64,000 nt of DNA from Archangium primigenium. Lineage in GTDB: Bacteria > Myxococcota > Myxococcia > Myxococcales > Myxococcaceae. The notes beneath the pieces were generated by a model. It did no database searches, was not told the DNA's origin, and worked only from the letters and a program-made list of their open reading frames with translations. Of the stretch, positions 1-64,000 are shown in pieces (position 1 is the stretch's first letter; every line of letters begins with the position of its first letter). The stretch is taken from the NCBI RefSeq assembly GCF_016904885.1, contig NZ_JADWYI010000001.1, positions 1,302,001 through 1,366,000 on the forward strand, given 5' to 3'. Position numbers and translations under genes: made by a program.

Positions 1-1543
1 GGGTGGCCTGGCTCACGTCGCGCATGGCCTGGCGGATCTGCCCGATGCCCGTGGCCTGCTGGTTGGCGCTGGCGGAGATCTGCGCCGCGGTGAGCGACGC
101 CTGGCTGAGCAGGTCCCCGAGCGTCTGGATGACGCCGCCCGCCTGGCTCACCACGCGGGTGGCCGAGGCCACGCTCTTGGTGCCCTCCTCGGTGGTCATC
201 ACCGCGCCCTGGGTGGCCTTCTGGATCTGCCCCAGGATCTGCCGCACCTGGGAGGTGGCTTTCTTGGACTGGTCGGCGAGCGCCTTGACCTCGGTGGCCA
301 CCACGGCGAAGCCCCGGCCGTGCTCGCCCGCGCGGCTCGCCTCGATGGAGGCGTTGAGCGCGAGCATGTGCGTCTGCTCGGAGATGTCGTTGACGGTGGT
401 GATGATGTCGCCGATGGCCTGGGCCTGCTCGGCCAGGGCGAGAATCCGCGAGGCGATGGACTCCACCTGCTCGCGCACGCTCGTCATGGCGCCCACGGCC
501 TCGTCCACCGCGCGTCGGCCGCTCTTGCCCACCTCCTCGGAGTGGCGCGCCGAGTCGCTCACGGCCTTGGCCCGCCCCGCGGCCTCCTCGGACGTCTGGG
601 CGATCTCCTCGATGGTGCTCACCGTCTGGGCCACGGCGCTGCCCTGCTCCTGGGCGCCGGCCACCTGCTCGGTGGTGCTCACGAGGATCTCCGACGTGGT
701 GCCCGCGAGCTGGTTGACGAACTCGGCCACCGTCTTGAGGGTGTGCTCGCGCTCCTGGGCCTGCTGGGCGAGCTGGGCCTCGGCCTGCTGGCGCCGCTCG
801 GCCATGGTGTTGAAGGCGGTGGCCAGCTCGCCCGTCTCGTCGTCGTTCACCACGTCGATGCGGTGGGCGAAGTTGCCCCGGCCGATCTGATCCGCCCCCG
901 TCACCAGCTTGTCCATGGGGCCGGTGATGCCGCGGGTGATGAGGTAGCTGCCCATGCTCACGATGAGCAGGCCCACGAGCGTGCCCAGGCCGAGCACCAG
1001 CTTGGTGCTCTGGGAGTTGTCCCGGGCCTCGCGCTCGTTTTCCGCCCAGCGCTGCTCCTCCAGGGTGAGCATCTCGTCGAGCAGCGTGCGGATGCGGTCC
1101 ATCTCCCGCTTGCCCTGGCCGGTGCGCACGAGCGTGAGCGCGGTGTCCACCTGGCCCGACTGGCGCAGCCGGATGGTCTCCGCCATCTCGTCGAGCTTGG
1201 CCTTGAGCAGGGGCTCCATCTGGGAGAGCCGCGCGGCCTGGCTGGGCTCGTCCATGAGGTACTCGCGCAGGCTCGCCAGGTTGAGGTCCAGGTTCTTGCG
1301 CGCCTCGGCGTAGGGGGCCAGGTAGGCCTCCTCGCCCGTGAGCATGTAGCCGCGCTGGCCCGTCTCCGCGTTCACCAGGCTCGCGTACACCTCGCGCATG
1401 AGCCGCGCCTGCTCCCGGCTCTCGAAGAGCTTGCCCGTCGTCTGCACGAGCTGCTGCGCGCCCTGGAAGGCGACGAAGGCCACGATGAGCAGCACCATCA
1501 GCGACAGGCCAAAGCCCATGGCGATCTTCTTGCCGATACTCAT
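1..1543 (-). CDS. methyl-accepting chemotaxis protein with CHASE3 sensor (C-terminus cut off)
   Basis: Chemoreceptor that would control a CheA kinase. An N-terminal membrane segment (about residues 8-27) is followed by a CHASE3-like helical sensor containing [15 protein letters not shown], a second membrane segment, a HAMP domain and the start of the methyl-accepting signalling domain. The conserved hairpin-tip region is present ([16 protein letters not shown], then [13 protein letters not shown]). About 514 codons lie inside the window and the end is missing. The ATG at 1543 overlaps the stop of the upstream cheW in an ATGA. It is the fourth gene of the cheW-cheR-cheW-mcp operon; a CheA gene is expected beyond the window edge (inference). 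Confidence 0.93.
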
Positions 1544-2172
1544 GAAACCCTTTCCTCGGACAGGTCGAAGAAGAGCCGACCATCCCTCAAGAGGGCCTCG
1601 CCCTCCAGCACGATGATTCCCTCGCGGGTGAGCCCCGCGACGAGTCCCCGCTCCTGCGCCCCGAGCGCCGCGGGCGGAGGCATCAGCGTGTCGCGCGACA
1701 CGCTGAGCACTTCTTCCACGCGCTCGGCGCACACGCCCAGCTCCGCGCGGCCCTGCCCCACCACCAGCACGGGGCCGTGCTGGGTGGAGGCGGGCCGGCC
1801 GAACAAGGGCGCCAGCTCCACCACCGCCAGCACCTCGCCGTGCAGCAGCACCACGCCGCGCAGCTGCTCGGGCGAGCCCGGCAGGGTGACGCGCTGCTCG
1901 GAGGTGCGCAACACCTCGCGCACGAAGCGCGTCTCCAGCGCGTAGTCCTGCTCGCCCGCGTGGAAGTGGACGATTTCCAACAGGCGCCCGGGCTCGGCGT
2001 GGGGCGCGGTGGCGCGGGCGAGCCGGAGCGCGCGCTCGTCCAGGAGCGCGCGCTCCTGGGCGGGGTCGGCCGTGGCGGCCTCGCGCGTGGTGTCCTCCAG
2101 CTGCCGCAGGCGGCGGTAGGCCGCGGTCCAGTCCAGCCCGCCCGTCTTGGGCTCCTCGTCACCCACCATCAC
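1540..2172 (-). CDS. CheW-type coupling protein (WspD-like)
   Basis: Adaptor linking a chemoreceptor array to a CheA kinase. About 65 N-terminal residues are helical and charged. They are followed by a CheW domain (about residues 65-205) with the typical pattern of [17 protein letters not shown] followed by LFGRP. At 210 residues it is longer than a minimal CheW (about 150), which resembles WspD of Pseudomonas Wsp clusters. GTG at 2172 overlaps the cheR stop. An ATG at 2169 is equally possible, since GGAG lies 5 bp from the GTG and 8 bp from the ATG. It is translationally coupled to cheR upstream and the receptor gene downstream. The specific Wsp role is inferred from gene order. Confidence 0.9.
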
Positions 2173-3689
2173 TCATTCTCCATGGCGGCTTCTAGCCGCT
2201 CGAGCTCCTCGCGGGCCACCGCCATGAGCCGCGCGGCGCGCTCGCCATCCCCCAGGGGCACGGCCTCCTCGGGCGGCAGCGTGGCGCACAGCGTGGCCGC
2301 GGTGGTGAAGGCGCGCCGCGCGCCCGCCAGGTCTCCCCGGCGTCGCAACAGGTGGCCGAGCATCAGGTGCGCCACGGCCAGGCCCGGCTCCAGGTAGAGC
2401 GCCTGCCGCGCGGCCCGCTCGGACTCCTCCAGCCGGCCCAGGCCGAGCTGCACCACGGCCTCCAGGTAGCGCGGCTCCACGGCGAGCGGATGGCGCGCGC
2501 TCGCCTCGGCGCAGGCGCGCAGCGCGCCGCGCGGGTCATAGTTGGCCAGGGCGCGGATGTGCACCTCCGCGGCCAGGGGCTCGGTGGGCAGCGCGCCGGC
2601 GAGCCGGGCCGCCTCGGGCCAGTCCCCCCGGGCGAGCGCGCGCCGGGCCTGCTCCAGCCCCGGGCTCTCCGGGAGCGCGGGCACGGGCACGGCGGGCGGC
2701 GGTGGCGGCGTCGGCCGGGTGAACGGCACGGCGGGCGGCGGCGGCGGGGTGAAGGGCACGGCGGGGGGCGGCGGGGTGAACGGCACGGCGGGCGGCGGGA
2801 CCGACGGGGGCACCACCTGGATGGGCGAGTGGAAGACGAGGCGCTGGTGGGGCCGGGCGGCGTCGGGGCGGTGGTAGACGATGCCCCACGCGGTGACGAG
2901 CGTCTCGAAGGGCGCCAGGCCCATGAGCGGCGGATCCGACGGCCCGGTGATGAGGAAGCCGCCCTCGGCGAGCGAGGCGTACAGCCGCCGCGCCACCTCC
3001 TCGATGGTGGCGCGGTTGAAGTAGATGAGGACGTTGCGGCAGAAGATGATGTCCTGGTTCCAGATGCCCGCGCCCTGGGTGGGCCAGGTGCTGTCCGCCA
3101 GGTTCAGGTAGCTGAAGCGCACGTGGTCGCGCACCTCGGGCGCCAGCGTGTAGCGCTTGCCGTGTGCCCGGAGGTAGGGGCGCATCTGCTCCGTCCACGG
3201 GCCGCGCAGGGACCAGTCGCCGTAGCTCGCCACCTCGCAGCGCGAGAGCGCCGCGCGCGACACGTCCGTGCCCTGCACGAGCATGCGCGCGCCATAGCCC
3301 TCCTTCATCAGCAGCACCGCGAGCGAGTAGGGCTCCTCGCCCGAGGCGCACCCGGCGCTCCAGCCGCGCACCACGTGCTCCGGGCCCCGGCGCTGCTCCA
3401 GGTCCGGCAGCACCTCCTGGCGGATGAACTCGTAGTGCTCGGGGTTGCGAAAGAAGTACGTCTCCCCCACGGTGAGCTCCACCATGAGGTCGTCGAAGGC
3501 GGCCGGGTCCTCCAGCCGCGTGAGGTACGTGGCGAAGTCGCCGCCCAGGCCCGCGCGGGCCATGGCCCGGTCGATGCCCTCCATGGCGGCGGGCGGACAG
3601 CTCGGGGGCAGCAGTCCGGCACGCGCGGAGACCAGGTCCAGCACCGCGACGTATCCCGGGTGCCGCCAGGGCGGCGCCTGATCACTCAC
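2169..3689 (-). CDS. CheR methyltransferase with C-terminal TPR repeats (WspC-like)
   Basis: SAM-dependent glutamate methyltransferase for chemoreceptor adaptation. Order: CheR N-terminal helical domain (about 10-75), catalytic domain (about 80-275) with the SAM-binding GWSAGCASGEEPYSLA and the NQDIIFCRNVLIYFN motif, and a proline-rich linker (about 295-345) made of repeated PPPPAVPFT units. A TPR-like helical region ends the protein at residue 506. The CheR-TPR layout matches WspC, which lacks the pentapeptide-binding insertion of classical CheR. The GTG start overlaps the stop of the preceding cheW. The proline linker is coded by a short imperfect DNA repeat at about 2690-2810. Confidence 0.92.
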   Translation of the reverse strand: MSDQAPPWRHPGYVAVLDLVSARAGLLPPSCPPAAMEGIDRAMARAGLGGDFATYLTRLEDPAAFDDLMVELTVGETYFFRNPEHYEFIRQEVLPDLEQRRGPEHVVRGWSAGCASGEEPYSLAVLLMKEGYGARMLVQGTDVSRAALSRCEVASYGDWSLRGPWTEQMRPYLRAHGKRYTLAPEVRDHVRFSYLNLADSTWPTQGAGIWNQDIIFCRNVLIYFNRATIEEVARRLYASLAEGGFLITGPSDPPLMGLAPFETLVTAWGIVYHRPDAARPHQRLVFHSPIQVVPPSVPPPAVPFTPPPPAVPFTPPPPPAVPFTRPTPPPPPAVPVPALPESPGLEQARRALARGDWPEAARLAGALPTEPLAAEVHIRALANYDPRGALRACAEASARHPLAVEPRYLEAVVQLGLGRLEESERAARQALYLEPGLAVAHLMLGHLLRRRGDLAGARRAFTTAATLCATLPPEEAVPLGDGERAARLMAVAREELERLEAAMENE

Positions 3690-4162
3690 CGCGAGGCTTC
3701 CTCCTTCACGAGCGCCGCGTCGAGCGTCATCGCCTCGGCGGCGGACAGGAAGGTGCGCAAGTCATGCAGCAGCACGAGCCCGTCGGGCAGCTTCAGGGCG
3801 CCGGCCACGTAGCCCACCCCGGGCAGGTGCCGGGGCGTGGCGTCCATCAGGTCCGCCTCCACGGGGATGAGCCCCTCGGCCCGGTCCACGCGCAGCGCCA
3901 CGGCGCGCGCGCCCGCCTGGGCGATGATGAAGTGGTCCATGGGCGAGAGGCGGCGGGCCGGCAGCCGGAAGCGCCGGCGCATGTCGAGCACCGGGATGAG
4001 CTCCCCGCGCAGGTTGAACAGACCCTCCACGACGTCCGGGGCCTGGGGCAGGGGGGTGAGGCGCACGGCCCGCACCAGCTCGCGCACGTCCTCCACGGGC
4101 AACGCATAGCGTTGCGCTTCCAGCGTGAAGAGCAGGACCTCGCGGGGGCTCGGGGTGACCAT
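3686..4162 (-). CDS. CheW-type coupling protein (WspB-like)
   Basis: Single-domain CheW of 158 residues, the usual family length. The domain starts at residue 8 (VLLFTLEAQRYALPVEDV) and contains the diagnostic VVEGLFNLRGELIPVLDM. It would couple the receptor encoded at the end of the operon to CheA. It starts at ATG 4162, 36 bp after the PAS histidine kinase gene, and its stop overlaps the cheR start. A TAGGAT hexamer on the minus strand upstream could give a second promoter, so co-transcription with the kinase is possible but not proven. Confidence 0.92.
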   Translation of the reverse strand: MVTPSPREVLLFTLEAQRYALPVEDVRELVRAVRLTPLPQAPDVVEGLFNLRGELIPVLDMRRRFRLPARRLSPMDHFIIAQAGARAVALRVDRAEGLIPVEADLMDATPRHLPGVGYVAGALKLPDGLVLLHDLRTFLSAAEAMTLDAALVKEEASR

Positions 4163-4198
4163 CGGCCCGGCATCCTATGCACCCCCACGGGCGCCTGC

Positions 4199-5680
4199 CT
4201 ACCGCGACGCGTCGCCCGGGCGCGCGGGCGGGGGGGCGCGCGGCAGCTTCACGGTGATGCGGGTGCCTTCCCCCTGGGCGGAGCGCACCGTGACGCTTCC
4301 CCCATGGGCCTGGACGAGGTGTTGAACGATGTACAATCCGAGCCCCACGCTGCGGTGGACGGTGTCCATGCCGGCGCTCCCGCGCTGCATGGGCTCGAAG
4401 AGCCGGTCCTGGACGTGGGGGGGGATGGGGTCGCCCTGGTTGTGGACCTCCAGGGTCACCTCGGGGCCCGTGTCGTCCAGGGCGAGGGTGATGGGGGTGG
4501 ACGCGGGGCTGTAGCGCACGGCGTTGGACAGCAGGTTGCTGAGCACCTGGAAGAGCCGGTCGGGGTCCCACTGTCCGTGCGGATGGCCCCGCACGCGCAG
4601 CTCGAAGCGCCGCTCCGGGGCGCCCGCGCGCGCTTCCTCCAGGGCCTGGCGCACCAGGACCTCCAGGTCCATGGGCCGGGGATCGAGGGGGATGCCGGTG
4701 CCCAGGCGCGCCTGGGTGAAGTCGAGCAGGTCGCGCACCAGGCGGATGCAGCGCGAGACGCCCGTCTCGATGCGGCCCACCACCTCGCGCACCCGGGGCT
4801 CGAGCTCCATGCGGCGCAGCAGCTGGGTGGTGCCCAGGTGGATGATGCCCAGGGGGGCGCGCAGGTCGTGGGACACGATGCCGATGAGCTTCTGCTCGAA
4901 GTCCGCGCGCAGGCGCGCCTGCTCCTCCAGGCGCTTGTTCTCGGTGATGTCGCGCGCGGCCGCGTAGATGAGGCCCTGGGCGGGCAGGGGGCTGGTGGCC
5001 CAGGCGAGCCACCGGTAGCCGCCGTCCTTGCAGCGGTAGCGGTTCTCGAAGCGCAGCGTGGACTCGCCCCGCGTCAGCCGCCCGAGCTCGCCGTGCGTGG
5101 CGGCGCGGTCCTCGGCGTGGACGAACTCGAAGAAGGGCTGGCCGAGCAGCTCCTCCTCGCTCCAGCCGAGCGTGCGCATGAAGGCGGCGTTGACGCGCCG
5201 GAAGTAGCCATCCATCCCCGCCACGCAGAACATGTCCGGGGCCAGGCGGAAGAAGCGCTCGCGCTCCTCGTTGGAGGCGTCCTCCGTGGTGTCCATCACC
5301 ATGCCGATGAGGCCGGTGGGCTGCCCCTGCGCGTCCGTGATCACCGCGCCCCGGTCCCTGAGCCAGCGCACCTGCCCGTCCCGGCGGATGACGCGGTAGT
5401 CCACGACATACCGGCCCTTGGGGATGGCCTGGTGCATCGTGGCGCGCACGAACTCCCGGTCCGAGGGGTGCAGCTCCTCGAGCAGGTCCACCCCGCGCGC
5501 CGTCTGTTCGCCCGTGGACACCCCCAGCAGGCCCATCAGGGTGGCGTCCCGGGTGACCGTGCCGCTGGCCAGGTCCCATCGCCAGGTGCCAATGCTCAAC
5601 GCCTCCACGAGGCGCCATTGGTTCTGCCGCCACTCCGAGACCTCCGGAGGACCGGTGGGTGTGCCGCTGGGTGGATTCAT
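4199..5680 (-). CDS. PAS-domain sensor histidine kinase
   Basis: Cytosolic two-component sensor of 493 residues with no membrane segment. Two PAS folds (about 25-135 and 140-255) precede a HisKA dimerisation domain with the phospho-acceptor in IGIVSHDLRAPLG (about 270). The catalytic ATPase domain has an N box, VLSNLLSNAVRYSP, and a G2 box, VGLGLYIVQHL. The G1 box is degenerate (NQGDPIPPH instead of DxGxGIP). The start was placed at ATG 5680; the frame stays open further upstream without a better start. A TATTCT hexamer at 5708-5713 on this strand may be the -10. It is divergent from a receiver gene at 5818 and sits just upstream of the Che operon. Confidence 0.88.
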   Translation of the reverse strand: MNPPSGTPTGPPEVSEWRQNQWRLVEALSIGTWRWDLASGTVTRDATLMGLLGVSTGEQTARGVDLLEELHPSDREFVRATMHQAIPKGRYVVDYRVIRRDGQVRWLRDRGAVITDAQGQPTGLIGMVMDTTEDASNEERERFFRLAPDMFCVAGMDGYFRRVNAAFMRTLGWSEEELLGQPFFEFVHAEDRAATHGELGRLTRGESTLRFENRYRCKDGGYRWLAWATSPLPAQGLIYAAARDITENKRLEEQARLRADFEQKLIGIVSHDLRAPLGIIHLGTTQLLRRMELEPRVREVVGRIETGVSRCIRLVRDLLDFTQARLGTGIPLDPRPMDLEVLVRQALEEARAGAPERRFELRVRGHPHGQWDPDRLFQVLSNLLSNAVRYSPASTPITLALDDTGPEVTLEVHNQGDPIPPHVQDRLFEPMQRGSAGMDTVHRSVGLGLYIVQHLVQAHGGSVTVRSAQGEGTRITVKLPRAPPPARPGDASR

Positions 5681-5773
5681 GCCGTGGTGCTGTATGCCCC
5701 CGGGGAGAGAATAAGGATGGGCGCGGCGTCCCGCTCGGGCGCGGCGGGAGTGTCCACCGGCCGACAGCCTTGC

Positions 5774-5801
5774 TTGCGCCCCGGAGGACACATCCTAGTT
5801 T
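5774..5801 (+). promoter_or_regulatory. candidate sigma-70 promoter of the receiver gene
   Basis: TTGCGC at 5774-5779 and TAGTTT at 5796-5801 are separated by 16 bp and lie 16 bp before the ATG at 5818. The 16-bp spacing also occurs in the other candidate promoters of this window. Assignment is by eye. Confidence 0.35.
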
Positions 5802-5817
5802 TGCCCCTGGTTCCGCC

Positions 5818-6213
5818 ATGCCCGTCACCTCGCCCTCCCTGCTCGTCGTGGACAAAGATCCGGATGTCCGGTTGGCCCTGCGCATGTCGTTGGAGTTCGT
5901 GGGCTACCGGGTGGTGACCGCGGAGGACGCGCGGGAGGCCCTGGCGCGCCTGGACGAGCCGGGTCGGCCCGCGCTGGCGCTGCTGGATTCGTGCCGGGAG
6001 GCGAGCGAGGGCGAGGAGCTGCGGCGGCGGCTGCGGGCCGCGGGCGTGCCGCTGGTGCTGCTCACCTCGCGGGTGCCGGGCGAGACGTCGGGCATCCGGG
6101 CCGTGCTGCCCAAGCCCTTCAACCTGGAGGAGCTCTACGCCACCGTGGCCGCCCATGGCCCGGCCCGGGCGCTCACCCGGCCCCCGGAGGATCACGCCTC
6201 GCTCGCCGCCTGA
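5818..6213 (+). CDS. single-domain response regulator
   Basis: Stand-alone CheY-like receiver of 131 residues with no output domain. The first acidic position is in VVDKDPD, the phospho-acceptor aspartate in ALLDS (about residue 58), the Ser/Thr switch in LLTS and the invariant lysine in LPKPF. Start at ATG 5818; an upstream extension of the frame has no Shine-Dalgarno sequence and crosses the candidate promoter. It is divergent from the PAS kinase at 5680, its most likely partner by position (inference). Confidence 0.88.
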   Translation: MPVTSPSLLVVDKDPDVRLALRMSLEFVGYRVVTAEDAREALARLDEPGRPALALLDSCREASEGEELRRRLRAAGVPLVLLTSRVPGETSGIRAVLPKPFNLEELYATVAAHGPARALTRPPEDHASLAA

Positions 6214-6217
6214 GTTT

Positions 6218-6251
6218 GTCCGGAGTGCTTGTCCAGGGTCCGTCCGGAGTG
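6218..6251 (+). repeat. short direct repeats of GTCCGGAGTG
   Basis: GTCCGGAGTG occurs at 6218-6227 and again at 6242-6251, exactly 24 bp apart, with further GTCC cores at 6231 and 6238. Reverse-orientation GGAC cores follow at about 6284-6320. The cluster fills the 215-bp gap between the two receiver genes and could be a regulator-binding array. Confidence 0.4.
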
Positions 6252-6359
6252 GGGCTGAAGCCATACAGCTGGTTCAAGGAGCTTGGACAGACACTGGACG
6301 GGAACCGCGGACACGGCAATTGTCCGGGGGGAGTGCGAGTCTTTCGCGTGTGCAACCCA

Positions 6360-6387
6360 TTGCACGCGGGGAGCGTGTCCCTAGGTT
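6360..6387 (+). promoter_or_regulatory. candidate sigma-70 promoter of the second receiver gene
   Basis: TTGCAC at 6360-6365 and TAGGTT at 6382-6387 with a 16-bp spacer. This would give a short leader carrying the GAAAGAGG-like Shine-Dalgarno before ATG 6429. Confidence 0.35.
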
Positions 6388-6428
6388 GACTCGGACACGG
6401 GTGAACCAACGAAAGAGGTGCCGGCCCT

Positions 6429-6794
6429 ATGCACCCATGTCCCAGTCCCATCCTCGTGGTGGAGCAGCACCCGGACGTGCGCACCGTCATCCACGCGGCC
6501 CTGGAGCACGAAGGCTACCTGTCGGTCCCGGCGCCCAGCACCCAGAAGGCGCTGCGCGCCCTGGAGTGGATGGAGCGGCCGGGCCTCATCCTCTTGGACG
6601 AGCTCCTGGCGGACGGGGAGCTGGAGCACTTCATCCTGCACGTGCGCACGCACCAGTCCCTGCGCCGGGTGCCCATCGTGCTCTTGTCCGTGGGGGGCCC
6701 GGCGTCGCGGGTGTTGGGCGTGCAGGCCATCTTGCGCAAGCCCTTCCAGCTCGACGCGCTCATCGACGTCGTCGAGGCGCAGTGCCTGCACTAG
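6429..6794 (+). CDS. single-domain response regulator with altered acidic pocket
   Basis: Receiver-only protein of 121 residues. The phospho-acceptor is in LILLDELL (about residue 58), the Ser switch in VLLSV and the conserved lysine in LRKPFQLD. The usual pair of acidic residues at the end of beta-1 (VVDDD) is replaced by VVEQHPD, so Mg2+ binding may be changed. A GAAAGAGG Shine-Dalgarno supports ATG 6429. The gene ends 4 bp before the convergent regulator gene. No output domain or kinase partner is visible, apart from the PAS kinase 750 bp away. Confidence 0.85.
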   Translation: MHPCPSPILVVEQHPDVRTVIHAALEHEGYLSVPAPSTQKALRALEWMERPGLILLDELLADGELEHFILHVRTHQSLRRVPIVLLSVGGPASRVLGVQAILRKPFQLDALIDVVEAQCLH

Positions 6795-6798
6795 GACT

Positions 6799-7617
6799 TC
6801 AGCGCGAGGCCTCGAGCTGCGCGAGCCGCGCCTGCACCTCGCTGGCCTGCTCGACGTCGCCCAGCCGCTCGGCGAGGCCGTGGCTGGCCAGCCGCGCCAC
6901 GTGCGCGAGCCGGGCGAGCCAGGTGGGGCCCCGCTCCCCGCCCACGAGCACCACCAACAGGCGCAAGGGGATGTCGTCCGGGGTCTCCGCCGCCAGGGGC
7001 CGCGCGAGCGTCACCAGGGCGGCCAGGGGCGGGGTGTTCTCCACGTGGGCGTGAGGCACCGCCACGCCGTTGCCCACGGCGTTGGAGGACTCGGCCTCGC
7101 GCCGCCGCAGCTCCGCCACGAGCCGCGACGCGCTCACCTCGGGCAGGGCCGCCGCGAGCCGTCCGGCCGCCACGTCCAGGGCATCCTCGAGCGCCCCGCA
7201 CGTCATGCGCAGCACCATGCGATCCGGTGAGAGCACCGGCGAGAGCGCCGGCACGGGCGTGTCCGGCCAGGGCGCGCGCGCGGGGAACTCGGTGTCGAGC
7301 CAGACGCGCACCCGCGTGAGCTGGGCCGCGGTGAGCCGCCGGCGCGCCAGCTCCAAGAGGAGCGCGCCCGCGGCGGGCTCCTCCTCCAGGTAGTGGGCCA
7401 CGAAGGGGCTGAGCCGGTGCGCCACGTCCATGAGCAGCGGGGCGGGCACGTCCAGCTCGCGCGCGATGGCGGCGAGCCGCTCGGGCGTGGGCGCGGCGTC
7501 CACGCCGTTCTCCACCCGGCTGAGGTAGGCGCTGGACACGCCGATGCGGCGCGCCAGGTCCCTCAGGCTCAGGCCCGCGTCCACACGCAGCAGTCGAAGG
7601 GTGGCTCCCAGGTGCAT
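6799..7617 (-). CDS. XRE-family regulator fused to a PTS EIIA-type domain
   Basis: A 272-residue fusion. Residues 5-62 form an XRE/Cro helix-turn-helix (LSLRDLARRIGVSSAYLSRVE). Residues about 128-270 resemble PTS fructose/nitrogen EIIA, with the phospho-accepting histidine in GNGVAVPHAH (His 189) and the preceding region LVAELRRREAESSNAVGNG. In PTS proteins this histidine receives phosphate from HPr. Fused to a DNA-binding domain, it may let the nitrogen/sugar phosphorelay control repression (inference). No EI or HPr gene is in the window. It lies 58 bp downstream of, and on the same strand as, the antiporter gene, which is a plausible co-transcribed target. No clear Shine-Dalgarno precedes ATG 7617. 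Confidence 0.85.
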   Translation of the reverse strand: MHLGATLRLLRVDAGLSLRDLARRIGVSSAYLSRVENGVDAAPTPERLAAIARELDVPAPLLMDVAHRLSPFVAHYLEEEPAAGALLLELARRRLTAAQLTRVRVWLDTEFPARAPWPDTPVPALSPVLSPDRMVLRMTCGALEDALDVAAGRLAAALPEVSASRLVAELRRREAESSNAVGNGVAVPHAHVENTPPLAALVTLARPLAAETPDDIPLRLLVVLVGGERGPTWLARLAHVARLASHGLAERLGDVEQASEVQARLAQLEASR

Positions 7618-7675
7618 GGGCGGTGGTGGGGGACGGCGGGGTGGGACGGCGCGGAGGAAAGGCGTTCAGGGGGCT

Positions 7676-9865
7676 TCAGGACGGGGTGCCGCTGGCCTGG
7701 CGCAAGGCGGGCGAGGCCCCCGCGGACTCGTCCGCGGGCACCACGGCCTCCTCGGGCCGGGGCTGGCGCACGACGAGCAGGGACAGCTTGGAGTCGCGCA
7801 CGATGCGCTCGCGGTGCAGCCCGAAGAGGTGGCCCTCGAGGCCCCACTCGGCGCCCACGCCCACCACCACCAGCTCGTAGCCGCCCGTGGCCGCCTCGGC
7901 GAGCACGGCGTCCTCGGGCGAGGCATGCGCCACGACCTTGAAGTGCACGCCGCCGGAGGACTCGGGGAAGAGCTCCTGCACGAGCGTGAGCGAGGTGGGC
8001 CGGCCGTGGGGCAGCGCGGGCGACGTCACGTGCAGCACCGTCACCTCCACGCCGGCGCACGAGCGCAGCCGCCGCGCGAGCCCCAGCGCCGCCCGGTCAT
8101 GCCGGCTGCCGTTGAAGGGCACGAGCACCCGGCGCACCGCGCGCAGGCCCCGGTCCACCAGCACCGCCACGTCCGCGCTCGCCTCGCGCATCACCTCGTG
8201 CACGGTGCCGCCGAGCACCGTCTGGCCGAAGAGCGGCTTGTGCCAGCCGAGCACGATGAGGTCCGCCTTCTTGGCCTCGGCGGTGCGGCAGATGTCGAGC
8301 GCGGGCTCGGCGGACATGAAGGACAGGGGCCGCACCTCCAGGCCCGTCTTGCGCGCCTGCTCCACGATGGGCGCCATGGGGCCGGGCTCGTCCGCGCGCG
8401 GCTGGCCCCGGGACTCGGGCGTGTTGCGCAGCAGGAAGGAGGCGCGCTCGGAGGGCGGGATGAGGTGCAGGGCGTAGAGCTCCGAGGGGTACTGGGCCCC
8501 CCCGGTGAGCGCCTGGCCGAGCGTCACCATGCCCGGGCCCGTCTGCCCGTGGGACACGCAGAACAGCAGCCGGAAGGGCGCGGGGGCGTCGGGCGTGAGC
8601 GGCACCGGCACGGCGCGCTCCAGGGCCAGCTCCTCGGGCGGGTAGATGACGCGCAGGAGCGGCGTGGTGAGGAACGTGGTGACGAGCGCCATCACCACCA
8701 TCATGGTGAAGAGCGTGGGCGAGATGACGCCCAGGTCCAGGCCCAGGTTGAGCACGATGAGCTCCATGAGCCCGCGCGTGTTCATCAGCACGCCGATGGC
8801 GCCCGCCTCGCGCCAGCTCGAGCCGGTGTAGCGCGCCGCCAGGGCGCTGCCGCCGAACTTGCCCAGGCACGCCAGCAGGATGATGAGCCCGCACATGGCC
8901 CAGTTCTCCGGCGTGTTGAGCAGGCCAATCTGGGTGCGCAGGCCGCTGAAGGCGAAGAACAGCGGCAAGAGCAGCACCACCGCCACGTCCTCCAGCTTCT
9001 CCGCCAGCGCCTCGGCCAGGCCGCCCTCCTTGGGGATGATGGCGCCAAAGAGGAACGAGCCGAACAGCGCGTGGATGCCGATCATCTCCGTGGCCAGCGC
9101 CGAGGCGAGCAGCATGAGCAGCGTGAGCGCCATGACGCCCTGATTGAGCCCCTCGCGGCTGGCCACGCGCGCGCCCAGCCGGGCGAGGAACGGGCGCACC
9201 CCCGCGAGCATGAAGGCGATGTAGCCCAGGGCGATGAGCGTGGTGAGCGCCGCCTGCATCGGGTGGGTGGCGCGCACGATGGACACCACGAACGCGAGCA
9301 GGCACCACGCCGTCACGTCGTCCACCGCCGCGCAGGTGATGGCGAGCGCCCCCACCTTGGAGTGCATCAGCCGCCGCTCGGTGAGGATGCGCGCGAGCAC
9401 CGGGAACGCCGTGATGCTCATCGCCACGCCCATGAACAGCACGAACGAGGAGAAGGGCACCGACGCCTCGCTCAGCCGCGGGTAGAACCAGTAGGCGGCC
9501 CCCGCGCCCAGCGCGAACGGCGCCACGATGCTCGTGTGGCTGATGACCACCGACGCGTGCCCCCGGCCCCGCAGCAGCCGGGGATCCAGCTCCAGTCCGA
9601 TGAGGAACATGAAGAGGATGAGGCCCACCTGGCTGATCATCTTGAGCACCGGCGTGGAACTCGCCGGGAAGAGCGTGTCCATCGCCTCCGGCCACAGCCA
9701 GCCGAGCAGCGACGGGCCCAGGAGGATGCCCGCGAGCACCTCCGCGATGACCAGCGGCTGGCCCATCCACCGCATGCCCCGCCCGAGCAGCCGGGACAGC
9801 CCGATGATGACGATGAACTGCACGAGCAGCAGACCGACCGCACTGAGCGTCATGCCGTGATGCAT
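7676..9865 (-). CDS. CPA2-type cation/proton antiporter with universal-stress-like C-terminal domain
   Basis: Inner-membrane antiporter of 729 residues. The first 400 residues or so contain about 12 hydrophobic segments of the Na_H_Exchanger fold, including a double aspartate, AAVDDVTAWCLLA, typical of electrogenic antiporters. The soluble C-terminal third (about 450-729) reads as two UspA-like repeats (starting FRLLFCVSHGQTGPG and RRVLVPFNGSRHDRA). The second ends with VVVGVGAEWGLEG followed by SKLSLLVVRQ, the usual nucleotide-binding USP ending. GGAGG lies 8 bp before ATG 9865. The same-strand HTH-EIIA gene follows. Likely regulated by cytoplasmic nucleotide or stress through the USP domains (inference). 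Confidence 0.88.
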   Translation of the reverse strand: MHHGMTLSAVGLLLVQFIVIIGLSRLLGRGMRWMGQPLVIAEVLAGILLGPSLLGWLWPEAMDTLFPASSTPVLKMISQVGLILFMFLIGLELDPRLLRGRGHASVVISHTSIVAPFALGAGAAYWFYPRLSEASVPFSSFVLFMGVAMSITAFPVLARILTERRLMHSKVGALAITCAAVDDVTAWCLLAFVVSIVRATHPMQAALTTLIALGYIAFMLAGVRPFLARLGARVASREGLNQGVMALTLLMLLASALATEMIGIHALFGSFLFGAIIPKEGGLAEALAEKLEDVAVVLLLPLFFAFSGLRTQIGLLNTPENWAMCGLIILLACLGKFGGSALAARYTGSSWREAGAIGVLMNTRGLMELIVLNLGLDLGVISPTLFTMMVVMALVTTFLTTPLLRVIYPPEELALERAVPVPLTPDAPAPFRLLFCVSHGQTGPGMVTLGQALTGGAQYPSELYALHLIPPSERASFLLRNTPESRGQPRADEPGPMAPIVEQARKTGLEVRPLSFMSAEPALDICRTAEAKKADLIVLGWHKPLFGQTVLGGTVHEVMREASADVAVLVDRGLRAVRRVLVPFNGSRHDRAALGLARRLRSCAGVEVTVLHVTSPALPHGRPTSLTLVQELFPESSGGVHFKVVAHASPEDAVLAEAATGGYELVVVGVGAEWGLEGHLFGLHRERIVRDSKLSLLVVRQPRPEEAVVPADESAGASPALRQASGTPS

Positions 9866-9899
9866 CAAGAAGCCTCCGGGCAGGTGCGTTAAGTAACCG

Positions 9900-9927
9900 C
9901 TTATCAGCCGGGGCTTCGGCGCGTCAA
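9900..9927 (-). promoter_or_regulatory. sigma-70 promoter of the antiporter gene
   Basis: On the minus strand TTGACG (9927-9922) and GATAAG (9905-9900) are 16 bp apart and lie about 35 bp before ATG 9865. A Shine-Dalgarno falls inside the short leader. Confidence 0.5.
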
Positions 9928-10043
9928 CCCGCCGCGGGGGTGGGGGGGACGGTGCCGGGCCGGTGTCAACTGGCGGGCGGGGAGGGGGCGGGGCCCGCAC
10001 GTGACGCTGGAAAGGCCGGGCATTCCAGGCAAGGTGCGGCCTC

Positions 10044-11618
10044 ATGGTACGTCACGTCATCGTCGTGGGCGCGGGACCCGGAGGCTTGTCGGCGGCCATC
10101 AACCTGGCGGGGTTGGGGTTGAAGGTCACGGTGGTGGAGAAGGACGCGCGGCCCGGTGGGCGCATGAAGGGGCTCACCCTGGGTGCGTCCGGCGAGTACG
10201 CCGTGGACACCGGGCCCTCCATCCTCCAGTTGCCCGGGGTGCTCGAGAGCATCTTCACGCGCGCGGGCAAGCGCATCGCGGACTACGTGAAGCTCCAGCC
10301 CTTGGACACCAACACCCGGGTGCACTTCTGGGACGGCACCCACCTGGACACCACGCGGGACGTGGCGCGCATGGAGCGCGAGGTGGCGAAGTTCGGCCCC
10401 GACAAGGTGCCCGCCCTGCGCCGCTGGCTCGCCGAGGGCCGGGAGAAGTACCCGCTCGCGTACGCGAAGTTCATGGCCACCCAGGCGGACGGCTTCGGCT
10501 ACTACGCGCCCTGGCGGCTCTTTCCCACGCTGCGCTTCAAGCCCTGGCAGACGCTCTACTCGCACCTGGATGGCTTCTTCCACGACGACCGCATCACCTA
10601 CGCGCTCGCCTACCCCTCCAAGTACCTGGGCCTGCACCCCACCAATTGCTCCTCGGTGTTCGGCGTCATCCCCTACCTGGAGCTGGCCTTCGGCGTGTGG
10701 CACGTGGAGGGGGGCTTCCGCGCGCTCGCCCAGGGCATGATGAAGTGCGCCGAGGATCTGGGCGCCACCTTCCGCCTCAACGCCCCGGTGGAGCAGGTGC
10801 TGGTGGACTGTGGCCGGGCGGTGGGCGTGCGGCTGGCGGGCGGCGAGCGCCTGGAGGCCGACGCGGTGGTCATCAACGCGGACCTGCCCTACGCGGCCCA
10901 GAACCTGGTGCCCGCCGAGGCCCGCGAGGGCACGCGGCTCACGGACGCGGCGCTCGGGCGCGCGAAGTATTCGTGCAGCACCTTCATGGCCTACTACGGC
11001 GTGGACAAGGTCTGGGACGAGCTGCCCCACCACCTCATCTACCTGTCGGGCAGCGCGCGGCGCACGGACGCCGCGGCGCTCGAGGACCGCGCCATGGACC
11101 TGGAGGATCCGCCCTTCTACGTCTGCAACCCGTGCGTGACGGACCCGAGCGGCGCGCCCCAGGGCCACTCCACGCTGTATGTCCTGGTGCCCTCGCCCAA
11201 CACGTCGCAGGACGTGGACTGGGCCGCCACCGAGCGCGCCCTGCGCGAGCGCATCCCCACCATGCTGGAGAAGGTGGGCCTCAAGGGCGTGCGCGAGCAC
11301 ATCCGCGCCGAGCGCTACTTCACGGCGGAGACGTGGCGGGACGACTTCAACGTCTTCCGGGGCGCGGTGTTCAACCTGGCCCACACCTGGATGCAGCTCG
11401 GCCCCCTGCGGCCCCACGTGAAGAGCCCCAGCACGGAGGGGCTGTACTGGGTGGGCGGGGGCACGCACCCGGGCAGCGGCCTGCTCACCATCATGGAGAG
11501 CGCCAACATCGCCGCGGACTACCTGTCGCGCGAGGCCGGCAAGGGGCCCCTGCCGCTCTGGCCCTACGTGCCCGCCGTCGAGGAGTCGCCCTCCGAGCCC
11601 CAGGCCCGCGTGGGCTGA
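10044..11618 (+). CDS. phytoene desaturase, CrtI family
   Basis: FAD-dependent carotenoid desaturase of 524 residues, the usual CrtI length. The N-terminal Rossmann motif is VIVVGAGPGGLSAA, followed by VVEKDARPGGRM and the substrate-binding YAVDTGPSILQLP. The C-terminal flavin motif is GLYWVGGGTHPGSGLLTIMES. CrtI enzymes introduce double bonds into phytoene for carotenoid synthesis. Start at ATG 10044 with AAGGTG 7 bp upstream. It stands alone: no phytoene synthase or other crt gene is adjacent, so substrate and product are not fixed by context. Its last 55 bp overlap the convergent gene at 11564. Confidence 0.9.
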   Translation: MVRHVIVVGAGPGGLSAAINLAGLGLKVTVVEKDARPGGRMKGLTLGASGEYAVDTGPSILQLPGVLESIFTRAGKRIADYVKLQPLDTNTRVHFWDGTHLDTTRDVARMEREVAKFGPDKVPALRRWLAEGREKYPLAYAKFMATQADGFGYYAPWRLFPTLRFKPWQTLYSHLDGFFHDDRITYALAYPSKYLGLHPTNCSSVFGVIPYLELAFGVWHVEGGFRALAQGMMKCAEDLGATFRLNAPVEQVLVDCGRAVGVRLAGGERLEADAVVINADLPYAAQNLVPAEAREGTRLTDAALGRAKYSCSTFMAYYGVDKVWDELPHHLIYLSGSARRTDAAALEDRAMDLEDPPFYVCNPCVTDPSGAPQGHSTLYVLVPSPNTSQDVDWAATERALRERIPTMLEKVGLKGVREHIRAERYFTAETWRDDFNVFRGAVFNLAHTWMQLGPLRPHVKSPSTEGLYWVGGGTHPGSGLLTIMESANIAADYLSREAGKGPLPLWPYVPAVEESPSEPQARVG

Positions 11619-12043
11619 GCGCCCCGCACCCGGAGCGCCGCCTCCCACTGGCCCACCGCCTCGAGCCGGAGCGCCGCCCAGGCGAGCGCCGGCTCCCAGC
11701 GGGCCACCACCACGTGGGGCTGGGTGGGCGGCTTGAGGTGGAACACCACGCTCACGCACAGCCGCTGGAAGGGCGAGGTCACGATGAACGCCGTGCCGAG
11801 CAGCCGCTCGCGCAGCAGGCGGTCGTTCTCCTGGCACCAGGCCGCGGCCATGTGGCGGTGGCGCGCCGTCATGCCCGCCTGGCTCAGGTCGATGAGGGAC
11901 GTGAAGGCCTCGCCCCGTCCGAGGTAGCCCGTCATCCGGTCGAGGTAGTCCCGGTACTCCGCGTCCGTGGGGGTGCCCCGCGGACGCACGATCAGCAGCG
12001 GCCAGAGCGCGTCATCGAAGTGGAACGACCGGGGGCGGGTCAC
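11564..12043 (-). CDS. conserved hypothetical, STAS/SpoIIAA-like
   Basis: A 159-residue cytosolic protein. The pattern of a WPLL strand, then YRDYLDRMTGYLGRGEAFTSL and IDLSQAGM, resembles the small STAS-like proteins frequent in myxobacteria, but no catalytic motif is visible. GTG start at 12043 without a clear Shine-Dalgarno. The 3' end overlaps the end of the phytoene desaturase gene by 55 bp on the opposite strand. That is unusual but consistent, as both frames keep family-like sequence up to the overlap. Function unknown. Confidence 0.7.
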   Translation of the reverse strand: MTRPRSFHFDDALWPLLIVRPRGTPTDAEYRDYLDRMTGYLGRGEAFTSLIDLSQAGMTARHRHMAAAWCQENDRLLRERLLGTAFIVTSPFQRLCVSVVFHLKPPTQPHVVVARWEPALAWAALRLEAVGQWEAALRVRGAQPTRAWGSEGDSSTAGT

Positions 12044-12247
12044 GGGGGCGGCTCATGGTGACGGATTTGCCCCACCCAATCCACGCTCTTGGACGGGCGG
12101 ACAGGGGGCCAAGGTGCGAAGGGGGCGCAGCCCCGACCACATCCAGGACCCCTCCTGGGGCAAGCAGGCAAGACGCCCCGTGCAGGTGTGGGCTGAGACT
12201 CCCGGAGAGGCGTGCTAGAACGGGGGAACCTTCGAACACGAAAACGC

Positions 12248-13618
12248 ATGAACGAAGCGCTCCAAGTCCTGCTGACCGACGGTGTGATTGAAGAAGTCGT
12301 GGGCCGCCTCAAGAGTGGCAAGGAGGCGGACGTGTACCTCGTGCGCCACGGCGGCGAGATCGTCGCGGCCAAGATCTACAAGGAACGCGAGCACCGCAAC
12401 TTCCGCAACAACTCGGGCTACCGCGAGGGTCGCCAGGTGCGCAACAGCCGCACGGCGCGCGCCATCGCCAAGGGCAGTCGCTTTGGCGTCGCGGCGGCCG
12501 AGGATGCCTGGAAGACCGCCGAGGTGGAGGCGCTGTTCAAGCTCCACGCCGCGGGCGTGTGCGTGCCCCGCCCGGTGATGTTCTACGAGGGCGTGCTCCT
12601 CATGGAACTGGTGCTGGACCTGGAGGGCCACCCGGCGCCGCGCCTCGAGGAGGCGCAGCTCACGGCGGAGGAGGCCTCGGCGCTCTACTTCGACCTGCGC
12701 AACCAGGCCATCCGGATGCTCTGCTGTGACCTCATCCACGGCGACCTGTCCGCGTTCAACATCCTCCTGGGCAACCGGGGCGCCACCATCATCGATCTGC
12801 CCCAGGTGGTGGACGCGGCGGCCAACAGCCAGGCCGAGTTCTTCTTCAAGCGCGACGTGGAGAACCTGCGCCGCTACTTCGAGTCGGTGGACCCGGGCCT
12901 GAGCGCGCGCTCCGGAGACGCGTTCGAGATCTGGCGCGCCTACGTGCGGCGCGAGCTCACCCCGGACTTCGAGCCCACGGGCCGCTTCCAGGGCGAGGCC
13001 TCGCGCGAGCGCCGCTTCTCCGGGGGCCCGCGAGGCGGCGGCGACAACCGCGCCCCCCGTCCGCCCAACGGCAACCGCCCGCCCAACGGCAACCGTCCGC
13101 CCAACGGCAACCGCCCCCCGGGCGATCGTCCTCCCCGCCAGGACGGCGCGCCGTCCCAGGGTCCGGGCGGTCGTCCCTGGCGCAACGAGGCTCGCGGCGA
13201 CGCTCGTGGTGAGACTCGGGGCGAGCCTCGCGGCGACGTCCGGGGTGCGCCTCGGGGCGAGCCTCGTGGCGACGTCCGCGGTGCGCCTCGGGGCGAGGCC
13301 CGTGCCGCGCCTCCCTCCGCCCCGCCGCCGCCCCAGGCGCCGCGCGAGCCCCAGGGGCCGCCGCGCGAGCCCCGGCCAGGAGGACCTCGGGGTTTCAGGG
13401 AGCAACGTCCTCCCCGGGGCGATCGTCCGCCGCCGCGTGGGGGCCGGGACGCTCCGCGCCAGGGGGCAGAACCCGGACCGAGGTCCGCGGAGGCCTCGGG
13501 CGGCCAGGGCCCTCGGGGACGTCCGCCCCAGGAGCGCCGGGGCCCGGGGGGCCCTCGCGGTCCTCAGGTGTCCTACGTGCAGAAGGGCGCGTCGGGCACG
13601 CCCGAGGACGAGTCCTGA
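12248..13618 (+). CDS. RIO-type serine/threonine kinase with Arg/Gly/Pro-rich tail
   Basis: A 456-residue protein. Residues 1-250 form a RIO1-like kinase: GKEADVYLVRHGGEIVAAKIY contains the ATP-anchoring lysine, LIHGDLSAFNILL the catalytic aspartate and IIDLPQVVD the metal-binding aspartate. RIO kinases act in ribosome or RNA maturation in archaea and eukaryotes; the bacterial role is unclear. Residues about 258-456 are low complexity, with RPPNGN and RGEPRGDVRGAP repeats like RG-rich RNA-binding tails. ATG 12248 was chosen because family sequence starts at MNEAL; an in-frame GTG at 12212 is possible. It is divergent from the STAS-like gene, and the 204-bp gap holds no clear promoter. Confidence 0.88.
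   Translation: MNEALQVLLTDGVIEEVVGRLKSGKEADVYLVRHGGEIVAAKIYKEREHRNFRNNSGYREGRQVRNSRTARAIAKGSRFGVAAAEDAWKTAEVEALFKLHAAGVCVPRPVMFYEGVLLMELVLDLEGHPAPRLEEAQLTAEEASALYFDLRNQAIRMLCCDLIHGDLSAFNILLGNRGATIIDLPQVVDAAANSQAEFFFKRDVENLRRYFESVDPGLSARSGDAFEIWRAYVRRELTPDFEPTGRFQGEASRERRFSGGPRGGGDNRAPRPPNGNRPPNGNRPPNGNRPPGDRPPRQDGAPSQGPGGRPWRNEARGDARGETRGEPRGDVRGAPRGEPRGDVRGAPRGEARAAPPSAPPPPQAPREPQGPPREPRPGGPRGFREQRPPRGDRPPPRGGRDAPRQGAEPGPRSAEASGGQGPRGRPPQERRGPGGPRGPQVSYVQKGASGTPEDES
13062..13115 (+). repeat. 18-bp tandem repeat in the RIO kinase tail
   Basis: Three head-to-tail copies of an 18-bp unit (CGCCCAACGGCAACCG plus two bases) at 13062, 13080 and 13098. Each encodes the hexapeptide RPPNGN. Confidence 0.85.
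13217..13288 (+). repeat. 36-bp tandem repeat in the RIO kinase tail
   Basis: Two near-identical 36-bp units (13217-13252 and 13253-13288) encode RGEPRGDVRGAP twice. Shorter degenerate RGE/RGD units flank them. Confidence 0.85.
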
Positions 13619-13619
13619 C

Positions 13620-13787
13620 TCAGGAGTAGCGCGCGGGTTTGGTCGGCTGGCACGCCACCTCGAGAAAGGTGGTCGTGCGGCCCCGGGCCAACACCCACAG
13701 GCAGCGCAGGACGCAGGATGCTCCGAACTCCCGGTAGATGAGACCGAGGTTCTCCATCACCTCACGCCCAGTAATCACACCACGCAT
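13620..13787 (-). CDS. small protein of unknown function (55 aa)
   Basis: A 55-residue ORF beginning MRGVITGREVMENLG and ending near PARYS. AAGGAG lies 7 bp before ATG 13787, a stronger Shine-Dalgarno than most genes here. It is convergent with the RIO kinase gene, with one base between the stops. It has two cysteines in CVLRCLW, a third near the C-terminus, and a basic LARGRTT stretch. The frame is open further upstream but without a ribosome site, so the short form is preferred. No function recognised. Confidence 0.6.
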   Translation of the reverse strand: MRGVITGREVMENLGLIYREFGASCVLRCLWVLARGRTTTFLEVACQPTKPARYS

Positions 13788-14009
13788 GGCACACTCCTTC
13801 AGTGTGCCGCTTGCTTCTGCAAGCGCTTTGCCGGGCCACGTCCCTCCCTCGCGGCGGGTGCTGTTGTGCCCTGGACGCCCCAAGTCCGCTGTCCCCCATT
13901 GGCCCGTGGACGTACTTCTGCCCCAAGGTGGGAGCGGCGGCCTGGAACACTGAAGTTCCTACATGGGGCATGATGCCGCTGTCATTTTCCTTCTTCTCCG
14001 GAGTTCCCG

Positions 14010-14252
14010 ATGCGTCGTGCCGCCGTCGTCCTCGCCCTCGCCTCCGCCTTCGTCCTGGGGGGCTTCGCCCAGCAGGCCCTCGCCGAGGATCCGCCGAAGC
14101 TGGGCCAGGCGCTGGTGCACCTGCGCTACGCGCTCGGCGCGCTCAACAAGGCGCCGGCGGACAAGGGCGGCCACCGCCAGAAGGCCATCGAGCTGACCGA
14201 GAAGGCCGTCGAGGAGATCAACAAGGCCATGGCCGCCGAGCCCAAGCGCTGA
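14010..14252 (+). CDS. small secreted helical protein
   Basis: An 80-residue protein with a clear signal peptide (MRRAAVVLALASAFVLGG, predicted cleavage after QQALA). The mature part has about 55 residues in two amphipathic helices around APADKGGHRQKA. It belongs to a widespread type of small periplasmic helix-turn-helix proteins of unknown function. GGAG is upstream of ATG 14010. A hairpin follows the stop at 14261-14274, so it is probably monocistronic. Confidence 0.75.
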   Translation: MRRAAVVLALASAFVLGGFAQQALAEDPPKLGQALVHLRYALGALNKAPADKGGHRQKAIELTEKAVEEINKAMAAEPKR

Positions 14253-14260
14253 GCGGGCCC

Positions 14261-14274
14261 GGCCCGGACGGGCC
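14261..14274 (+). terminator. candidate intrinsic terminator
   Basis: GGCCC-GGAC-GGGCC hairpin directly after the stop of the small secreted protein gene, followed by TT. The stem is short but all GC. Confidence 0.4.
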
Positions 14275-14396
14275 TTGTGCGCCTGACGCGCAACTCCAGA
14301 TCCTCAGATCCCGATAATCGGCATCACAAGCACCACCCCTTCCCCTAATTCGTGCCCCTTTCCCCCGGGGCGCCCGTTCCTTCCCGAGGTTGCACC

Positions 14397-17300
14397 ATGG
14401 CGATCGACAAGACCGGTGGTTCCAAGCCCCAAATCCAGCGGCAGCCCGAGCCCAAGCCCGCGGCGCCCCCGGCCCCCCCCCGGAACACGGCGACGGGCAC
14501 TCCGGCCACGACCCGGAACGCGGCGACGGGCACCCCGGCCACGCCGGCGCGTCCCCAGACCGCCCGTCCCCCCTCGGACGGCTTCGATCGGGGCACGGCG
14601 CCCTCGTCCGCGCAGCGCAACCAGCAGCAGGCCAAGCTGGGCTCCACCACCGCGGCCACCCAGACCCAGGCGCCCACGGCCGACCAGAACCGCAACGTGC
14701 TGGACAAGCTGGGCCTGACGACCGAGGACGTGCGCAAGGCGGGCTCCGAGGCGCTGCCCCACCTGCAGCGCGCGGCCGAGTCCGTCGTCCAGGGCCGTCC
14801 CGAGGAGGCGATCGGTCACCTGCGCAGCGCGGCGTTCGCCTCGCCCGAGGTGGCCCAGAAGGCCATCAAGGGGCTCGCCCAGAACCTGCCCGAGGGCACC
14901 GCCAAGACGCTGCTGACCAATGACGCGGTGGTCAAGCAGCTCGTCACCAACAGCGATCTGCACGCCTCGGTGGGCAAGCTGCTGCAGAACCCGGCCGACA
15001 CCACGGCCCTGCGCGAGCTCGTCTCCAACGACTCGGCGCGCGACGCGGTCCTGGGCGCGCTGGGCAACGATCCCACGGTGAAGGCGCAGCTGGACAAGGT
15101 GGGCCTGACGCCGCAGGACCTCGTGGAAGTGGGCGCCGCGGCGCCGCACGTGCTGGACGCCATCGAGAAGATCTCCGCCGGCGACGTGAAGGGCGGCCTC
15201 GAGTCCATCCAGGGCGCCATCGAGGCGGCGCCGGAGCTGGCGGGCAAGATCGGCGGGAAGCTCGTCGACGCGCTGCCCCAGGGCGTGAAGGACCAGATCG
15301 CCAAGCTGGGCATCACCGAGCAGCAGCTGCGCGACGCGGGCCCGGCCCTGCCGCACCTGTACGCGGCGGCGGACGCGGCCAGCAAGGGCAACTGGGGCGA
15401 GGCGTTCAACAGCCTCAAGGAAGCGGCCGTCACGGCCAAGGATCTGTCCACGCAGGCCCTCAAGGGCCTCGCGCAGCAGCTGCCCGCGGAGCTGGGCGCG
15501 GTCAAGACGCTGCTGACGGACGACGCCTTCCTCTCGCAGGTGGTGAGCAACGGCGACCTGCACGACCAGGTCGGCAAGCTCTTCAACCCCGAGACGCGCC
15601 TGGAAGGCCTGCGTGGCCTCCTGGACAACGCGCCGGTGCGCGACGCGGCGCTCAAGGCCATCGGCAACGACCCGGGCGTGAAGGCGCAGCTGGCCAATGT
15701 GGGCCTGACGCCGCAGGACCTGGTGGAGGCGGGCGCGGCGGCCCCCCGGCTGCTGGAGGCCTTCGAGAAGATCAAGGCCGGCGACGTGAAGGGCGGCCTG
15801 GAGTCCATCCAGACGGCGATCGAGGCGGCGCCGGAGCTGGCGGGCAAGATTGGCCAGAAGCTGCTGGACGCGGTGCCCCAGGGCGTGAAGGACCAGATCG
15901 CCAAGCTGGGCATCACCGAGCAGCAGCTGCGTGACGCGGGCCCGGCGCTGCCGCACCTGTTCCAGGCGGCGCAGTCGGCCAGCGAGGGCAAGTGGGGCGA
16001 GGCGTTCGACAGCCTGAAGGAAGCGGCCATCACGGCCAAGGACCTGTCCAAGCAGGCCCTGAAGGGTCTCGCGCAGCAGCTGCCCGCCGAGATGGGCGCG
16101 GTCAAGACGCTGCTGACGGACGACGCGTTCCTCTCGCAGGTGGTGAGCAACCGGGACCTGCATGACCAGGTCGGCAAGCTCTTCAACCCCGAGACCCGCA
16201 TGGAGGGTCTGCGCGGCCTCCTGGACAACGCGCCGGTGCGCGACGCGGCGCTCAAGGCCATTGGCAACGACCCGGGCGTGAAGGCGCAGCTGGCCAATGT
16301 GGGCCTGACGCCGCAGGACCTGGTGGAGGCGGGCGCGGCGGCCCCCCGGCTGCTGGAGGCCTTCGAGAAGATCAAGGCCGGCGACGTGAAGGGCGGCCTG
16401 GAGTCCATCCAGACGGCGATCGAGGCGGCGCCGGAGCTGGCGGGCAAGATTGGCCAGAAGCTGCTGGACGCGGTGCCCCAGGGCGTGAAGGACCAGATCG
16501 CCAAGCTGGGCATCACCGAGCAGCAGCTGCGTGACGCGGGCCCGGCCTTGCCGCACCTGTTCCAGGCGGCGCAGTCGGCCAGCGAGGGCAAGTGGGGCGA
16601 GGCGTTCGACAGCCTGAAGGAAGCGGCCATCACGGCCAAGGACCTGTCCAAGCAGGCCCTCAAGGGTCTCGCGCAGCAGCTGCCCGCGGAGATGGGCGCG
16701 GTCAAGACGCTGCTGACGGACGACGCCTTCCTCTCGCAGGTGGTGAGCAACCGGGACCTGCATGACCAGGTCGGCAAGCTCTTCAACCCCGAGACCCGCA
16801 TGGAGGGCCTGCGCGGCCTGCTCGGCAACGACGCGGCGCGCGACGCGGCGCTCAAGGCGGTGGGCAACGACCCGGGCGTCACCGAGCTGCTGGGCAAGGC
16901 GGGCCTGACGCCGCAGGATCTGGTGGAGGCGGGCGCCGCGGCGCCGCACCTGTTCGACTCGGTCCAGGCGTTCGCCAACGGTGACATCGACGCGGGCATC
17001 GCCGCGCTGGGCAAGGCGGCCGAGGCGGCGCCGCAGCTGCTCGACAAGATCGGCCAGAAGATCGTGGCCCAGCTGCCCGAGGGCCTGCGCAACAGCATCA
17101 GCGAGCTGGGCATCACCCCGTCGGATCTGCTCCAGGCGGGCAAGGCGCTGCCGGACCTGCTGCGCGCGGGCCAGGCGCTGGGCCAGGGCGACTTCCGCGT
17201 GGCGCTCTCCAGCCTCCGGGACGCCGCGGGCAAGATCCCCCCGGCCCTCATCGAGAAGGCCATCACCACCACGGCGGCCAAGCTGCCCGAGGTGGGTGAC

Positions 17301-18494
17301 TCGGGCATGATCCGCTCGATGCTCACGGACCCCGCCTTCGTCCATGAGCTGGTGACGAACAAGGACGTGCACGCCTCGTTCACCAAGATGATGAACGGCG
17401 AGTTCATCCAGGGCGCCAAGGAGCTGCTCGGCAACGACAAGCTGCGCGAGGCCGCCGGCAACGCGCTGGCGAAGAACGCGGACTTCATGGAGAAGCTGCG
17501 TCCGTTCGGCATCCAGAGCGGCGCGGACATCGCGGCCCTGGGTGGCGCCGCCTTCGACGTGCTCCAGGCCGCGGGTCAGCTCGCCGAGGGCAAGCCGGGC
17601 GAGGCGCTGCACACCCTGGGCAAGGCGCTCGGCGACGTGCCGCCCGAGCTGCGCGGCCGCATGGTGGGCGCGCTGGCCGACAAGCTCGGCGTGCCGGACT
17701 GGGCGCGCGACACGCTCACCGCGGTGGCCAGCCTCCTGGGCAACGAGGACGTGGGCAAGGCGATGGGCGACGCGTTCGCCGCCCTCAAGCGCGGCGACGT
17801 GCCGGGCTTCCTCGCGGGCATCGCCACCACGGGCAAGGCCATCTGCGAGACGGCCCCCGAGGCGGCCAAGGCCTTCCTCAACTCGCTGGGCAAGATCCCC
17901 GGCAGCCTGGGCAAGCTCTTCCAGGACCGCGAGCTGAACGCGGCGGTGGTGGACTCGGGCGCGGCGACCAACCTGTTCGAGGCCGCCGAGAAGCTGGGCC
18001 GCGGTGACGTGGGCGGGGCCATGGCGGAGATCGCCGAGGCCGGTGGCGCGCTGCTCACCCAGGGCGAGCACTTCAAGGTCGCCGGTCAGGAGCTGCCCTT
18101 CGGCCAGCAGGGCATCGAGAACCTCTCGCGCATGTTCGGCCGGTTCGTCGACGCGCTGCCCGAGAAGCTCAAGACGAAGATCGCCGAGGAGTCCGCGAAG
18201 ATGGCGGCCCGGGCGGGCCTCCAGTCGGTGCCCTTCATCGGCAACGTCGTCAGCGGCGTGAGCGCCGTCGGCAGCGCCAAGGACCTGTGGGACGCCATCC
18301 AGGCGGACCCCAAGGACGCGCTGGACATCGCGCTGGCGGCCGGTCAGCTCGGTCTGGACGTCGCGGGTGTGTTCCCGGGCCTCAACAGCATCACCGGTCC
18401 GCTCAAGGTGGTGCTCGGCACGGCCAAGGTCGTCAAGGGCGCCTCGGACCTCATCGGGGACATCACCGAGTTCCAGCGCAGCCTGGTGGCCTGA
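14397..18494 (+). CDS. large repeat protein built on a 200-residue module
   Basis: A 1365-residue protein of unknown function without signal peptide. Residues 1-110 are Pro/Thr/Gln-rich. The rest is helical and repetitive. A module of exactly 200 residues (600 bp) recurs from about residue 220 to 1000. Each module has two related halves, starting LTPQDLVEAGAAAP and ITEQQLRDAGPALPHL. Degenerate copies lie on both sides. The last 110 residues change to glycine-rich hydrophobic sequence (VPFIGNVVSGVSAVGSAKD) that could insert in a membrane. GAGG lies upstream of ATG 14397; a GTG at 14352 extends the frame but is less likely. It ends in a bidirectional hairpin shared with the convergent gene. A structural or surface role is possible; none is shown. 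Confidence 0.85.
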   Translation: MAIDKTGGSKPQIQRQPEPKPAAPPAPPRNTATGTPATTRNAATGTPATPARPQTARPPSDGFDRGTAPSSAQRNQQQAKLGSTTAATQTQAPTADQNRNVLDKLGLTTEDVRKAGSEALPHLQRAAESVVQGRPEEAIGHLRSAAFASPEVAQKAIKGLAQNLPEGTAKTLLTNDAVVKQLVTNSDLHASVGKLLQNPADTTALRELVSNDSARDAVLGALGNDPTVKAQLDKVGLTPQDLVEVGAAAPHVLDAIEKISAGDVKGGLESIQGAIEAAPELAGKIGGKLVDALPQGVKDQIAKLGITEQQLRDAGPALPHLYAAADAASKGNWGEAFNSLKEAAVTAKDLSTQALKGLAQQLPAELGAVKTLLTDDAFLSQVVSNGDLHDQVGKLFNPETRLEGLRGLLDNAPVRDAALKAIGNDPGVKAQLANVGLTPQDLVEAGAAAPRLLEAFEKIKAGDVKGGLESIQTAIEAAPELAGKIGQKLLDAVPQGVKDQIAKLGITEQQLRDAGPALPHLFQAAQSASEGKWGEAFDSLKEAAITAKDLSKQALKGLAQQLPAEMGAVKTLLTDDAFLSQVVSNRDLHDQVGKLFNPETRMEGLRGLLDNAPVRDAALKAIGNDPGVKAQLANVGLTPQDLVEAGAAAPRLLEAFEKIKAGDVKGGLESIQTAIEAAPELAGKIGQKLLDAVPQGVKDQIAKLGITEQQLRDAGPALPHLFQAAQSASEGKWGEAFDSLKEAAITAKDLSKQALKGLAQQLPAEMGAVKTLLTDDAFLSQVVSNRDLHDQVGKLFNPETRMEGLRGLLGNDAARDAALKAVGNDPGVTELLGKAGLTPQDLVEAGAAAPHLFDSVQAFANGDIDAGIAALGKAAEAAPQLLDKIGQKIVAQLPEGLRNSISELGITPSDLLQAGKALPDLLRAGQALGQGDFRVALSSLRDAAGKIPPALIEKAITTTAAKLPEVGDSGMIRSMLTDPAFVHELVTNKDVHASFTKMMNGEFIQGAKELLGNDKLREAAGNALAKNADFMEKLRPFGIQSGADIAALGGAAFDVLQAAGQLAEGKPGEALHTLGKALGDVPPELRGRMVGALADKLGVPDWARDTLTAVASLLGNEDVGKAMGDAFAALKRGDVPGFLAGIATTGKAICETAPEAAKAFLNSLGKIPGSLGKLFQDRELNAAVVDSGAATNLFEAAEKLGRGDVGGAMAEIAEAGGALLTQGEHFKVAGQELPFGQQGIENLSRMFGRFVDALPEKLKTKIAEESAKMAARAGLQSVPFIGNVVSGVSAVGSAKDLWDAIQADPKDALDIALAAGQLGLDVAGVFPGLNSITGPLKVVLGTAKVVKGASDLIGDITEFQRSLVA
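15061..16860 (+). repeat. 600-bp tandem repeat inside the repeat-protein gene
   Basis: Three consecutive 600-bp units starting at 15061, 15661 and 16261, with a diverged fourth from 16861. Units two and three are almost identical: I count about seven differences over the first roughly 545 bp. Divergence rises near 16800. This points to recent duplication or gene conversion. Confidence 0.95.
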
Positions 18495-18507
18495 TGCCCG
18501 CCTCCCG

Positions 18508-18532
18508 CCCCTCCGCCCGCGCGGCGGAGGGG
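18508..18532. terminator. bidirectional terminator hairpin
   Basis: Perfect 10-bp stem CCCCTCCGCC/GGCGGAGGGG with a 5-base loop between the convergent genes ending at 18494 and 18545. No T-tract. Confidence 0.7.
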
Positions 18533-18544
18533 ACCGGGTGACGC

Positions 18545-19060
18545 TCAGCCAAGCTTCTTGATGAAGGCGGTGGCCAGCTCCGCCTTCTTCGCCACGGGCT
18601 CCTTGACGGGCAGCGTGAGCACGCGGTCGGCGGGCAGGGCCTTGAGCGCCTTGTTCTGCAACTGGGCGCTGTAGGTCTTCACGTAGTCGTCCACCTGCTT
18701 CTGGGTCAGCCCCTGGGCGAGCCCCTGCGCGCGCTGCTCCTCCAGGCCGGAGAAGTCGATGACGCAGCCGTTCACCGCGCCCTTGTCCAGGTACTGCAGC
18801 CAGTTGGTGCTGTAGAGGCCCACGCGCGTCTTGTCGCCGGCCACCTGCTCGAGCGCCTCCTTGTAGAAGGCCGCGGCCTTGGGGTTCTTGTCCGGCGAGG
18901 GGCCCTCGAGCAGCACCTTCTGGGCCTCCTTGTTCTTGGACATCACCTCGATGATGGCGTCGTTGTCCACGAAGTGGAGCTGGGTCGCGGCGCAGGCGGT
19001 GGCGATCCACGGGGCGGGCGTCGCGGGCTCGTTGTCGAAGACGATGACGAAGCGCTTCAT
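18545..19060 (-). CDS. conserved hypothetical protein
   Basis: A 171-residue soluble protein starting MKRFVIVFDNEPATPAPW, rich in Lys and Ala. No signal peptide, membrane segment or catalytic motif is recognised. Strand-helix patterning (FVIVFDN, LHFVDNDAIIEVM, GCVIDFSGLE) suggests an alpha/beta fold. GGAGAG lies about 10 bp before ATG 19060 and a good TATGAT hexamer on this strand (about 19100) may be its -10. It is convergent with the repeat protein and divergent from the ABC transporter. Function unknown. Confidence 0.75.
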   Translation of the reverse strand: MKRFVIVFDNEPATPAPWIATACAATQLHFVDNDAIIEVMSKNKEAQKVLLEGPSPDKNPKAAAFYKEALEQVAGDKTRVGLYSTNWLQYLDKGAVNGCVIDFSGLEEQRAQGLAQGLTQKQVDDYVKTYSAQLQNKALKALPADRVLTLPVKEPVAKKAELATAFIKKLG

Positions 19061-19108
19061 CGGGAGGTCTCTCCAGGCAGGCAAGGGTTGGAGGGCATCA
19101 TAGTCCCC

Positions 19109-19127
19109 CTGTCTGGCGAGAAGACAG
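19109..19127. promoter_or_regulatory. inverted repeat between divergent genes
   Basis: CTGTCT and AGACAG arms with a 7-bp spacer lie in the 111-bp gap between the divergent genes at 19060 and 19172, where an operator would be expected. Confidence 0.35.
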
Positions 19128-19171
19128 ACGAGCATGCGGCGAATGACGGGGGGCCGGGTTAGACAGGGTGC

Positions 19172-21028
19172 GTGTCCCCTCCGACCCCTCGCACGCCGCC
19201 CCCCTCGCTCAAGGCCCGGTTGAAGAACGCGGGCAGCCTCTTCCGGCAACTGCCGGGCACCTTCCGTCTGTTCTGGGAGGCCAGTCCCCGGCTCGCGGTG
19301 ACGCTCGCGGTGCTCACGCTGGTGGCCGCGGTGTTCCCGGCGGCCATGGCCTGGGTGGGCAAGCTCATCGTGGACGGCGTCGTGGCCACGGCCAGCGGGG
19401 GCGGCGAGGCGGGGGTCTCGCGGGTGCTGCACCTGGTGGTGCTGGAGTTCGCGCTGATGGTGGGCTCCATCACCGTGGACCGCTCGCTGTCGCTCGTGCG
19501 CGAGCTGGGCCGGGCCAACCTGGGCAACCTGCTCAACGAGCGCATCCTGCACAAGGCGCTGGCGCTGGAGCTGCGGCACTTCGAGGACTCGGACACCTAC
19601 GACAAGATGCAGAACGCCCGGCGCGAGGCGAACAGCCGCCCGCTGGCGCTGGTGATGGATGCCTTCTCCATCGTGCGCAACCTCGTGACGCTGTCCACGT
19701 ACGCGGTGCTGCTCGTGCACCTGTCGCCCTGGAGCGTGGTGGTGCTGGTGGCCGCGAGCGTGCCCGCCTTCATCGCCGAGGCGCGCCTGGCCGAGGAGGG
19801 CTTCCGGCTCTACTCCTGGCGCGCGCCCGAGGGCCGCAAGCTCAACTACCTGGAGTGGATCCTCACGCGCGACAGCCACGTGAAGGAGGTGAAGGTCTTC
19901 GACCTGGGCGGGCTGGTGCTCGGGCGCTACCGCACGCTCTTCCAGAAGTTCTTCCAGGAGGACCGGGCCCTGGCGATGCGGCGCATGGGGTGGGGCCTGG
20001 GCCTGGGGCTCGTCTCGCTCGCGGCGTTCTACGGCTGCTATGCCTTCGTGGCGGGGCGCGCGGCGCGCGGCGCCATCACGGTGGGCGACATGGTGCTCTA
20101 CCTGGGCGTGTTCCGGCAGGGCCAGGCGGCCTTCCAGGGCATCCTCTCCAGCGTGGGCAGCATGTACGAGGGCGCGCTCTTCATGAGCAACCTCTTCGCC
20201 TACTTCGACATCCCCACGGGCCAGGAGGCCTCGCGCGCGCGTCCGGCGCTCACGGTGCCCCGGGGCCGGCACAACGCCATCGAGCTGCGCGACGTGTCCT
20301 TCCGCTACCCGGGCAAGGACGCGTGGGCGCTGCGCCACCTGAACCTGCGGCTGGAGCCCGGGGAGAAGCTGGCGCTGGTGGGCGAGAACGGCGCGGGCAA
20401 GAGCACGCTCGTGAAGCTGCTCTTGCGGCTGTACGAGCCCACCGAGGGCGACATCTTCTACGGCGGCGTGAACCTCAAGGACATGGAGCCGGCGGACCTG
20501 CGCTCGCGCTTTGGCGCCGTGTTCCAGGACTTCGTGCGCTACCAGTTCAACGTGGCGGAGAACATCGGCCTGGGGCACGTGGGGGCCCTGGAGGACCGGC
20601 CGCGCATCGTGCGCGCGGCGGAGCAGGGCGGCGCGAGCCACGTCATCGAGGCCCTGCCCCAGCGCTACGACACCATGCTGGGCGGCTGGTTCGAGAAGGG
20701 CCTGGAGCTGAGCGGAGGCCAGTGGCAGAAGCTGGGCGTGGCCCGGGCCTTCATGCGCGAGGACGCGGAGGTGCTCATCCTGGACGAGCCCACGGCGAGC
20801 ATCGACGCCGAGTCCGAGCACGCCCTCTTCGAGCGCTTCCAGGAGCTGGCGGCCGATCGCATCGCGCTCGTCATCTCCCACCGCTTCTCCACGGTGCGCA
20901 TGGCGGACCGCATCGCCGTGCTGCACGACGGGCAGGTGGAGGAGCTGGGCAGCCACGCGGAGCTCATGGCGCGTGGCGGCCGCTACGCGCACCTGTTCAA
21001 CCTCCAGGCGCGTGGCTACCGGGACTGA
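19172..21028 (+). CDS. ABC exporter, fused permease and ATPase
   Basis: A 618-residue half-transporter. The membrane domain spans about residues 30-330 with six hydrophobic segments. The ATPase domain has Walker A VGENGAGKST, Q-loop AVFQDFVRYQFNVAENIGLG, signature LSGGQWQKLGVARAF, Walker B VLILDEPTASID and the H-loop histidine in VISHRF. The QDF...ENIGLG form resembles peptide exporters of the NisT/SpaT/McjD type, but there is no C39 peptidase domain. The GTG start at 19172 has no strong Shine-Dalgarno; a TAGACA hexamer lies 6 bp upstream. Substrate is not fixed by context. It could serve the RiPP-like precursors 15 kb away, but nothing in the sequence links them. Confidence 0.88.
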   Translation: MSPPTPRTPPPSLKARLKNAGSLFRQLPGTFRLFWEASPRLAVTLAVLTLVAAVFPAAMAWVGKLIVDGVVATASGGGEAGVSRVLHLVVLEFALMVGSITVDRSLSLVRELGRANLGNLLNERILHKALALELRHFEDSDTYDKMQNARREANSRPLALVMDAFSIVRNLVTLSTYAVLLVHLSPWSVVVLVAASVPAFIAEARLAEEGFRLYSWRAPEGRKLNYLEWILTRDSHVKEVKVFDLGGLVLGRYRTLFQKFFQEDRALAMRRMGWGLGLGLVSLAAFYGCYAFVAGRAARGAITVGDMVLYLGVFRQGQAAFQGILSSVGSMYEGALFMSNLFAYFDIPTGQEASRARPALTVPRGRHNAIELRDVSFRYPGKDAWALRHLNLRLEPGEKLALVGENGAGKSTLVKLLLRLYEPTEGDIFYGGVNLKDMEPADLRSRFGAVFQDFVRYQFNVAENIGLGHVGALEDRPRIVRAAEQGGASHVIEALPQRYDTMLGGWFEKGLELSGGQWQKLGVARAFMREDAEVLILDEPTASIDAESEHALFERFQELAADRIALVISHRFSTVRMADRIAVLHDGQVEELGSHAELMARGGRYAHLFNLQARGYRD

Positions 21029-21032
21029 GGCC

Positions 21033-22073
21033 CTACACCGCCAGGCGCGGGGCGGACGGGGGCTCGGCCGCTTCCGCGCGCGCGGGCGCCGCCACGCGGT
21101 GCTGGCCGATCATCATGTCCACGTAGGTGGGGAAGAACGTCACCACCCGGCGCAGCTCGCGCGCGGTGGCCGCGTCCTCGATACCCCCGAGCGCCCCCTC
21201 CAGCCGCTGCTCGACGAAGCCGGCGATGCGGCACGCCTCGGTCAGGGACGCGCGCATCGTCCAGCCCAGGTTCTTCGCGTGGCGGAGGATGAGGTTGCGC
21301 CGGTCGACGCGCGCCTCCACGGCCGCCTCGTCCGGCAGCTCCTGGAAGGCCTTCCACACCTCGAGCACGTCGTCCTCCAGGCGCGCGAGCTGCTCGCCCT
21401 GGCCGAGCACCTGCCGGTAGGCGAGGATCTCCTCCAGCGGGCGGCCCTGCAGCAGCCAGAGCACCTCCAGGCCGGACAGGCCCATGGCGGGGTACTCGGG
21501 GGCGAGCGCCACCAGGGTGTCGCGCGCGCGGGCCTCCAGGTTCATGTCCTCCACCACCGCGGTGATGAGGGCGCCGAGCGTGTCGCGGAAGAAGCGCCGC
21601 CGCTCGGGCGTGTCCAGCAGGGCCTCGGTGTCGCGCACGAGCCGATCCAGGTTCTGCAGGATGCGCAGCGCCTTGAGCCGCTGGCCCAGGGTGAGCCCGC
21701 GGCAGGCGAGCACCTGGCGCCACAGCGTGCGCCGGGGGACCGAGCCCTCCACGCACGCCCGCACGAACGCGTGCACCTGGCTCGCCCGCTCGAAGTCCGG
21801 CAGCGCGTCCACGAGCGTGTCCAGCTGGAGGCACGCGAAGAGCACGTAGCGTCCGGACTGGAGGCGCACGGGGCCGGGCGCCACGCGCTCCAGGCCGGTG
21901 TGCAGCGCCGCGCCCGCCTTCAGGCTGCGCTTGAGTCCCATCACCAGGGGCGCGAGCGGATCCGCCGCGAGTGTTTCCTTCAGATAATTCAGCACCAGGA
22001 GGATCGGCCAGGGCGCGGGGGCGCCCGGCGCGTCGGGGAGAGGGGGCTCGCTCTCCGGAAACACGGGGGTCAT
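21033..22073 (-). CDS. conserved hypothetical protein, helical
   Basis: A 346-residue protein with a proline-rich first 22 residues and then continuous helical sequence with many Leu, Arg and Glu (for example LKALRILQNLDRLVRDTEALL). No catalytic motif or membrane segment recognised. ATG 22073 is preferred because TAGGCT, a TAnnnT -10 hexamer, sits 8 bp upstream with no Shine-Dalgarno (leaderless pattern). An in-frame GTG at 22163 is an alternative. Convergent with the ABC exporter. Function unknown. Confidence 0.75.
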   Translation of the reverse strand: MTPVFPESEPPLPDAPGAPAPWPILLVLNYLKETLAADPLAPLVMGLKRSLKAGAALHTGLERVAPGPVRLQSGRYVLFACLQLDTLVDALPDFERASQVHAFVRACVEGSVPRRTLWRQVLACRGLTLGQRLKALRILQNLDRLVRDTEALLDTPERRRFFRDTLGALITAVVEDMNLEARARDTLVALAPEYPAMGLSGLEVLWLLQGRPLEEILAYRQVLGQGEQLARLEDDVLEVWKAFQELPDEAAVEARVDRRNLILRHAKNLGWTMRASLTEACRIAGFVEQRLEGALGGIEDAATARELRRVVTFFPTYVDMMIGQHRVAAPARAEAAEPPSAPRLAV

Positions 22074-22081
22074 ACGGGCGA

Positions 22082-22087
22082 AGCCTA
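22082..22087 (-). promoter_or_regulatory. candidate -10 element for a leaderless transcript
   Basis: TAGGCT on the minus strand, 8 bp before ATG 22073, with no Shine-Dalgarno between. Confidence 0.35.
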
Positions 22088-22244
22088 GTGGCTCCCTCTC
22101 GGTGGAACCAGGGCCCTGGCCCTCGGCGGCGACGATCGGTCGGTTCCAGAAGGGAAACCACACACACCCTTTTCACGATGCGTATGTCTTTCCCTACTCA
22201 CGGACTCCTTGGCCGGGGGGCGAGGGAGCATTAAGAGCCGCCGC

Positions 22245-22733
22245 ATGCGCTACACGCCCATCATCGGCACGCTTGGTTACGTGATGTCCCCGGACGGCAC
22301 GAAGGTGCTGCTCATCCACCGCAACGCGCGTCCGGACGACGCGCACCTGGGCAAGTACAACGGGCTCGGGGGCAAGATGCAGCCGGACGAGGACGTCGTC
22401 GCGTGCATGCGCCGGGAGATTCGCGAGGAGGCGGGCATCGAGTGCACGCACCTCACGCTGCGCGGCACCATCAGCTGGCCGGGCTTCGGTCCCAAGGGTG
22501 AGGACTGGCTGGGCTTCGTCTTCCGCATCGACGGCTTCACGGGCACGCCGCTCGAGCGCAACCCCGAGGGCGAGCTGTCGTGGGTGCCGGTGAAGGACAT
22601 CATGGACCTGCCGCTCTGGGACGGGGACCGGCACTTCCTGCCGCTCGTGTTCGACGGGGACGCGCGCGCCTTTCACGGCGTCATGCCCTACGAGGGCGGG
22701 CGGGCGGTGAGCTGGTCGTTCACGCGCATCTAG
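22245..22733 (+). CDS. NUDIX hydrolase, MutT-like
   Basis: A 162-residue NUDIX protein that would hydrolyse a nucleoside diphosphate derivative, possibly oxidised dGTP. The Nudix box reads GGKMQPDEDVV then REIREEAGIE, matching GX5EX7REUXEEXGU. MRYTPIIGTLGYV at the start and SWVPVKDIMDLPLWDGD near the end match the MTH1-like 8-oxo-dGTP diphosphatase subgroup. ATG 22245 is chosen since family homology begins there. It is 26 bp upstream of the OPT transporter gene, but that gene has its own likely -10, so an operon is uncertain. Confidence 0.9.
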   Translation: MRYTPIIGTLGYVMSPDGTKVLLIHRNARPDDAHLGKYNGLGGKMQPDEDVVACMRREIREEAGIECTHLTLRGTISWPGFGPKGEDWLGFVFRIDGFTGTPLERNPEGELSWVPVKDIMDLPLWDGDRHFLPLVFDGDARAFHGVMPYEGGRAVSWSFTRI

Positions 22734-22744
22734 GGGGAGTGCGC

Positions 22745-22750
22745 TAGCGT
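22745..22750 (+). promoter_or_regulatory. candidate -10 element for a leaderless transcript
   Basis: TAGCGT in the context GCGCTAGCGTGCGCC, 9 bp before ATG 22760. The gene has no Shine-Dalgarno. Confidence 0.4.
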
Positions 22751-22759
22751 GCGCCCCCC

Positions 22760-24598
22760 ATGGCTCGTCCCGTCTTTCCGCCGTTGAAGGTGCCGCCGCC
22801 GCCCCGCGCGGGCGTGCGGTTTGAGTGGCTGCCCACCCCGGGCACGTGGAAGTTCCACCTGCTCTTGAGTCTGGTGGCCATCTTCGTGCTCGGGCCGCTC
22901 GGGGGCATCGCCGCCTCGTACATGAACTTCAGCCTGGGTTTCTTCGTGGGCGGGCAGGTGCTGGCGGGCATTCTCGGCAGCGCCGTCACCTACGGCTACG
23001 GACCCGAGGGCAAGCACGGCGCCAACTACATGCAGACCATGGCCGCCTCGGTGGCCTCCATGTGCGCCATGTCCGTGCTCATCCAGGCCATGGTGTGGCT
23101 GGGCATGCCCCAGCCGCCCGCCTGGCACCTGATGCTCTTCGTGGGGTGCGTGGGCATGTTCGGCGTGGGCGTGGGCATGCTCTACACGCCGCTGCTCGTG
23201 GACCGGCTGCAGCTGGACTATCCGTCCGGCTACGCGGTGGCCAACATCCTCCGGGCGCTCACCGACCCCCGTCTGCTCAAGGCCTCCATCGCCAAGCTGG
23301 GCGGCGGCGCGGCGGCGGGCGGCGTGGTGGCGGCGCTCACCGAGCACGTGGCGCGGCTCGCGGCCACGGGCGTGAGCGCGTCCTCGGTGGGCGCGGGCAT
23401 GGTGGTGGGCAGCCGCATCACCGTGCCGGCCATCGTGGGCGGCCTCGCGGGCGCGGCGATGACGCCCACCCTGCGCGCCTGGGGCTGGCTCGGTCCGGAC
23501 GAGCCCTTCCGCAAGGTGGGCTTCCTGGTGGGTCTGGCGATGATCCTCGGCGCGGCGGTGGTGGACCTGTCGCTGCTCGCCGTGCAGGCGGCGGCGCGCG
23601 TGCGCGACCGGGCGAAGCTGCCGCCGGACAACGAGCCCGCGTGGAAGAAGGTGAGCCTGCCCAAGCTCTTCGCCTGGGTCGTCTTCTGGGGCCTGGCCGT
23701 GGTGGGCGTGGCCACCCAGGTGCTGCACCAGCCGCTGGGCTTCATCCTGCTGGGCATGGGGCTCTCCCTGCTCTTCGTGCTCATCAACGGCATCGCCTAT
23801 GGCATCACCGACCAGAACCCCATCTCCAGCGCCTTCGTCGTGTCGGTGATGATCATGTCGCTGCTGGGGCTCGACAACCCGCTGGTGGGCCTGATGGCCG
23901 CGAGCATCCTGCTCATCAGCACCTCGGTGGGCTGTGACATGCAGCAGGACCGCTCCACCGGCTGGCGCCTGGGCACGGACCGCACCCTCCAGTTCCGCTA
24001 CCAGGTGGTGGGCATCGTCATGGGCGCGGTGCTGTGCGTGGGCCTGGCGCGCGTCTTCATGAGCGCCTACCCGGTGCTGGCCATCAACCAGCTGGACGAC
24101 CCCAAGGCGCCCGTGGGCCAGTGGGGCTCGGCGATGACATACAAGTTCGTGGGTGCCATCCGCAGCCTGGGCTCGCTGTCGGACCACACGGTCCAGGCGC
24201 TCCTGTTCGGCCTCGTGCTCGGCTTCACCATCGAGGTGGCGCGCAAGCTGCTCAAGCGCCACGCGGGCTACGTGCGCTTCGTGAATGGCTCGCGCGCGGG
24301 CTTCGCGGTGGGCTGGACCCTGGACGCGGTGGTGCTCGCGAGCCCCTACGCCTCGTCCTTCGGCGGCTTCGTGAACCTGTCGCTGTCCCTCTGGTTCGGC
24401 GTGGGCGGCATCCTGTCCTCGCTGTGGAACACCTGGTCGGGACGGGGCGCGCCCCAGGCGGCGGGCACTCCGGGCGAGGGCGAGACGCTGCCCGAGGACA
24501 TGAGCACGATGTCGCTCGTGGGCGGCGGCCTCATCGCGGGCGAGTCCCTGTACTTCCTCGTGGTGGGACTGCTCGGGCTGCTCGCGCTGATGGGCTGA
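22760..24598 (+). CDS. OPT-family oligopeptide or metal-chelate transporter
   Basis: Inner-membrane protein of 612 residues with about 14-16 hydrophobic segments. OPT signatures include NYMQTMAASVASMCAMSVL, LDYPSGYAVANILRAL and the glycine-rich repeats of the second half. OPT transporters import short peptides or metal-siderophore complexes by proton coupling. ATG 22760 has no Shine-Dalgarno, and TAGCGT sits 9 bp upstream. A strong bidirectional hairpin follows at 24622-24654, between this gene and convergent gpmA. Confidence 0.9.
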   Translation: MARPVFPPLKVPPPPRAGVRFEWLPTPGTWKFHLLLSLVAIFVLGPLGGIAASYMNFSLGFFVGGQVLAGILGSAVTYGYGPEGKHGANYMQTMAASVASMCAMSVLIQAMVWLGMPQPPAWHLMLFVGCVGMFGVGVGMLYTPLLVDRLQLDYPSGYAVANILRALTDPRLLKASIAKLGGGAAAGGVVAALTEHVARLAATGVSASSVGAGMVVGSRITVPAIVGGLAGAAMTPTLRAWGWLGPDEPFRKVGFLVGLAMILGAAVVDLSLLAVQAAARVRDRAKLPPDNEPAWKKVSLPKLFAWVVFWGLAVVGVATQVLHQPLGFILLGMGLSLLFVLINGIAYGITDQNPISSAFVVSVMIMSLLGLDNPLVGLMAASILLISTSVGCDMQQDRSTGWRLGTDRTLQFRYQVVGIVMGAVLCVGLARVFMSAYPVLAINQLDDPKAPVGQWGSAMTYKFVGAIRSLGSLSDHTVQALLFGLVLGFTIEVARKLLKRHAGYVRFVNGSRAGFAVGWTLDAVVLASPYASSFGGFVNLSLSLWFGVGGILSSLWNTWSGRGAPQAAGTPGEGETLPEDMSTMSLVGGGLIAGESLYFLVVGLLGLLALMG

Positions 24599-24621
24599 GC
24601 GGCCGCGGGGCGGGCCTCGCA

Positions 24622-24654
24622 GGCGTCTTCCCCCCACGCGGGAGGGAAGACGCC
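24622..24654. terminator. bidirectional terminator hairpin
   Basis: Perfect 11-bp stem GGCGTCTTCCC/GGGAAGACGCC with an 11-base loop between the convergent OPT transporter and phosphoglycerate mutase genes. Confidence 0.7.
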
Positions 24655-24670
24655 GGGCCGCGGGCACCCG

Positions 24671-25276
24671 CTAGCCGTGGGTGCGCTTGCTGAGGACCTC
24701 GAGGTCCTTGGACATCTCGTAGACGAGCGGCACGCCGGTGGCGAGCTCCAGGTTGAGCACCTGCTCCCCGGTGAGCTTGTCCAGCTTCATCACCAGCGAG
24801 CGGTTGGAGTTGCCGTGGGCCACCACGAGCACGTTCTTGCCCTGGCGCAGGTCGCCGCTGATGGCGCGCTCGTAGAAGGGCAGCACGCGCTTGGCGGTGA
24901 GCTCCAGGGACTCGCCGTTGGGCGGCGGCACGTCATAGGAGCGGCGCCAGATGTGCACCTGCTTCTCGCCGAACTCCTTGGCCGCGTCCGCCTTGTTCAG
25001 GCCCTGCAGGTCACCGTAGTGCCGCTCGTTGAGCGCGGCGTCCCGGATGACGGGGATGCGCTGCCCGGTGGCCTCCAGGATGATGGCGAGCGTCTCCTGC
25101 GCGCGCGTGAGCGCCGAGGTGTACGCCACGTCGAACTTCACGCCTTGGAAGTGCTCGGCCGCCTTGCGGGCCTCGGCGCGACCCTGCTCGGTCAGGGGCA
25201 CGTCCACGAAGCCGGTGAAGCGGTTCTCTTGGTTCCACAGGGACTGTCCATGTCGGACGAGGGCGAGGATGGGCAT
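24671..25276 (-). CDS. gpmA: 2,3-bisphosphoglycerate-dependent phosphoglycerate mutase
   Basis: Glycolytic interconversion of 3- and 2-phosphoglycerate. The phospho-accepting histidine is in [18 protein letters not shown], and other active-site residues are in [25 protein letters not shown] and [11 protein letters not shown]. At 201 residues it is shorter than E. coli GpmA (about 250) but matches the short bacterial subgroup. ATG 25276 was chosen at the start of the histidine-phosphatase fold; the long upstream extension of the frame is a shadow of the divergent lipoprotein gene. Confidence 0.92.
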
Positions 25277-25474
25277 GCCCGCCCCGTACTTCAAACCGGA
25301 CCGGGCGTAAACCCCCGTGCACACCCGCCCCCGGGACGGACACCGCCGTCGTGCGCCAACGAAGACAGGGCGCGTCCAACCATGCGCCTTCCGCGGGTCG
25401 ACGCCTGTCGTTGGCACGCGCGGGGGCCGTCCCCAGATTCGCGCGGAATCATTGGGTGGGGGGGAGGCGGTTCG

Positions 25475-27643
25475 ATGGGTCGGGGGTCGTGGGGTCGGGT
25501 GGCGTGGGTCGTGGTGTGTGGAGTGTGGGCCCTGGGGTGCGGAAAAGCAGGAGCCCCGGAGTTCGAGCCGGAGCTCGAGGTGCCCGTCCAGGAAGTTCCG
25601 GCGTCCCCTCCGGCGGGGCCGGACAAGGGAACGGAGAGCCAGCCGCGCCCGGAGACGCCGGTGGAGAGCTTCCGGCCCACCTTCCTGCAGCCGCTCGGGG
25701 GCTCGCGCACGGTGTCCCGGCGGACGACGTACCGCTTCCGGGTGCCGGTGGCGCGCGCGGGCTCGCGGCTGCGCTTCGTGTTCCGCGCGGGCAACGGGCC
25801 CTTGCAGGTGCACGAGGCCAGCGTGGCGCGGGCGGAGACGCGGGGCGCGCTGGCCTCCGAACCCCTGTCCTTGACCTTCGCGGGCCTGGCGGGCGCGCGG
25901 GTCGCGGCGGGGGAGTCGCTGCGCAGTGATCCCCTGCTGCTGCCCGTGGAGTTCCGCGAGGAGCTGGCGGTGTCCTTCGAAGTGGAGGGCGCGGTGGCCA
26001 TGGGGGAGCGGGCGCTGTTTCCCCACGGCGTCATGGCCGAGGGAAGCTTCTCGCGGGTGCGCAAGGGCTTCGGCACGCCTGGCACGGCGCTGGTGGGGCT
26101 GAGCGCCATCGAGGTGGAAGCGGAGCCGGGGCGGTGCGTGGCGGTGGTGGGCGGAGGCACGCGCGCGGGCAGCGCCACGGGGGACATCCGCGAGACGTGG
26201 CCCGCGGTGGCCGAGCGGCAACTGGGCGTGCCCGTGCTGGACCTGGGGGCCGTGGAGGGCACCGAGCTCGCGGGGCGCCTGGCGGCCTTGCGCGCCTGTG
26301 GCCAGGTGACGTGTGTGGTGCTGCCCGAGGCGGAGGCGGTGGATGGGGCCTCGGTGGCGTCGCTGCAGGGCACGCTGGGCCGCGCGCTCGTGGCGCTGCT
26401 GCCGGTGTGCGGGAGCGTCTACGCCGGCACGCTGCCGGCGTCCTCGCGCTGGAGGGGGCCGCGGAGCCAGGTGAACGCGTGGCTGCGCACGCAGGTGCCC
26501 GCGGAGCGGCTGATCGACCTGGACGGCGTGAAGGACACGGAGGGGCCGGGCGGCGCGGTCCAGGTGGGCCACGCGGTGGCGTCCCGGCTCTCCGAGGCGC
26601 GGCCGCCCGTGCCGCCCTCGGGCTTCACGCTCCGGGAGACCTACCGGGACCGGGCCCATGAAATCCTCGCGGTGGACCCGGCGGGCACGGTCTACGCGGT
26701 GGAGGACGGGCAGGGCAGCTCCAAGCTCTACGCGAGCACCGACAACGCGCGCACCTGGACGCGGCGGGGCGTGCACCCGGGCAGCTACGGCTTCTTCAAG
26801 ATGACGACCCTGGCCAACGGCACGCTCCTGGCGAACGTCACCTCGCCGGAGGGCTACGCGCTCTCGCGCTCCACGGACCATGGCGCGACGTGGAAGGTGG
26901 TGCTGCCGCTCGGCCGCTTCAAGATGCTCCAGCCGCACAACATCCGCGAACTGCACGGCACGGTCTTCTTCCTGGAGTACCAGACGTTCACGGAGGAGTC
27001 GCCCATCAACCTGTGGGTGAGCCAGGACAGTGGCGCGACGTGGCGCGTGCGCCATGTCTTCGAGGGCCGCCGGCACGGTCACGGCTTGGTGGCGGATCCG
27101 GCGCAGGGCGTGCTGTGGGCGATGATGGGGGACCTCAAGGGCGGGCTGCTGCGCTCGGAGGACGAGGGCATGACGTGGCACGCGGTGCTGGAGGGCCCGC
27201 CGGGCGTGGCGGTGGACGCGGTGGTGACGCCCCGGGGGCTGCTCTTCGGCACGGACAACCTCTACGCGCCGCCCCTGCCCGCGGTGCAGCGGGTGGGCGG
27301 GGATGACGCCATGGTGCGCCTGGATGCCCTGCCCGGGCCGAGCTACTCCATCGTCGAGGTGCCCGGAGGCGGGTATGTGATTGGCACCACGCGGGAGACC
27401 GGCGGGGACGTCTACGCGCCGGGGGATGTCAGCGCGCACGTGCTCTACAGCCTGGATGGCGAGACCTGGACGGAGTTCCGGGCCTTCCCCCGGGAGACCG
27501 ACACGGACTACGCGCGCGCGGACACGTACTGGAAGCTGCGCTCGGGGGAGATCATCCTCGAGCTGAGCAACACCCGGGAACTGGGCTCGCGCCGGGGCTT
27601 CCTGCTGCTCAAGGCCGTGCGCGAGGACATGCGGCCGCGCTGA
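25475..27643 (+). CDS. lipoprotein with BNR/Asp-box propeller and SGNH-like region
   Basis: Predicted outer-membrane or surface lipoprotein of 722 residues: signal peptide with lipobox WALGC (Cys 22, then Gly, so no inner-membrane retention aspartate). An acidic/proline linker follows. Residues about 60-390 resemble a degenerate SGNH hydrolase preceded by a beta domain ([12 protein letters not shown], then [10 protein letters not shown]). Residues about 390-722 form a beta-propeller with Asp-box repeats such as [24 protein letters not shown] and SEDEGMTW. Such repeats occur in sialidases, but no sialidase catalytic triad is obvious. GGAGG lies 8 bp before ATG 25475. A hairpin at 27663-27695 follows. 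Confidence 0.82.
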
Positions 27644-27662
27644 CGCCCGCCAGGCGGCCGGC

Positions 27663-27695
27663 CTCGTCCGGAGGCGGCGTCACGAACCGGACGAG
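27663..27695 (+). terminator. candidate terminator
   Basis: CTCGTCCGG/CCGGACGAG, a 9-bp perfect stem with a 15-base loop, 20 bp after the BNR lipoprotein stop and followed by CCGCCTTCC. Confidence 0.5.
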
Positions 27696-27748
27696 CCGCC
27701 TTCCTCCGGGAGGGCCCTGGAACGGGGGCCCTGCCCGGGGAGGGCCTC

Positions 27749-28276
27749 ATGAGACGGCACGGAAGACAGTGGATGCTGGTGATGACCCTGGTCCTCGGTG
27801 GGCCCTTGCTGCTCGCCGGTTGCGCGGGCTGTCCCACGCCGCTCATCAGTGACCTGGTCATCATCACCTACGAGCAGCGCGCCAACTTCAATCACTGGAA
27901 GCTGCTCGACCAGGAGGGGACCATCGAGGACGGCGTGTTCGTGCGCTACCGCATCGTGTCGATCCAGAACAACGACACCCACGCCAAGACCTTCCACTTC
28001 GATCCCGGGAAGATCTACGCGGAGGAGCCCAGCCAGACGCCCATTCCCTTCATCTACCTTGCGGGAGCCCTGCCTTTCGACATCCCTCCGGGTGCGCCCT
28101 TCACGAGACCCTTGGGCCTCACCCTCAGGATTCCAGGGGTCCCGGGCGTGCTCAAGAACGAGCCGTTTCCCTTGCACTACGCGAGCGGACCGGATGAGCA
28201 CGTGCTGATCATCCCCGGCCCCAACAATCCCAACCCTCCGCCCTACGCCAATCCGTTCACCCAAGGGGGCGTATAG
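27749..28276 (+). CDS. lipoprotein of unknown function
   Basis: A 175-residue protein with a signal peptide and lipobox LLAGC (Cys 25, followed by Ala). The mature protein appears beta-rich with a conserved-looking middle (VFVRYRIVSIQNND) and a proline-rich end (PGPNNPNPPPYANP). A GGGGAGGG ribosome site precedes ATG 27749. It is convergent with the DUF429 gene, 3 bp apart. Function not recognised. Confidence 0.8.
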   Translation: MRRHGRQWMLVMTLVLGGPLLLAGCAGCPTPLISDLVIITYEQRANFNHWKLLDQEGTIEDGVFVRYRIVSIQNNDTHAKTFHFDPGKIYAEEPSQTPIPFIYLAGALPFDIPPGAPFTRPLGLTLRIPGVPGVLKNEPFPLHYASGPDEHVLIIPGPNNPNPPPYANPFTQGGV

Positions 28277-28279
28277 CGC

Positions 28280-28975
28280 TTATCCGGCATGGAGGATGCG
28301 CCCCTCGCGCAGCCACCCCTCGGCGTCCTTCCACAAGGGCGTGCCCACGGCGTGCACCCGCTCGGGCGCCGAGCGGGTGCGCCAGCCGAGCCACGCGCAG
28401 AGCGCCGCGTCGAGCGCGTCATGGGTGGGCAGCCCGGTCCCGGAGAAGCGCAGTCCCTCGGCCTCCAGTCGCGCGCGCCGGGCCGTCCGTCCCTCGGGCG
28501 TGGTCTTCTTGCCCAGCGCCTTGCCGCCCAACTGGCGCCATGTGGCGCCGGGAAACGCCTCGAACAGCCGGGCCTCGTGCGGGTGGGGCGTGTCCAGGTC
28601 GAGCAGTGGCAGCCCGCTGCCCTGATGCAGGGCCGCGAAGAGCAGCACCCCGCCGCGCACGAAGCCACTGAAGGGCGCGCCCGGAACGGGGAGCGTGTCG
28701 GGCGTCCGCCCTGGCGCGCGCAGCAGTCGCTCGGCCTCGCGCACCTGGGCGCCGGGTCGGGCGAGCGCCTGCGGTCCGTCCACCACGACCACGTCCGTGG
28801 GACCCACGGGACACGCGGCGAGCAGGGCCTGGGGCGTCAGGTGTCGCGCCGCATCGAGCGCGGGCCACGCCCATTGCTCGAAGGCGACCCGGCCATCCTC
28901 TTCCACCACGGCCACGTCCACGGCGCGGGGACGGCGCGCGAACGGATCACTCAAGTCCCAGCCCAGGAAACGCAC
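28280..28975 (-). CDS. DUF429-family protein (predicted RNase H-like fold)
   Basis: A 231-residue protein. RFLGWDLSDP at the start, VVVVDGPQAL in the middle and THDALDAALCAWLGW near the end place the conserved acidic residues of DUF429, a family predicted to adopt a ribonuclease H-like fold. Activity is unproven. GTG 28975 has no Shine-Dalgarno but TAGCTT lies 7 bp upstream, so a leaderless mRNA is likely. It lies 60 bp downstream of the RNA ligase gene on the same strand. Confidence 0.75.
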   Translation of the reverse strand: MRFLGWDLSDPFARRPRAVDVAVVEEDGRVAFEQWAWPALDAARHLTPQALLAACPVGPTDVVVVDGPQALARPGAQVREAERLLRAPGRTPDTLPVPGAPFSGFVRGGVLLFAALHQGSGLPLLDLDTPHPHEARLFEAFPGATWRQLGGKALGKKTTPEGRTARRARLEAEGLRFSGTGLPTHDALDAALCAWLGWRTRSAPERVHAVGTPLWKDAEGWLREGRILHAG

Positions 28976-28982
28976 GGCCCCG

Positions 28983-28988
28983 AAGCTA
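28983..28988 (-). promoter_or_regulatory. candidate -10 element for a leaderless transcript
   Basis: TAGCTT on the minus strand, 7 bp before GTG 28975. Confidence 0.35.
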
Positions 28989-29035
28989 CCAGGAGACCCG
29001 GCTCTGGCCGACCTCGCGCACCAGGCGCACCACCC

Positions 29036-30010
29036 TCATTTTTCCAGCGGACGTAATTCTCTCAGGATGAGAGGCAGGGCACGCTCACGAATGTGGGCCG
29101 ACAGGTGCTCCTCTCCTGATGCGTCGAGCGAGCGGTACGCCAGCGGAAAGGCCAGCTCCAGATCGACACGGACGTCGAGCATCACCTCGTCGAGGATGGG
29201 TTCCATCTCGCCGCGACCACATTTCGACAGGGCGCTGGCGATGCGTGGCGGATTCACCATGCGCTCGGCCCAGAGCGCCAGCTCGGGGACGGACAAGCGC
29301 TGATGGGGATTCCACGCCGCGCTCTCATCGAAACGGCCCTCGCTGAACTCCTCGATCTTGCGTTTGAAGGAGGCGCGATGCCCGGGGGAAACGCGCTGAT
29401 CGCTCTTGATGACGAGGCCCTCCGCCGTATTGCCCGGAATGACTGGCAGTCCCAAGAGCGCGGGAACGCGCGTCTGCATTCGCGTGGGGACACCGCTCAT
29501 CTCGGAGCGAGCGCCGCGTCGGATGACCGGAGGCGTCAACAGTCCGGCGGAGTGAGCGAGTGCCTCCACCTCATGATGGGCGAGGAGCGTCCCCTCCTCT
29601 TCGCTCGACCGAGCCACGAGGACATCGAATGGCGACCAGTGTGAATCCGGCGCGTACCAGATTCCCGTCTGCACCGGGGACATCCCGGGCACGGCTGGCA
29701 CCTCCGGGTGGGGATAGCCACCTCCGAAGAGTTCCCCATAGAAATACACCGTGTCTTCGGGTCCTGCGACGGCGCGGGCCATCGTCCGCGCTGCCGCCGC
29801 CAACTGCACGCGCAGCAACTGCCAGCCAAAAAAGGAGTCCTCCTCCAACAGCCAGGCCTTGCGCTTGCCAAAATGGACCTGCTCCCCATGCACACCGATC
29901 ACGAGCTGAGCGCCATGAATCTTTTCCAGGGCGACCCAGACCCCCCCGGGACTTGCTTGGTCTCGTGTCTCGCCCGCGGAGGGCATCTTGGCGTAGGGGC
30001 GGAAGTGCAT
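29036..30010 (-). CDS. RNA ligase, T4 Rnl2-like family
   Basis: Predicted ATP-dependent RNA ligase of 324 residues. Motif I is EKIHGAQLVIG with the nucleotidylated lysine at about residue 30, motif III FYGELFGGGYP (about 90-100), motif IV EGLVIKSDQ (about 197-205) and motif V FKRKIEEF with two lysines (about 215-222). This set and the order match Rnl2-type ligases, which seal 3'-OH/5'-phosphate nicks in RNA. The C-terminal 100 residues are helical. ATG 30010 is preceded by TACAAT 5 bp upstream and no Shine-Dalgarno. Codon use is visibly less GC-rich than in neighbours, consistent with transfer. It is divergent from the lipoprotein toxin gene, and DUF429 follows. Confidence 0.83.
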   Translation of the reverse strand: MHFRPYAKMPSAGETRDQASPGGVWVALEKIHGAQLVIGVHGEQVHFGKRKAWLLEEDSFFGWQLLRVQLAAAARTMARAVAGPEDTVYFYGELFGGGYPHPEVPAVPGMSPVQTGIWYAPDSHWSPFDVLVARSSEEEGTLLAHHEVEALAHSAGLLTPPVIRRGARSEMSGVPTRMQTRVPALLGLPVIPGNTAEGLVIKSDQRVSPGHRASFKRKIEEFSEGRFDESAAWNPHQRLSVPELALWAERMVNPPRIASALSKCGRGEMEPILDEVMLDVRVDLELAFPLAYRSLDASGEEHLSAHIRERALPLILRELRPLEK

Positions 30011-30015
30011 GGTCC

Positions 30016-30021
30016 ATTGTA
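30016..30021 (-). promoter_or_regulatory. candidate -10 element for a leaderless transcript
   Basis: TACAAT on the minus strand, five of six bases matching the sigma-70 -10 consensus, 5 bp before ATG 30010. Confidence 0.4.
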
Positions 30022-30239
30022 CGCCGAAGCGGCTGGGGCCGGGGGCGTGATGGGCAGCTCCCGTACGCGCCTGCCCGTGTCGTGGGCGGTGGAGGGACTC
30101 ATGCGGGGGCTCCAGTGCCCACTCTCCGGGACTGGTGGCGATGGCTGTCCCCTGACAGCGCTGACTCACGCTGGCCTGGCCGATGCGTCGGAGGGGAACT
30201 GTACCCTCGCGCCGTTCGCCGAACAGGAGGTGGCTTCCC

Positions 30240-31679
30240 ATGGGGAGTGGCCCGCGCGCTGACTTTCGCAGGATGGGCCGGACCTGCTTGCTGTTCACCC
30301 TGGCGCTGCTGTCCGCCGGTTGTGCGTCGATGCTCCTGCACCCCGTGTCTTCGCATGCTTCACCGATGTCCGGGACCGAGGGGGCGCCGCTGCTCTCCGG
30401 ACGTCAGGTCGCTCCACGGGACATGAAGGCAGTGGAGCGCCAGGACGCGCTCGCGGCGCAGCTGGCCTTTCGCCAGGCCGCTGCCCAGGTGTCGGATTCC
30501 CTCCGTCGTGTCTCGAGCGGCTTCTCCCGGCTTCGTTCCCATGAACGAGGCCTCGGAGGACATGGGGTCTTGACGCACTCCCTCGATGACGGTGTCCGGC
30601 ATCTGCGATGGATGGACGCCGAGTGCACTGCCGCCATCGGGCTGGCCAACGCCGCCTCGGAAGTGCACGATCCGGACATGCAGCTCGCCGTGCTGCGTCT
30701 CGCCGGTGCTCGGCTCGAGTCCGCGCTGCTGGGCTCCATCCTCCTGACGGTGTGGCTGGATGTCCTCCAACTCGCCGATGTCGCGCTCGCGCAGCACTTC
30801 TATAGCCGAGAGCTTATGTTCGTGGACCTGTGGCGCTGGTGGGCGAGTCTCTCGCCCGTGCTGACGGCGCTCTCCTCCCGGGACCCGGCTTCAACGGAGG
30901 CCGCGGCGCGAGATGTCCCCGCCTTGGTCGGCTACCTCACCGGAGAGCTCACCACGACCCTGGGGCTCGTTCATCAGGGCGCCGAGCGCGTCGCGAAGGC
31001 ACTGATTCTCAGGGAGGCGCTCGAAGCGCTCGTCTTCCTCCCCGCGCTGAAGCTCTCGCTGCCGTCGGTGCCACCCTCGGCGCCCGTGGTGTTGGGCGTC
31101 GGCCTCTCGATGGGCGGTGGTGGCGTGATGATGGGCACCCGCCTGGTCGTGTCCGCGGAGTGGGTGGAGATGATGCGCCGGTTGGTGCGCGCGGGCGTGC
31201 TCTCGTTTCCCGCCGTCGGGGCACTCGTGCGGACCCAGGCGACGCTGGTGCTGATGACGCGGGCCCACGACGACCTGCCCTCGGGGGTGCGTGATGCGCT
31301 GGGCGAGGGTCCCGAGGTGCGCGCCCTTCACCTGACGGACAGGGCGGGCGCGGGAATGGCCGAGCCACCGCGACACCATGTGCTGCCCAAGGAGTTCCGT
31401 GCGTGGTTCGAGAAGCGCGGATTCACGGGCGAGATGGACATCGACCAATTCTGCGTCAGGCTGGAGCAGTCACACCATCAGGCCATCCACGGAGGTGGGA
31501 ACTGGAAGCTGGGGCGTACGTGGCCAGGAGAATGGAACCGGATGCTCATGGATTCGATGTATGAGGCCGAGGCCGAAGTGGGCCGGGCGTTGACCCGGAA
31601 TGAGATCCTGCGGGTCGCCGCGGGGTACATGAAGGAGTACAGAATCCCCATGCGCTTCATCCCCTGGAGCGGACCATGA
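30240..31679 (+). CDS. myxococcal lipoprotein toxin, TIGR02269/DUF2380-like (SitA-type)
   Basis: A 479-residue lipoprotein: n-region with RR, lipobox LLSAGC with Cys 28 followed by Ala. The middle is helical with two hydrophobic stretches (about 160-180 and 285-310). The last 105 residues form a separate domain with PRHHVLPKEFRAWFEKRGF, SHHQAIHGGGNWKLG and TWPGEWNR, an HNH-like histidine pattern. This layout matches the myxobacterial paralogous lipoprotein family from which SitA-type toxins, passed between kin by outer-membrane exchange, are drawn. Toxin activity is inferred. AGGAGGT lies 8 bp before ATG 30240; a later ATG at 30273 lacks a usable site. The partner gene overlaps its end by 4 bp. 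Confidence 0.78.
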   Translation: MGSGPRADFRRMGRTCLLFTLALLSAGCASMLLHPVSSHASPMSGTEGAPLLSGRQVAPRDMKAVERQDALAAQLAFRQAAAQVSDSLRRVSSGFSRLRSHERGLGGHGVLTHSLDDGVRHLRWMDAECTAAIGLANAASEVHDPDMQLAVLRLAGARLESALLGSILLTVWLDVLQLADVALAQHFYSRELMFVDLWRWWASLSPVLTALSSRDPASTEAAARDVPALVGYLTGELTTTLGLVHQGAERVAKALILREALEALVFLPALKLSLPSVPPSAPVVLGVGLSMGGGGVMMGTRLVVSAEWVEMMRRLVRAGVLSFPAVGALVRTQATLVLMTRAHDDLPSGVRDALGEGPEVRALHLTDRAGAGMAEPPRHHVLPKEFRAWFEKRGFTGEMDIDQFCVRLEQSHHQAIHGGGNWKLGRTWPGEWNRMLMDSMYEAEAEVGRALTRNEILRVAAGYMKEYRIPMRFIPWSGP

Positions 31680-32146
31680 GTGACGGCCGGGCGTGGCGGG
31701 GCGATGTGAAGGCCCGTCTGTACGAGCGCGTCCGCGAGCGCGGTCATGAGTCGCTCACCGCCTTCGCCGACGCGCGCCCCACGGCGTCTCTCGTGGAGTT
31801 GGCGGACGAGCTGGGCACGGAGGACATCGCCGCGGTGCAGGTCTTCAGCGGCCTGGTCGCCGAGGCCGAACGAAGTGGGCGCGTGACGCGTCTGGTGCGT
31901 GGGCAATTCGTGCGTGAGCTGTTCCAGGCATTCCCGACGGGCTGGCCGTCGGCGCCAGATGACTCGACCCGTTTCGAGCTCGCCCATGCCCTCGCGCGTT
32001 GGACGAGCTACACCCCCGACACCCACAAGGAGCGCGTCAGGCAGGCCCGGGCGGCGCTCCGGGCCTCGCCGCCTCCTGCCGGGTGGCGTCCGCTCGGCCC
32101 CGACGACGAACTGCTTCGCACGTTGCTGCCGGACGAAGCAGTCTGA
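31676..32146 (+). CDS. probable immunity or partner protein of the lipoprotein toxin
   Basis: A 156-residue soluble helical protein without signal peptide. Its ATG overlaps the toxin stop in an ATGA, the usual arrangement of toxin and immunity genes. The sequence (MSDGRAWRGDVKARLYERV, later RFELAHALARWTSYTPDT) matches no enzyme I recognise. As a cytosolic protein paired with a nuclease-like C-terminal domain, immunity is the simplest role (inference from context). Convergent with the oxidoreductase operon, 15 bp apart. Confidence 0.7.
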   Translation: MSDGRAWRGDVKARLYERVRERGHESLTAFADARPTASLVELADELGTEDIAAVQVFSGLVAEAERSGRVTRLVRGQFVRELFQAFPTGWPSAPDDSTRFELAHALARWTSYTPDTHKERVRQARAALRASPPPAGWRPLGPDDELLRTLLPDEAV

Positions 32147-32161
32147 GCCCGGGGACGCGGC

Positions 32162-34396
32162 CTACAGCAGCTTGTCGATCGTGATGGGCAGCTCCCGCAC
32201 GCGTTTGCCCGTGGCGTGGAAGATGGCGTTGGCCACGGCCGCCGCCACGCCGACGATGCCAATCTCCCCCAGCCCCTTGGCGCCGAGCGGATTGACGATC
32301 GTGTCCTCCTCCTCGACGAAGAGGACCTCGATGTCCGGCACGTCCGCGTTCACGGGCACGTGGTACTCGGCCAGGTTGTGGTTCATGAACCGGCCCAGGT
32401 TCTGGTCCAGGAACGTCTCCTCGTGCAGGGCCATGCCGATGCCCCAGACCACGCCGCCGAGGATCTGGCTGCGCGCCGTCTTGGGATTGATGACGCGGCC
32501 GCCCGCGATGGCGCTCACCACCCGCGTGACCTTCACCACGCCCAGCTCCTCGTCGACCTTCACCTCCACGAACACCGCCGAGTGCGAGGCCATCGTGTAC
32601 TTCTTCTGCGCGGGACTGGGCAGCGACGTCACCTGCTCCTCCAGGTGCAGCACGTCCCCGTAGCGCATGGCCTCGGTGAGGGACACGCTCCGTTCGGGAT
32701 TCTCGGTGACGAAGATGCCGCCGCCCGCGAAGCTCACCTCGGACAGCTCCGTGCCGGCGAGCGGCGACTTGGGCAGCTTGCGCGCCCAGGTGAAGAGCTG
32801 GTCGCGCAGCTTCTCACACACCTGCTGCACCGCCGAGCCCACCGAGGACACCGTCCACGAGCCGCCCTCCAGCGGGGACATGGGCAGGGACGAGTCCCCG
32901 AGCTTGAACGTCACCGCCTCCACGGGCAGGCCGAGCACGTCGGCGGCGATCTGGGTCATGACGGTGTAGGTGCCCGTGCCGATGTCCGACGTGGCGCTGC
33001 TCACCGTGAGCGAGCCGTCGATGCTCAGCACGGCCCGGGCCTGGGCGGGCTGCTGATTCACCTCCCAGGAGCCCGTGGCCATGCCCCAGCCCACCAATTG
33101 CTTGCCCTCGCGCATGGAGCGGGGCGCGTGGGTGCGCCGGGACCAGCCGAAGCGCTCGGCGCCCTGGCTGTAGCAGGCCTTGAGCTCCTTGCTGGAGAAG
33201 GCATTGCCCGTGTTCTGGTCCTTCTCGGCGTAATTCTTGAGCCGCAGCGCGAGCGGACACATGCCCAGCGTGTGCGCCAGCTCGTCCATGGCGGACTCCA
33301 GCGCGTAGATGCCGAGCACCGCGCCGGGCGCGCGCATGTCCAGGGGCGTGTACTGGTCGAGCGGCACGACCTTGTACTCCAGCCGCACGTTGTCGCACTG
33401 GTAGAGCTGGCCGGACCAGTTGACCACCACCTCGCAGTAGTCCTCGAAGCGCGAGGTCTCGGCGGTGGCCTCGTGGACGACGGACTCGAGCGTGCCGTCC
33501 TCGCGGGCCCCGAGCGCCACGCGGTGCAGGGTCTCCGGGCGGTGGCCGAAGGTGAACATCTGCTGGCGGGTGAGCGTCACGCGCACCGAGCGCTTGAGCT
33601 CGCGCGCCGCCATGACGGCGAGGAAGAGCTGGTATTGCGGCCGCAGTCCCGAGCCGAAGGCCCCGCCCACGAAGGGCGAGCGCACCCGCACCGTGGCCGG
33701 GTCGAGCTTGAAGATCTTCGACACGTACTGCTGGCAGTTCTGCACGCCCTGCGTCTTGTCGTAGACCGTGAGCGTGCCGTCGTCCTCGTGGATGACCGTG
33801 GAGGCGTGGGGCTCCATGGGGTTGTGGTGCTCCACGGGCGAGGCGTACTCGGCGTCCACCTGGACGGGCGCCTGGCCCAGGGCCTTGTCCGCGTGGCCCC
33901 GGGGCTTGGGTGGAGGCTGGTAGCCGCCCTTGCCGGCGGCGGGCTCGTGGGACTTGTGCTTGCGCGCGCGCAGGTCGGTCTCGTGCTCCTGGGTCTTGTA
34001 CTCCACCCGGACGAGCGAGGCGGCGTGGCGCGCGAGCTCGAACGTCTCGGCGACGACGAGCGCGATGGGCTGGCCGCTGTAGACGATGTCCGCGCCGTCG
34101 AGCGGCCGGAAGGGCGAGCCGGCGGGCGCGTCGTCGTCCTTGTAGTTGCGGTCGAACCAGGCGGTGCTCGGCCGGTTCTCGTGGGTGAAGACATGCAGCA
34201 CGCCGGGCAGGGCGAGCGCGGCGGCGGTGTCGAGGGACTTGATGCGTCCCCGGGCGATGGTGCTGGAGACGACCACGCCGTAGGTGAGGTCGGGCGTGTG
34301 GAACTCCCCGGCGTACTTCGCGCGGCCGGTGACCTTCAGGGGCCCATCCACGCGCGAGACGGGCCGACCCAGGTGCTTGGGGGAGGGAGGGCTCAT
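32162..34396 (-). CDS. molybdopterin-binding subunit of xanthine dehydrogenase/aldehyde oxidoreductase family (PaoC-like)
   Basis: Large catalytic subunit of 744 residues binding the molybdenum cofactor. Family features: [19 protein letters not shown] at the start, [38 protein letters not shown], and the catalytic glutamate in [12 protein letters not shown] (about residue 707). It oxidises aldehydes or N-heterocycles with water as oxygen donor. ATG 34396 overlaps the FAD-subunit stop in an ATGA. No signal peptide is visible on this subunit. It is the third gene of a three-gene operon, read in the order FeS, FAD, Mo. No maturation chaperone gene is visible in the adjacent sequence. Confidence 0.93.
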
Positions 34397-35388
34397 GAAT
34401 GGGGCTCCAGTCCGGCGGCCTGCGAGAGGGCGCGCACGATGGCGCGCCGGGCCAGTTCGATCTTGAAGGTGTTGTCCCCGTGGCCCTGGGCGCCCTGGAG
34501 GAGGGCGTCGGCCACGGTCTGGAAGTGCTCGCGCGTGGCGGGCTTGCCCACGAGCAGGGCCTCCGCCTCGGGCGAGCGCCAGGGCTTGTGGGCCACGCCG
34601 CCCAGCGCGATGCGGGCCTGGCGGATGGTGTCGCCGTCCAACTGGAGCGCGGCGGCGACGGACACGAGCGCGAAGGCATACGACTGCCGGTCCCGCAGCT
34701 TGAGGTAGGCGTGGTGTTGGGAGAAGTCCTCCGGGGGCAGCTCCACGGCGGTGATGAGCTCGCCGGGCTGGAGGTTCGTGTCGCGCTCGGGCGTGTCTCC
34801 GGGCAGCCGGTGGAAGTCGGCGATGGGCAGGGTGCGCTGGCCCTGGGGCCCCGTCATGTGGATGCGGGCGTCGAGCGCCGCCAGGGCCACGCACATGTCC
34901 GAGGGGTGGGTGGCGATGCAGTGCTCGCTCGTGCCGAGGATGGCGTGGATGCGGTTGTTGCCCGTGAGCGCGCCACAGCCGGCGCCAGGCTCGCGTTTGT
35001 TGCAGGGCGTGCCCGTGTCGTAGAAGTAATAGCAGCGGGTGCGCTGCAAGAGATTGCCGCCGGTGGTGGCCATGTTGCGCAGCTGCGCCGAGGCGCCCGC
35101 GAGAATGGCCTTGGACAGCAGCGGATAGCGGCGCTCCACCTGGGCGTGGTACGCGGTGTCGGCGTTGGTGACGAGCGCGCCGATGCTCAGGCCGCCCTCG
35201 GGACGCTCCTCGATCTGGTTGAGCGGCAGCCGCGTCACGTCGATGAGCCGCTCGGGCCGCGCGACGTTCTCCTTGATGAGGTCCACCAGGTTGGTCCCGC
35301 CCGCGATGAACTGGGCGGCGGGCGACTTCGCCGCGGCTTCCACGGCGCTCGGGATGTCCTGGGCCTTCTCGTAGGTGAAGCGGTTCAT
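34393..35388 (-). CDS. FAD-binding subunit with extra Fe-S cysteines (PaoB/YagS-like)
   Basis: A 331-residue flavin subunit. FAD-binding motifs are [19 protein letters not shown] and [13 protein letters not shown]. Directly after comes [17 protein letters not shown] then GCGAL, the cysteine-rich loop that binds an extra [4Fe-4S] cluster in PaoB/YagS and 4-hydroxybenzoyl-CoA reductase beta. It passes electrons from the Mo centre to an acceptor. Coupled by 4-bp overlaps to both neighbours. ATG 35388 chosen at MNRFTYEKA, the family start. Confidence 0.93.
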
Positions 35389-35924
35389 GGCGTCGAGCCC
35401 CCGGAGGATTGCCGCCGGGCCTGCTCGATGGCGGCGAGGATGTTGGGATAGGCACCGCAACGGCAGAGGTTGCCGCTCATCAACTCCCGCACGTCGTCCA
35501 GGCTCTTCGCCTTGCCCTCGGCGAGCAGGCCCACCGCGGAGCAGATCTGTCCCGGTGTGCAATAGCCACACTGGAAGGCGTCTTGATCCACGAAGGCCTG
35601 CTGCATCGGATGCAGGGTCTCTCCCGAGGCGAGCCCCTCGATGGTCGTGACCTGGGCGCCGTCCTTCATGACGGCGAGGGTCAGACAGGAATTGATGCGC
35701 TTGCCGTCGACGAGCACCGTGCAGGCGCCACACTGACCGTGGTCGCACCCCTTCTTGGTTCCCGTCAGGTCCAGCGATTCCCGAAGCAGGTCGAGCAGGG
35801 TCGTCCAGGGCGCGACCCGCAACTCCTTGCGCGCGCCATTGACCTCGAGGCGAATCGGATGTGTCGAGGACTCGCTCGCGGAAGGCTCCGGTCGTGCGCC
35901 TGCATCACGTGAGGTTTTACTCAT
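35385..35924 (-). CDS. [2Fe-2S] subunit of the aldehyde oxidoreductase (PaoA-like)
   Basis: A 179-residue iron-sulfur subunit with both clusters. The plant-type site is [16 protein letters not shown] plus a downstream cysteine in INSCLT, and the helical site is [11 protein letters not shown] with [12 protein letters not shown]. About 20 disordered residues precede the ferredoxin domain. E. coli PaoA has a Tat signal; no twin-arginine signal is seen here, so the complex is probably cytoplasmic (inference). AGGAG lies 10 bp before ATG 35924; a GTG at 35933 is too close to it. First gene of the operon; the promoter should lie in 35925-36274. Confidence 0.92.
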
Positions 35925-36007
35925 GGTGGACACTCTCCTGGAGAGGGCCGCTCAATGTGGCATGGGCGCTCCGGAGTGCCGGGAGGAACCCCGCGGACCG
36001 AGCGCGT

Positions 36008-36025
36008 CTATCGGCTAGTCGATAG
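36008..36025. promoter_or_regulatory. inverted repeat, possible operator
   Basis: CTATCG and CGATAG arms around a 6-bp spacer, 83 bp upstream of the PaoA-like start. Confidence 0.3.
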
Positions 36026-36216
36026 AGGATGACGGCGGCGCGCGGGTGTTTGTGGAATAGAAGAAAGCCATGGCCCGTGGAGCCCGCGTGCCAACGCGAC
36101 GCGGCATCCAGCGCGAGGGAGGCTTGCGCTCGTTCCCCTCACCCCGCGGGGACGCGGGCAAAGCGCCAGAACCACACGCGGACTCGCCCTGGGAGGTGAT
36201 GGAGGGTCGCCGAGCA

Positions 36217-36238
36217 GTGACTGTACTGTTCGAGTCAC
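36217..36238 (+). promoter_or_regulatory. inverted repeat overlapping a possible -10 of the precursor genes
   Basis: GTGACT and AGTCAC arms flank a 10-bp spacer that contains TACTGT. It lies 37 bp before the first precursor start, where an operator or promoter is expected. Confidence 0.3.
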
Positions 36239-36274
36239 CGTCGGAGTCGACGGCACGACAGGGGGCTTGCCACC

Positions 36275-36475
36275 GTGAAGACCGACAAGAAGCAGGGAAA
36301 GCTGTCACTCCACAAGGAGACGCTGCGTCACCTGTCCGAGGAGAGCCTGGAGCGCGTGGTGGGAGGCAACGGGGACTCCGGCGGCATCATCTGCCTGTAC
36401 TCGCTCATCCTGTGCGGAGACTCGGTGATCTGCTCCATCCTCGCGGGCTCGTGCAACAACGACAACGGAGGCTAG
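36275..36475 (+). CDS. RiPP-like precursor peptide 1
   Basis: A 66-residue peptide with leader and core organisation. The leader has KLSLHKETLRHLSEESLE and ends in a double glycine (VVGG), the pattern of class I lanthipeptide-type leaders in myxobacteria and Bacteroidetes. The core after GG is about 36 residues with four cysteines and several serines: GIICLYSLILCGDSVICS, then LAGSCNN. GTG start at 36275 with an AGGGGG stretch about 10 bp upstream; no in-frame ATG is available. A paralogue follows 143 bp later. No LanB/C, LanM, radical-SAM, YcaO or C39 peptidase gene is adjacent, so modification is unproven. Confidence 0.75.
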   Translation: MKTDKKQGKLSLHKETLRHLSEESLERVVGGNGDSGGIICLYSLILCGDSVICSILAGSCNNDNGG

Positions 36476-36578
36476 AGGACATCCTAGTGGTTCAAGGGGG
36501 CGGGGGAGTCGCGACACACAGGAACACATCCCCCCGAGGTAATACTGGTCGCGCAGGGGCGGACCCAATGTCTGTTTC

Positions 36579-36596
36579 GCCGTCAATCCTGACGGC
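36579..36596 (+). promoter_or_regulatory. hairpin between the two precursor genes
   Basis: GCCGTCA and TGACGGC form a 7-bp stem with a 4-base loop, 23 bp before the second precursor start. It may attenuate or terminate transcription, or protect the message. Confidence 0.35.
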
Positions 36597-36618
36597 TCCC
36601 CGAACAGGACGGTCCCCC

Positions 36619-36831
36619 ATGAGCGACGCGAAGAATGGCAAGAAGCTGAGCCTTCACAAGGAAACCCTCGTCAACCTCTCGGATGAGAGCCTGAGCCAGG
36701 CCGCGGGTGGCAATGGCGACACGGCGGGCATCATCTGCGTGTTCTCCGTGCTCATCATCTGCGGCGACTCGGTGGTCTGCTCCGTGCTCGCGGGTGCGTG
36801 CGACAACGAGAACGGCAGCGGCGGCGACTGA
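36619..36831 (+). CDS. RiPP-like precursor peptide 2
   Basis: A 70-residue paralogue of the preceding gene. The leader KLSLHKETLVNLSDESLSQ ends in AAGG, and the core has IICGDSVVCSVLAGAC with four cysteines at matching positions. The leader KETL block and the CGDSV(I/V)CS(I/V)LAG(S/A)C core are the most conserved parts. ATG 36619 with AGGAC about 9 bp upstream. A 12-bp perfect hairpin follows at 36855-36892. The gene probably arose by tandem duplication. Confidence 0.75.
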   Translation: MSDAKNGKKLSLHKETLVNLSDESLSQAAGGNGDTAGIICVFSVLIICGDSVVCSVLAGACDNENGSGGD

Positions 36832-36854
36832 GCCACGCGGCGTGGTGTCTGGCG

Positions 36855-36892
36855 CCTTCCTCCCGATGCGAGCACCGCGTTCGGGAGGAAGG
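36855..36892 (+). terminator. strong terminator hairpin after the precursor pair
   Basis: Perfect 12-bp stem CCTTCCTCCCGA/TCGGGAGGAAGG with a 14-base loop, 23 bp after the second precursor stop. It separates the pair from the SDR gene. Confidence 0.65.
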
Positions 36893-36942
36893 TGGCACAC
36901 GCGGAGTGGACGCCCTCCCCCGGCTGGGCGGAAGATCGCGCC

Positions 36943-37764
36943 ATGAGCGGATTGAAGGACCTTCGTGGCAAGGTGGCGGTGGTGACCGGCGGCACCTCGG
37001 GAATCGGCAAGGGCCTGGCGAAGCAGTTGATCGCCGAGGGCATGCAGGTGGTCATCGCCTCCAAGCGGGACGACGCGCTCCAGGCCACCGCCCGGGAGAT
37101 TGGCGCGGTGGGCATCCAGACGGACGTGAGTGACCTGGAGAGCGTGCGGGCGCTCGCGCGGGCCGTGTGCGAGCGCTTCGGCACGGTGCACGTCGTCTGC
37201 AACAACGCGGGGGTGGGCCCGTTCGGGCGCATCGCCGACCTGAGCGTCAATGATTGGAAGTGGGTGCTGGACGTGAACCTGTGGGGCTGCATCCACGGGG
37301 TGAACGTGTTCCTGCCCATTTTGAAGGCGAACCCCGACGGCGGGCACTTCGTGAACACCTCGTCGCTCGGCGGCTTCACCACCCACCCGAACCTCGGCGC
37401 CTACGCCGTGAGCAAGTTCGGGATGATGGCGCTCTCGGAGACCCTCGCACAGGAACTGGCCGAGGAGGGCTCCAAGGTCGGGGTGACGCTGCTCTGCCCT
37501 GGGCCCGTGTACAGCGACATCAAGTCCAGCTCACGCAACCGGCCCGAGTCGCTCCAGGGCGGGGGATTGGTCGACGTGGATCTCCAGTCCATGGACTTCG
37601 CGGCCCATGCGCGGTGGCTGGAGCCGGACGAGGTGGGCCGGATGACGGTCGAGGCCATCAAGAAGGGCGAGCTCTACGTCATCACCCATCCCGAGGCCTT
37701 CGCCGGGGTCGACCAGCGCCATCAGGCGATTGCCCGCGCCTTCCAGCGCGAGCCCGCGCCCTGA
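36943..37764 (+). CDS. short-chain dehydrogenase/reductase
   Basis: A 273-residue classical SDR. Cofactor motif VVTGGTSGIGKGLA, NNAG (as CNNAGVGPFG) and the catalytic Ser-Tyr-Lys in NTSSLGG and YAVSK are present. The residue pattern after beta-2 (IASKRDD) suggests NADP(H) preference. Substrate unknown. It starts 112 bp after the precursor pair, beyond the terminator, so involvement in precursor maturation is not supported by context. Convergent with the next gene, 10 bp apart. Confidence 0.9.
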   Translation: MSGLKDLRGKVAVVTGGTSGIGKGLAKQLIAEGMQVVIASKRDDALQATAREIGAVGIQTDVSDLESVRALARAVCERFGTVHVVCNNAGVGPFGRIADLSVNDWKWVLDVNLWGCIHGVNVFLPILKANPDGGHFVNTSSLGGFTTHPNLGAYAVSKFGMMALSETLAQELAEEGSKVGVTLLCPGPVYSDIKSSSRNRPESLQGGGLVDVDLQSMDFAAHARWLEPDEVGRMTVEAIKKGELYVITHPEAFAGVDQRHQAIARAFQREPAP

Positions 37765-37774
37765 CGTCACGGGG

Positions 37775-38530
37775 TTACTCCGCGTAGCGTGTGTCGCCGC
37801 CGCTCGCCGCGAGGCTGGGGCGGCCCTGACCGAACAGGAAGCCCAGCCGGAACTGCCAGATGCCCGGGGCGTTCACCACGCCGCGGTCCACCGTCGCGCC
37901 ATTCGCTTCCGCGCTGCCCGCGATCGTCCGCGAGTAGGCGACCTCGGGCAGCAGCCGGAAGCCCTCGCTGACGCGCAGCGCGTAGCCCACGGAGGCGCCC
38001 GCGTTCAGGATGTTGACGCCGAGCGTGTCTTCCCCCGCGCCCGCCAGGAAGCGTCTGCCATCCAGGCGGGGCCCGAAGACGAGCTCCGAGCCGCCCCGCG
38101 TCTTGATGCCGATGAGCAGTGGCAGGGACACCCGCAGGTAGCCCGCCTCGAGCGGACCGAACGCCGCGAAGATGCCCGACGCCGAGGGGGCCAGCGAGAT
38201 GGCCAGGGACTCATTCTCCGGAGAGGTGAGCAGGATCTTGCTCTGGAGTTCGAGCGAGGAACTCCCGATGCGCGCGCCCAGGTCCAGCCGCTCGGTGACG
38301 CCATAGCGCAGCGAGAGGTCGACCAGAGGGGCGTACCCCCGCTTCACCGTCCGGGTGCCATCGCTCTCGGTCTCCGTCTCCTCGACGGGTTGCGCCCCGG
38401 GCTCCAGTCCGAGCTGGAACCGGCCCGCGCCCAGGGTGTCCGCCGTCTGCACCTGACTGAAGGACACGCACCCACTGCCCAGCAACCCCAGCGCGAGGGC
38501 CGCCCCTGCCCATCTCCACTGCATCCGCAT
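37775..38530 (-). CDS. outer-membrane beta-barrel-like lipoprotein
   Basis: A 251-residue lipoprotein: lipobox LLGSGC with Cys 21 followed by Val. The mature part alternates beta strands (VDLSLRYGVTERLDLGARIG, GIWQFRLGFLFGQ) typical of small outer-membrane barrels. Strand-rich sequence continues to the end without a catalytic motif. ATG 38530 is used; ATG 38524 would also keep the signal peptide. Divergent from the phosphatidyltransferase gene. Function unknown. Confidence 0.75.
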   Translation of the reverse strand: MRMQWRWAGAALALGLLGSGCVSFSQVQTADTLGAGRFQLGLEPGAQPVEETETESDGTRTVKRGYAPLVDLSLRYGVTERLDLGARIGSSSLELQSKILLTSPENESLAISLAPSASGIFAAFGPLEAGYLRVSLPLLIGIKTRGGSELVFGPRLDGRRFLAGAGEDTLGVNILNAGASVGYALRVSEGFRLLPEVAYSRTIAGSAEANGATVDRGVVNAPGIWQFRLGFLFGQGRPSLAASGGDTRYAE

Positions 38531-38696
38531 GAATGAATCCCCGAAACGCCGCGCCTGTTCGCGGCGCTCGCTCATACGGCGGGCGAGCAGGCATATTCAC
38601 GGGCATCGTGGATGCTCGAACGACCCCACCTGTCCCTCCGTGTGGGGGGCCATTGCCCGCGAGGCCCGAGGCCATGCGAGCCGAGGGAATCATTCC

Positions 38697-38702
38697 TACC
38701 TT
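38697..38702 (+). promoter_or_regulatory. candidate -10 element for a leaderless transcript
   Basis: TACCTT 7 bp before ATG 38710; no Shine-Dalgarno is present. It supports this start over the upstream ATG at 38674. Confidence 0.35.
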
Positions 38703-38709
38703 CCCTCGC

Positions 38710-39285
38710 ATGAGCCGTCGTACGAGCCTCGTGCTGCTCAATGCCTTCTCGCTGTCCCGGCTGCCGCTGGTCGCGCTCTTCGTGTGGCTGGAGTCGCCCC
38801 TGGCCCGCGTGCTCCTGGTGCTGATCGCCGCCCTGACGGACTTCCTGGACGGGTGGATCGCCCGCCACAAGCACCTGGAGTCCTATTGGGGGGCCCTCAT
38901 CGATCCGCTGGCGGACCGGGCCTTCGTGATGGTGGCGCTGTTGACCCTCACGCTGGAGGGCCAGCTGGCGCCCTGGATGTTCGCGGTGCTGGTGATGCGG
39001 GACGTGTCCACGGGCGTGGCGTTCGTCGTGACGCGGCTCTTGCCCCGCTTCCGGCTGGTGCGCTTCCAGGCGCGCCCGCTGGGCAAGGTGGTGACGACGC
39101 TGCAGCTCGCGGTGCTGCTGTGCGTGCTGGTGCTGCCCGACGTGGTGCGCATCCTGGTGGTGGCGGTGGGCCTGACGTCCCTGGCGTCCATCGTGGATTA
39201 CGCGGCCATGGTGTGGCGCTCCTCGAACCGCCTCGCGGCCGAGGGTCCCCACCTGCCCAACTCGCCGCGGCGGCGCGTGGCGTAG
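38710..39285 (+). CDS. CDP-alcohol phosphatidyltransferase family protein
   Basis: A 191-residue membrane enzyme that would transfer a phosphatidyl group from CDP-diacylglycerol to an alcohol, as PgsA does. The signature D-x2-DG-x2-AR-x8-G-x3-D-x3-D is present as DFLDGWIARH, then GALIDPLADR. Five to six hydrophobic segments are visible. ATG 38710 places NAFSLSR close to the start, as usual for the family, and a TAnnnT hexamer lies 7 bp upstream. The alcohol acceptor cannot be told from sequence. Confidence 0.88.
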   Translation: MSRRTSLVLLNAFSLSRLPLVALFVWLESPLARVLLVLIAALTDFLDGWIARHKHLESYWGALIDPLADRAFVMVALLTLTLEGQLAPWMFAVLVMRDVSTGVAFVVTRLLPRFRLVRFQARPLGKVVTTLQLAVLLCVLVLPDVVRILVVAVGLTSLASIVDYAAMVWRSSNRLAAEGPHLPNSPRRRVA

Positions 39286-39295
39286 GGCGGGCGGC

Positions 39296-39961
39296 TCAGC
39301 GCGCGCGGAGCCGGGCGAAGAAGGCCTGGAGCTTGACCGGATCCAACCGGTCGTCCGTCCGCACGCCGCTGCACACGTCGAGCCCGAAGGGACCCACCTG
39401 GCGGACGGCCTCGTCCACGTTGTCCGTCCGCAGCCCTCCGGCGAGGAACAGCGGCACCGGGGAGTGCTCGCGGATGCGGCGGCTGAGGCTCCAGTCGTGG
39501 ACGCGCCCGGTGCCTCCGAGCTGCTTGACGGCCAGCGCCGGGTTGCCCGAGTCGAGCAGCAGCGCGTCCACCCAGGGGGCCACGCGCAGGGCCTCGTGCA
39601 GGGACTCCTCGCCCGTGACGTGGATGACCTGGACGATGGACACCCCGGGCAGGGCGGCGCGCAGGTGGGCGTGCGCTCCGGCGGAGAGGGCGTCGCACAA
39701 CTGCACGGTGTTGGTCCGGCAGCGCCGCTGCTGGGCGATGATCGCCTCCACGTCCTGACTGCTGGTGAGCAGGAAGGTGGCGATGGGGGGCGGCACCGCG
39801 GCGGTGATCTCCGCGATGAGCGCCTCGGAGATGACGCCCGGCCCGCTGGGCATGGCGGAGACGAGCCCGAGGGCGGAGGCCCCCGCGTGGATGGCGCTCC
39901 ACGCCTCTTGGACGCTGGAGATGCAGCAGACCTTGACGTGAGGATGGGTGAAGGCTTCCAC
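39296..39961 (-). CDS. TrpF-like phosphoribosylanthranilate isomerase
   Basis: A 221-residue TIM-barrel protein. VKVCCIS at the start stands where TrpF has KICG, keeping the catalytic cysteine. LLLDSGNP and GGLRTDNV fit the second catalytic aspartate and phosphate-binding regions, and LDVCSGVRT matches the family end. GTG 39961 has AGGAG 8 bp upstream. It lies 31 bp downstream of the M3 peptidase gene on the same strand, outside any trp operon, so it may be a second TrpF paralogue with a different role. Confidence 0.75.
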   Translation of the reverse strand: MEAFTHPHVKVCCISSVQEAWSAIHAGASALGLVSAMPSGPGVISEALIAEITAAVPPPIATFLLTSSQDVEAIIAQQRRCRTNTVQLCDALSAGAHAHLRAALPGVSIVQVIHVTGEESLHEALRVAPWVDALLLDSGNPALAVKQLGGTGRVHDWSLSRRIREHSPVPLFLAGGLRTDNVDEAVRQVGPFGLDVCSGVRTDDRLDPVKLQAFFARLRAR

Positions 39962-39992
39962 GGGGGGGCTCCTGTCGGGGGCGTGAGTGGGA

Positions 39993-42056
39993 TTACTTCG
40001 CGTCCAGGTAGGTGCGGTAGGCCTCGAAGCCGGAGGGGCGTCCGAGGAAGTCCTTCACCAGCTCGGCCGCGGGCTTGGAGCCGCCGGGCTCGAGCACCGT
40101 CTGGCGGTATTTCATGGCCGTGGCCTTGTCCAGGTAGCCATGCTTCTGGAACTCGGTCTCCAGGTCCTTGGCGATGACGAGCGACCAGATGTACGTGTAG
40201 TACGCGGCGGAGTAGCCCTCCAGGTGGCCGAAGGACAGCTGGAAGTGGGTGCCCTCGCGGTACTCGTGGCGGAAGGGGCTGTACTTCTCCTGGAGCTGGG
40301 CCATGACCTGGGTGGTGTCGAAGCCCGGCGCGCGCGAGTAGTACTCCAGCGACACGGCGGCCAGGAACATCTGCCGGCGCGTCCACAGGCCCTTGCCGGA
40401 CTCCTTGGAGGCGCGCAGCCGCTCGACGAGCGCGGTGGGGATGACCTCACCCGTCTCGTGGTGGCGGGCGAACTCCTGGAGGATGGCGGGGTTCTGCGCC
40501 CACTGCTGCAGGAGCATGGAGGGCGTCTCCACGAAGTCCCACTCGGTGGAGATGCCGCTGATGCCCTTCCACTTCTGCCGACCCGCGAAGACGTGGTGCA
40601 AGAGGTGGCCGAACTCGTGGAAGAACGTCTCCACCTCGTCCTGGGTCATCAGCTCGCCCGGGCGCGGGAAGTTGCACACGAGCGCGCCCTCCGGGTAGCG
40701 CTTGCCGAGCTGTCCGGTGGTGATGTCGAACTGGGCCGCGTGTTTGTATTTGTCCTCGCGCGGGTGCATGTCCAGGAAGACGCGGCCGAGCAGCGCGCCG
40801 TTCTCCAGCACGTCGTAGGCCTCCACGTCCGCGTGCCACACGGGCGCGTCCTTGACCGGCACGTAGGTGATGCCCCACATGCGCGCGGTGATGTCCATCA
40901 CACCCTGCTTCACGCGGCCGTACTCCAGGTAGGGCCGCAGCGTCTGGGATTGGAAGCCCAGCGTCTCCGCCTTGAGCAGGTCCTCGTAGTAGTCCTGGTC
41001 CCACGGCTCCACGCGCTGGGCCTTGGGCTCGTCCTTGCGCTTGCGCGCGAGCAGCGCCGCGTCCTCCTGCTTCGCGCGGGCCTCGGCGGTGGCGGACACC
41101 TTGCCGATGAAGTCCGCCACGGTCTGGGGCGTGCGCGTCATCTTGGTCTCGGTGACGTAGGCGGCCCAGGTGGGGTAGCCCAGGAGCGTGGCCAGCTCGT
41201 GGCGTTTGGCGATGAGCTGGGAGAGCACCTCCTGGTTCTTCGGGAAGGCGCGCTGGTGGTAGGCGCGCCAGAGCTGCTCGCGCGCCCGGGCGTCGCGCGC
41301 GTACGTCAGGAAGGGGAAGTAGTCGGGGTAGTTGGTGGTGAGCACCACCTGGCCCTTCTTGTCCGGCGCGTGCGCGCGGATGAAGTCCTCGGGCAGGCCC
41401 TTGAGCGCCTGGGGCGCGAGCTCCACCCGGCGCACGTCCTCGGCGATGTTCTGGTTGAAGCGCTGGCCGAGCTTGAGGATCTCCTCGTTGAGCGCCTTGA
41501 CGCGCTCGCGCGTGGCGTCGTCCCGGTCCACGCCGGCGCGGCGGAACTCCAGGAGCGTGCGCTCCATCCAGTAGCGCGTGGCGGCGTCCTCGCCCGTGAG
41601 GTCCGCCGCGCTCAGCGCGTCATACACGGCGCGGTCCTGGGCGATGGCGACGTTGAGCGCATCGGCCTGCTGCTCGCACTCGCGGGCCGCGTCGCGGAAG
41701 GCCGCCTGGGGGTGCACCTCGCGCGCCAGCCCCGCGCGGCTGATGGCCGAGCCCAGTGCCGCCATGGCGTCATCGTACGCCTCCAGTACACTTCGCTTTT
41801 CCTGAGAGGTCGGTAATGTCTTGAGCGTGGCAATCCGGGCCCGGGCCGTGTCGAGGTCGCTCGTGCACGCGGCGGTGAAGGCCTCGAGCGAGCCGGACAG
41901 GGGACGGGAGCCCTCGGGCGGCGGCGGGGTCGGACGGGCGGTGGCCTTCTCGTGCTGGACTGTGGACAGGGGCGCCTCCGCGGGCGTCGTCGACGGGGAA
42001 TGGGTACAACCGGCCGAGGTCATCACGGCCGCGAGCCAGAGCGCTGCGGGTCTCAA
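39993..42056 (-). CDS. M3-family oligopeptidase lipoprotein
   Basis: Zinc metallopeptidase of 687 residues. An N-terminal signal with lipobox TSAGC (Cys 17, then Thr) suggests export and lipid anchoring, unlike cytosolic oligopeptidase A. The zinc site is FFHEFGHLLHH (about residue 480), with the third ligand glutamate expected about 25 residues on, in STEWDFVETPS. The helical N-terminal half and C-terminal YEYREGTHFQLSF-type region fit the thimet oligopeptidase fold. TTG start at 42056 with AAGGAG 6 bp upstream. The TrpF-like gene follows. Confidence 0.9.
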   Translation of the reverse strand: MRPAALWLAAVMTSAGCTHSPSTTPAEAPLSTVQHEKATARPTPPPPEGSRPLSGSLEAFTAACTSDLDTARARIATLKTLPTSQEKRSVLEAYDDAMAALGSAISRAGLAREVHPQAAFRDAARECEQQADALNVAIAQDRAVYDALSAADLTGEDAATRYWMERTLLEFRRAGVDRDDATRERVKALNEEILKLGQRFNQNIAEDVRRVELAPQALKGLPEDFIRAHAPDKKGQVVLTTNYPDYFPFLTYARDARAREQLWRAYHQRAFPKNQEVLSQLIAKRHELATLLGYPTWAAYVTETKMTRTPQTVADFIGKVSATAEARAKQEDAALLARKRKDEPKAQRVEPWDQDYYEDLLKAETLGFQSQTLRPYLEYGRVKQGVMDITARMWGITYVPVKDAPVWHADVEAYDVLENGALLGRVFLDMHPREDKYKHAAQFDITTGQLGKRYPEGALVCNFPRPGELMTQDEVETFFHEFGHLLHHVFAGRQKWKGISGISTEWDFVETPSMLLQQWAQNPAILQEFARHHETGEVIPTALVERLRASKESGKGLWTRRQMFLAAVSLEYYSRAPGFDTTQVMAQLQEKYSPFRHEYREGTHFQLSFGHLEGYSAAYYTYIWSLVIAKDLETEFQKHGYLDKATAMKYRQTVLEPGGSKPAAELVKDFLGRPSGFEAYRTYLDAK

Positions 42057-42428
42057 GACAACTCCTTCGAGTGAGGGGCGACGGCGCGGACTCTAGCCCG
42101 CGCGAGGGCTGGGGCGGAGCGCGTCGGGGGCGACTCGCACCCCGCGCATGTGCGCTCCGCGCTTTCGCGTCCGTGTCGTGTTGCGTCGGCGTCCACGTTG
42201 TGTCGCCTCTCGTACGGATTTCTTGATTCGAGATGAACACGGTTCATTCTCTTCTGCCTGTTATTTACAGTCGTCGACAGTGCCGGAGCGGAGCCGTGAA
42301 GGCTCTCGGTTATGACTACTCCTGCATACGTGTGGGCTATTCGTCCGTTGCCGCTACACAATTTCCGCCTGGGTCTTTGAAGTCGAGAGAGGGGGGGGGT
42401 TCTCGAGCGCCACCCCGCGAGGTGTCCG
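42057..42428. other. 372-bp intergenic region with AT-richer core
   Basis: Between the divergent M3 peptidase and terpene synthase genes. The part from about 42180 to 42390 is less GC-rich than the rest of the window. It contains TTGATT at 42223-42228 and a TGAAC/GTTCA inverted repeat at 42234-42246. The 75-codon ORF from 42233 has no ribosome site or recognisable sequence and is not called. Confidence 0.5.
42234..42246. promoter_or_regulatory. short palindrome upstream of the terpene synthase gene
   Basis: TGAAC-ACG-GTTCA, a perfect 5-3-5 inverted repeat starting 6 bp after a TTGATT box; possible operator. Confidence 0.3.
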
Positions 42429-43478
42429 ATGCAACAGCCCGCCATGAAGAGCTCCGCTGATGTCTCGTTCCTCCCAGAGCCGCCCCTCGTGAGGGGACCG
42501 CGCCTGTCGATGCTGCGCCTGCCCACGTCCTGGTCCATGGAGCCGAGCCTGTATGCCCGGGCGATGGATCGCCATACACGCGGCCAGGTGCTCGCGTTCA
42601 ATGTCTTGCCAGACGATCCGGCGCGGGTGATGCGTTTTGACGCGGGCCAGTTTGGACTGCTCACGGCGCATGTCTATCCCAAGGGACGGTGGGAGCGTCT
42701 GGCGGTGTGCAATGACTGGCACGCGTGGCTGTTCTTGTTCGACGACGAGGCGGACGAGCAGGCCGACGTGGGCCAGCGGCCCGAGTACCTGGCGCACTAC
42801 GTGGAGGCCTGTCTGCGGGTGCTCCGCGGAGGGCGGCCGGGCGCGCGCGCCACGCCCCTGGAGCGCTTCACGTACCAGCTGCGCCAGCGCATGAGCAGCC
42901 TGGCGAGCGAGATGTGGATGGAGCGCTTCATCCACGACGTGGAGGACTACCTGCTGCGGGGCACGCTGCCGGCCGCGCGCCACTGGACCGACGGCACGGT
43001 GCCCGCGCTGGAGCCCTACATCGAGCAGCGCGCCCTGGACTCGGGCGTGTACACGGCGCTGGATCTGGTGGAGTTCGCCGAGCCGGGGCAGGAGCTGCCC
43101 GAGGAGCTGTTCCGCCTGCCGCTCGTGCAGCGCATGCGCCAGTTGTGCACGCGTGTGGTGGCGCTGACCAATGACCTCTTCTCCTTCGAGAAGGAGGTGC
43201 TCTGGCACCGCAATCCCAACAACTTCATCCACGTGCTGGGGGTCAACCAGGGCCTGGGACTGGAGGAGGCCATCTTCGCGGGCATCGAGCTCATCAACTC
43301 GGACACGGACGCGTTCATCGCCTGCGAGGAGGCGCTGCTGGCCTCGCGGCTGAGCGACCCGCGGGTGCTCGCGTACGTGGAGGGGATGAAGGCGTGGATC
43401 CGCGGCAACGTGCACTGGTCCCTGGTGACGGGGCGCTACAGCTCGCCCACGTCGCCCTTTCCCGAGCTGCGCCGCTAG
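42429..43478 (+). CDS. class I terpene synthase
   Basis: A 349-residue bacterial terpene cyclase. The Asp-rich Mg2+ motif is FLFDDEADE (residues 105-110), the NSE triad is NDLFSFEKE (Asn 248, Ser 252, Glu 256) and the C-terminal Arg-Tyr pair is in TGRYSSP. Length and motif spacing fit bacterial sesquiterpene or diterpene cyclases acting on farnesyl or geranylgeranyl diphosphate; the product cannot be told. GAGGTG lies 5 bp before ATG 42429. No P450, methyltransferase or prenyltransferase gene is adjacent. Its TAG stop overlaps that of the convergent thioredoxin gene. Confidence 0.92.
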   Translation: MQQPAMKSSADVSFLPEPPLVRGPRLSMLRLPTSWSMEPSLYARAMDRHTRGQVLAFNVLPDDPARVMRFDAGQFGLLTAHVYPKGRWERLAVCNDWHAWLFLFDDEADEQADVGQRPEYLAHYVEACLRVLRGGRPGARATPLERFTYQLRQRMSSLASEMWMERFIHDVEDYLLRGTLPAARHWTDGTVPALEPYIEQRALDSGVYTALDLVEFAEPGQELPEELFRLPLVQRMRQLCTRVVALTNDLFSFEKEVLWHRNPNNFIHVLGVNQGLGLEEAIFAGIELINSDTDAFIACEEALLASRLSDPRVLAYVEGMKAWIRGNVHWSLVTGRYSSPTSPFPELRR

Positions 43479-43834
43479 GCCGGCGCGGGCGCGGCCGGGG
43501 GCAGGTGCTCCCGGATGACGCCCAGCCAGTACTCGCGCCCGTAGTACTGACTCATCTTCCCGAGCCGCTGGCCGTCGCGGAACAGCAGGAAGGTGGGGAT
43601 GCCGTGGAGCCCGAAGCGCAGCGCGAGCTCGTCGTGCTCGTACGCGTTCACCTTGACCACGCGCATGCGGGCCCCCTCCAGCTCCCGGAGCAGCGAGGGC
43701 TCGGCCGCCGCGTAGATGTCACAGTTGGGGCAGCCTGGACCCCAGAAGTCCACCACCACCAGCTCGTCCCGGGGCTCCAGGACGAGGGCATCGAAGGTCT
43801 GTGGGGTCGCGTCATAGCTTCGGGGATGTGCCAT
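43475..43834 (-). CDS. thioredoxin-family protein
   Basis: A 119-residue thioredoxin fold. The active site is FWGPGCPNCDIY (CPNC rather than CGPC) and the cis-proline is in GIPTFLLFRDGQ. No signal peptide, so cytosolic. The CPNC dipeptide differs from thioredoxin 1 and could change redox potential. ATG 43834. Tail to tail with the terpene synthase, the stops sharing CTAG; divergent from the SUKH-H1 gene. Confidence 0.9.
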   Translation of the reverse strand: MAHPRSYDATPQTFDALVLEPRDELVVVDFWGPGCPNCDIYAAAEPSLLRELEGARMRVVKVNAYEHDELALRFGLHGIPTFLLFRDGQRLGKMSQYYGREYWLGVIREHLPPAAPAPA

Positions 43835-44013
43835 GCGCCTTGCGTGTAACGGCCTCCGCCCGCCGCTTCAAGCCGGGTCTCCCGACGGAGGACGGGAGGA
43901 CATGTGCGGAAAGGCTGCCGGGCGGGGGTAGGGCGGTGCACAATAGGGGCCGAGGTGGACTGCGCAGCGGGCCTGGGGCCTCCTAAGCTGAGGCCCTTCG
44001 AAGCGGAGGGGAC

Positions 44014-45333
<1,320 letters not shown>

Positions 45334-45347
45334 GCGAAAGCCCGAGA

Positions 45348-45370
45348 CGGAGCGGGTGAGACCCGCTCCG
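45348..45370. terminator. bidirectional terminator hairpin
   Basis: Perfect 9-bp stem CGGAGCGGG/CCCGCTCCG with loop TGAGA between the convergent SUKH-H1 and AI-2E-type genes. Confidence 0.7.
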
Positions 45371-45379
45371 CCCGTCGGC

Positions 45380-46510
45380 TCAATGCGAGATCGAGGGCGG
45401 CTGGGAGGGCGGAGGGTCGCGGGGGCCCTCGTCATGGGGTTGCAGGATGACGCCTTCCCCCGAGGACTCCTCGAAGGCCCAGCGCTCGTGGAGCCGGGCC
45501 AGCCGCTCTTGCATCAACACCTGCAGGGCTCCCGCGATGGGCAGGCTGAGCAGGGCGCCGAGCAATCCCGCCAGGCCCGTACCCACCAACATCACCAGGG
45601 CGATGATCAGGGGGTTCATCTTCAGCGTGTGCCGCTGCACGAGCGGCTGCAGCAGGTTGCTCTCCACCTGCTGGTAGACGACGAAGAGGGCGAGGGCGAT
45701 GAGCCCCTGCTTCATGCCCACCGAGGCCATCGTGGTGCTCGTCACCAGGATGCCGCCAAGGAAGGTGCCCACGAAGGGGATGAGTCCCAGCACCGTCATC
45801 ATGAGGCCCAGGGGCAGGAAGTAGGGCACTCCGAGCACCAGGGTGATCACGGCCGTGGTGATGCCGCCGATGAGCGAGATGAGGAACGAGCCCGCCACGT
45901 AGCCGCCCACCACCCCCTTCATCCGATGGCCGATCCGCGCGTAGCGCTCCCGCTGGGTGGGCCGGACCCACCGCAAGAGGGCCTGGAAGAGGTCATCGCC
46001 GAACAGCAGGAAGAAGACCGTCAGCACGGCGACGGTGACCGCGGCCACGACGTTGCGCAGCACGTCCGTCACCACCCCGAGCATGGGCCCGGGCATGCCC
46101 GACACCTGCCGCTGCAGCTGCTGCGCCGCCTGGTCGATGACGTCGTAGCGCTTGTCCAGCTTCTCCACCCAGGGGTGGTGCTGCAGCCGATCCAGGAATC
46201 CGGGCGCGGCCTGGACGAGCGCGCGGCCCTGCTCGACGAGCATGGGCACCAGGGTGACCACCAGCGCCGACAGGAGACCCAGTCCCAGCAGCGCCACGCC
46301 GAGCACCGCCAGGCCCCGGCGCAGTCCTCGCGCCTCCAGCCAGCTCACCAGCGGGTTGGCGGCCAGAGCGAGAAAGAGCGACACCATCACCCAGGACAGC
46401 ACCATGGCGGATTGGGTGAGCAGCCACAGCAGGGTGACGAGCGCCAGGGCGTGAAGCCCCACCGTCCAGACCGTGAGGGGCGTGACCTGCGAGCGGCGGG
46501 GTGAGGGCAT
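45380..46510 (-). CDS. AI-2E-type transporter family membrane protein
   Basis: A 376-residue inner-membrane protein with seven to eight hydrophobic segments and the family motif region LGLIPFVGTFLGGILV, then QQVESNLLQPLVQRHTLKMNPLIIAL. Members include TqsA and PerM; substrates vary and export of quorum signal is shown only for a few. ATG 46510 is used; GTG 46513 directly before it is possible (AGAGGA 7 bp upstream). It follows the small acidic protein gene by 35 bp on the same strand. Confidence 0.9.
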   Translation of the reverse strand: MPSPRRSQVTPLTVWTVGLHALALVTLLWLLTQSAMVLSWVMVSLFLALAANPLVSWLEARGLRRGLAVLGVALLGLGLLSALVVTLVPMLVEQGRALVQAAPGFLDRLQHHPWVEKLDKRYDVIDQAAQQLQRQVSGMPGPMLGVVTDVLRNVVAAVTVAVLTVFFLLFGDDLFQALLRWVRPTQRERYARIGHRMKGVVGGYVAGSFLISLIGGITTAVITLVLGVPYFLPLGLMMTVLGLIPFVGTFLGGILVTSTTMASVGMKQGLIALALFVVYQQVESNLLQPLVQRHTLKMNPLIIALVMLVGTGLAGLLGALLSLPIAGALQVLMQERLARLHERWAFEESSGEGVILQPHDEGPRDPPPSQPPSISH

Positions 46511-46545
46511 CACGAATGGGTCCTCTCGAGCGGCGCGCGGGGGGC

Positions 46546-46818
46546 TCAGTCGTTGCCGAGGTCGTCCGGCCGAATCGGGCGCAGGGGCTCGTGGGGCTGG
46601 GCGGTGAGCTCACGCTCCTCGTCCTCGTCGTCATCGCCGCGGAACTCGCGGATCTGATCCGGCAGGATGTCGCGCGAGTCGGCCTCCTCCTCGAGCGGCG
46701 GCGTCATGGCCAGCTCCGCGTCGGTGAAGTTGAGCTCCTCGCGCCCGGTAACGGGATCCCGATGGCGCAGGGACTGGGACTCGCCGACTTCCTCGGCTCC
46801 GAGATTCTTGAATCGCAT
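46546..46818 (-). CDS. small acidic protein of unknown function (90 aa)
   Basis: A 90-residue hydrophilic protein, net acidic, with a DDDEDEERE run and DPVTGREELNFTDAEL near the middle. GGGAGA lies 7 bp before ATG 46818, which strongly supports this start. Upstream neighbour of the AI-2E-type gene (35 bp) and probably co-transcribed. No domain recognised; likely disordered. Confidence 0.7.
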   Translation of the reverse strand: MRFKNLGAEEVGESQSLRHRDPVTGREELNFTDAELAMTPPLEEEADSRDILPDQIREFRGDDDEDEERELTAQPHEPLRPIRPDDLGND

Positions 46819-46916
46819 GGCTGGTCTCCCAAGGACGCCGGGATGGCGCATGAGCCAACGGTGCGAATCCAAGGGACTTCTCGCAACGGCCCTCGGTCGC
46901 TCGCCCGCCAGGGGGC

Positions 46917-47567
46917 TCAGCGCGGCGGGGTCACGTCCGCGGGGTAACGCGGCTCGGCCTCCAGCCACACCATGACGAGGGCGAGCACGCGGGAGAGCGT
47001 CTCGCGCAGGGCGTAGCGGCGCGTGGAGGGCTTGCCCTCGTCGGCGGCCACGCCCCAGGCGTCGATGCCCACGGAGTTGGCGATGTAGAGCGCGCGCGTC
47101 AGGTGGAAGCGCTGGGTGACGAGCACGGCCTGGCGCACGCCGAAGACCCCATGGGCCCGCACGGAGCTGTCGTAGGTGGACAGGCCCGCGGTGTCCTCCT
47201 GGATGGCCTCGGCGGGCACGCCCCGCTCGCGCACGTAGCGCACCATGGCGCGCGTCTCGTCGTGGAAGCGGTCCGAGTTGTCGCCGCTGAGCAGCAGCGT
47301 GCCCACGGTGCCCGCGCGGTACAGGGCCAGGGCGGCGTCCAGCCGCTGGGCGAGCACCGGCGAGGGTTTGCCTCCCCGGGCCAGCCCCGCGCCGTACACG
47401 AGCGCCACCGGCGCCCGGGGCACCTCGGCGCGCGGCAGGATGCGATCCGCGTAGCGGTGCTCGACGTACAGGGACAGGCTTCCCACGGCCAGGATGCCCA
47501 GGCCCGCGCCCAGCCCCATCAGGCGGACTGCTCGCCGCCACCGATTCTTTTGACCCTCCGGGCGCAT
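46917..47567 (-). CDS. SanA/YdcF-family (DUF218) membrane protein
   Basis: A 216-residue protein with one N-terminal membrane segment (LMGLGAGLGILAVGSLSLYV) and a periplasmic DUF218 domain: ALVYGAGLARGGKPSPVL, LLLSGDNSDRFHDE, VLVTQRFHLTRALYIA. The TQRFH and SGDN motifs match SanA, linked to envelope barrier function in enterobacteria. ATG 47567 is used; ATG 47597 is possible. Same strand as the acidic protein, 98 bp apart. Divergent from atpG. Confidence 0.85.
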   Translation of the reverse strand: MRPEGQKNRWRRAVRLMGLGAGLGILAVGSLSLYVEHRYADRILPRAEVPRAPVALVYGAGLARGGKPSPVLAQRLDAALALYRAGTVGTLLLSGDNSDRFHDETRAMVRYVRERGVPAEAIQEDTAGLSTYDSSVRAHGVFGVRQAVLVTQRFHLTRALYIANSVGIDAWGVAADEGKPSTRRYALRETLSRVLALVMVWLEAEPRYPADVTPPR

Positions 47568-47713
47568 GAACTCCGGCCCAACGGCCGGAACCCGCATTGT
47601 CGTCCCGACGGGGCTGCCAGGGAAGCGCACTCTCCTGGCCGCTCCCACGGCGTCGACTCGGGCGGTGGATTCCTGGCTCCCGGAAAACGGCGCGCGGGGT
47701 TGGAAGGCCACGG

Positions 47714-47741
47714 TTGACCGGCCGCCACACCACCCTATATA
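47714..47741 (+). promoter_or_regulatory. sigma-70 promoter of the atpG operon
   Basis: TTGACC (47714-47719) and TATATA (47736-47741) with a 16-bp spacer. The -10 lies inside the perfect palindrome CCCTATATAGGG (47733-47744). The predicted leader of about 55 bases carries AGGAG before ATG 47802. Confidence 0.55.
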
Positions 47742-47801
47742 GGGGGCCGCGACCGGGCCGAACATCTCAGGCCCACGTTTCGACAGGAGCTGGTGGCCTC
47801 A

Positions 47802-48710
47802 ATGGCGTCTCTTCGCGACATCCGCAAGCGCATCCGCTCGGTGAAGAACACGCGGCAGATCACCAAGGCCATGAAGATGGTGGCCGCCGCCAAGCTGCGC
47901 AAGGCCCAGGAAGCGATCACCGCCGCGCGGCCCTACGCGCAGATCCTCGATCAGATCATCTCCGACCTCGTGGTGCGCTCGCAGGGCGAGGAGCTGGCCC
48001 ATCCGCTCCTCAGCTCGCGCCCGGTGCGCAAGGCCGAGGTGGTGCTGCTGACGTCGGACCGCGGCCTGGCCGGTGGTTTCAACTCCAACGTGATCCGGCG
48101 CGCCACCCGCTTCCTCTACGAGAACAACGGCGTGCAGGTGGAGTTCTCCACCGTGGGCCGCAAGGGCAACGACTTCTTCCGCCAGCGCGGGCAGTCGATG
48201 CGCAAGGACTTCGGGCACCTGTCCCAGAAGCCCGACTACACCCAGGCCTCCGCCGTGGCCGAGGAGCTGAGCGCGCGCTTCCTCAAGGGCGACGTGGACG
48301 CGGTCTACGTCATCTACAACGAGTTCCTCTCGGCCATTAACCAGAAGGTGACCGTGGCCCAGCTGCTGCCCCTGCAGACGCTGTCGGTCAGCGCGCCCAC
48401 GGCCGCCCAGGTGGGTCAGGTCGCCCCCCAGGCGCAGCCCACGGCGGACCTGGTGGACTTCAAGTACGAGCCGGGCCGCCAGGAAGTGCTGGACCGGCTG
48501 GTGCCCCAGGCCGTGTCCATCAAGCTCTACCGCGCGCTGCTGGAGAGCGTGGCGAGCGAGCACGGCGCGCGCATGTCCGCCATGGAGAACGCGACGAGCA
48601 ATGCCACGGACATGATCTCCAGCCTGACGCTCACCTACAACCGCACCCGCCAGGCGGTCATCACCAACGAGCTCATGGAGATTGTCTCCGGCGCCGAGGC
48701 GTTGAAGTAG
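47802..48710 (+). CDS. atpG: ATP synthase F1 gamma subunit
   Basis: Central rotor shaft of F1, 302 residues. The N-terminal helix [17 protein letters not shown] and the C-terminal helix [19 protein letters not shown] are family hallmarks. ATG 47802 was preferred over GTG 47793 since MASLRDI is the usual start. First gene of a short operon. The usual upstream genes atpH and atpA are absent: a divergent sanA-like gene lies there instead. atpD follows after 120 bp. Confidence 0.96.
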
Positions 48711-48746
48711 TAGCGGGGCTTCTGGCCAGACGGCCTCCAATGTTGA

Positions 48747-50276
<1,530 letters not shown>

Positions 50277-50315
50277 TCCCCACGTTCGCGTCACACGGCC
50301 AGGAGGGGTGTCCAC

Positions 50316-50861
50316 ATGCTGCGTTCCGTCGTTCTCGGGATCATCTTGTTGGCCGCTCCTGGCCTCGCCGCGGAGCGCTCCAGCCGCCCTCGGGTGAGCG
50401 CCAATGGCGCCTACAGCGTGCGCATGGTCGTGACGGGTCCCGACCAATGCACGCTGGAGGTGTCTCGCGAGAGCGGCGTGGAGTGGAAGCTCACGCAGTG
50501 CGTGGGGAGCGCCGACGACCTCTACTTCGTCTCCAACGACGGAGAGAAGGTGTGGGTCCTGCTTCCGCTGGCCACCAAGGGCACCCAGAAGTTGCCCGGC
50601 AAGCAGAACAAGGCGCTGCCCGCCTGGGCCAACACCCCCGTGGCGGCCCTGTATGATCGTCACGGCGCGAAGGTGGAGGAGCGGCGCCTGCTGGACTTCG
50701 TGAGCCGGCAGGCCCTGCCCGAGGTGCGGCAGATGACGCAGCACCTCAAGTGGCTGGAGGGCATGCTCGGCGTGCCGGGCAAGGGCCCCCGCCTGACGGA
50801 TGCCGGACGCATTGATTTCGAGACGGTGGGCGGCGGCAAGACCCATCAACTGACCTTCTGA
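50316..50861 (+). CDS. secreted protein of unknown function between atpD and atpC
   Basis: A 181-residue protein with a signal peptide (MLRSVVLGIILLAAPGLAAE). The mature part is beta-rich with two cysteines about 20 residues apart (DQCTLEV, LTQCVG). AGGAGGGG precedes ATG 50316. It sits 39 bp after atpD and 33 bp before atpC, so it is almost certainly in the ATP synthase operon although it is exported. No function recognised; unrelated to F1 subunits. Confidence 0.8.
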   Translation: MLRSVVLGIILLAAPGLAAERSSRPRVSANGAYSVRMVVTGPDQCTLEVSRESGVEWKLTQCVGSADDLYFVSNDGEKVWVLLPLATKGTQKLPGKQNKALPAWANTPVAALYDRHGAKVEERRLLDFVSRQALPEVRQMTQHLKWLEGMLGVPGKGPRLTDAGRIDFETVGGGKTHQLTF

Positions 50862-50894
50862 AGTTGACGTTCTGAAGAGAGCACGGAAAAGCCC

Positions 50895-51299
50895 ATGGCC
50901 AAGCTGACGGTCGAGATTGTCACCCCCGAGAAGCGCGTCCTGTCGGTCCAGGCGGACGAGGCGATCGTCCCCGGCGCGCGGGGCCTGTTCGGCGTGCGGC
51001 CGGGCCACACCCCGTTCCTCTCGCTCATCGAGCCGGGCCTGCTCACCCTGTCGGGTGAGGGCGCGCCGCGCGAGGCCTACTTCGTGGCCGGCGGCTTCGT
51101 CGAGGTGAGCAACGACAAGGTGCTGGTGCTCGCGGACGTGGTCGAGCCCGTGGCCTCCATCGACGTGGACGCCGCGCGCCAGCGGCTGGCCGAGGCCCAG
51201 GAGCGGCTGCGCGGCATGTCCTCGGACGACGCGCGCTTCACCGTGGAGCAGGCCATCGTGCGCCGCGAGACGGCGCGCGTGAACGCCGTGGCCCGCTAG
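50895..51299 (+). CDS. atpC: ATP synthase F1 epsilon subunit
   Basis: A 134-residue subunit with the beta-sandwich domain (VEIVTPEKRVLSVQADEAIVPG, VRPGHTPFLSLIEPG) and the two C-terminal regulatory helices (QRLAEAQERL). It connects the rotor and inhibits ATP hydrolysis. Last gene of the atpG-atpD-atpC unit. Confidence 0.95.
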   Translation: MAKLTVEIVTPEKRVLSVQADEAIVPGARGLFGVRPGHTPFLSLIEPGLLTLSGEGAPREAYFVAGGFVEVSNDKVLVLADVVEPVASIDVDAARQRLAEAQERLRGMSSDDARFTVEQAIVRRETARVNAVAR

Positions 51300-51409
51300 T
51301 TCCTGTCTGGTTTGCGCGGGGCGCGCCTCACGTGCCCCGCGTGTCTGTCTTTGACTCCCGCGCGCGCGGGTCCGAGCCCTGGACGGCTCCCCGCGCCGCC
51401 GCGTGCCCC

Positions 51410-51655
51410 ATGCTCGACCTCTTCCACCTCATCGCGGATCCTCCGTCGGCCGAGGCCCGACTCTACGTCGTGGACCACGCGCTGGAGGATCGCGTGCGCT
51501 TTCGCAACCTCGCCTTCCCGGAGGCGGAGGCCGCGTGGCGCGCGCTCGGTGGACACACCACGCCCGCGCTCTGGGACGGCGTTCATCTGCACCAGGGCGC
51601 GCAAGCGGTCGTGGCGCGTCTGCAGGCGGTTGTCAACCTGGGGCGAGATGAGTGA
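51410..51655 (+). CDS. small thioredoxin-fold-like protein without CxxC
   Basis: An 81-residue ORF beginning MLDLFHLIADPPSAEARLYV, with TTPALWDGVHLHQGAQAVVARLQ near the end. The pattern of LFHL strand, helix, then (T)PAL plus helix resembles glutaredoxin or GST-N folds, but the active-site cysteines are absent. Start uncertain: ATG 51410 has no ribosome site and a GTG at 51332 extends it. Moderate support as a gene from codon bias and its family-like pattern. Confidence 0.55.
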   Translation: MLDLFHLIADPPSAEARLYVVDHALEDRVRFRNLAFPEAEAAWRALGGHTTPALWDGVHLHQGAQAVVARLQAVVNLGRDE

Positions 51656-51756
51656 TCGCTTGGGGTGGGAGCGCGCCCTTCACCCAACCTGTATGCGGAG
51701 CGAGCCGAAGTCGCGAGGGATCGTAAGTCGGGGCTGGTCATGCGACGCGGTTTGGT

Positions 51757-51762
51757 TATCTT
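51757..51762 (+). promoter_or_regulatory. candidate -10 element for a leaderless transcript
   Basis: TATCTT 10 bp before ATG 51773, no Shine-Dalgarno. Confidence 0.3.
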
Positions 51763-51772
51763 GCCGCTCCCC

Positions 51773-52807
51773 ATGTCGATGACTCCCGCCGAGCGCCAGG
51801 ATAGGTTTCAAGCGGCGTTCCTGGGTCTCGCGATCGGAGATGCCCTGGGGTTTCCGCTCAAGGGCATTCCGCCGCTGAACCTCGCGCGGCTCAGCGGGCT
51901 GGCCGACGACTTCGCGCCCCGGCCCCGAGGCAAGTTCGCCAAGGGCCAGTTCTCCGACGACACGCAGTTGATGCTCGCCACCGCGGAGAGCGTCATCCGC
52001 GAGGGCAAGGTGGACGGGCGCAGCACCGCGGTGCACCTGGCGTGGCTGTGGCAGGAGGGCATCATCCTGCAGCCGCCCAAGCCGCTCGCCGAGTCGCTGC
52101 AGAAGCTCGCGCTGGGCACGCCGTGGATGAGCGCGGGCTCGCCCCTGGGCGTCAAGTGCCACTCGGTGCTCAGCCGCGCCATGGTGGTGGGCCTCTTCGA
52201 GAGCAAGAGCCGCGTGCGCATCCGCCATGACGCGGGCGTGCTCGCCATCCTCACGCACAAGGATCCCACCTGCGCCGGGGCCGCGGCCGCCTTCGCCCAG
52301 GCGGTGGCCATGGGCCTCACCACCAAGGAGCCGCCCACGCCCGCCGCCTTCTGCGAGGAGCTGGCCCTGGCGGCCGCCGCGCACGATCAGGAGCTGGCCG
52401 AGGAGCTGCGCCACCTGCCGCGGTTGCTCACCTGGGACACGTCGCGCGCGCTCACGCAGCTGCGCAAGGTGAGCGTGCCCCCGAGCCAGCTGCGCGGCGT
52501 GGACGGCCTGCCGCCGCACGTGGTGCCGGTGCTGCTCACCGCCATCTACGCGACGCTCAAGGCGCCGCACGACTTCCGCCAAGCCGTGGAGCTCACCCTG
52601 CGCTGTGGCGGCGAGGCCGACGCGGCCGCCGCCTGCGTGGGCGCCATGCTCGGCGCGCACCTGGGCACCGCCGCCATTCCCCCGCGCCTGCGCAAGAGCG
52701 TGCTCTACGCCGACACCCTCGTGGACGCCGCGGATCGCCTCTTCCAGGCCCGCCAGGTGCGCGAGACCCTCGCCACCGCGCTCGCCCAGCAGAAGCGGCG
52801 CCGTTAG
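51773..52807 (+). CDS. ADP-ribosylglycohydrolase-family protein with altered metal site
   Basis: A 344-residue helical protein of the DraG/ARH fold. LGLAIGDALGFPLKG and QFSDDTQLMLA match the first metal-binding block. The second block, normally GGDTDT, reads CGGEADAAAACVGAMLGA, so one aspartate is Glu and the threonine is Ala. DraG/ARH enzymes remove ADP-ribose from proteins; activity here is uncertain. ATG 51773 is supported by a TAnnnT hexamer 10 bp upstream; ATG 51740 and 51779 are alternatives. Confidence 0.82.
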   Translation: MSMTPAERQDRFQAAFLGLAIGDALGFPLKGIPPLNLARLSGLADDFAPRPRGKFAKGQFSDDTQLMLATAESVIREGKVDGRSTAVHLAWLWQEGIILQPPKPLAESLQKLALGTPWMSAGSPLGVKCHSVLSRAMVVGLFESKSRVRIRHDAGVLAILTHKDPTCAGAAAAFAQAVAMGLTTKEPPTPAAFCEELALAAAAHDQELAEELRHLPRLLTWDTSRALTQLRKVSVPPSQLRGVDGLPPHVVPVLLTAIYATLKAPHDFRQAVELTLRCGGEADAAAACVGAMLGAHLGTAAIPPRLRKSVLYADTLVDAADRLFQARQVRETLATALAQQKRRR

Positions 52808-52952
52808 TCCCCGCGAGCAGCGACCAGGCGGCCGAGCCCTCACCGCGCCCGCCTGACTTCCCCTGGCGTCCTTCCGATTCCACTTTCTCCTGGGAGAGCG
52901 GAACTCACCTGTGACCACGTCGTGGGTTCATGGGACGCCTGGGAGGCGGCAC

Positions 52953-53357
52953 GTGGAATTCGAATCGGAGCGGCTGGAGCGCAGCCAACTGGAATCGCTG
53001 TCCACCGCGGAGCTGGTCCGTCACGCCATCGAGGAGACGCGGCTGCTGGCGCGCGCGGAGATCCTGCACGCCAAGAAGGAATTGAAGGAGGAGGTCGCGG
53101 CGGCGAAGACCGCGGGCATCTTCCTGGGCGCCAGTGGGGTGCTCGGCCTGGTGGGTCTGTCGGCATTGCTCGTGGCGGCGGGCCTGGCGCTGCCGGTGGC
53201 CCAGTGGCTGGGCGTGTTGCTCGTGGGCATCTTCCTGGTCCTCGTGGCCGGAGGGCTCGCCCTGATGGGCTCCAAGCGGCTGCCGACCAAACCGCTGGCG
53301 CATACCCAGGAGCGCCTGAAGACGGACCTCGTCCGCACCAAGGAGACCCTGCAATGA
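52953..53357 (+). CDS. holin-superfamily III-like membrane protein
   Basis: A 134-residue protein with an amphipathic charged N-terminus (SLSTAELVRHAIEETRLLARAEI), two adjacent membrane segments (about 65-85 and 92-112) and a charged tail. It matches the phage-holin-3_6/YqjE-type family, widespread in bacteria as an envelope-stress protein rather than a phage lysis protein. GTG 52953 is chosen: GGGAGG lies 6 bp upstream. An in-frame GTG at 52911 would add 14 residues. Overlaps the next gene in ATGA. Confidence 0.75.
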   Translation: MEFESERLERSQLESLSTAELVRHAIEETRLLARAEILHAKKELKEEVAAAKTAGIFLGASGVLGLVGLSALLVAAGLALPVAQWLGVLLVGIFLVLVAGGLALMGSKRLPTKPLAHTQERLKTDLVRTKETLQ

Positions 53358-53872
53358 GTGACGACACGAAGCGCGCCATCACCCCGGGGCTGAGCGAGCG
53401 CGAGCAGGTGGAGCGCACCGCGGACCGGCTCCGCGATGAGCTGATGCTCACGCTGCAGGAACTGGATCGGCGCCGCGAGCGCGCCCTCGACATGAAGTTC
53501 CAGCTGCGCCAACTGCTCGAGCGCAACCGCGACGTGCTCTTCAAGCTCGGCGCGGGCGCCCTCACGGCCGTGGCCGTGGGCGTGGGCTGGTCGGTGCTCA
53601 GCGGCCGCCGCCGCGAGCGCGTGGTCTGGGCCCGCCGGGGACACGCGATGCGGCGCGCGTGGAAGCATCCGGACCAGGTGGCCACCGGCGCGCCCCAGCG
53701 CCCCTTCCCGATCGAGCTGGGCCACAAGCTGCTGCTCATCTTCGGCGGCGCCCTGGCCACCGCCCTGGCGCGCAACGCCGTGCAGACGCTCGTGCCCCCG
53801 CCGGAGCGCGCCGCCCAGAAGGCCGCCCGCCGTCCGGGAGTCCGCTTCGTCCAGGCCGAGGCCCACGCCTGA
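53354..53872 (+). CDS. membrane-associated protein, partner of the holin-like gene
   Basis: A 172-residue protein: charged coiled N-terminus (REQVERTADRLRDELMLTLQELDRRRE), a hydrophobic segment (LFKLGAGALTAVAVGVGWSV), a basic stretch, a second weaker hydrophobic segment (LLLIFGGALATALA) and a basic tail. Translationally coupled to the holin-like gene, recalling elaB/yqjD-yqjE gene pairs. A hairpin follows at 53906-53934. Confidence 0.72.
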   Translation: MSDDTKRAITPGLSEREQVERTADRLRDELMLTLQELDRRRERALDMKFQLRQLLERNRDVLFKLGAGALTAVAVGVGWSVLSGRRRERVVWARRGHAMRRAWKHPDQVATGAPQRPFPIELGHKLLLIFGGALATALARNAVQTLVPPPERAAQKAARRPGVRFVQAEAHA

Positions 53873-53905
53873 CGCTTCCCTCCTGAGCCACCGCGTCATG
53901 CGCCC

Positions 53906-53934
53906 GGCGCCCTTTTCCTCGCGGAAGGGGCGCC
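53906..53934 (+). terminator. candidate terminator
   Basis: GGCGCCC plus TTCC pairs with GGAA plus GGGCGCC (one bulge and one wobble) around loop TCGC, then GTGTTT. It follows the holin-like pair. Confidence 0.55.
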
Positions 53935-54116
53935 GTGTTTGCGTCATGCAACCTGACGCCTTGCGTCAGCGCGGGTTCCACCCTGGGTAGCGAGCGAATG
54001 TGCCTGGAGACCCATCCAGTAGGGCCTGGAATTGGGCTAGCGTCTCGGGCACTTGATGAGACAGAGGGGGGCGTCTCTCGATACCGCCCGCCTGCTCACT
54101 TCCCAGGAGCCGAGCC

Positions 54117-55925
<1,809 letters not shown>

Positions 55926-55939
55926 GCCGTCCCCCGCCG

Positions 55940-56317
55940 TCAGGCGCGCTTCGGCCGCCTGACGGTCTTCCTCGCCGCCTTCTGGTTCGCCACGCGCAGG
56001 GCGGCCTCGGCGGCGCGGCGGACCCAGGGCAGCAGCGCATGGGCGTCGTCCGCGACCTCCGCCGGCGGCGTCCAGTAGGACAGGGTGACCTGGCGGCCCT
56101 TGCCGCCGTCGTAGACGAAGGGCTCGCCTCCGGCGGCCTCGAAGGCGGCGCGCGAGGTGTCATCCGTCTTCAGGTAGAGCCGCCCGTCGAGGATGAGCCC
56201 GAACATGCGCCCGGCCTGGAACAGGCCCCAGCCGCCGAACATGGCGCGCGCGTGCACCGGCCCGAAGGGCTTCAACAACTCCAGCGTGTCGTCGAGGGAG
56301 GAGCTCGAGCGGGCCAT
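55940..56317 (-). CDS. TfoX N-terminal-domain protein
   Basis: A 125-residue protein matching the TfoX-N fold: VHARAMFGGWGLFQAGRMFGLI followed by YLKTDD and FVYDGGKGRQVTLSYW. Only the N-terminal domain is present; the tail is basic (RKTVRRPKRA). In gamma-proteobacteria full TfoX controls competence, but stand-alone domains are of unknown function. AGGAG lies 7 bp before ATG 56317. Confidence 0.85.
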   Translation of the reverse strand: MARSSSSLDDTLELLKPFGPVHARAMFGGWGLFQAGRMFGLILDGRLYLKTDDTSRAAFEAAGGEPFVYDGGKGRQVTLSYWTPPAEVADDAHALLPWVRRAAEAALRVANQKAARKTVRRPKRA

Positions 56318-56429
56318 GGCGGACTCCTGCGCACGGGGCGCGGGGCCTCGTCGCCCGGCCGTCTGCTCTCCAGGTGGAGCGGCCTGTAGATTTTCCGGCG
56401 GGGCGCGAGGGGGTGCGGTTTCTGGAATA

Positions 56430-56441
56430 GTGCCTAGGCAC
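56430..56441. promoter_or_regulatory. 12-bp perfect palindrome
   Basis: GTGCCTAGGCAC, 23 bp before the M23 peptidase start in a divergent promoter region; overlaps possible TAnnnT hexamers. Confidence 0.3.
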
Positions 56442-56464
56442 CCTTCCGTTGTCGCGCGGCCCCC

Positions 56465-57226
56465 ATGATCATTTCCACGATCTTCCTGCTCGCCTCCGCT
56501 CCGGTCGTCCCCCCCACCCGCAACACCGTGGCCCCCGAGATGGGCGTGCCGTTCGCCTGTGGCCGGGTCTTCCCGGTCAGCCAGGGCCACGACACGGGCA
56601 GTCACCTGCAGAATGACACGTACGCCTGGGACTTCCGCATGCCCATCGGCACCCCCATCGTCTCGGCACAGGACGGCAAGGTGCGCATGGCGCGGGGTGA
56701 CAGCACCCAGGGCGCGTGTGATCCGAAGATGGCCTCGTTCGCCAACTACGTCGTCGTGGAGCACGCGGGCAACGTGGAGACCCAGTACCTGCACTTCAGC
56801 GCCGTGGTGGTGAAGCCCGGCGACACGGTGCGCAAGGGTCAGCTGCTCGGGTACTCGGGCAACACGGGCTGGTCCTGCGGCCCCCACCTGCACTTCAAGG
56901 TGGCCAGCACCCAGGGCCCGGGGTGGAACAACCCGTCCGTGCCGGCGCGCATCGCCGGGTACGGCGACCCCATGCGCGACACCCTCGTCGCCGCGCCCGT
57001 GTGCGGCAACACGGGCGAGCTGCCGATGATGGCCACCAACGACGAGCGCCGGGCCTCGCAGCCCCTGGCTCCCGTGGTGTCCACCAACGAGGGCGAGCAG
57101 GCCTCGGGCGGTATTCCTCCCGGCGCCAAGGAGATCCTCGAGCGCGTGGCGCGCCCGGCGGCCAACACGCTGCGCACGCCGCCCAACGCCCAGGCCTTCG
57201 ACGACGGCTCGGGCGGCGCGAACTAG
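56465..57226 (+). CDS. M23-family metallopeptidase
   Basis: A 253-residue predicted secreted peptidoglycan endopeptidase. A short signal-like N-terminus (MIISTIFLLASAP) precedes a LytM domain: SHLQNDTYAWDFRMP supplies the first zinc ligands and CGPHLHFKV the catalytic HxH. VKPGDTVRKGQLLGYSGNTG is a family hallmark. The C-terminal 70 residues are low complexity. Start at ATG 56465. Convergent with the kinase-STAND gene, their TAG stops overlapping in CTAG. Confidence 0.88.
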   Translation: MIISTIFLLASAPVVPPTRNTVAPEMGVPFACGRVFPVSQGHDTGSHLQNDTYAWDFRMPIGTPIVSAQDGKVRMARGDSTQGACDPKMASFANYVVVEHAGNVETQYLHFSAVVVKPGDTVRKGQLLGYSGNTGWSCGPHLHFKVASTQGPGWNNPSVPARIAGYGDPMRDTLVAAPVCGNTGELPMMATNDERRASQPLAPVVSTNEGEQASGGIPPGAKEILERVARPAANTLRTPPNAQAFDDGSGGAN

Positions 57227-60033
57227 GGCTGGTCCTCCTCGGCCGGGCGGCTCGCTTCCACGGGCCGCTCGCGCAGCCGCTCGAGCACCGGGTCCAGGCG
57301 CTCCTTGAAGCCCTGGACCCGCTCGCGCTCGTGCCGCAGCAACTCCTCCACGCGCGCCTGCTGGGCCCGCCGCCGCGCCCGCTGGGTGCGCCGCAGCTCG
57401 GACACGAACGTCTCCTTCTGCTGGAGGAGTTCCTCGGCGAGCCGCACCACCTCCTGCTCCGTCTCCTCCCGGGAGCGCCGCGCCTCCAGCCACTCGCGCT
57501 CCTCGACGCGCGCGGTGCGCAGGGTCTCGTGGGCGCGCAGCCCCTCCGCCCGGGCCGAGGCCTCCACCCGGCGGGCGCCTTCCTCCGCCCGCCGGGCCTC
57601 CTCCTCGGCCATCCGGGCCCGCTCGGCCTGGAGCGTGGCTTCCTGACGGGCCTCGTGCGCGAAGCTCCCGGCCACCGCCGTCGCGAGCCCCAACACCCCC
57701 AGGGAGAGCGCGCCGAGCAGGCGCCGGTTGCGCGCCCGCCGCGCCCGCCGCGCCCGCCGCTCGAACGCGGCGTCCAGGAAGTCGCGCTGCAGGGGCGGCA
57801 GCTCCCCGGTGGCGCGCCGCGCGAGGAAGCGCCGGGCCTCCTCCAGCCGCTCGTCCCGCCACAGCAGACCCGGGATGGAGTCGTGCTCCCGCCAGGTGAG
57901 CGCCGCCTGGTACAGGTCATCGAGGAACGTCGTGTCCTCCCGGCGCTCGTCCAGCCAGCGGCGCAGCACGGCGCTGTCCTGGAGCAGGGCGTCATGGGCG
58001 AGCTCCACCACCGTGTCCGGGTCCCCGTCCCCACCGGAGCGCAGCCGCAGCAGCCGGGTGCGCACCAGCACCTCGGCCAGTCGCCACGTCTCCCCCGGCG
58101 CGCCGGTGAGGGCGCCCAGCTCCTCCGTGGAGACCGGGAGCCGGGTGTGCTCGGCCGTCACCAGCCGGGTGCACAGAATCCGCGCCAGGGCATGGTCGGC
58201 CGTGGACAGCCCCGTGAGCACGGCGTCGGCCGCGCGCCCGAGCGCCGTGGTGAGCCCGCCCAGGGTCCGCGCCGCCCCGAGCGTGAGCCGGCGGCCCTCC
58301 CGGTCACGCGTGTCCCACGCGGTGGTGGCGGCGAACTGCAAGAGCGCGAGCGCGTCGGGGGCGCCCTCCAGGGCGTGCAGCAAGTCCTCCACCTGCTCGG
58401 GCGCCTCGAAGAGGTGGCCCGCGCGCTCGGCGGGCCGCAGCAGGGCCTCGCGCAGCTCGTCCCGCGCGGGGGGCGCCAGCAGGAACAGCCCCGGGGTGAG
58501 CTCCGCGAGGAAGCGCTCGTCCTCGCCCACGCGGTCCATCCACTCCGAGCGCAGCGCGAGCACGAGCCGCAGCGGGGATGACACGTCATCGGCGATGCCC
58601 GCCAGGCACGCGAGGAAGGCCCGGCGCTCGCGCGCGTCCGGCCCGCGCGTGTACAGCTCCTCGAACGGGTCCACGAAGACGAGCATCTTGCGGTGGTTGC
58701 ACCGGGCGTTGGCGCGCAGGGCGTTGCCCGCGTAGCCGGGCTCGGAGGCCAGTCGCCGCACGAGCTCGCGCTGCCGCGGGCTGTCCGGGGCGGGCGGGTC
58801 GGACGGGTTCTCCAGGGACTCGAGCAGCCGGGCCAGGGCCGCCAGCGGGTGGGCGCCGGGGCGCAGCACGTGCGTGTCCCACTCGACGCCCGAGCGCCCG
58901 AGCGCGGGGATGAGCCCCGCGCGCACGAGCGACGTCTTGCCCGTGCCCGGCGCCCCGACGACGGCGAGCAGCGGCCGCTCCTGCAGGCGCTGCGTGAGCG
59001 CGGCGATCTCCCGGGCGCGGCCGAAGAAGTGGTCCGTGTCCCCCTCCCGGAAGGCCGAGGGCCCCGGGTAGGGACACTGGTCGACGTACAGCTCGCGCCC
59101 GGCCTGGCCCGGCAGGAAGGGCTCCAGGGCGCCAAGGAGCGTGGCCGCGTCCGGCATGCGCTCCTCCCGGTCCTTCAGGAGGCAGCGGTCCACCACGGCC
59201 GCCAGGCCCCGGGGCAGCGCGGGAAAGAGCGTCTGCAGGCGCGGCATGGGCTCGGTGAGCCGCCCCGTCACGGACGGATCCTTGCCGCCGAGCACCCCCA
59301 GCGGGTGCTGCCCGGAGAGCATCTGGAAGAGCATGATGCCCACGGCCCACAGGTCCGTGCGGTGGTCCACCGCCCCGCCGTTGCCCCACTGCTCCGGGGA
59401 CAGGTACGCGAGGCTGTCCGGCAGCGCGCCCCGGCGCGTGAGGTCCTCCCCGTTGTCGTCGAGCAGGCCGCCGCCGTCGCTCGTGCGCCAGGGCACGTCG
59501 CGCGGCAGGGACTCGCCGCGCAACAGCCGCGAGACGCCGAAGTCGAGCACCTTGATGCCGCCCGTGTCCGTCACGAAGACGTTCTCCGGCTTGAGGTCGT
59601 GGTGGACGACGCCCTGGGCGTGCGCGAACGCGAGCGCCCGCACCACGGGCACCATCCACTCCACGGCGCGCGCCGGGGGCAGGCGCTTGCGCTGGACGAG
59701 TGCGCGCAGCGTCTGGCCCTGCAGGTACTCGAGCACCAGGAAGGGGCCGCCCGCGTACTGACCGACCTCGTGCAGGGCCGCGATGTGCTCGTGCACCAGG
59801 CGCGCGGTGACCTGGGTGAGGTCCATGTCCGGCAGGCGCGGGAACAACAGCAGCACCCGGCGGCCCATGCGCGTGTCCCGCGCGAGGAAGGCCCGGCCCC
59901 GGCGCTCGCCGCTCAACTCGCGGATGAGCTCGTAGTGCCGCAGCCACAGCCCGGGCACGAGCGGCGGCGGCCGCGCGGGCTGGGGAAGACGGGGGGATTC
60001 GGGCGGTCGGGCCTGACGCTCGCTCTGGCTCAT
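57223..60033 (-). CDS. kinase-like and nSTAND1 protein with membrane segment and coiled coil
   Basis: A 936-residue multidomain protein. Residues 33-310 have a Ser/Thr kinase fold with HHDLKPEN (Asp 146) and DFG (164-166), but the glycine loop is degenerate and no lysine stands at the VAIK position: GRRVLLLFP at 57-65. Residues about 320-770 form an nSTAND1 P-loop unit: [17 protein letters not shown], Walker [11 protein letters not shown] (361-370) and Walker [13 protein letters not shown] basic [10 protein letters not shown] stretch precedes a membrane segment ([20 protein letters not shown]), and the end is a long Glu/Arg coiled coil. ATG 60033 with GGAGAG upstream. Likely a membrane-tethered signalling NTPase. 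Confidence 0.85.
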
Positions 60034-60268
60034 GACGGGGCGCTCTCCGCTTCGCGGGCCCCGGCCACTGGAGGGCCGGGGCGTCGGTCTGTCAGGAGTG
60101 CCCGTCTGGCGGGGCGCGGGGGGGGAAGGCGTTCCTTCCCGCACAGGGCCTGCCTGGCACTCCGGCCGCCACCCGTTCCCCACCCCTGCCCCTACAGCGG
60201 CGGTTCCATGATGGCCATGGACGCGGGTTTGACTACCGGGGCGCCAGGACAGGCACGGTGTCGGCCAG

Positions 60269-61963
60269 TCAGCGCAGCCGGAGCAGGGCGCGCGCCGCCT
60301 CGCGGCCGGAGCGCAGCCCGCCCTGGACCGATTCACCGAAGCGCGCGCCGAGGGCCTCCAACAAGACGCCGAAGCGCTCCAGGCCCGCGCGGCGCACGGC
60401 GCGGGTGGTGCCGGCGAGGCTCGCCGAGGCCAAGAGCGCGCCCGCGCCCGCGAGCAGCGCGAAGAGCGCGCCCGCGTTGAGGAAGTAGTCCACGCCGAGC
60501 AGGGGCCCCTCCACGTAGGCGCGCACCACGCGGTAGCCCACGTGCGCGAGCAGCGCGAAGAGGGGCAGGTTGATAAGCGGCAGCAGCAGCCAGCGCGCGG
60601 TGCGCCACCAACGGGCCACGGCCCCGGCCACCGCGGTGGTGAGCGTGTAGCGCCAGGCGCTGGCGCGCGCCGCCTTGAGCTCCGCGAGCAGGGTGTCCAG
60701 GTCCGGCAGGCCCAGCGCCTCCGGGGTGAGGCCCCCCGCGTACGCGAGGCTCCGCGCCTCGGTGAGCGAGGCGCGCGCGGCGGACTCCACCGCCAGGTCG
60801 TCCTCGAAGGGCTCCACCACCGCCGTCTCCGCGGCGCGCGCCCGGGTGCGCTCGCGCACCGCGTCCAGCACCGTGGTGGTGGCCGCCACCGCGAGCCCCA
60901 CCGGCAGGTTGCGCCGGGCCACCAGCGTGGCCGCGCCCAGCCCCCCCACGCCCGCGGTGGACAGCCGCATGCCCCAGGCGGCCGGGCCCCAGAAGCGCCC
61001 CGCGGCCTGCTCCCGCACCTCCGAGGCCAGGTGGCCCTGCGCGAGCACCAGCCGCGCGTCGAAGTCCTCGCGCAGCGCGGTGGCGGCCCGGCCCATGCCC
61101 GCGGCCAGCGCGGCGCCCGCCCGCGCGAGCGTGTCCTCCGTCTCCTTCAGCGCGCCCTCCACCCGCGTGCCCAGCTCCGTGAGCGCGCCCCGGGCATTGT
61201 CGCGCCGCACCCGCTCGGCCACCGTCTCGCTCGCCAGGGACTGGAGGTGGAAGAGCAGGGCGCCGAACTCGCCGGATGGATCCTGCCCCTGCTGCGCCGC
61301 GCGGCCGCTGATGGCGAAGACGGGCACGGCCTCCAGCGCCAGCCCGTAGCGCTCCGCGGCGAGCCGACGCGCCTGAGACTTGAGGGCCTCGCGCGACTCG
61401 GCCGACAGCTCGTCCGCGAAATTGATGAGGAACACGAGTGCGCGGCGCCGGGCGAACTCCGCGAGGAACTCGGCCTGGGAGGACTCGGCGACGCTGCCGC
61501 GGTGCATGACGACGAGGGCCACGTCCGCGCGCTCCAGCGCCCCGCGCGCCACCTCGCGGTGCGCCGTGGCCACGCTGTTGAGGTCCGGCGTGTCGATGAA
61601 CACCTGGCCGCTCCACAGGCCCCGAGGCCCCGGCGTGTAGCGCACCACGCGCGCGCCCACCTGGCCCAGGTCCTCCAGCGCGAGCCCCTCGGGGGCGAAC
61701 ACGGTGGCGGCGGTGCTCGTGGGCCGATCCTCTCCCTCGCGCGCGAGCGCCTGGCCGGCCAGGGCGTTGAGCAGGGTGGACTTGCCCGCGCCCGTGGCGC
61801 CCACCAGCGCGACGGTGAGCGGCACCTCTCGCCGTGCATGTCCGCGCGCGTAGTCCTGGCGCAGGCGCTCCAGCCGGGCCGCGTGGGGCTGGAGCGCGGG
61901 CAACTGGCGCGCGTCGGAAAGGAGGCGCTCCAAGGACTCGGAGTCGGGCAGGGTATCGTCCAC
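60269..61963 (-). CDS. dynamin-like membrane GTPase
   Basis: A 564-residue protein. The P-loop is VALVGATGAGKSTLLNALAG, switch region STAATVFAP, G3-like FIDTPDLNS and G4-like NFADEL in place of NKxD. A helical region follows, then hydrophobic segments in the C-terminal third (LLLPLINLPLFALLAHVGY, LFALLAGAGALLASAS), a basic end and an LLRLR terminus. It fits bacterial dynamin- or YcjX/Era-like GTPases acting at membranes. GTG 61963 has GCGAGG upstream; TTG 61981 would add six residues. Tandem with, and upstream of, the kinase-STAND gene (235 bp gap). Confidence 0.8.
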   Translation of the reverse strand: MDDTLPDSESLERLLSDARQLPALQPHAARLERLRQDYARGHARREVPLTVALVGATGAGKSTLLNALAGQALAREGEDRPTSTAATVFAPEGLALEDLGQVGARVVRYTPGPRGLWSGQVFIDTPDLNSVATAHREVARGALERADVALVVMHRGSVAESSQAEFLAEFARRRALVFLINFADELSAESREALKSQARRLAAERYGLALEAVPVFAISGRAAQQGQDPSGEFGALLFHLQSLASETVAERVRRDNARGALTELGTRVEGALKETEDTLARAGAALAAGMGRAATALREDFDARLVLAQGHLASEVREQAAGRFWGPAAWGMRLSTAGVGGLGAATLVARRNLPVGLAVAATTTVLDAVRERTRARAAETAVVEPFEDDLAVESAARASLTEARSLAYAGGLTPEALGLPDLDTLLAELKAARASAWRYTLTTAVAGAVARWWRTARWLLLPLINLPLFALLAHVGYRVVRAYVEGPLLGVDYFLNAGALFALLAGAGALLASASLAGTTRAVRRAGLERFGVLLEALGARFGESVQGGLRSGREAARALLRLR

Positions 61964-62092
61964 GGCGCCGAGCCTCGCCAAGCCGCGCGCCCCTGCCCAG
62001 CGCGGAATGGCCCCGAGCGCTGACGCCGCGCGTCATGCGTTGGGGAGTACACGGGGGGAGACGGGAGGGTGGTGTGCTCCCAGGCGCGCTCC

Positions 62093-62098
62093 TAGGCT
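62093..62098 (+). promoter_or_regulatory. candidate -10 element for a leaderless transcript
   Basis: TAGGCT 6 bp before ATG 62105; no Shine-Dalgarno. Confidence 0.4.
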
Positions 62099-62104
62099 GA
62101 CGCG

Positions 62105-63400
62105 ATGACTTTCCCGTCCTTGTCCCAGGCGCCCGCGCCCCGGGTCGGCCTCCACCGGCACCTGTATGTCCAGGTGCTGGTGGCCATCACGCTCGGCGCG
62201 CTGCTCGGCCACTTCTTCCCCTCGCTCGGCGCGTCCATGAAGCCGCTGGGCGATGGCTTCATCAAGCTGGTGAAGATGATCATCGCGCCGGTCATCTTCC
62301 TCACGGTGGTGACGGGCATCGCGGGCTCGCATGACCTGGGCAAGGTGGGGCGCGTGGCCGTCAAGGCGTTCGCCTACTTCCTCACCTTCTCCACGCTCGC
62401 GCTGGTGGTGGGCATGGTCATCGCCAACGTGGTGCGGCCGGGGGCGGGGATGAACATCGACCCGGCCACGCTGGATGCCGGGTCGGTGTCCGGCTACGCG
62501 ACCAAGGCGCACGAGCAGCACCTGACGTCCTTCCTGCTCAACATCATCCCCACCACGGTGGTGAGCGCCTTCTCCGAGGGGGAGATCCTCCAGGTGCTCT
62601 TCGTCTCCATCCTGTTCGGCGTGGCGCTGTCGCTCGTGGGCGAGAAGGGCCGGCCGGTGGTGGACCTCCTGCACTCGCTGAGCATCGCCTTCTTCAAGCT
62701 CGTGGGCATCCTGATGAAGGTGGCGCCAGTGGGCGCGTTCGGCGCGTTCGCCTTCACCATCGGCAAGTACGGCATCGGCGCCATCGCGAACCTGGCGGCG
62801 CTGGTGCTCACCTTCTACGCGACGTCGGCGGTGTTCGTGCTCGTCATCCTGGGGGCGGTGGCGCGCTTCAACGGCTTCTCCATCCTGCGGCTCATCCGCT
62901 ACCTCAAGGCGGAGCTGCTGCTCGTGCTGGGCACCAGCTCGTCCGAGTCCGCGCTGCCCAACCTCATCGAGAAGATGGTGCGCGCGGGCTGCCCCCAGCC
63001 CATCGTGGCGCTGGTGGTGCCCACCGGCTACTCCTTCAACCTGGATGGCACCAACATCTACATGACGCTGGCGGCGCTGTTCATCGCGCAGGCCACCAAC
63101 ACGCCCCTGACCCTGGGCCAGCAGGTGCTGCTCCTGCTCGTGGCGATGCTCAGCTCCAAGGGGGCCGCGGGCGTGACGGGCGCGGGCTTCATCACCCTGG
63201 CGGCCACGCTGTCCGTGGTGCCCACCGTGCCCGTGGCGGGCATGGCGCTCATCCTGGGCGTGGACCGCTTCATGTCCGAGTGCCGCTCGCTCACCAACTT
63301 CATCGGCAACGCCGTGGCCACGGTGGTGGTGGCCCGGTGGGAGGGGGGGCTGGACAAGGCGGCCCTCGACGCCGCGCTCGAGGGCAAGTCGCTCTCCTAG
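62105..63400 (+). CDS. dicarboxylate/amino acid:cation symporter (DctA/GltP family)
   Basis: A 431-residue inner-membrane symporter. [19 protein letters not shown] opens the protein. The serine-rich hairpin is [17 protein letters not shown] and the substrate/Na+ motif [19 protein letters not shown]. Eight hydrophobic segments plus two re-entrant loops fit the DAACS family, which imports C4-dicarboxylates or glutamate/aspartate. ATG 62105 with TAGGCT 6 bp upstream suggests a leaderless transcript. The TAG stop overlaps that of the convergent Kef-type gene. Confidence 0.93.
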
Positions 63401-64000
63401 AGCGTCTTCTCGCGCGCGTCGCGGTCGAAGAGCTGCTCCAGCTCCTCGCGGGCCTTGAGCGCCAGTTGGGCGAGCTTCTCCACGTCGCCCTGGTGCTGGT
63501 AGGTGGACTCGAGCAGCGCCTCGTCGTGCTGGCGGAAGCGCTCCACGGTGCTCTTGCTCTCGCTGAAGGAGAAGCCGAGCGCCTCGAGCACGTCGCCGGT
63601 GAGCTCCAGGCTGCCCGCGTACGTCTCGCGCATGATGTGGGTGATGCCGAGGGCGCGCAGCCGGTAGGCGTGCTGGCGGTTGCGCGCGCGGGCGAAGAGC
63701 GCGAGGTGGGGGAAGTGCTGGCGCACCGTCTCCGCCGTGCGCACCGAGGCCTCCACGTCGTCGATGGCCAGCACGAAGACGCGCGCCTTGTCCGCGCGCG
63801 CTGCCCGCAGCAGCTCCAGGCGCGAGGCGTCGCCGTAGAAGACGTGGGTGTTGCCGAACTTGGTGATGAACTGGATGTGCTCGGCGTTGATGTCCAGGGC
63901 GGTGAAGCCGATGCGGCGCGCGCGCAGGAGCCGCGCCACCACCTGGCCCACGCGCCCCAGCCCCGCGATGATGACGGGCTGGTCCTCCTCGGGGGACACG
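63397..64000 (-). CDS. Kef-type K+ efflux protein, C-terminal RCK part (5' end outside window)
   Basis: About 200 codons of the C-terminus of a larger gene. [18 protein letters not shown] is the Rossmann start of an RCK/TrkA-N domain; [16 protein letters not shown] and [14 protein letters not shown] continue it. A helical tail follows ([14 protein letters not shown]) as in KefB/KefC, which export K+ when glutathione adducts bind. The membrane part should lie beyond 64000. A GTG near 63999 is probably internal. Confidence 0.85.

Follow-up and report, generated by a model that had tools for sequence, protein, structure and literature searches.

The analysed window is a stretch of 64,000 nucleotides from Archangium primigenium (C1:1302001-1366000 of a 9.49-Mb genome in 3 contigs), and the locus under study, at about C1:1.338 Mb, consists of two small precursor peptide genes in tandem on the plus strand. 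Gene 1 (36275..36475) starts with GTG and encodes 66 amino acids, comprising a leader that runs to a GG site and the core NGDSGGIICLYSLILCGDSVICSILAGSCNNDNGG, and gene 2 (36619..36831) starts with ATG and encodes 70 amino acids with the core NGDTAGIICVFSVLIICGDSVVCSVLAGACDNENGSGGD. The pair is flanked by a [2Fe-2S] oxidoreductase subunit gene (35385-35933, minus strand) and by a short-chain dehydrogenase gene (36892-37764), of which no orthologue was found in other members of the genus. The original prediction described paralogous peptides sharing a KLSLHKETL block, a GG site and a CGDSV motif, and the alignment of the two window peptides displayed all three. The four cysteines also correspond, as it had stated, but their positions do not match exactly, since the gap between Cys1 and Cys2 is one residue shorter in the gene 1 peptide. 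The acidic tail (mostly NN/DN-E/D-NG), which had been pointed out as unusual, is kept in this genome's copies of the family but is absent from the homologues of G001, a genome of the same genus, and G105, from a different genus. As predicted, no modification enzyme, C39 peptidase or dedicated exporter is encoded in the window: all LanB, LanC-like and C39 matches of the genome lie outside it, and an ABC transporter without a C39 domain is found at 19172-21028, 15 kb from the pair. A terpene synthase family 2 gene is also present in the window, at 42429-43478 (plus strand).

Both genes are preceded by a conserved 5' element on the plus strand. The element of gene 1 (36209..36275) contains the hairpin CCGTC-N6-GACGG at 36238-36253 and scored 19.0 bits (E 0.009) with model R2, which was built without the window copies, and that of gene 2 (36551..36617) scored 35.2 bits (E 7e-7). 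The hairpin at 36579-36596 had been noticed before and proved to be real (7/7 pairs); it lies upstream of gene 2, and the gene 1 hairpin is its equivalent. A hairpin of this kind, about 20-40 nt before the start codon, precedes all seven copies of the family in this genome, the orthologue in G001 and the homologue in G105. Searched against the whole genome, a covariance model of the 67-nt 5' region, trained on the same seven copies, matched only these (43-56 bits; next match, 21). The element was not found at 13 other loci, including those of other LanB-linked precursors, and is therefore a feature of this subfamily, not a signal shared by LanB precursors at large. In its 5-bp stem 95.6% of the cells are paired, with one compensated pair, a level not above that of shuffles; because this covariation is weak, an RNA hairpin and a DNA operator are indistinguishable and equally possible. 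The hairpin predicted downstream of gene 2 (36855-36892) was likewise recovered, as part of a strong inverted repeat (36847..36900, plus strand) whose arms, 36847-36866 and 36881-36900, are 85% complementary; it has no T-run and is possibly a terminator. Scans for sigma-70 promoters and T-run terminators gave no match, and Rfam microRNA matches over the downstream hairpin were below threshold and were rejected as chance.

A profile search of leader and core against RiPP precursor families had been proposed as a check. Both peptides matched the NCBIfam class I lanthipeptide leader model lant_leader_L1a (NF038153; curated cutoff, 22 bits), with 31.1 bits for the gene 1 peptide and 33.4 bits for the gene 2 peptide, and the leaders of 7/7 genomic copies exceeded the cutoff, so that the pair carries a recognised leader type of class I LanA precursors. 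Class I leaders with an LxLxKx5L motif and a GG site, associated with C39 peptidases, were described in Bacteroidetes by Walker et al. (PMC7268733), and the window leaders fit this motif. Other searches were negative: the window peptides gave no meaningful match in Pfam, no match in PHROGs or in the plasmid search, none in a collection of genome contigs scanned both with a single sequence and with the family alignment, and no SapB-family match in NCBIfam at E <= 10.

Described as orphans, the two precursors are so within the window, but not in the genome, where seven copies were found at four loci: the window pair, a tandem triplet (C1:2889177, 2889612 and 2890132), a lone copy at C1:1731967 and a copy beside modification enzymes at C1:8154293. 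The other copies are 63-76% identical to the second window peptide, and the positions invariant in all seven include KL, L, K and T of the leader, GGNGD, the four cysteines, CGDS and the Cys-Ser that follows it. Comparing the window copies with the others gave a core dN/dS of 0.10-0.32 (NG86; approximate, as the sequences are short). This purifying pattern indicates that the window reading frames are genes, as predicted, rather than chance open reading frames, and the seven copies are maintained. In sequence, the two window genes rank with the copies that have diverged most, and the constraint on them could be weaker. Near the lone copy, 0.9 kb downstream, a RiPP maturation B12/radical-SAM C-methyltransferase is encoded (TIGR03975, 609 bits; L016:11034-12914, plus strand, C1:1.733 Mb). 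It possibly provides an extra modification of that copy, or its position is a coincidence, and different copies might thus receive different modifications; as the enzyme of the whole family it was set aside, since its homologue in G002 is only 41% identical, with an NHLP-like neighbour, which leaves a link unproven.

The full-genome survey for lanthionine synthetases revealed the enzymes beside the copy at C1:8154293. This copy is followed, on the opposite strand, by a C39-peptidase ABC exporter (L015:10363-12612), and the set includes a LanC (L015:13480-14724; PF05147, E 5e-36) and a full-length LanB of 1096 amino acids (L015:14740-18030, C1:8.159 Mb; PF04738, E 2e-164, plus Lant_dehydr_C). 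The LanB possesses both glutamylation and elimination domains and aligns with MibB and NisB, while the LanC keeps the HG, AWCYG and CHG motifs as in NisC and MadC, with Cys-Cys-His zinc ligands. The LanB and LanC are linked to the family through a paralogue and not through the window pair, which lies at 1.338 Mb, against 8.16 Mb for the enzymes; adjacency to the precursor is usual for class I LanA but does not define it (compare the prochlorosins). At the syntenic site in G001 a single precursor accompanies a C39 exporter, a LanC and a LanB that is 76% identical, and the synteny extends to an ELWxxDGT-repeat gene and further flanking genes. Ancestrally, the enzyme cluster therefore probably contained a single precursor, and the six remote copies are probably additions in this lineage. 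Among 96 Myxococcaceae genomes the leader was matched 12 times outside this genome, and in 10 of these cases a LanB N-terminal domain lies within 5.2 kb, the exceptions being two low-scoring matches (G140 and G150); in A. primigenium only 1/7 copies is within about 5 kb of a LanB. It had been proposed that homologues with the KETL block joined to other cores would point to a structural protein family. Such peptides do occur in relatives, where the same leader is joined to quite different cores, as expected of a leader read by LanB; nearly all of them adjoin a LanB, which argues for the behaviour of a RiPP leader rather than of a structural protein.

The arrangement of the cores bears on how the cysteines are used. 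A Ser/Thr of its own precedes each Cys in every core of this genome and in the diverged homologues of G001 and G105, where the spacings differ (Ser/Thr-to-Cys distances of 4, 3/4, 2 and 5 in this genome, 4, 4, 5 and 2 in G001, and 4, 2, 2 and 5 in G105); in G105 a LanC and a LanB are located downstream of the precursor. By permutation, the chance of this alternation ranges from 1/70 to about 1/14 per core, for cores that are homologous and hence not independent. An own Ser/Thr for each Cys favours lanthionine rings, because rings require it and disulfides do not, and the cores are thus predicted to become four-ring (methyl)lanthionine peptides, with a likewise predicted ring topology. Calculated from the residue after GG, the monoisotopic mass of the gene 1 core is 3416.54 when linear, 3344.49 after loss of four H2O and 3326.48 after loss of five, and that of the gene 2 core 3743.68, 3671.64 and 3653.63, respectively; two disulfides would instead give 3412.50 and 3739.65. 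Unmodified class II bacteriocins also use a GG leader and a C39 exporter, and one could propose that the window peptides are of this kind, with the GG leader serving only for C39 export and the four cysteines forming two disulfides. The even number of cysteines and the lack of an enzyme in the window agree with it, but we consider it very unlikely, since the leader is of the class I lanthipeptide type, one copy and the orthologues adjoin LanB/LanC, and every Cys retains its upstream Ser/Thr even where spacing and sequence diverge.

If the peptides are lanthipeptides, another synthetase of the same genome might produce them. The LanC-domain matches comprised one stand-alone LanC, two RamC-type LanKC and one LanC-like protein, none being typed as LanM. 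Counted against the 8.159-Mb set as sole partner are a second full-length LanB (L039:9566-12778, plus strand, C1:3.756 Mb), 47% identical to the first, and the two class III LanKC (RamC_N, kinase and LanC domains; L060:7279-10519 at 6.05 Mb and L061:7359-10043 at 8.55 Mb); moreover, the gene 1 core has SL(I/L)LCGDS in common with class III SapB. Nevertheless, the LanKC at 6.05 Mb is accompanied by a precursor of its own (L060:7279-7455), whose leader is different, neither a LanC nor a recognised precursor was found beside the second LanB, and this LanB is closest (55%) to one of G136 whose neighbouring leader peptide has no Cys. Given that the family and its orthologues track LanB/LanC of the 8.16-Mb type, maturation of the window peptides by any of these synthetases is unlikely, and the best partner for them is still the LanB at 8.16 Mb. 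There is also only a slight chance that the enzyme-linked copy alone gives a product and that the peptides of the scattered ones, kept as expressed relics or for dosage, stay unmatured: the divergence of the window pair and the absence of an enzyme within megabases would fit, but the low core dN/dS and the retention of the 5' element speak against it.

We therefore consider it quite probable that the window pair represents two of seven near-identical precursors of one class I lanthipeptide, matured in trans by the LanB/LanC/C39 set at about 8.16 Mb. The original prediction had left the choice between trans-acting enzymes and unmodified or disulfide-bonded peptides; the former are now strongly favoured by the leader class, the 73% identical paralogue beside LanB/LanC/C39 and the alternation of Ser/Thr and Cys. 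That the 8.159-Mb LanB and LanC act on the window pair we infer from family membership, enzyme domains and zinc ligands, synteny, co-occurrence, selection and the shared 5' element, all read from the sequences, and all seven copies are probably modified by this one distant enzyme set. Each copy would be transcribed with its own 5' hairpin element; its L1a leader (LxLxKx5L...GG) would be recognised by the LanB, which would dehydrate the Ser/Thr of the core; the neighbouring LanC would join each Cys to the preceding Ser/Thr in a thioether ring, giving a four-ring peptide, and the neighbouring C39-ABC transporter would cleave after GG and export it. The extra copies would then raise or diversify expression, by dosage or regulation, rather than chemistry.

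The peptides are best filed as a new class I lanthipeptide family with an unusual precursor set, dispersed and amplified. With the Bacteroidetes-type class I lanthipeptides (NF038153; PMC7268733) they share the leader motif, the GG site and the combination of LanB, separate LanC and C39 exporter, but they are myxobacterial, their core is unlike that of any named family found, and 6/7 precursors are far from the enzymes. In this last respect they resemble the prochlorosins (ProcA/ProcM), for which a single class II synthetase acts in trans on many precursors encoded at scattered genomic sites (PMC7268733, PMC11251773). Prochlorosins, however, have Nif11-type leaders, a ProcM-like LanM whose zinc site is Cys3, and cores that vary greatly, whereas here the leader is L1a, the proposed enzymes are LanB/LanC with Cys-Cys-His ligands and the cores are nearly identical. 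No report of class I precursors scattered in a genome and modified in trans was found in the open-access literature. Mining tools search for lanthipeptide precursors a few genes away from LanC (seven in PMC7268733), and remote class I copies such as these are therefore missed. If confirmed, the system would parallel prochlorosin-style trans-modification in class I (LanB/LanC, tRNA-dependent), with amplified near-identical cores in place of diversified ones, and it raises the question of why one lanthipeptide is kept in seven dispersed copies that share a 5' element. The myxobacterial lanthipeptides already known (boletupeptin, LanII-2B of Archangium violaceum and the peptide of Wang et al. 2023) have the host group in common with the window pair; in the texts consulted, boletupeptin is cited under class III and LanII-2B is of class II.

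Regarding function, antibacterial activity in predation is the default guess. The SLxLCGDS stretch of the gene 1 core and the hydrophobic ring segments recall SapB/AmfS of class III. Only 0.0004 of shuffles reached the gene 1 core score, in a comparison chosen after seeing the sequence, and the likeness is weaker where tested in other copies and in the G001 orthologue (0.005-0.03 of shuffles) and absent in G105. Leader and synthetase class differ from those of SapB/AmfS: the leader is L1a instead of class III, and one LanKC of the genome has its own precursor. A SapB-like surface role is thus a weak lead, and it is highly doubtful that the family is a multi-copy class I lanthipeptide convergent with Streptomyces SapB, serving as a hydrophobic surfactant or morphogen with rings and an acidic tail, of which seven dispersed genes with a shared 5' element and one LanB/LanC factory would yield large amounts; if true, a role in, e.g., fruiting-body or surface formation of the myxobacterium would follow.

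Further observations concern other lanthipeptide-type loci. The second LanB adjoins rod-shape/cell-wall-type genes, as judged by eye, and the L060 LanKC cluster also encodes a C39 exporter and a short precursor with a GG leader and the core AEVLALQGLALEREKDACVSFCSCTSSVSSRSN. Near the LanC-like gene (L042:9357-12370, C1:6.18 Mb) there is a precursor-like peptide with the leader end LDLLDGVVGG and the core NKKGRCQCLFTRGGGCNTTGHDNDND, with a C39 match downstream (6.1835 Mb), and a lone leader peptide related to it occurs at L017:10110-10290 (C1:1.064 Mb; core DCWVTCNNTCVFS...). In relatives, L1a leaders are fused to Thr-rich cores without Cys in G136 (L096 and L085) and G140 (L084) (TTPFTIIPVTIG..., ITPTIPIATIIV...); the G136 peptide adjoins a LanB, and these products may be linear dehydrated peptides. 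Finally, the LanB/LanC/C39 clusters L019, L020 and L021 (of G002, G003 and G001, respectively) contain precursors with extremely charged cores (e.g., NRRDDDDRDRRDSRRHHRGCRRYSRRHDRGRCRD) and two Cys, an unusual composition for a lanthipeptide core.
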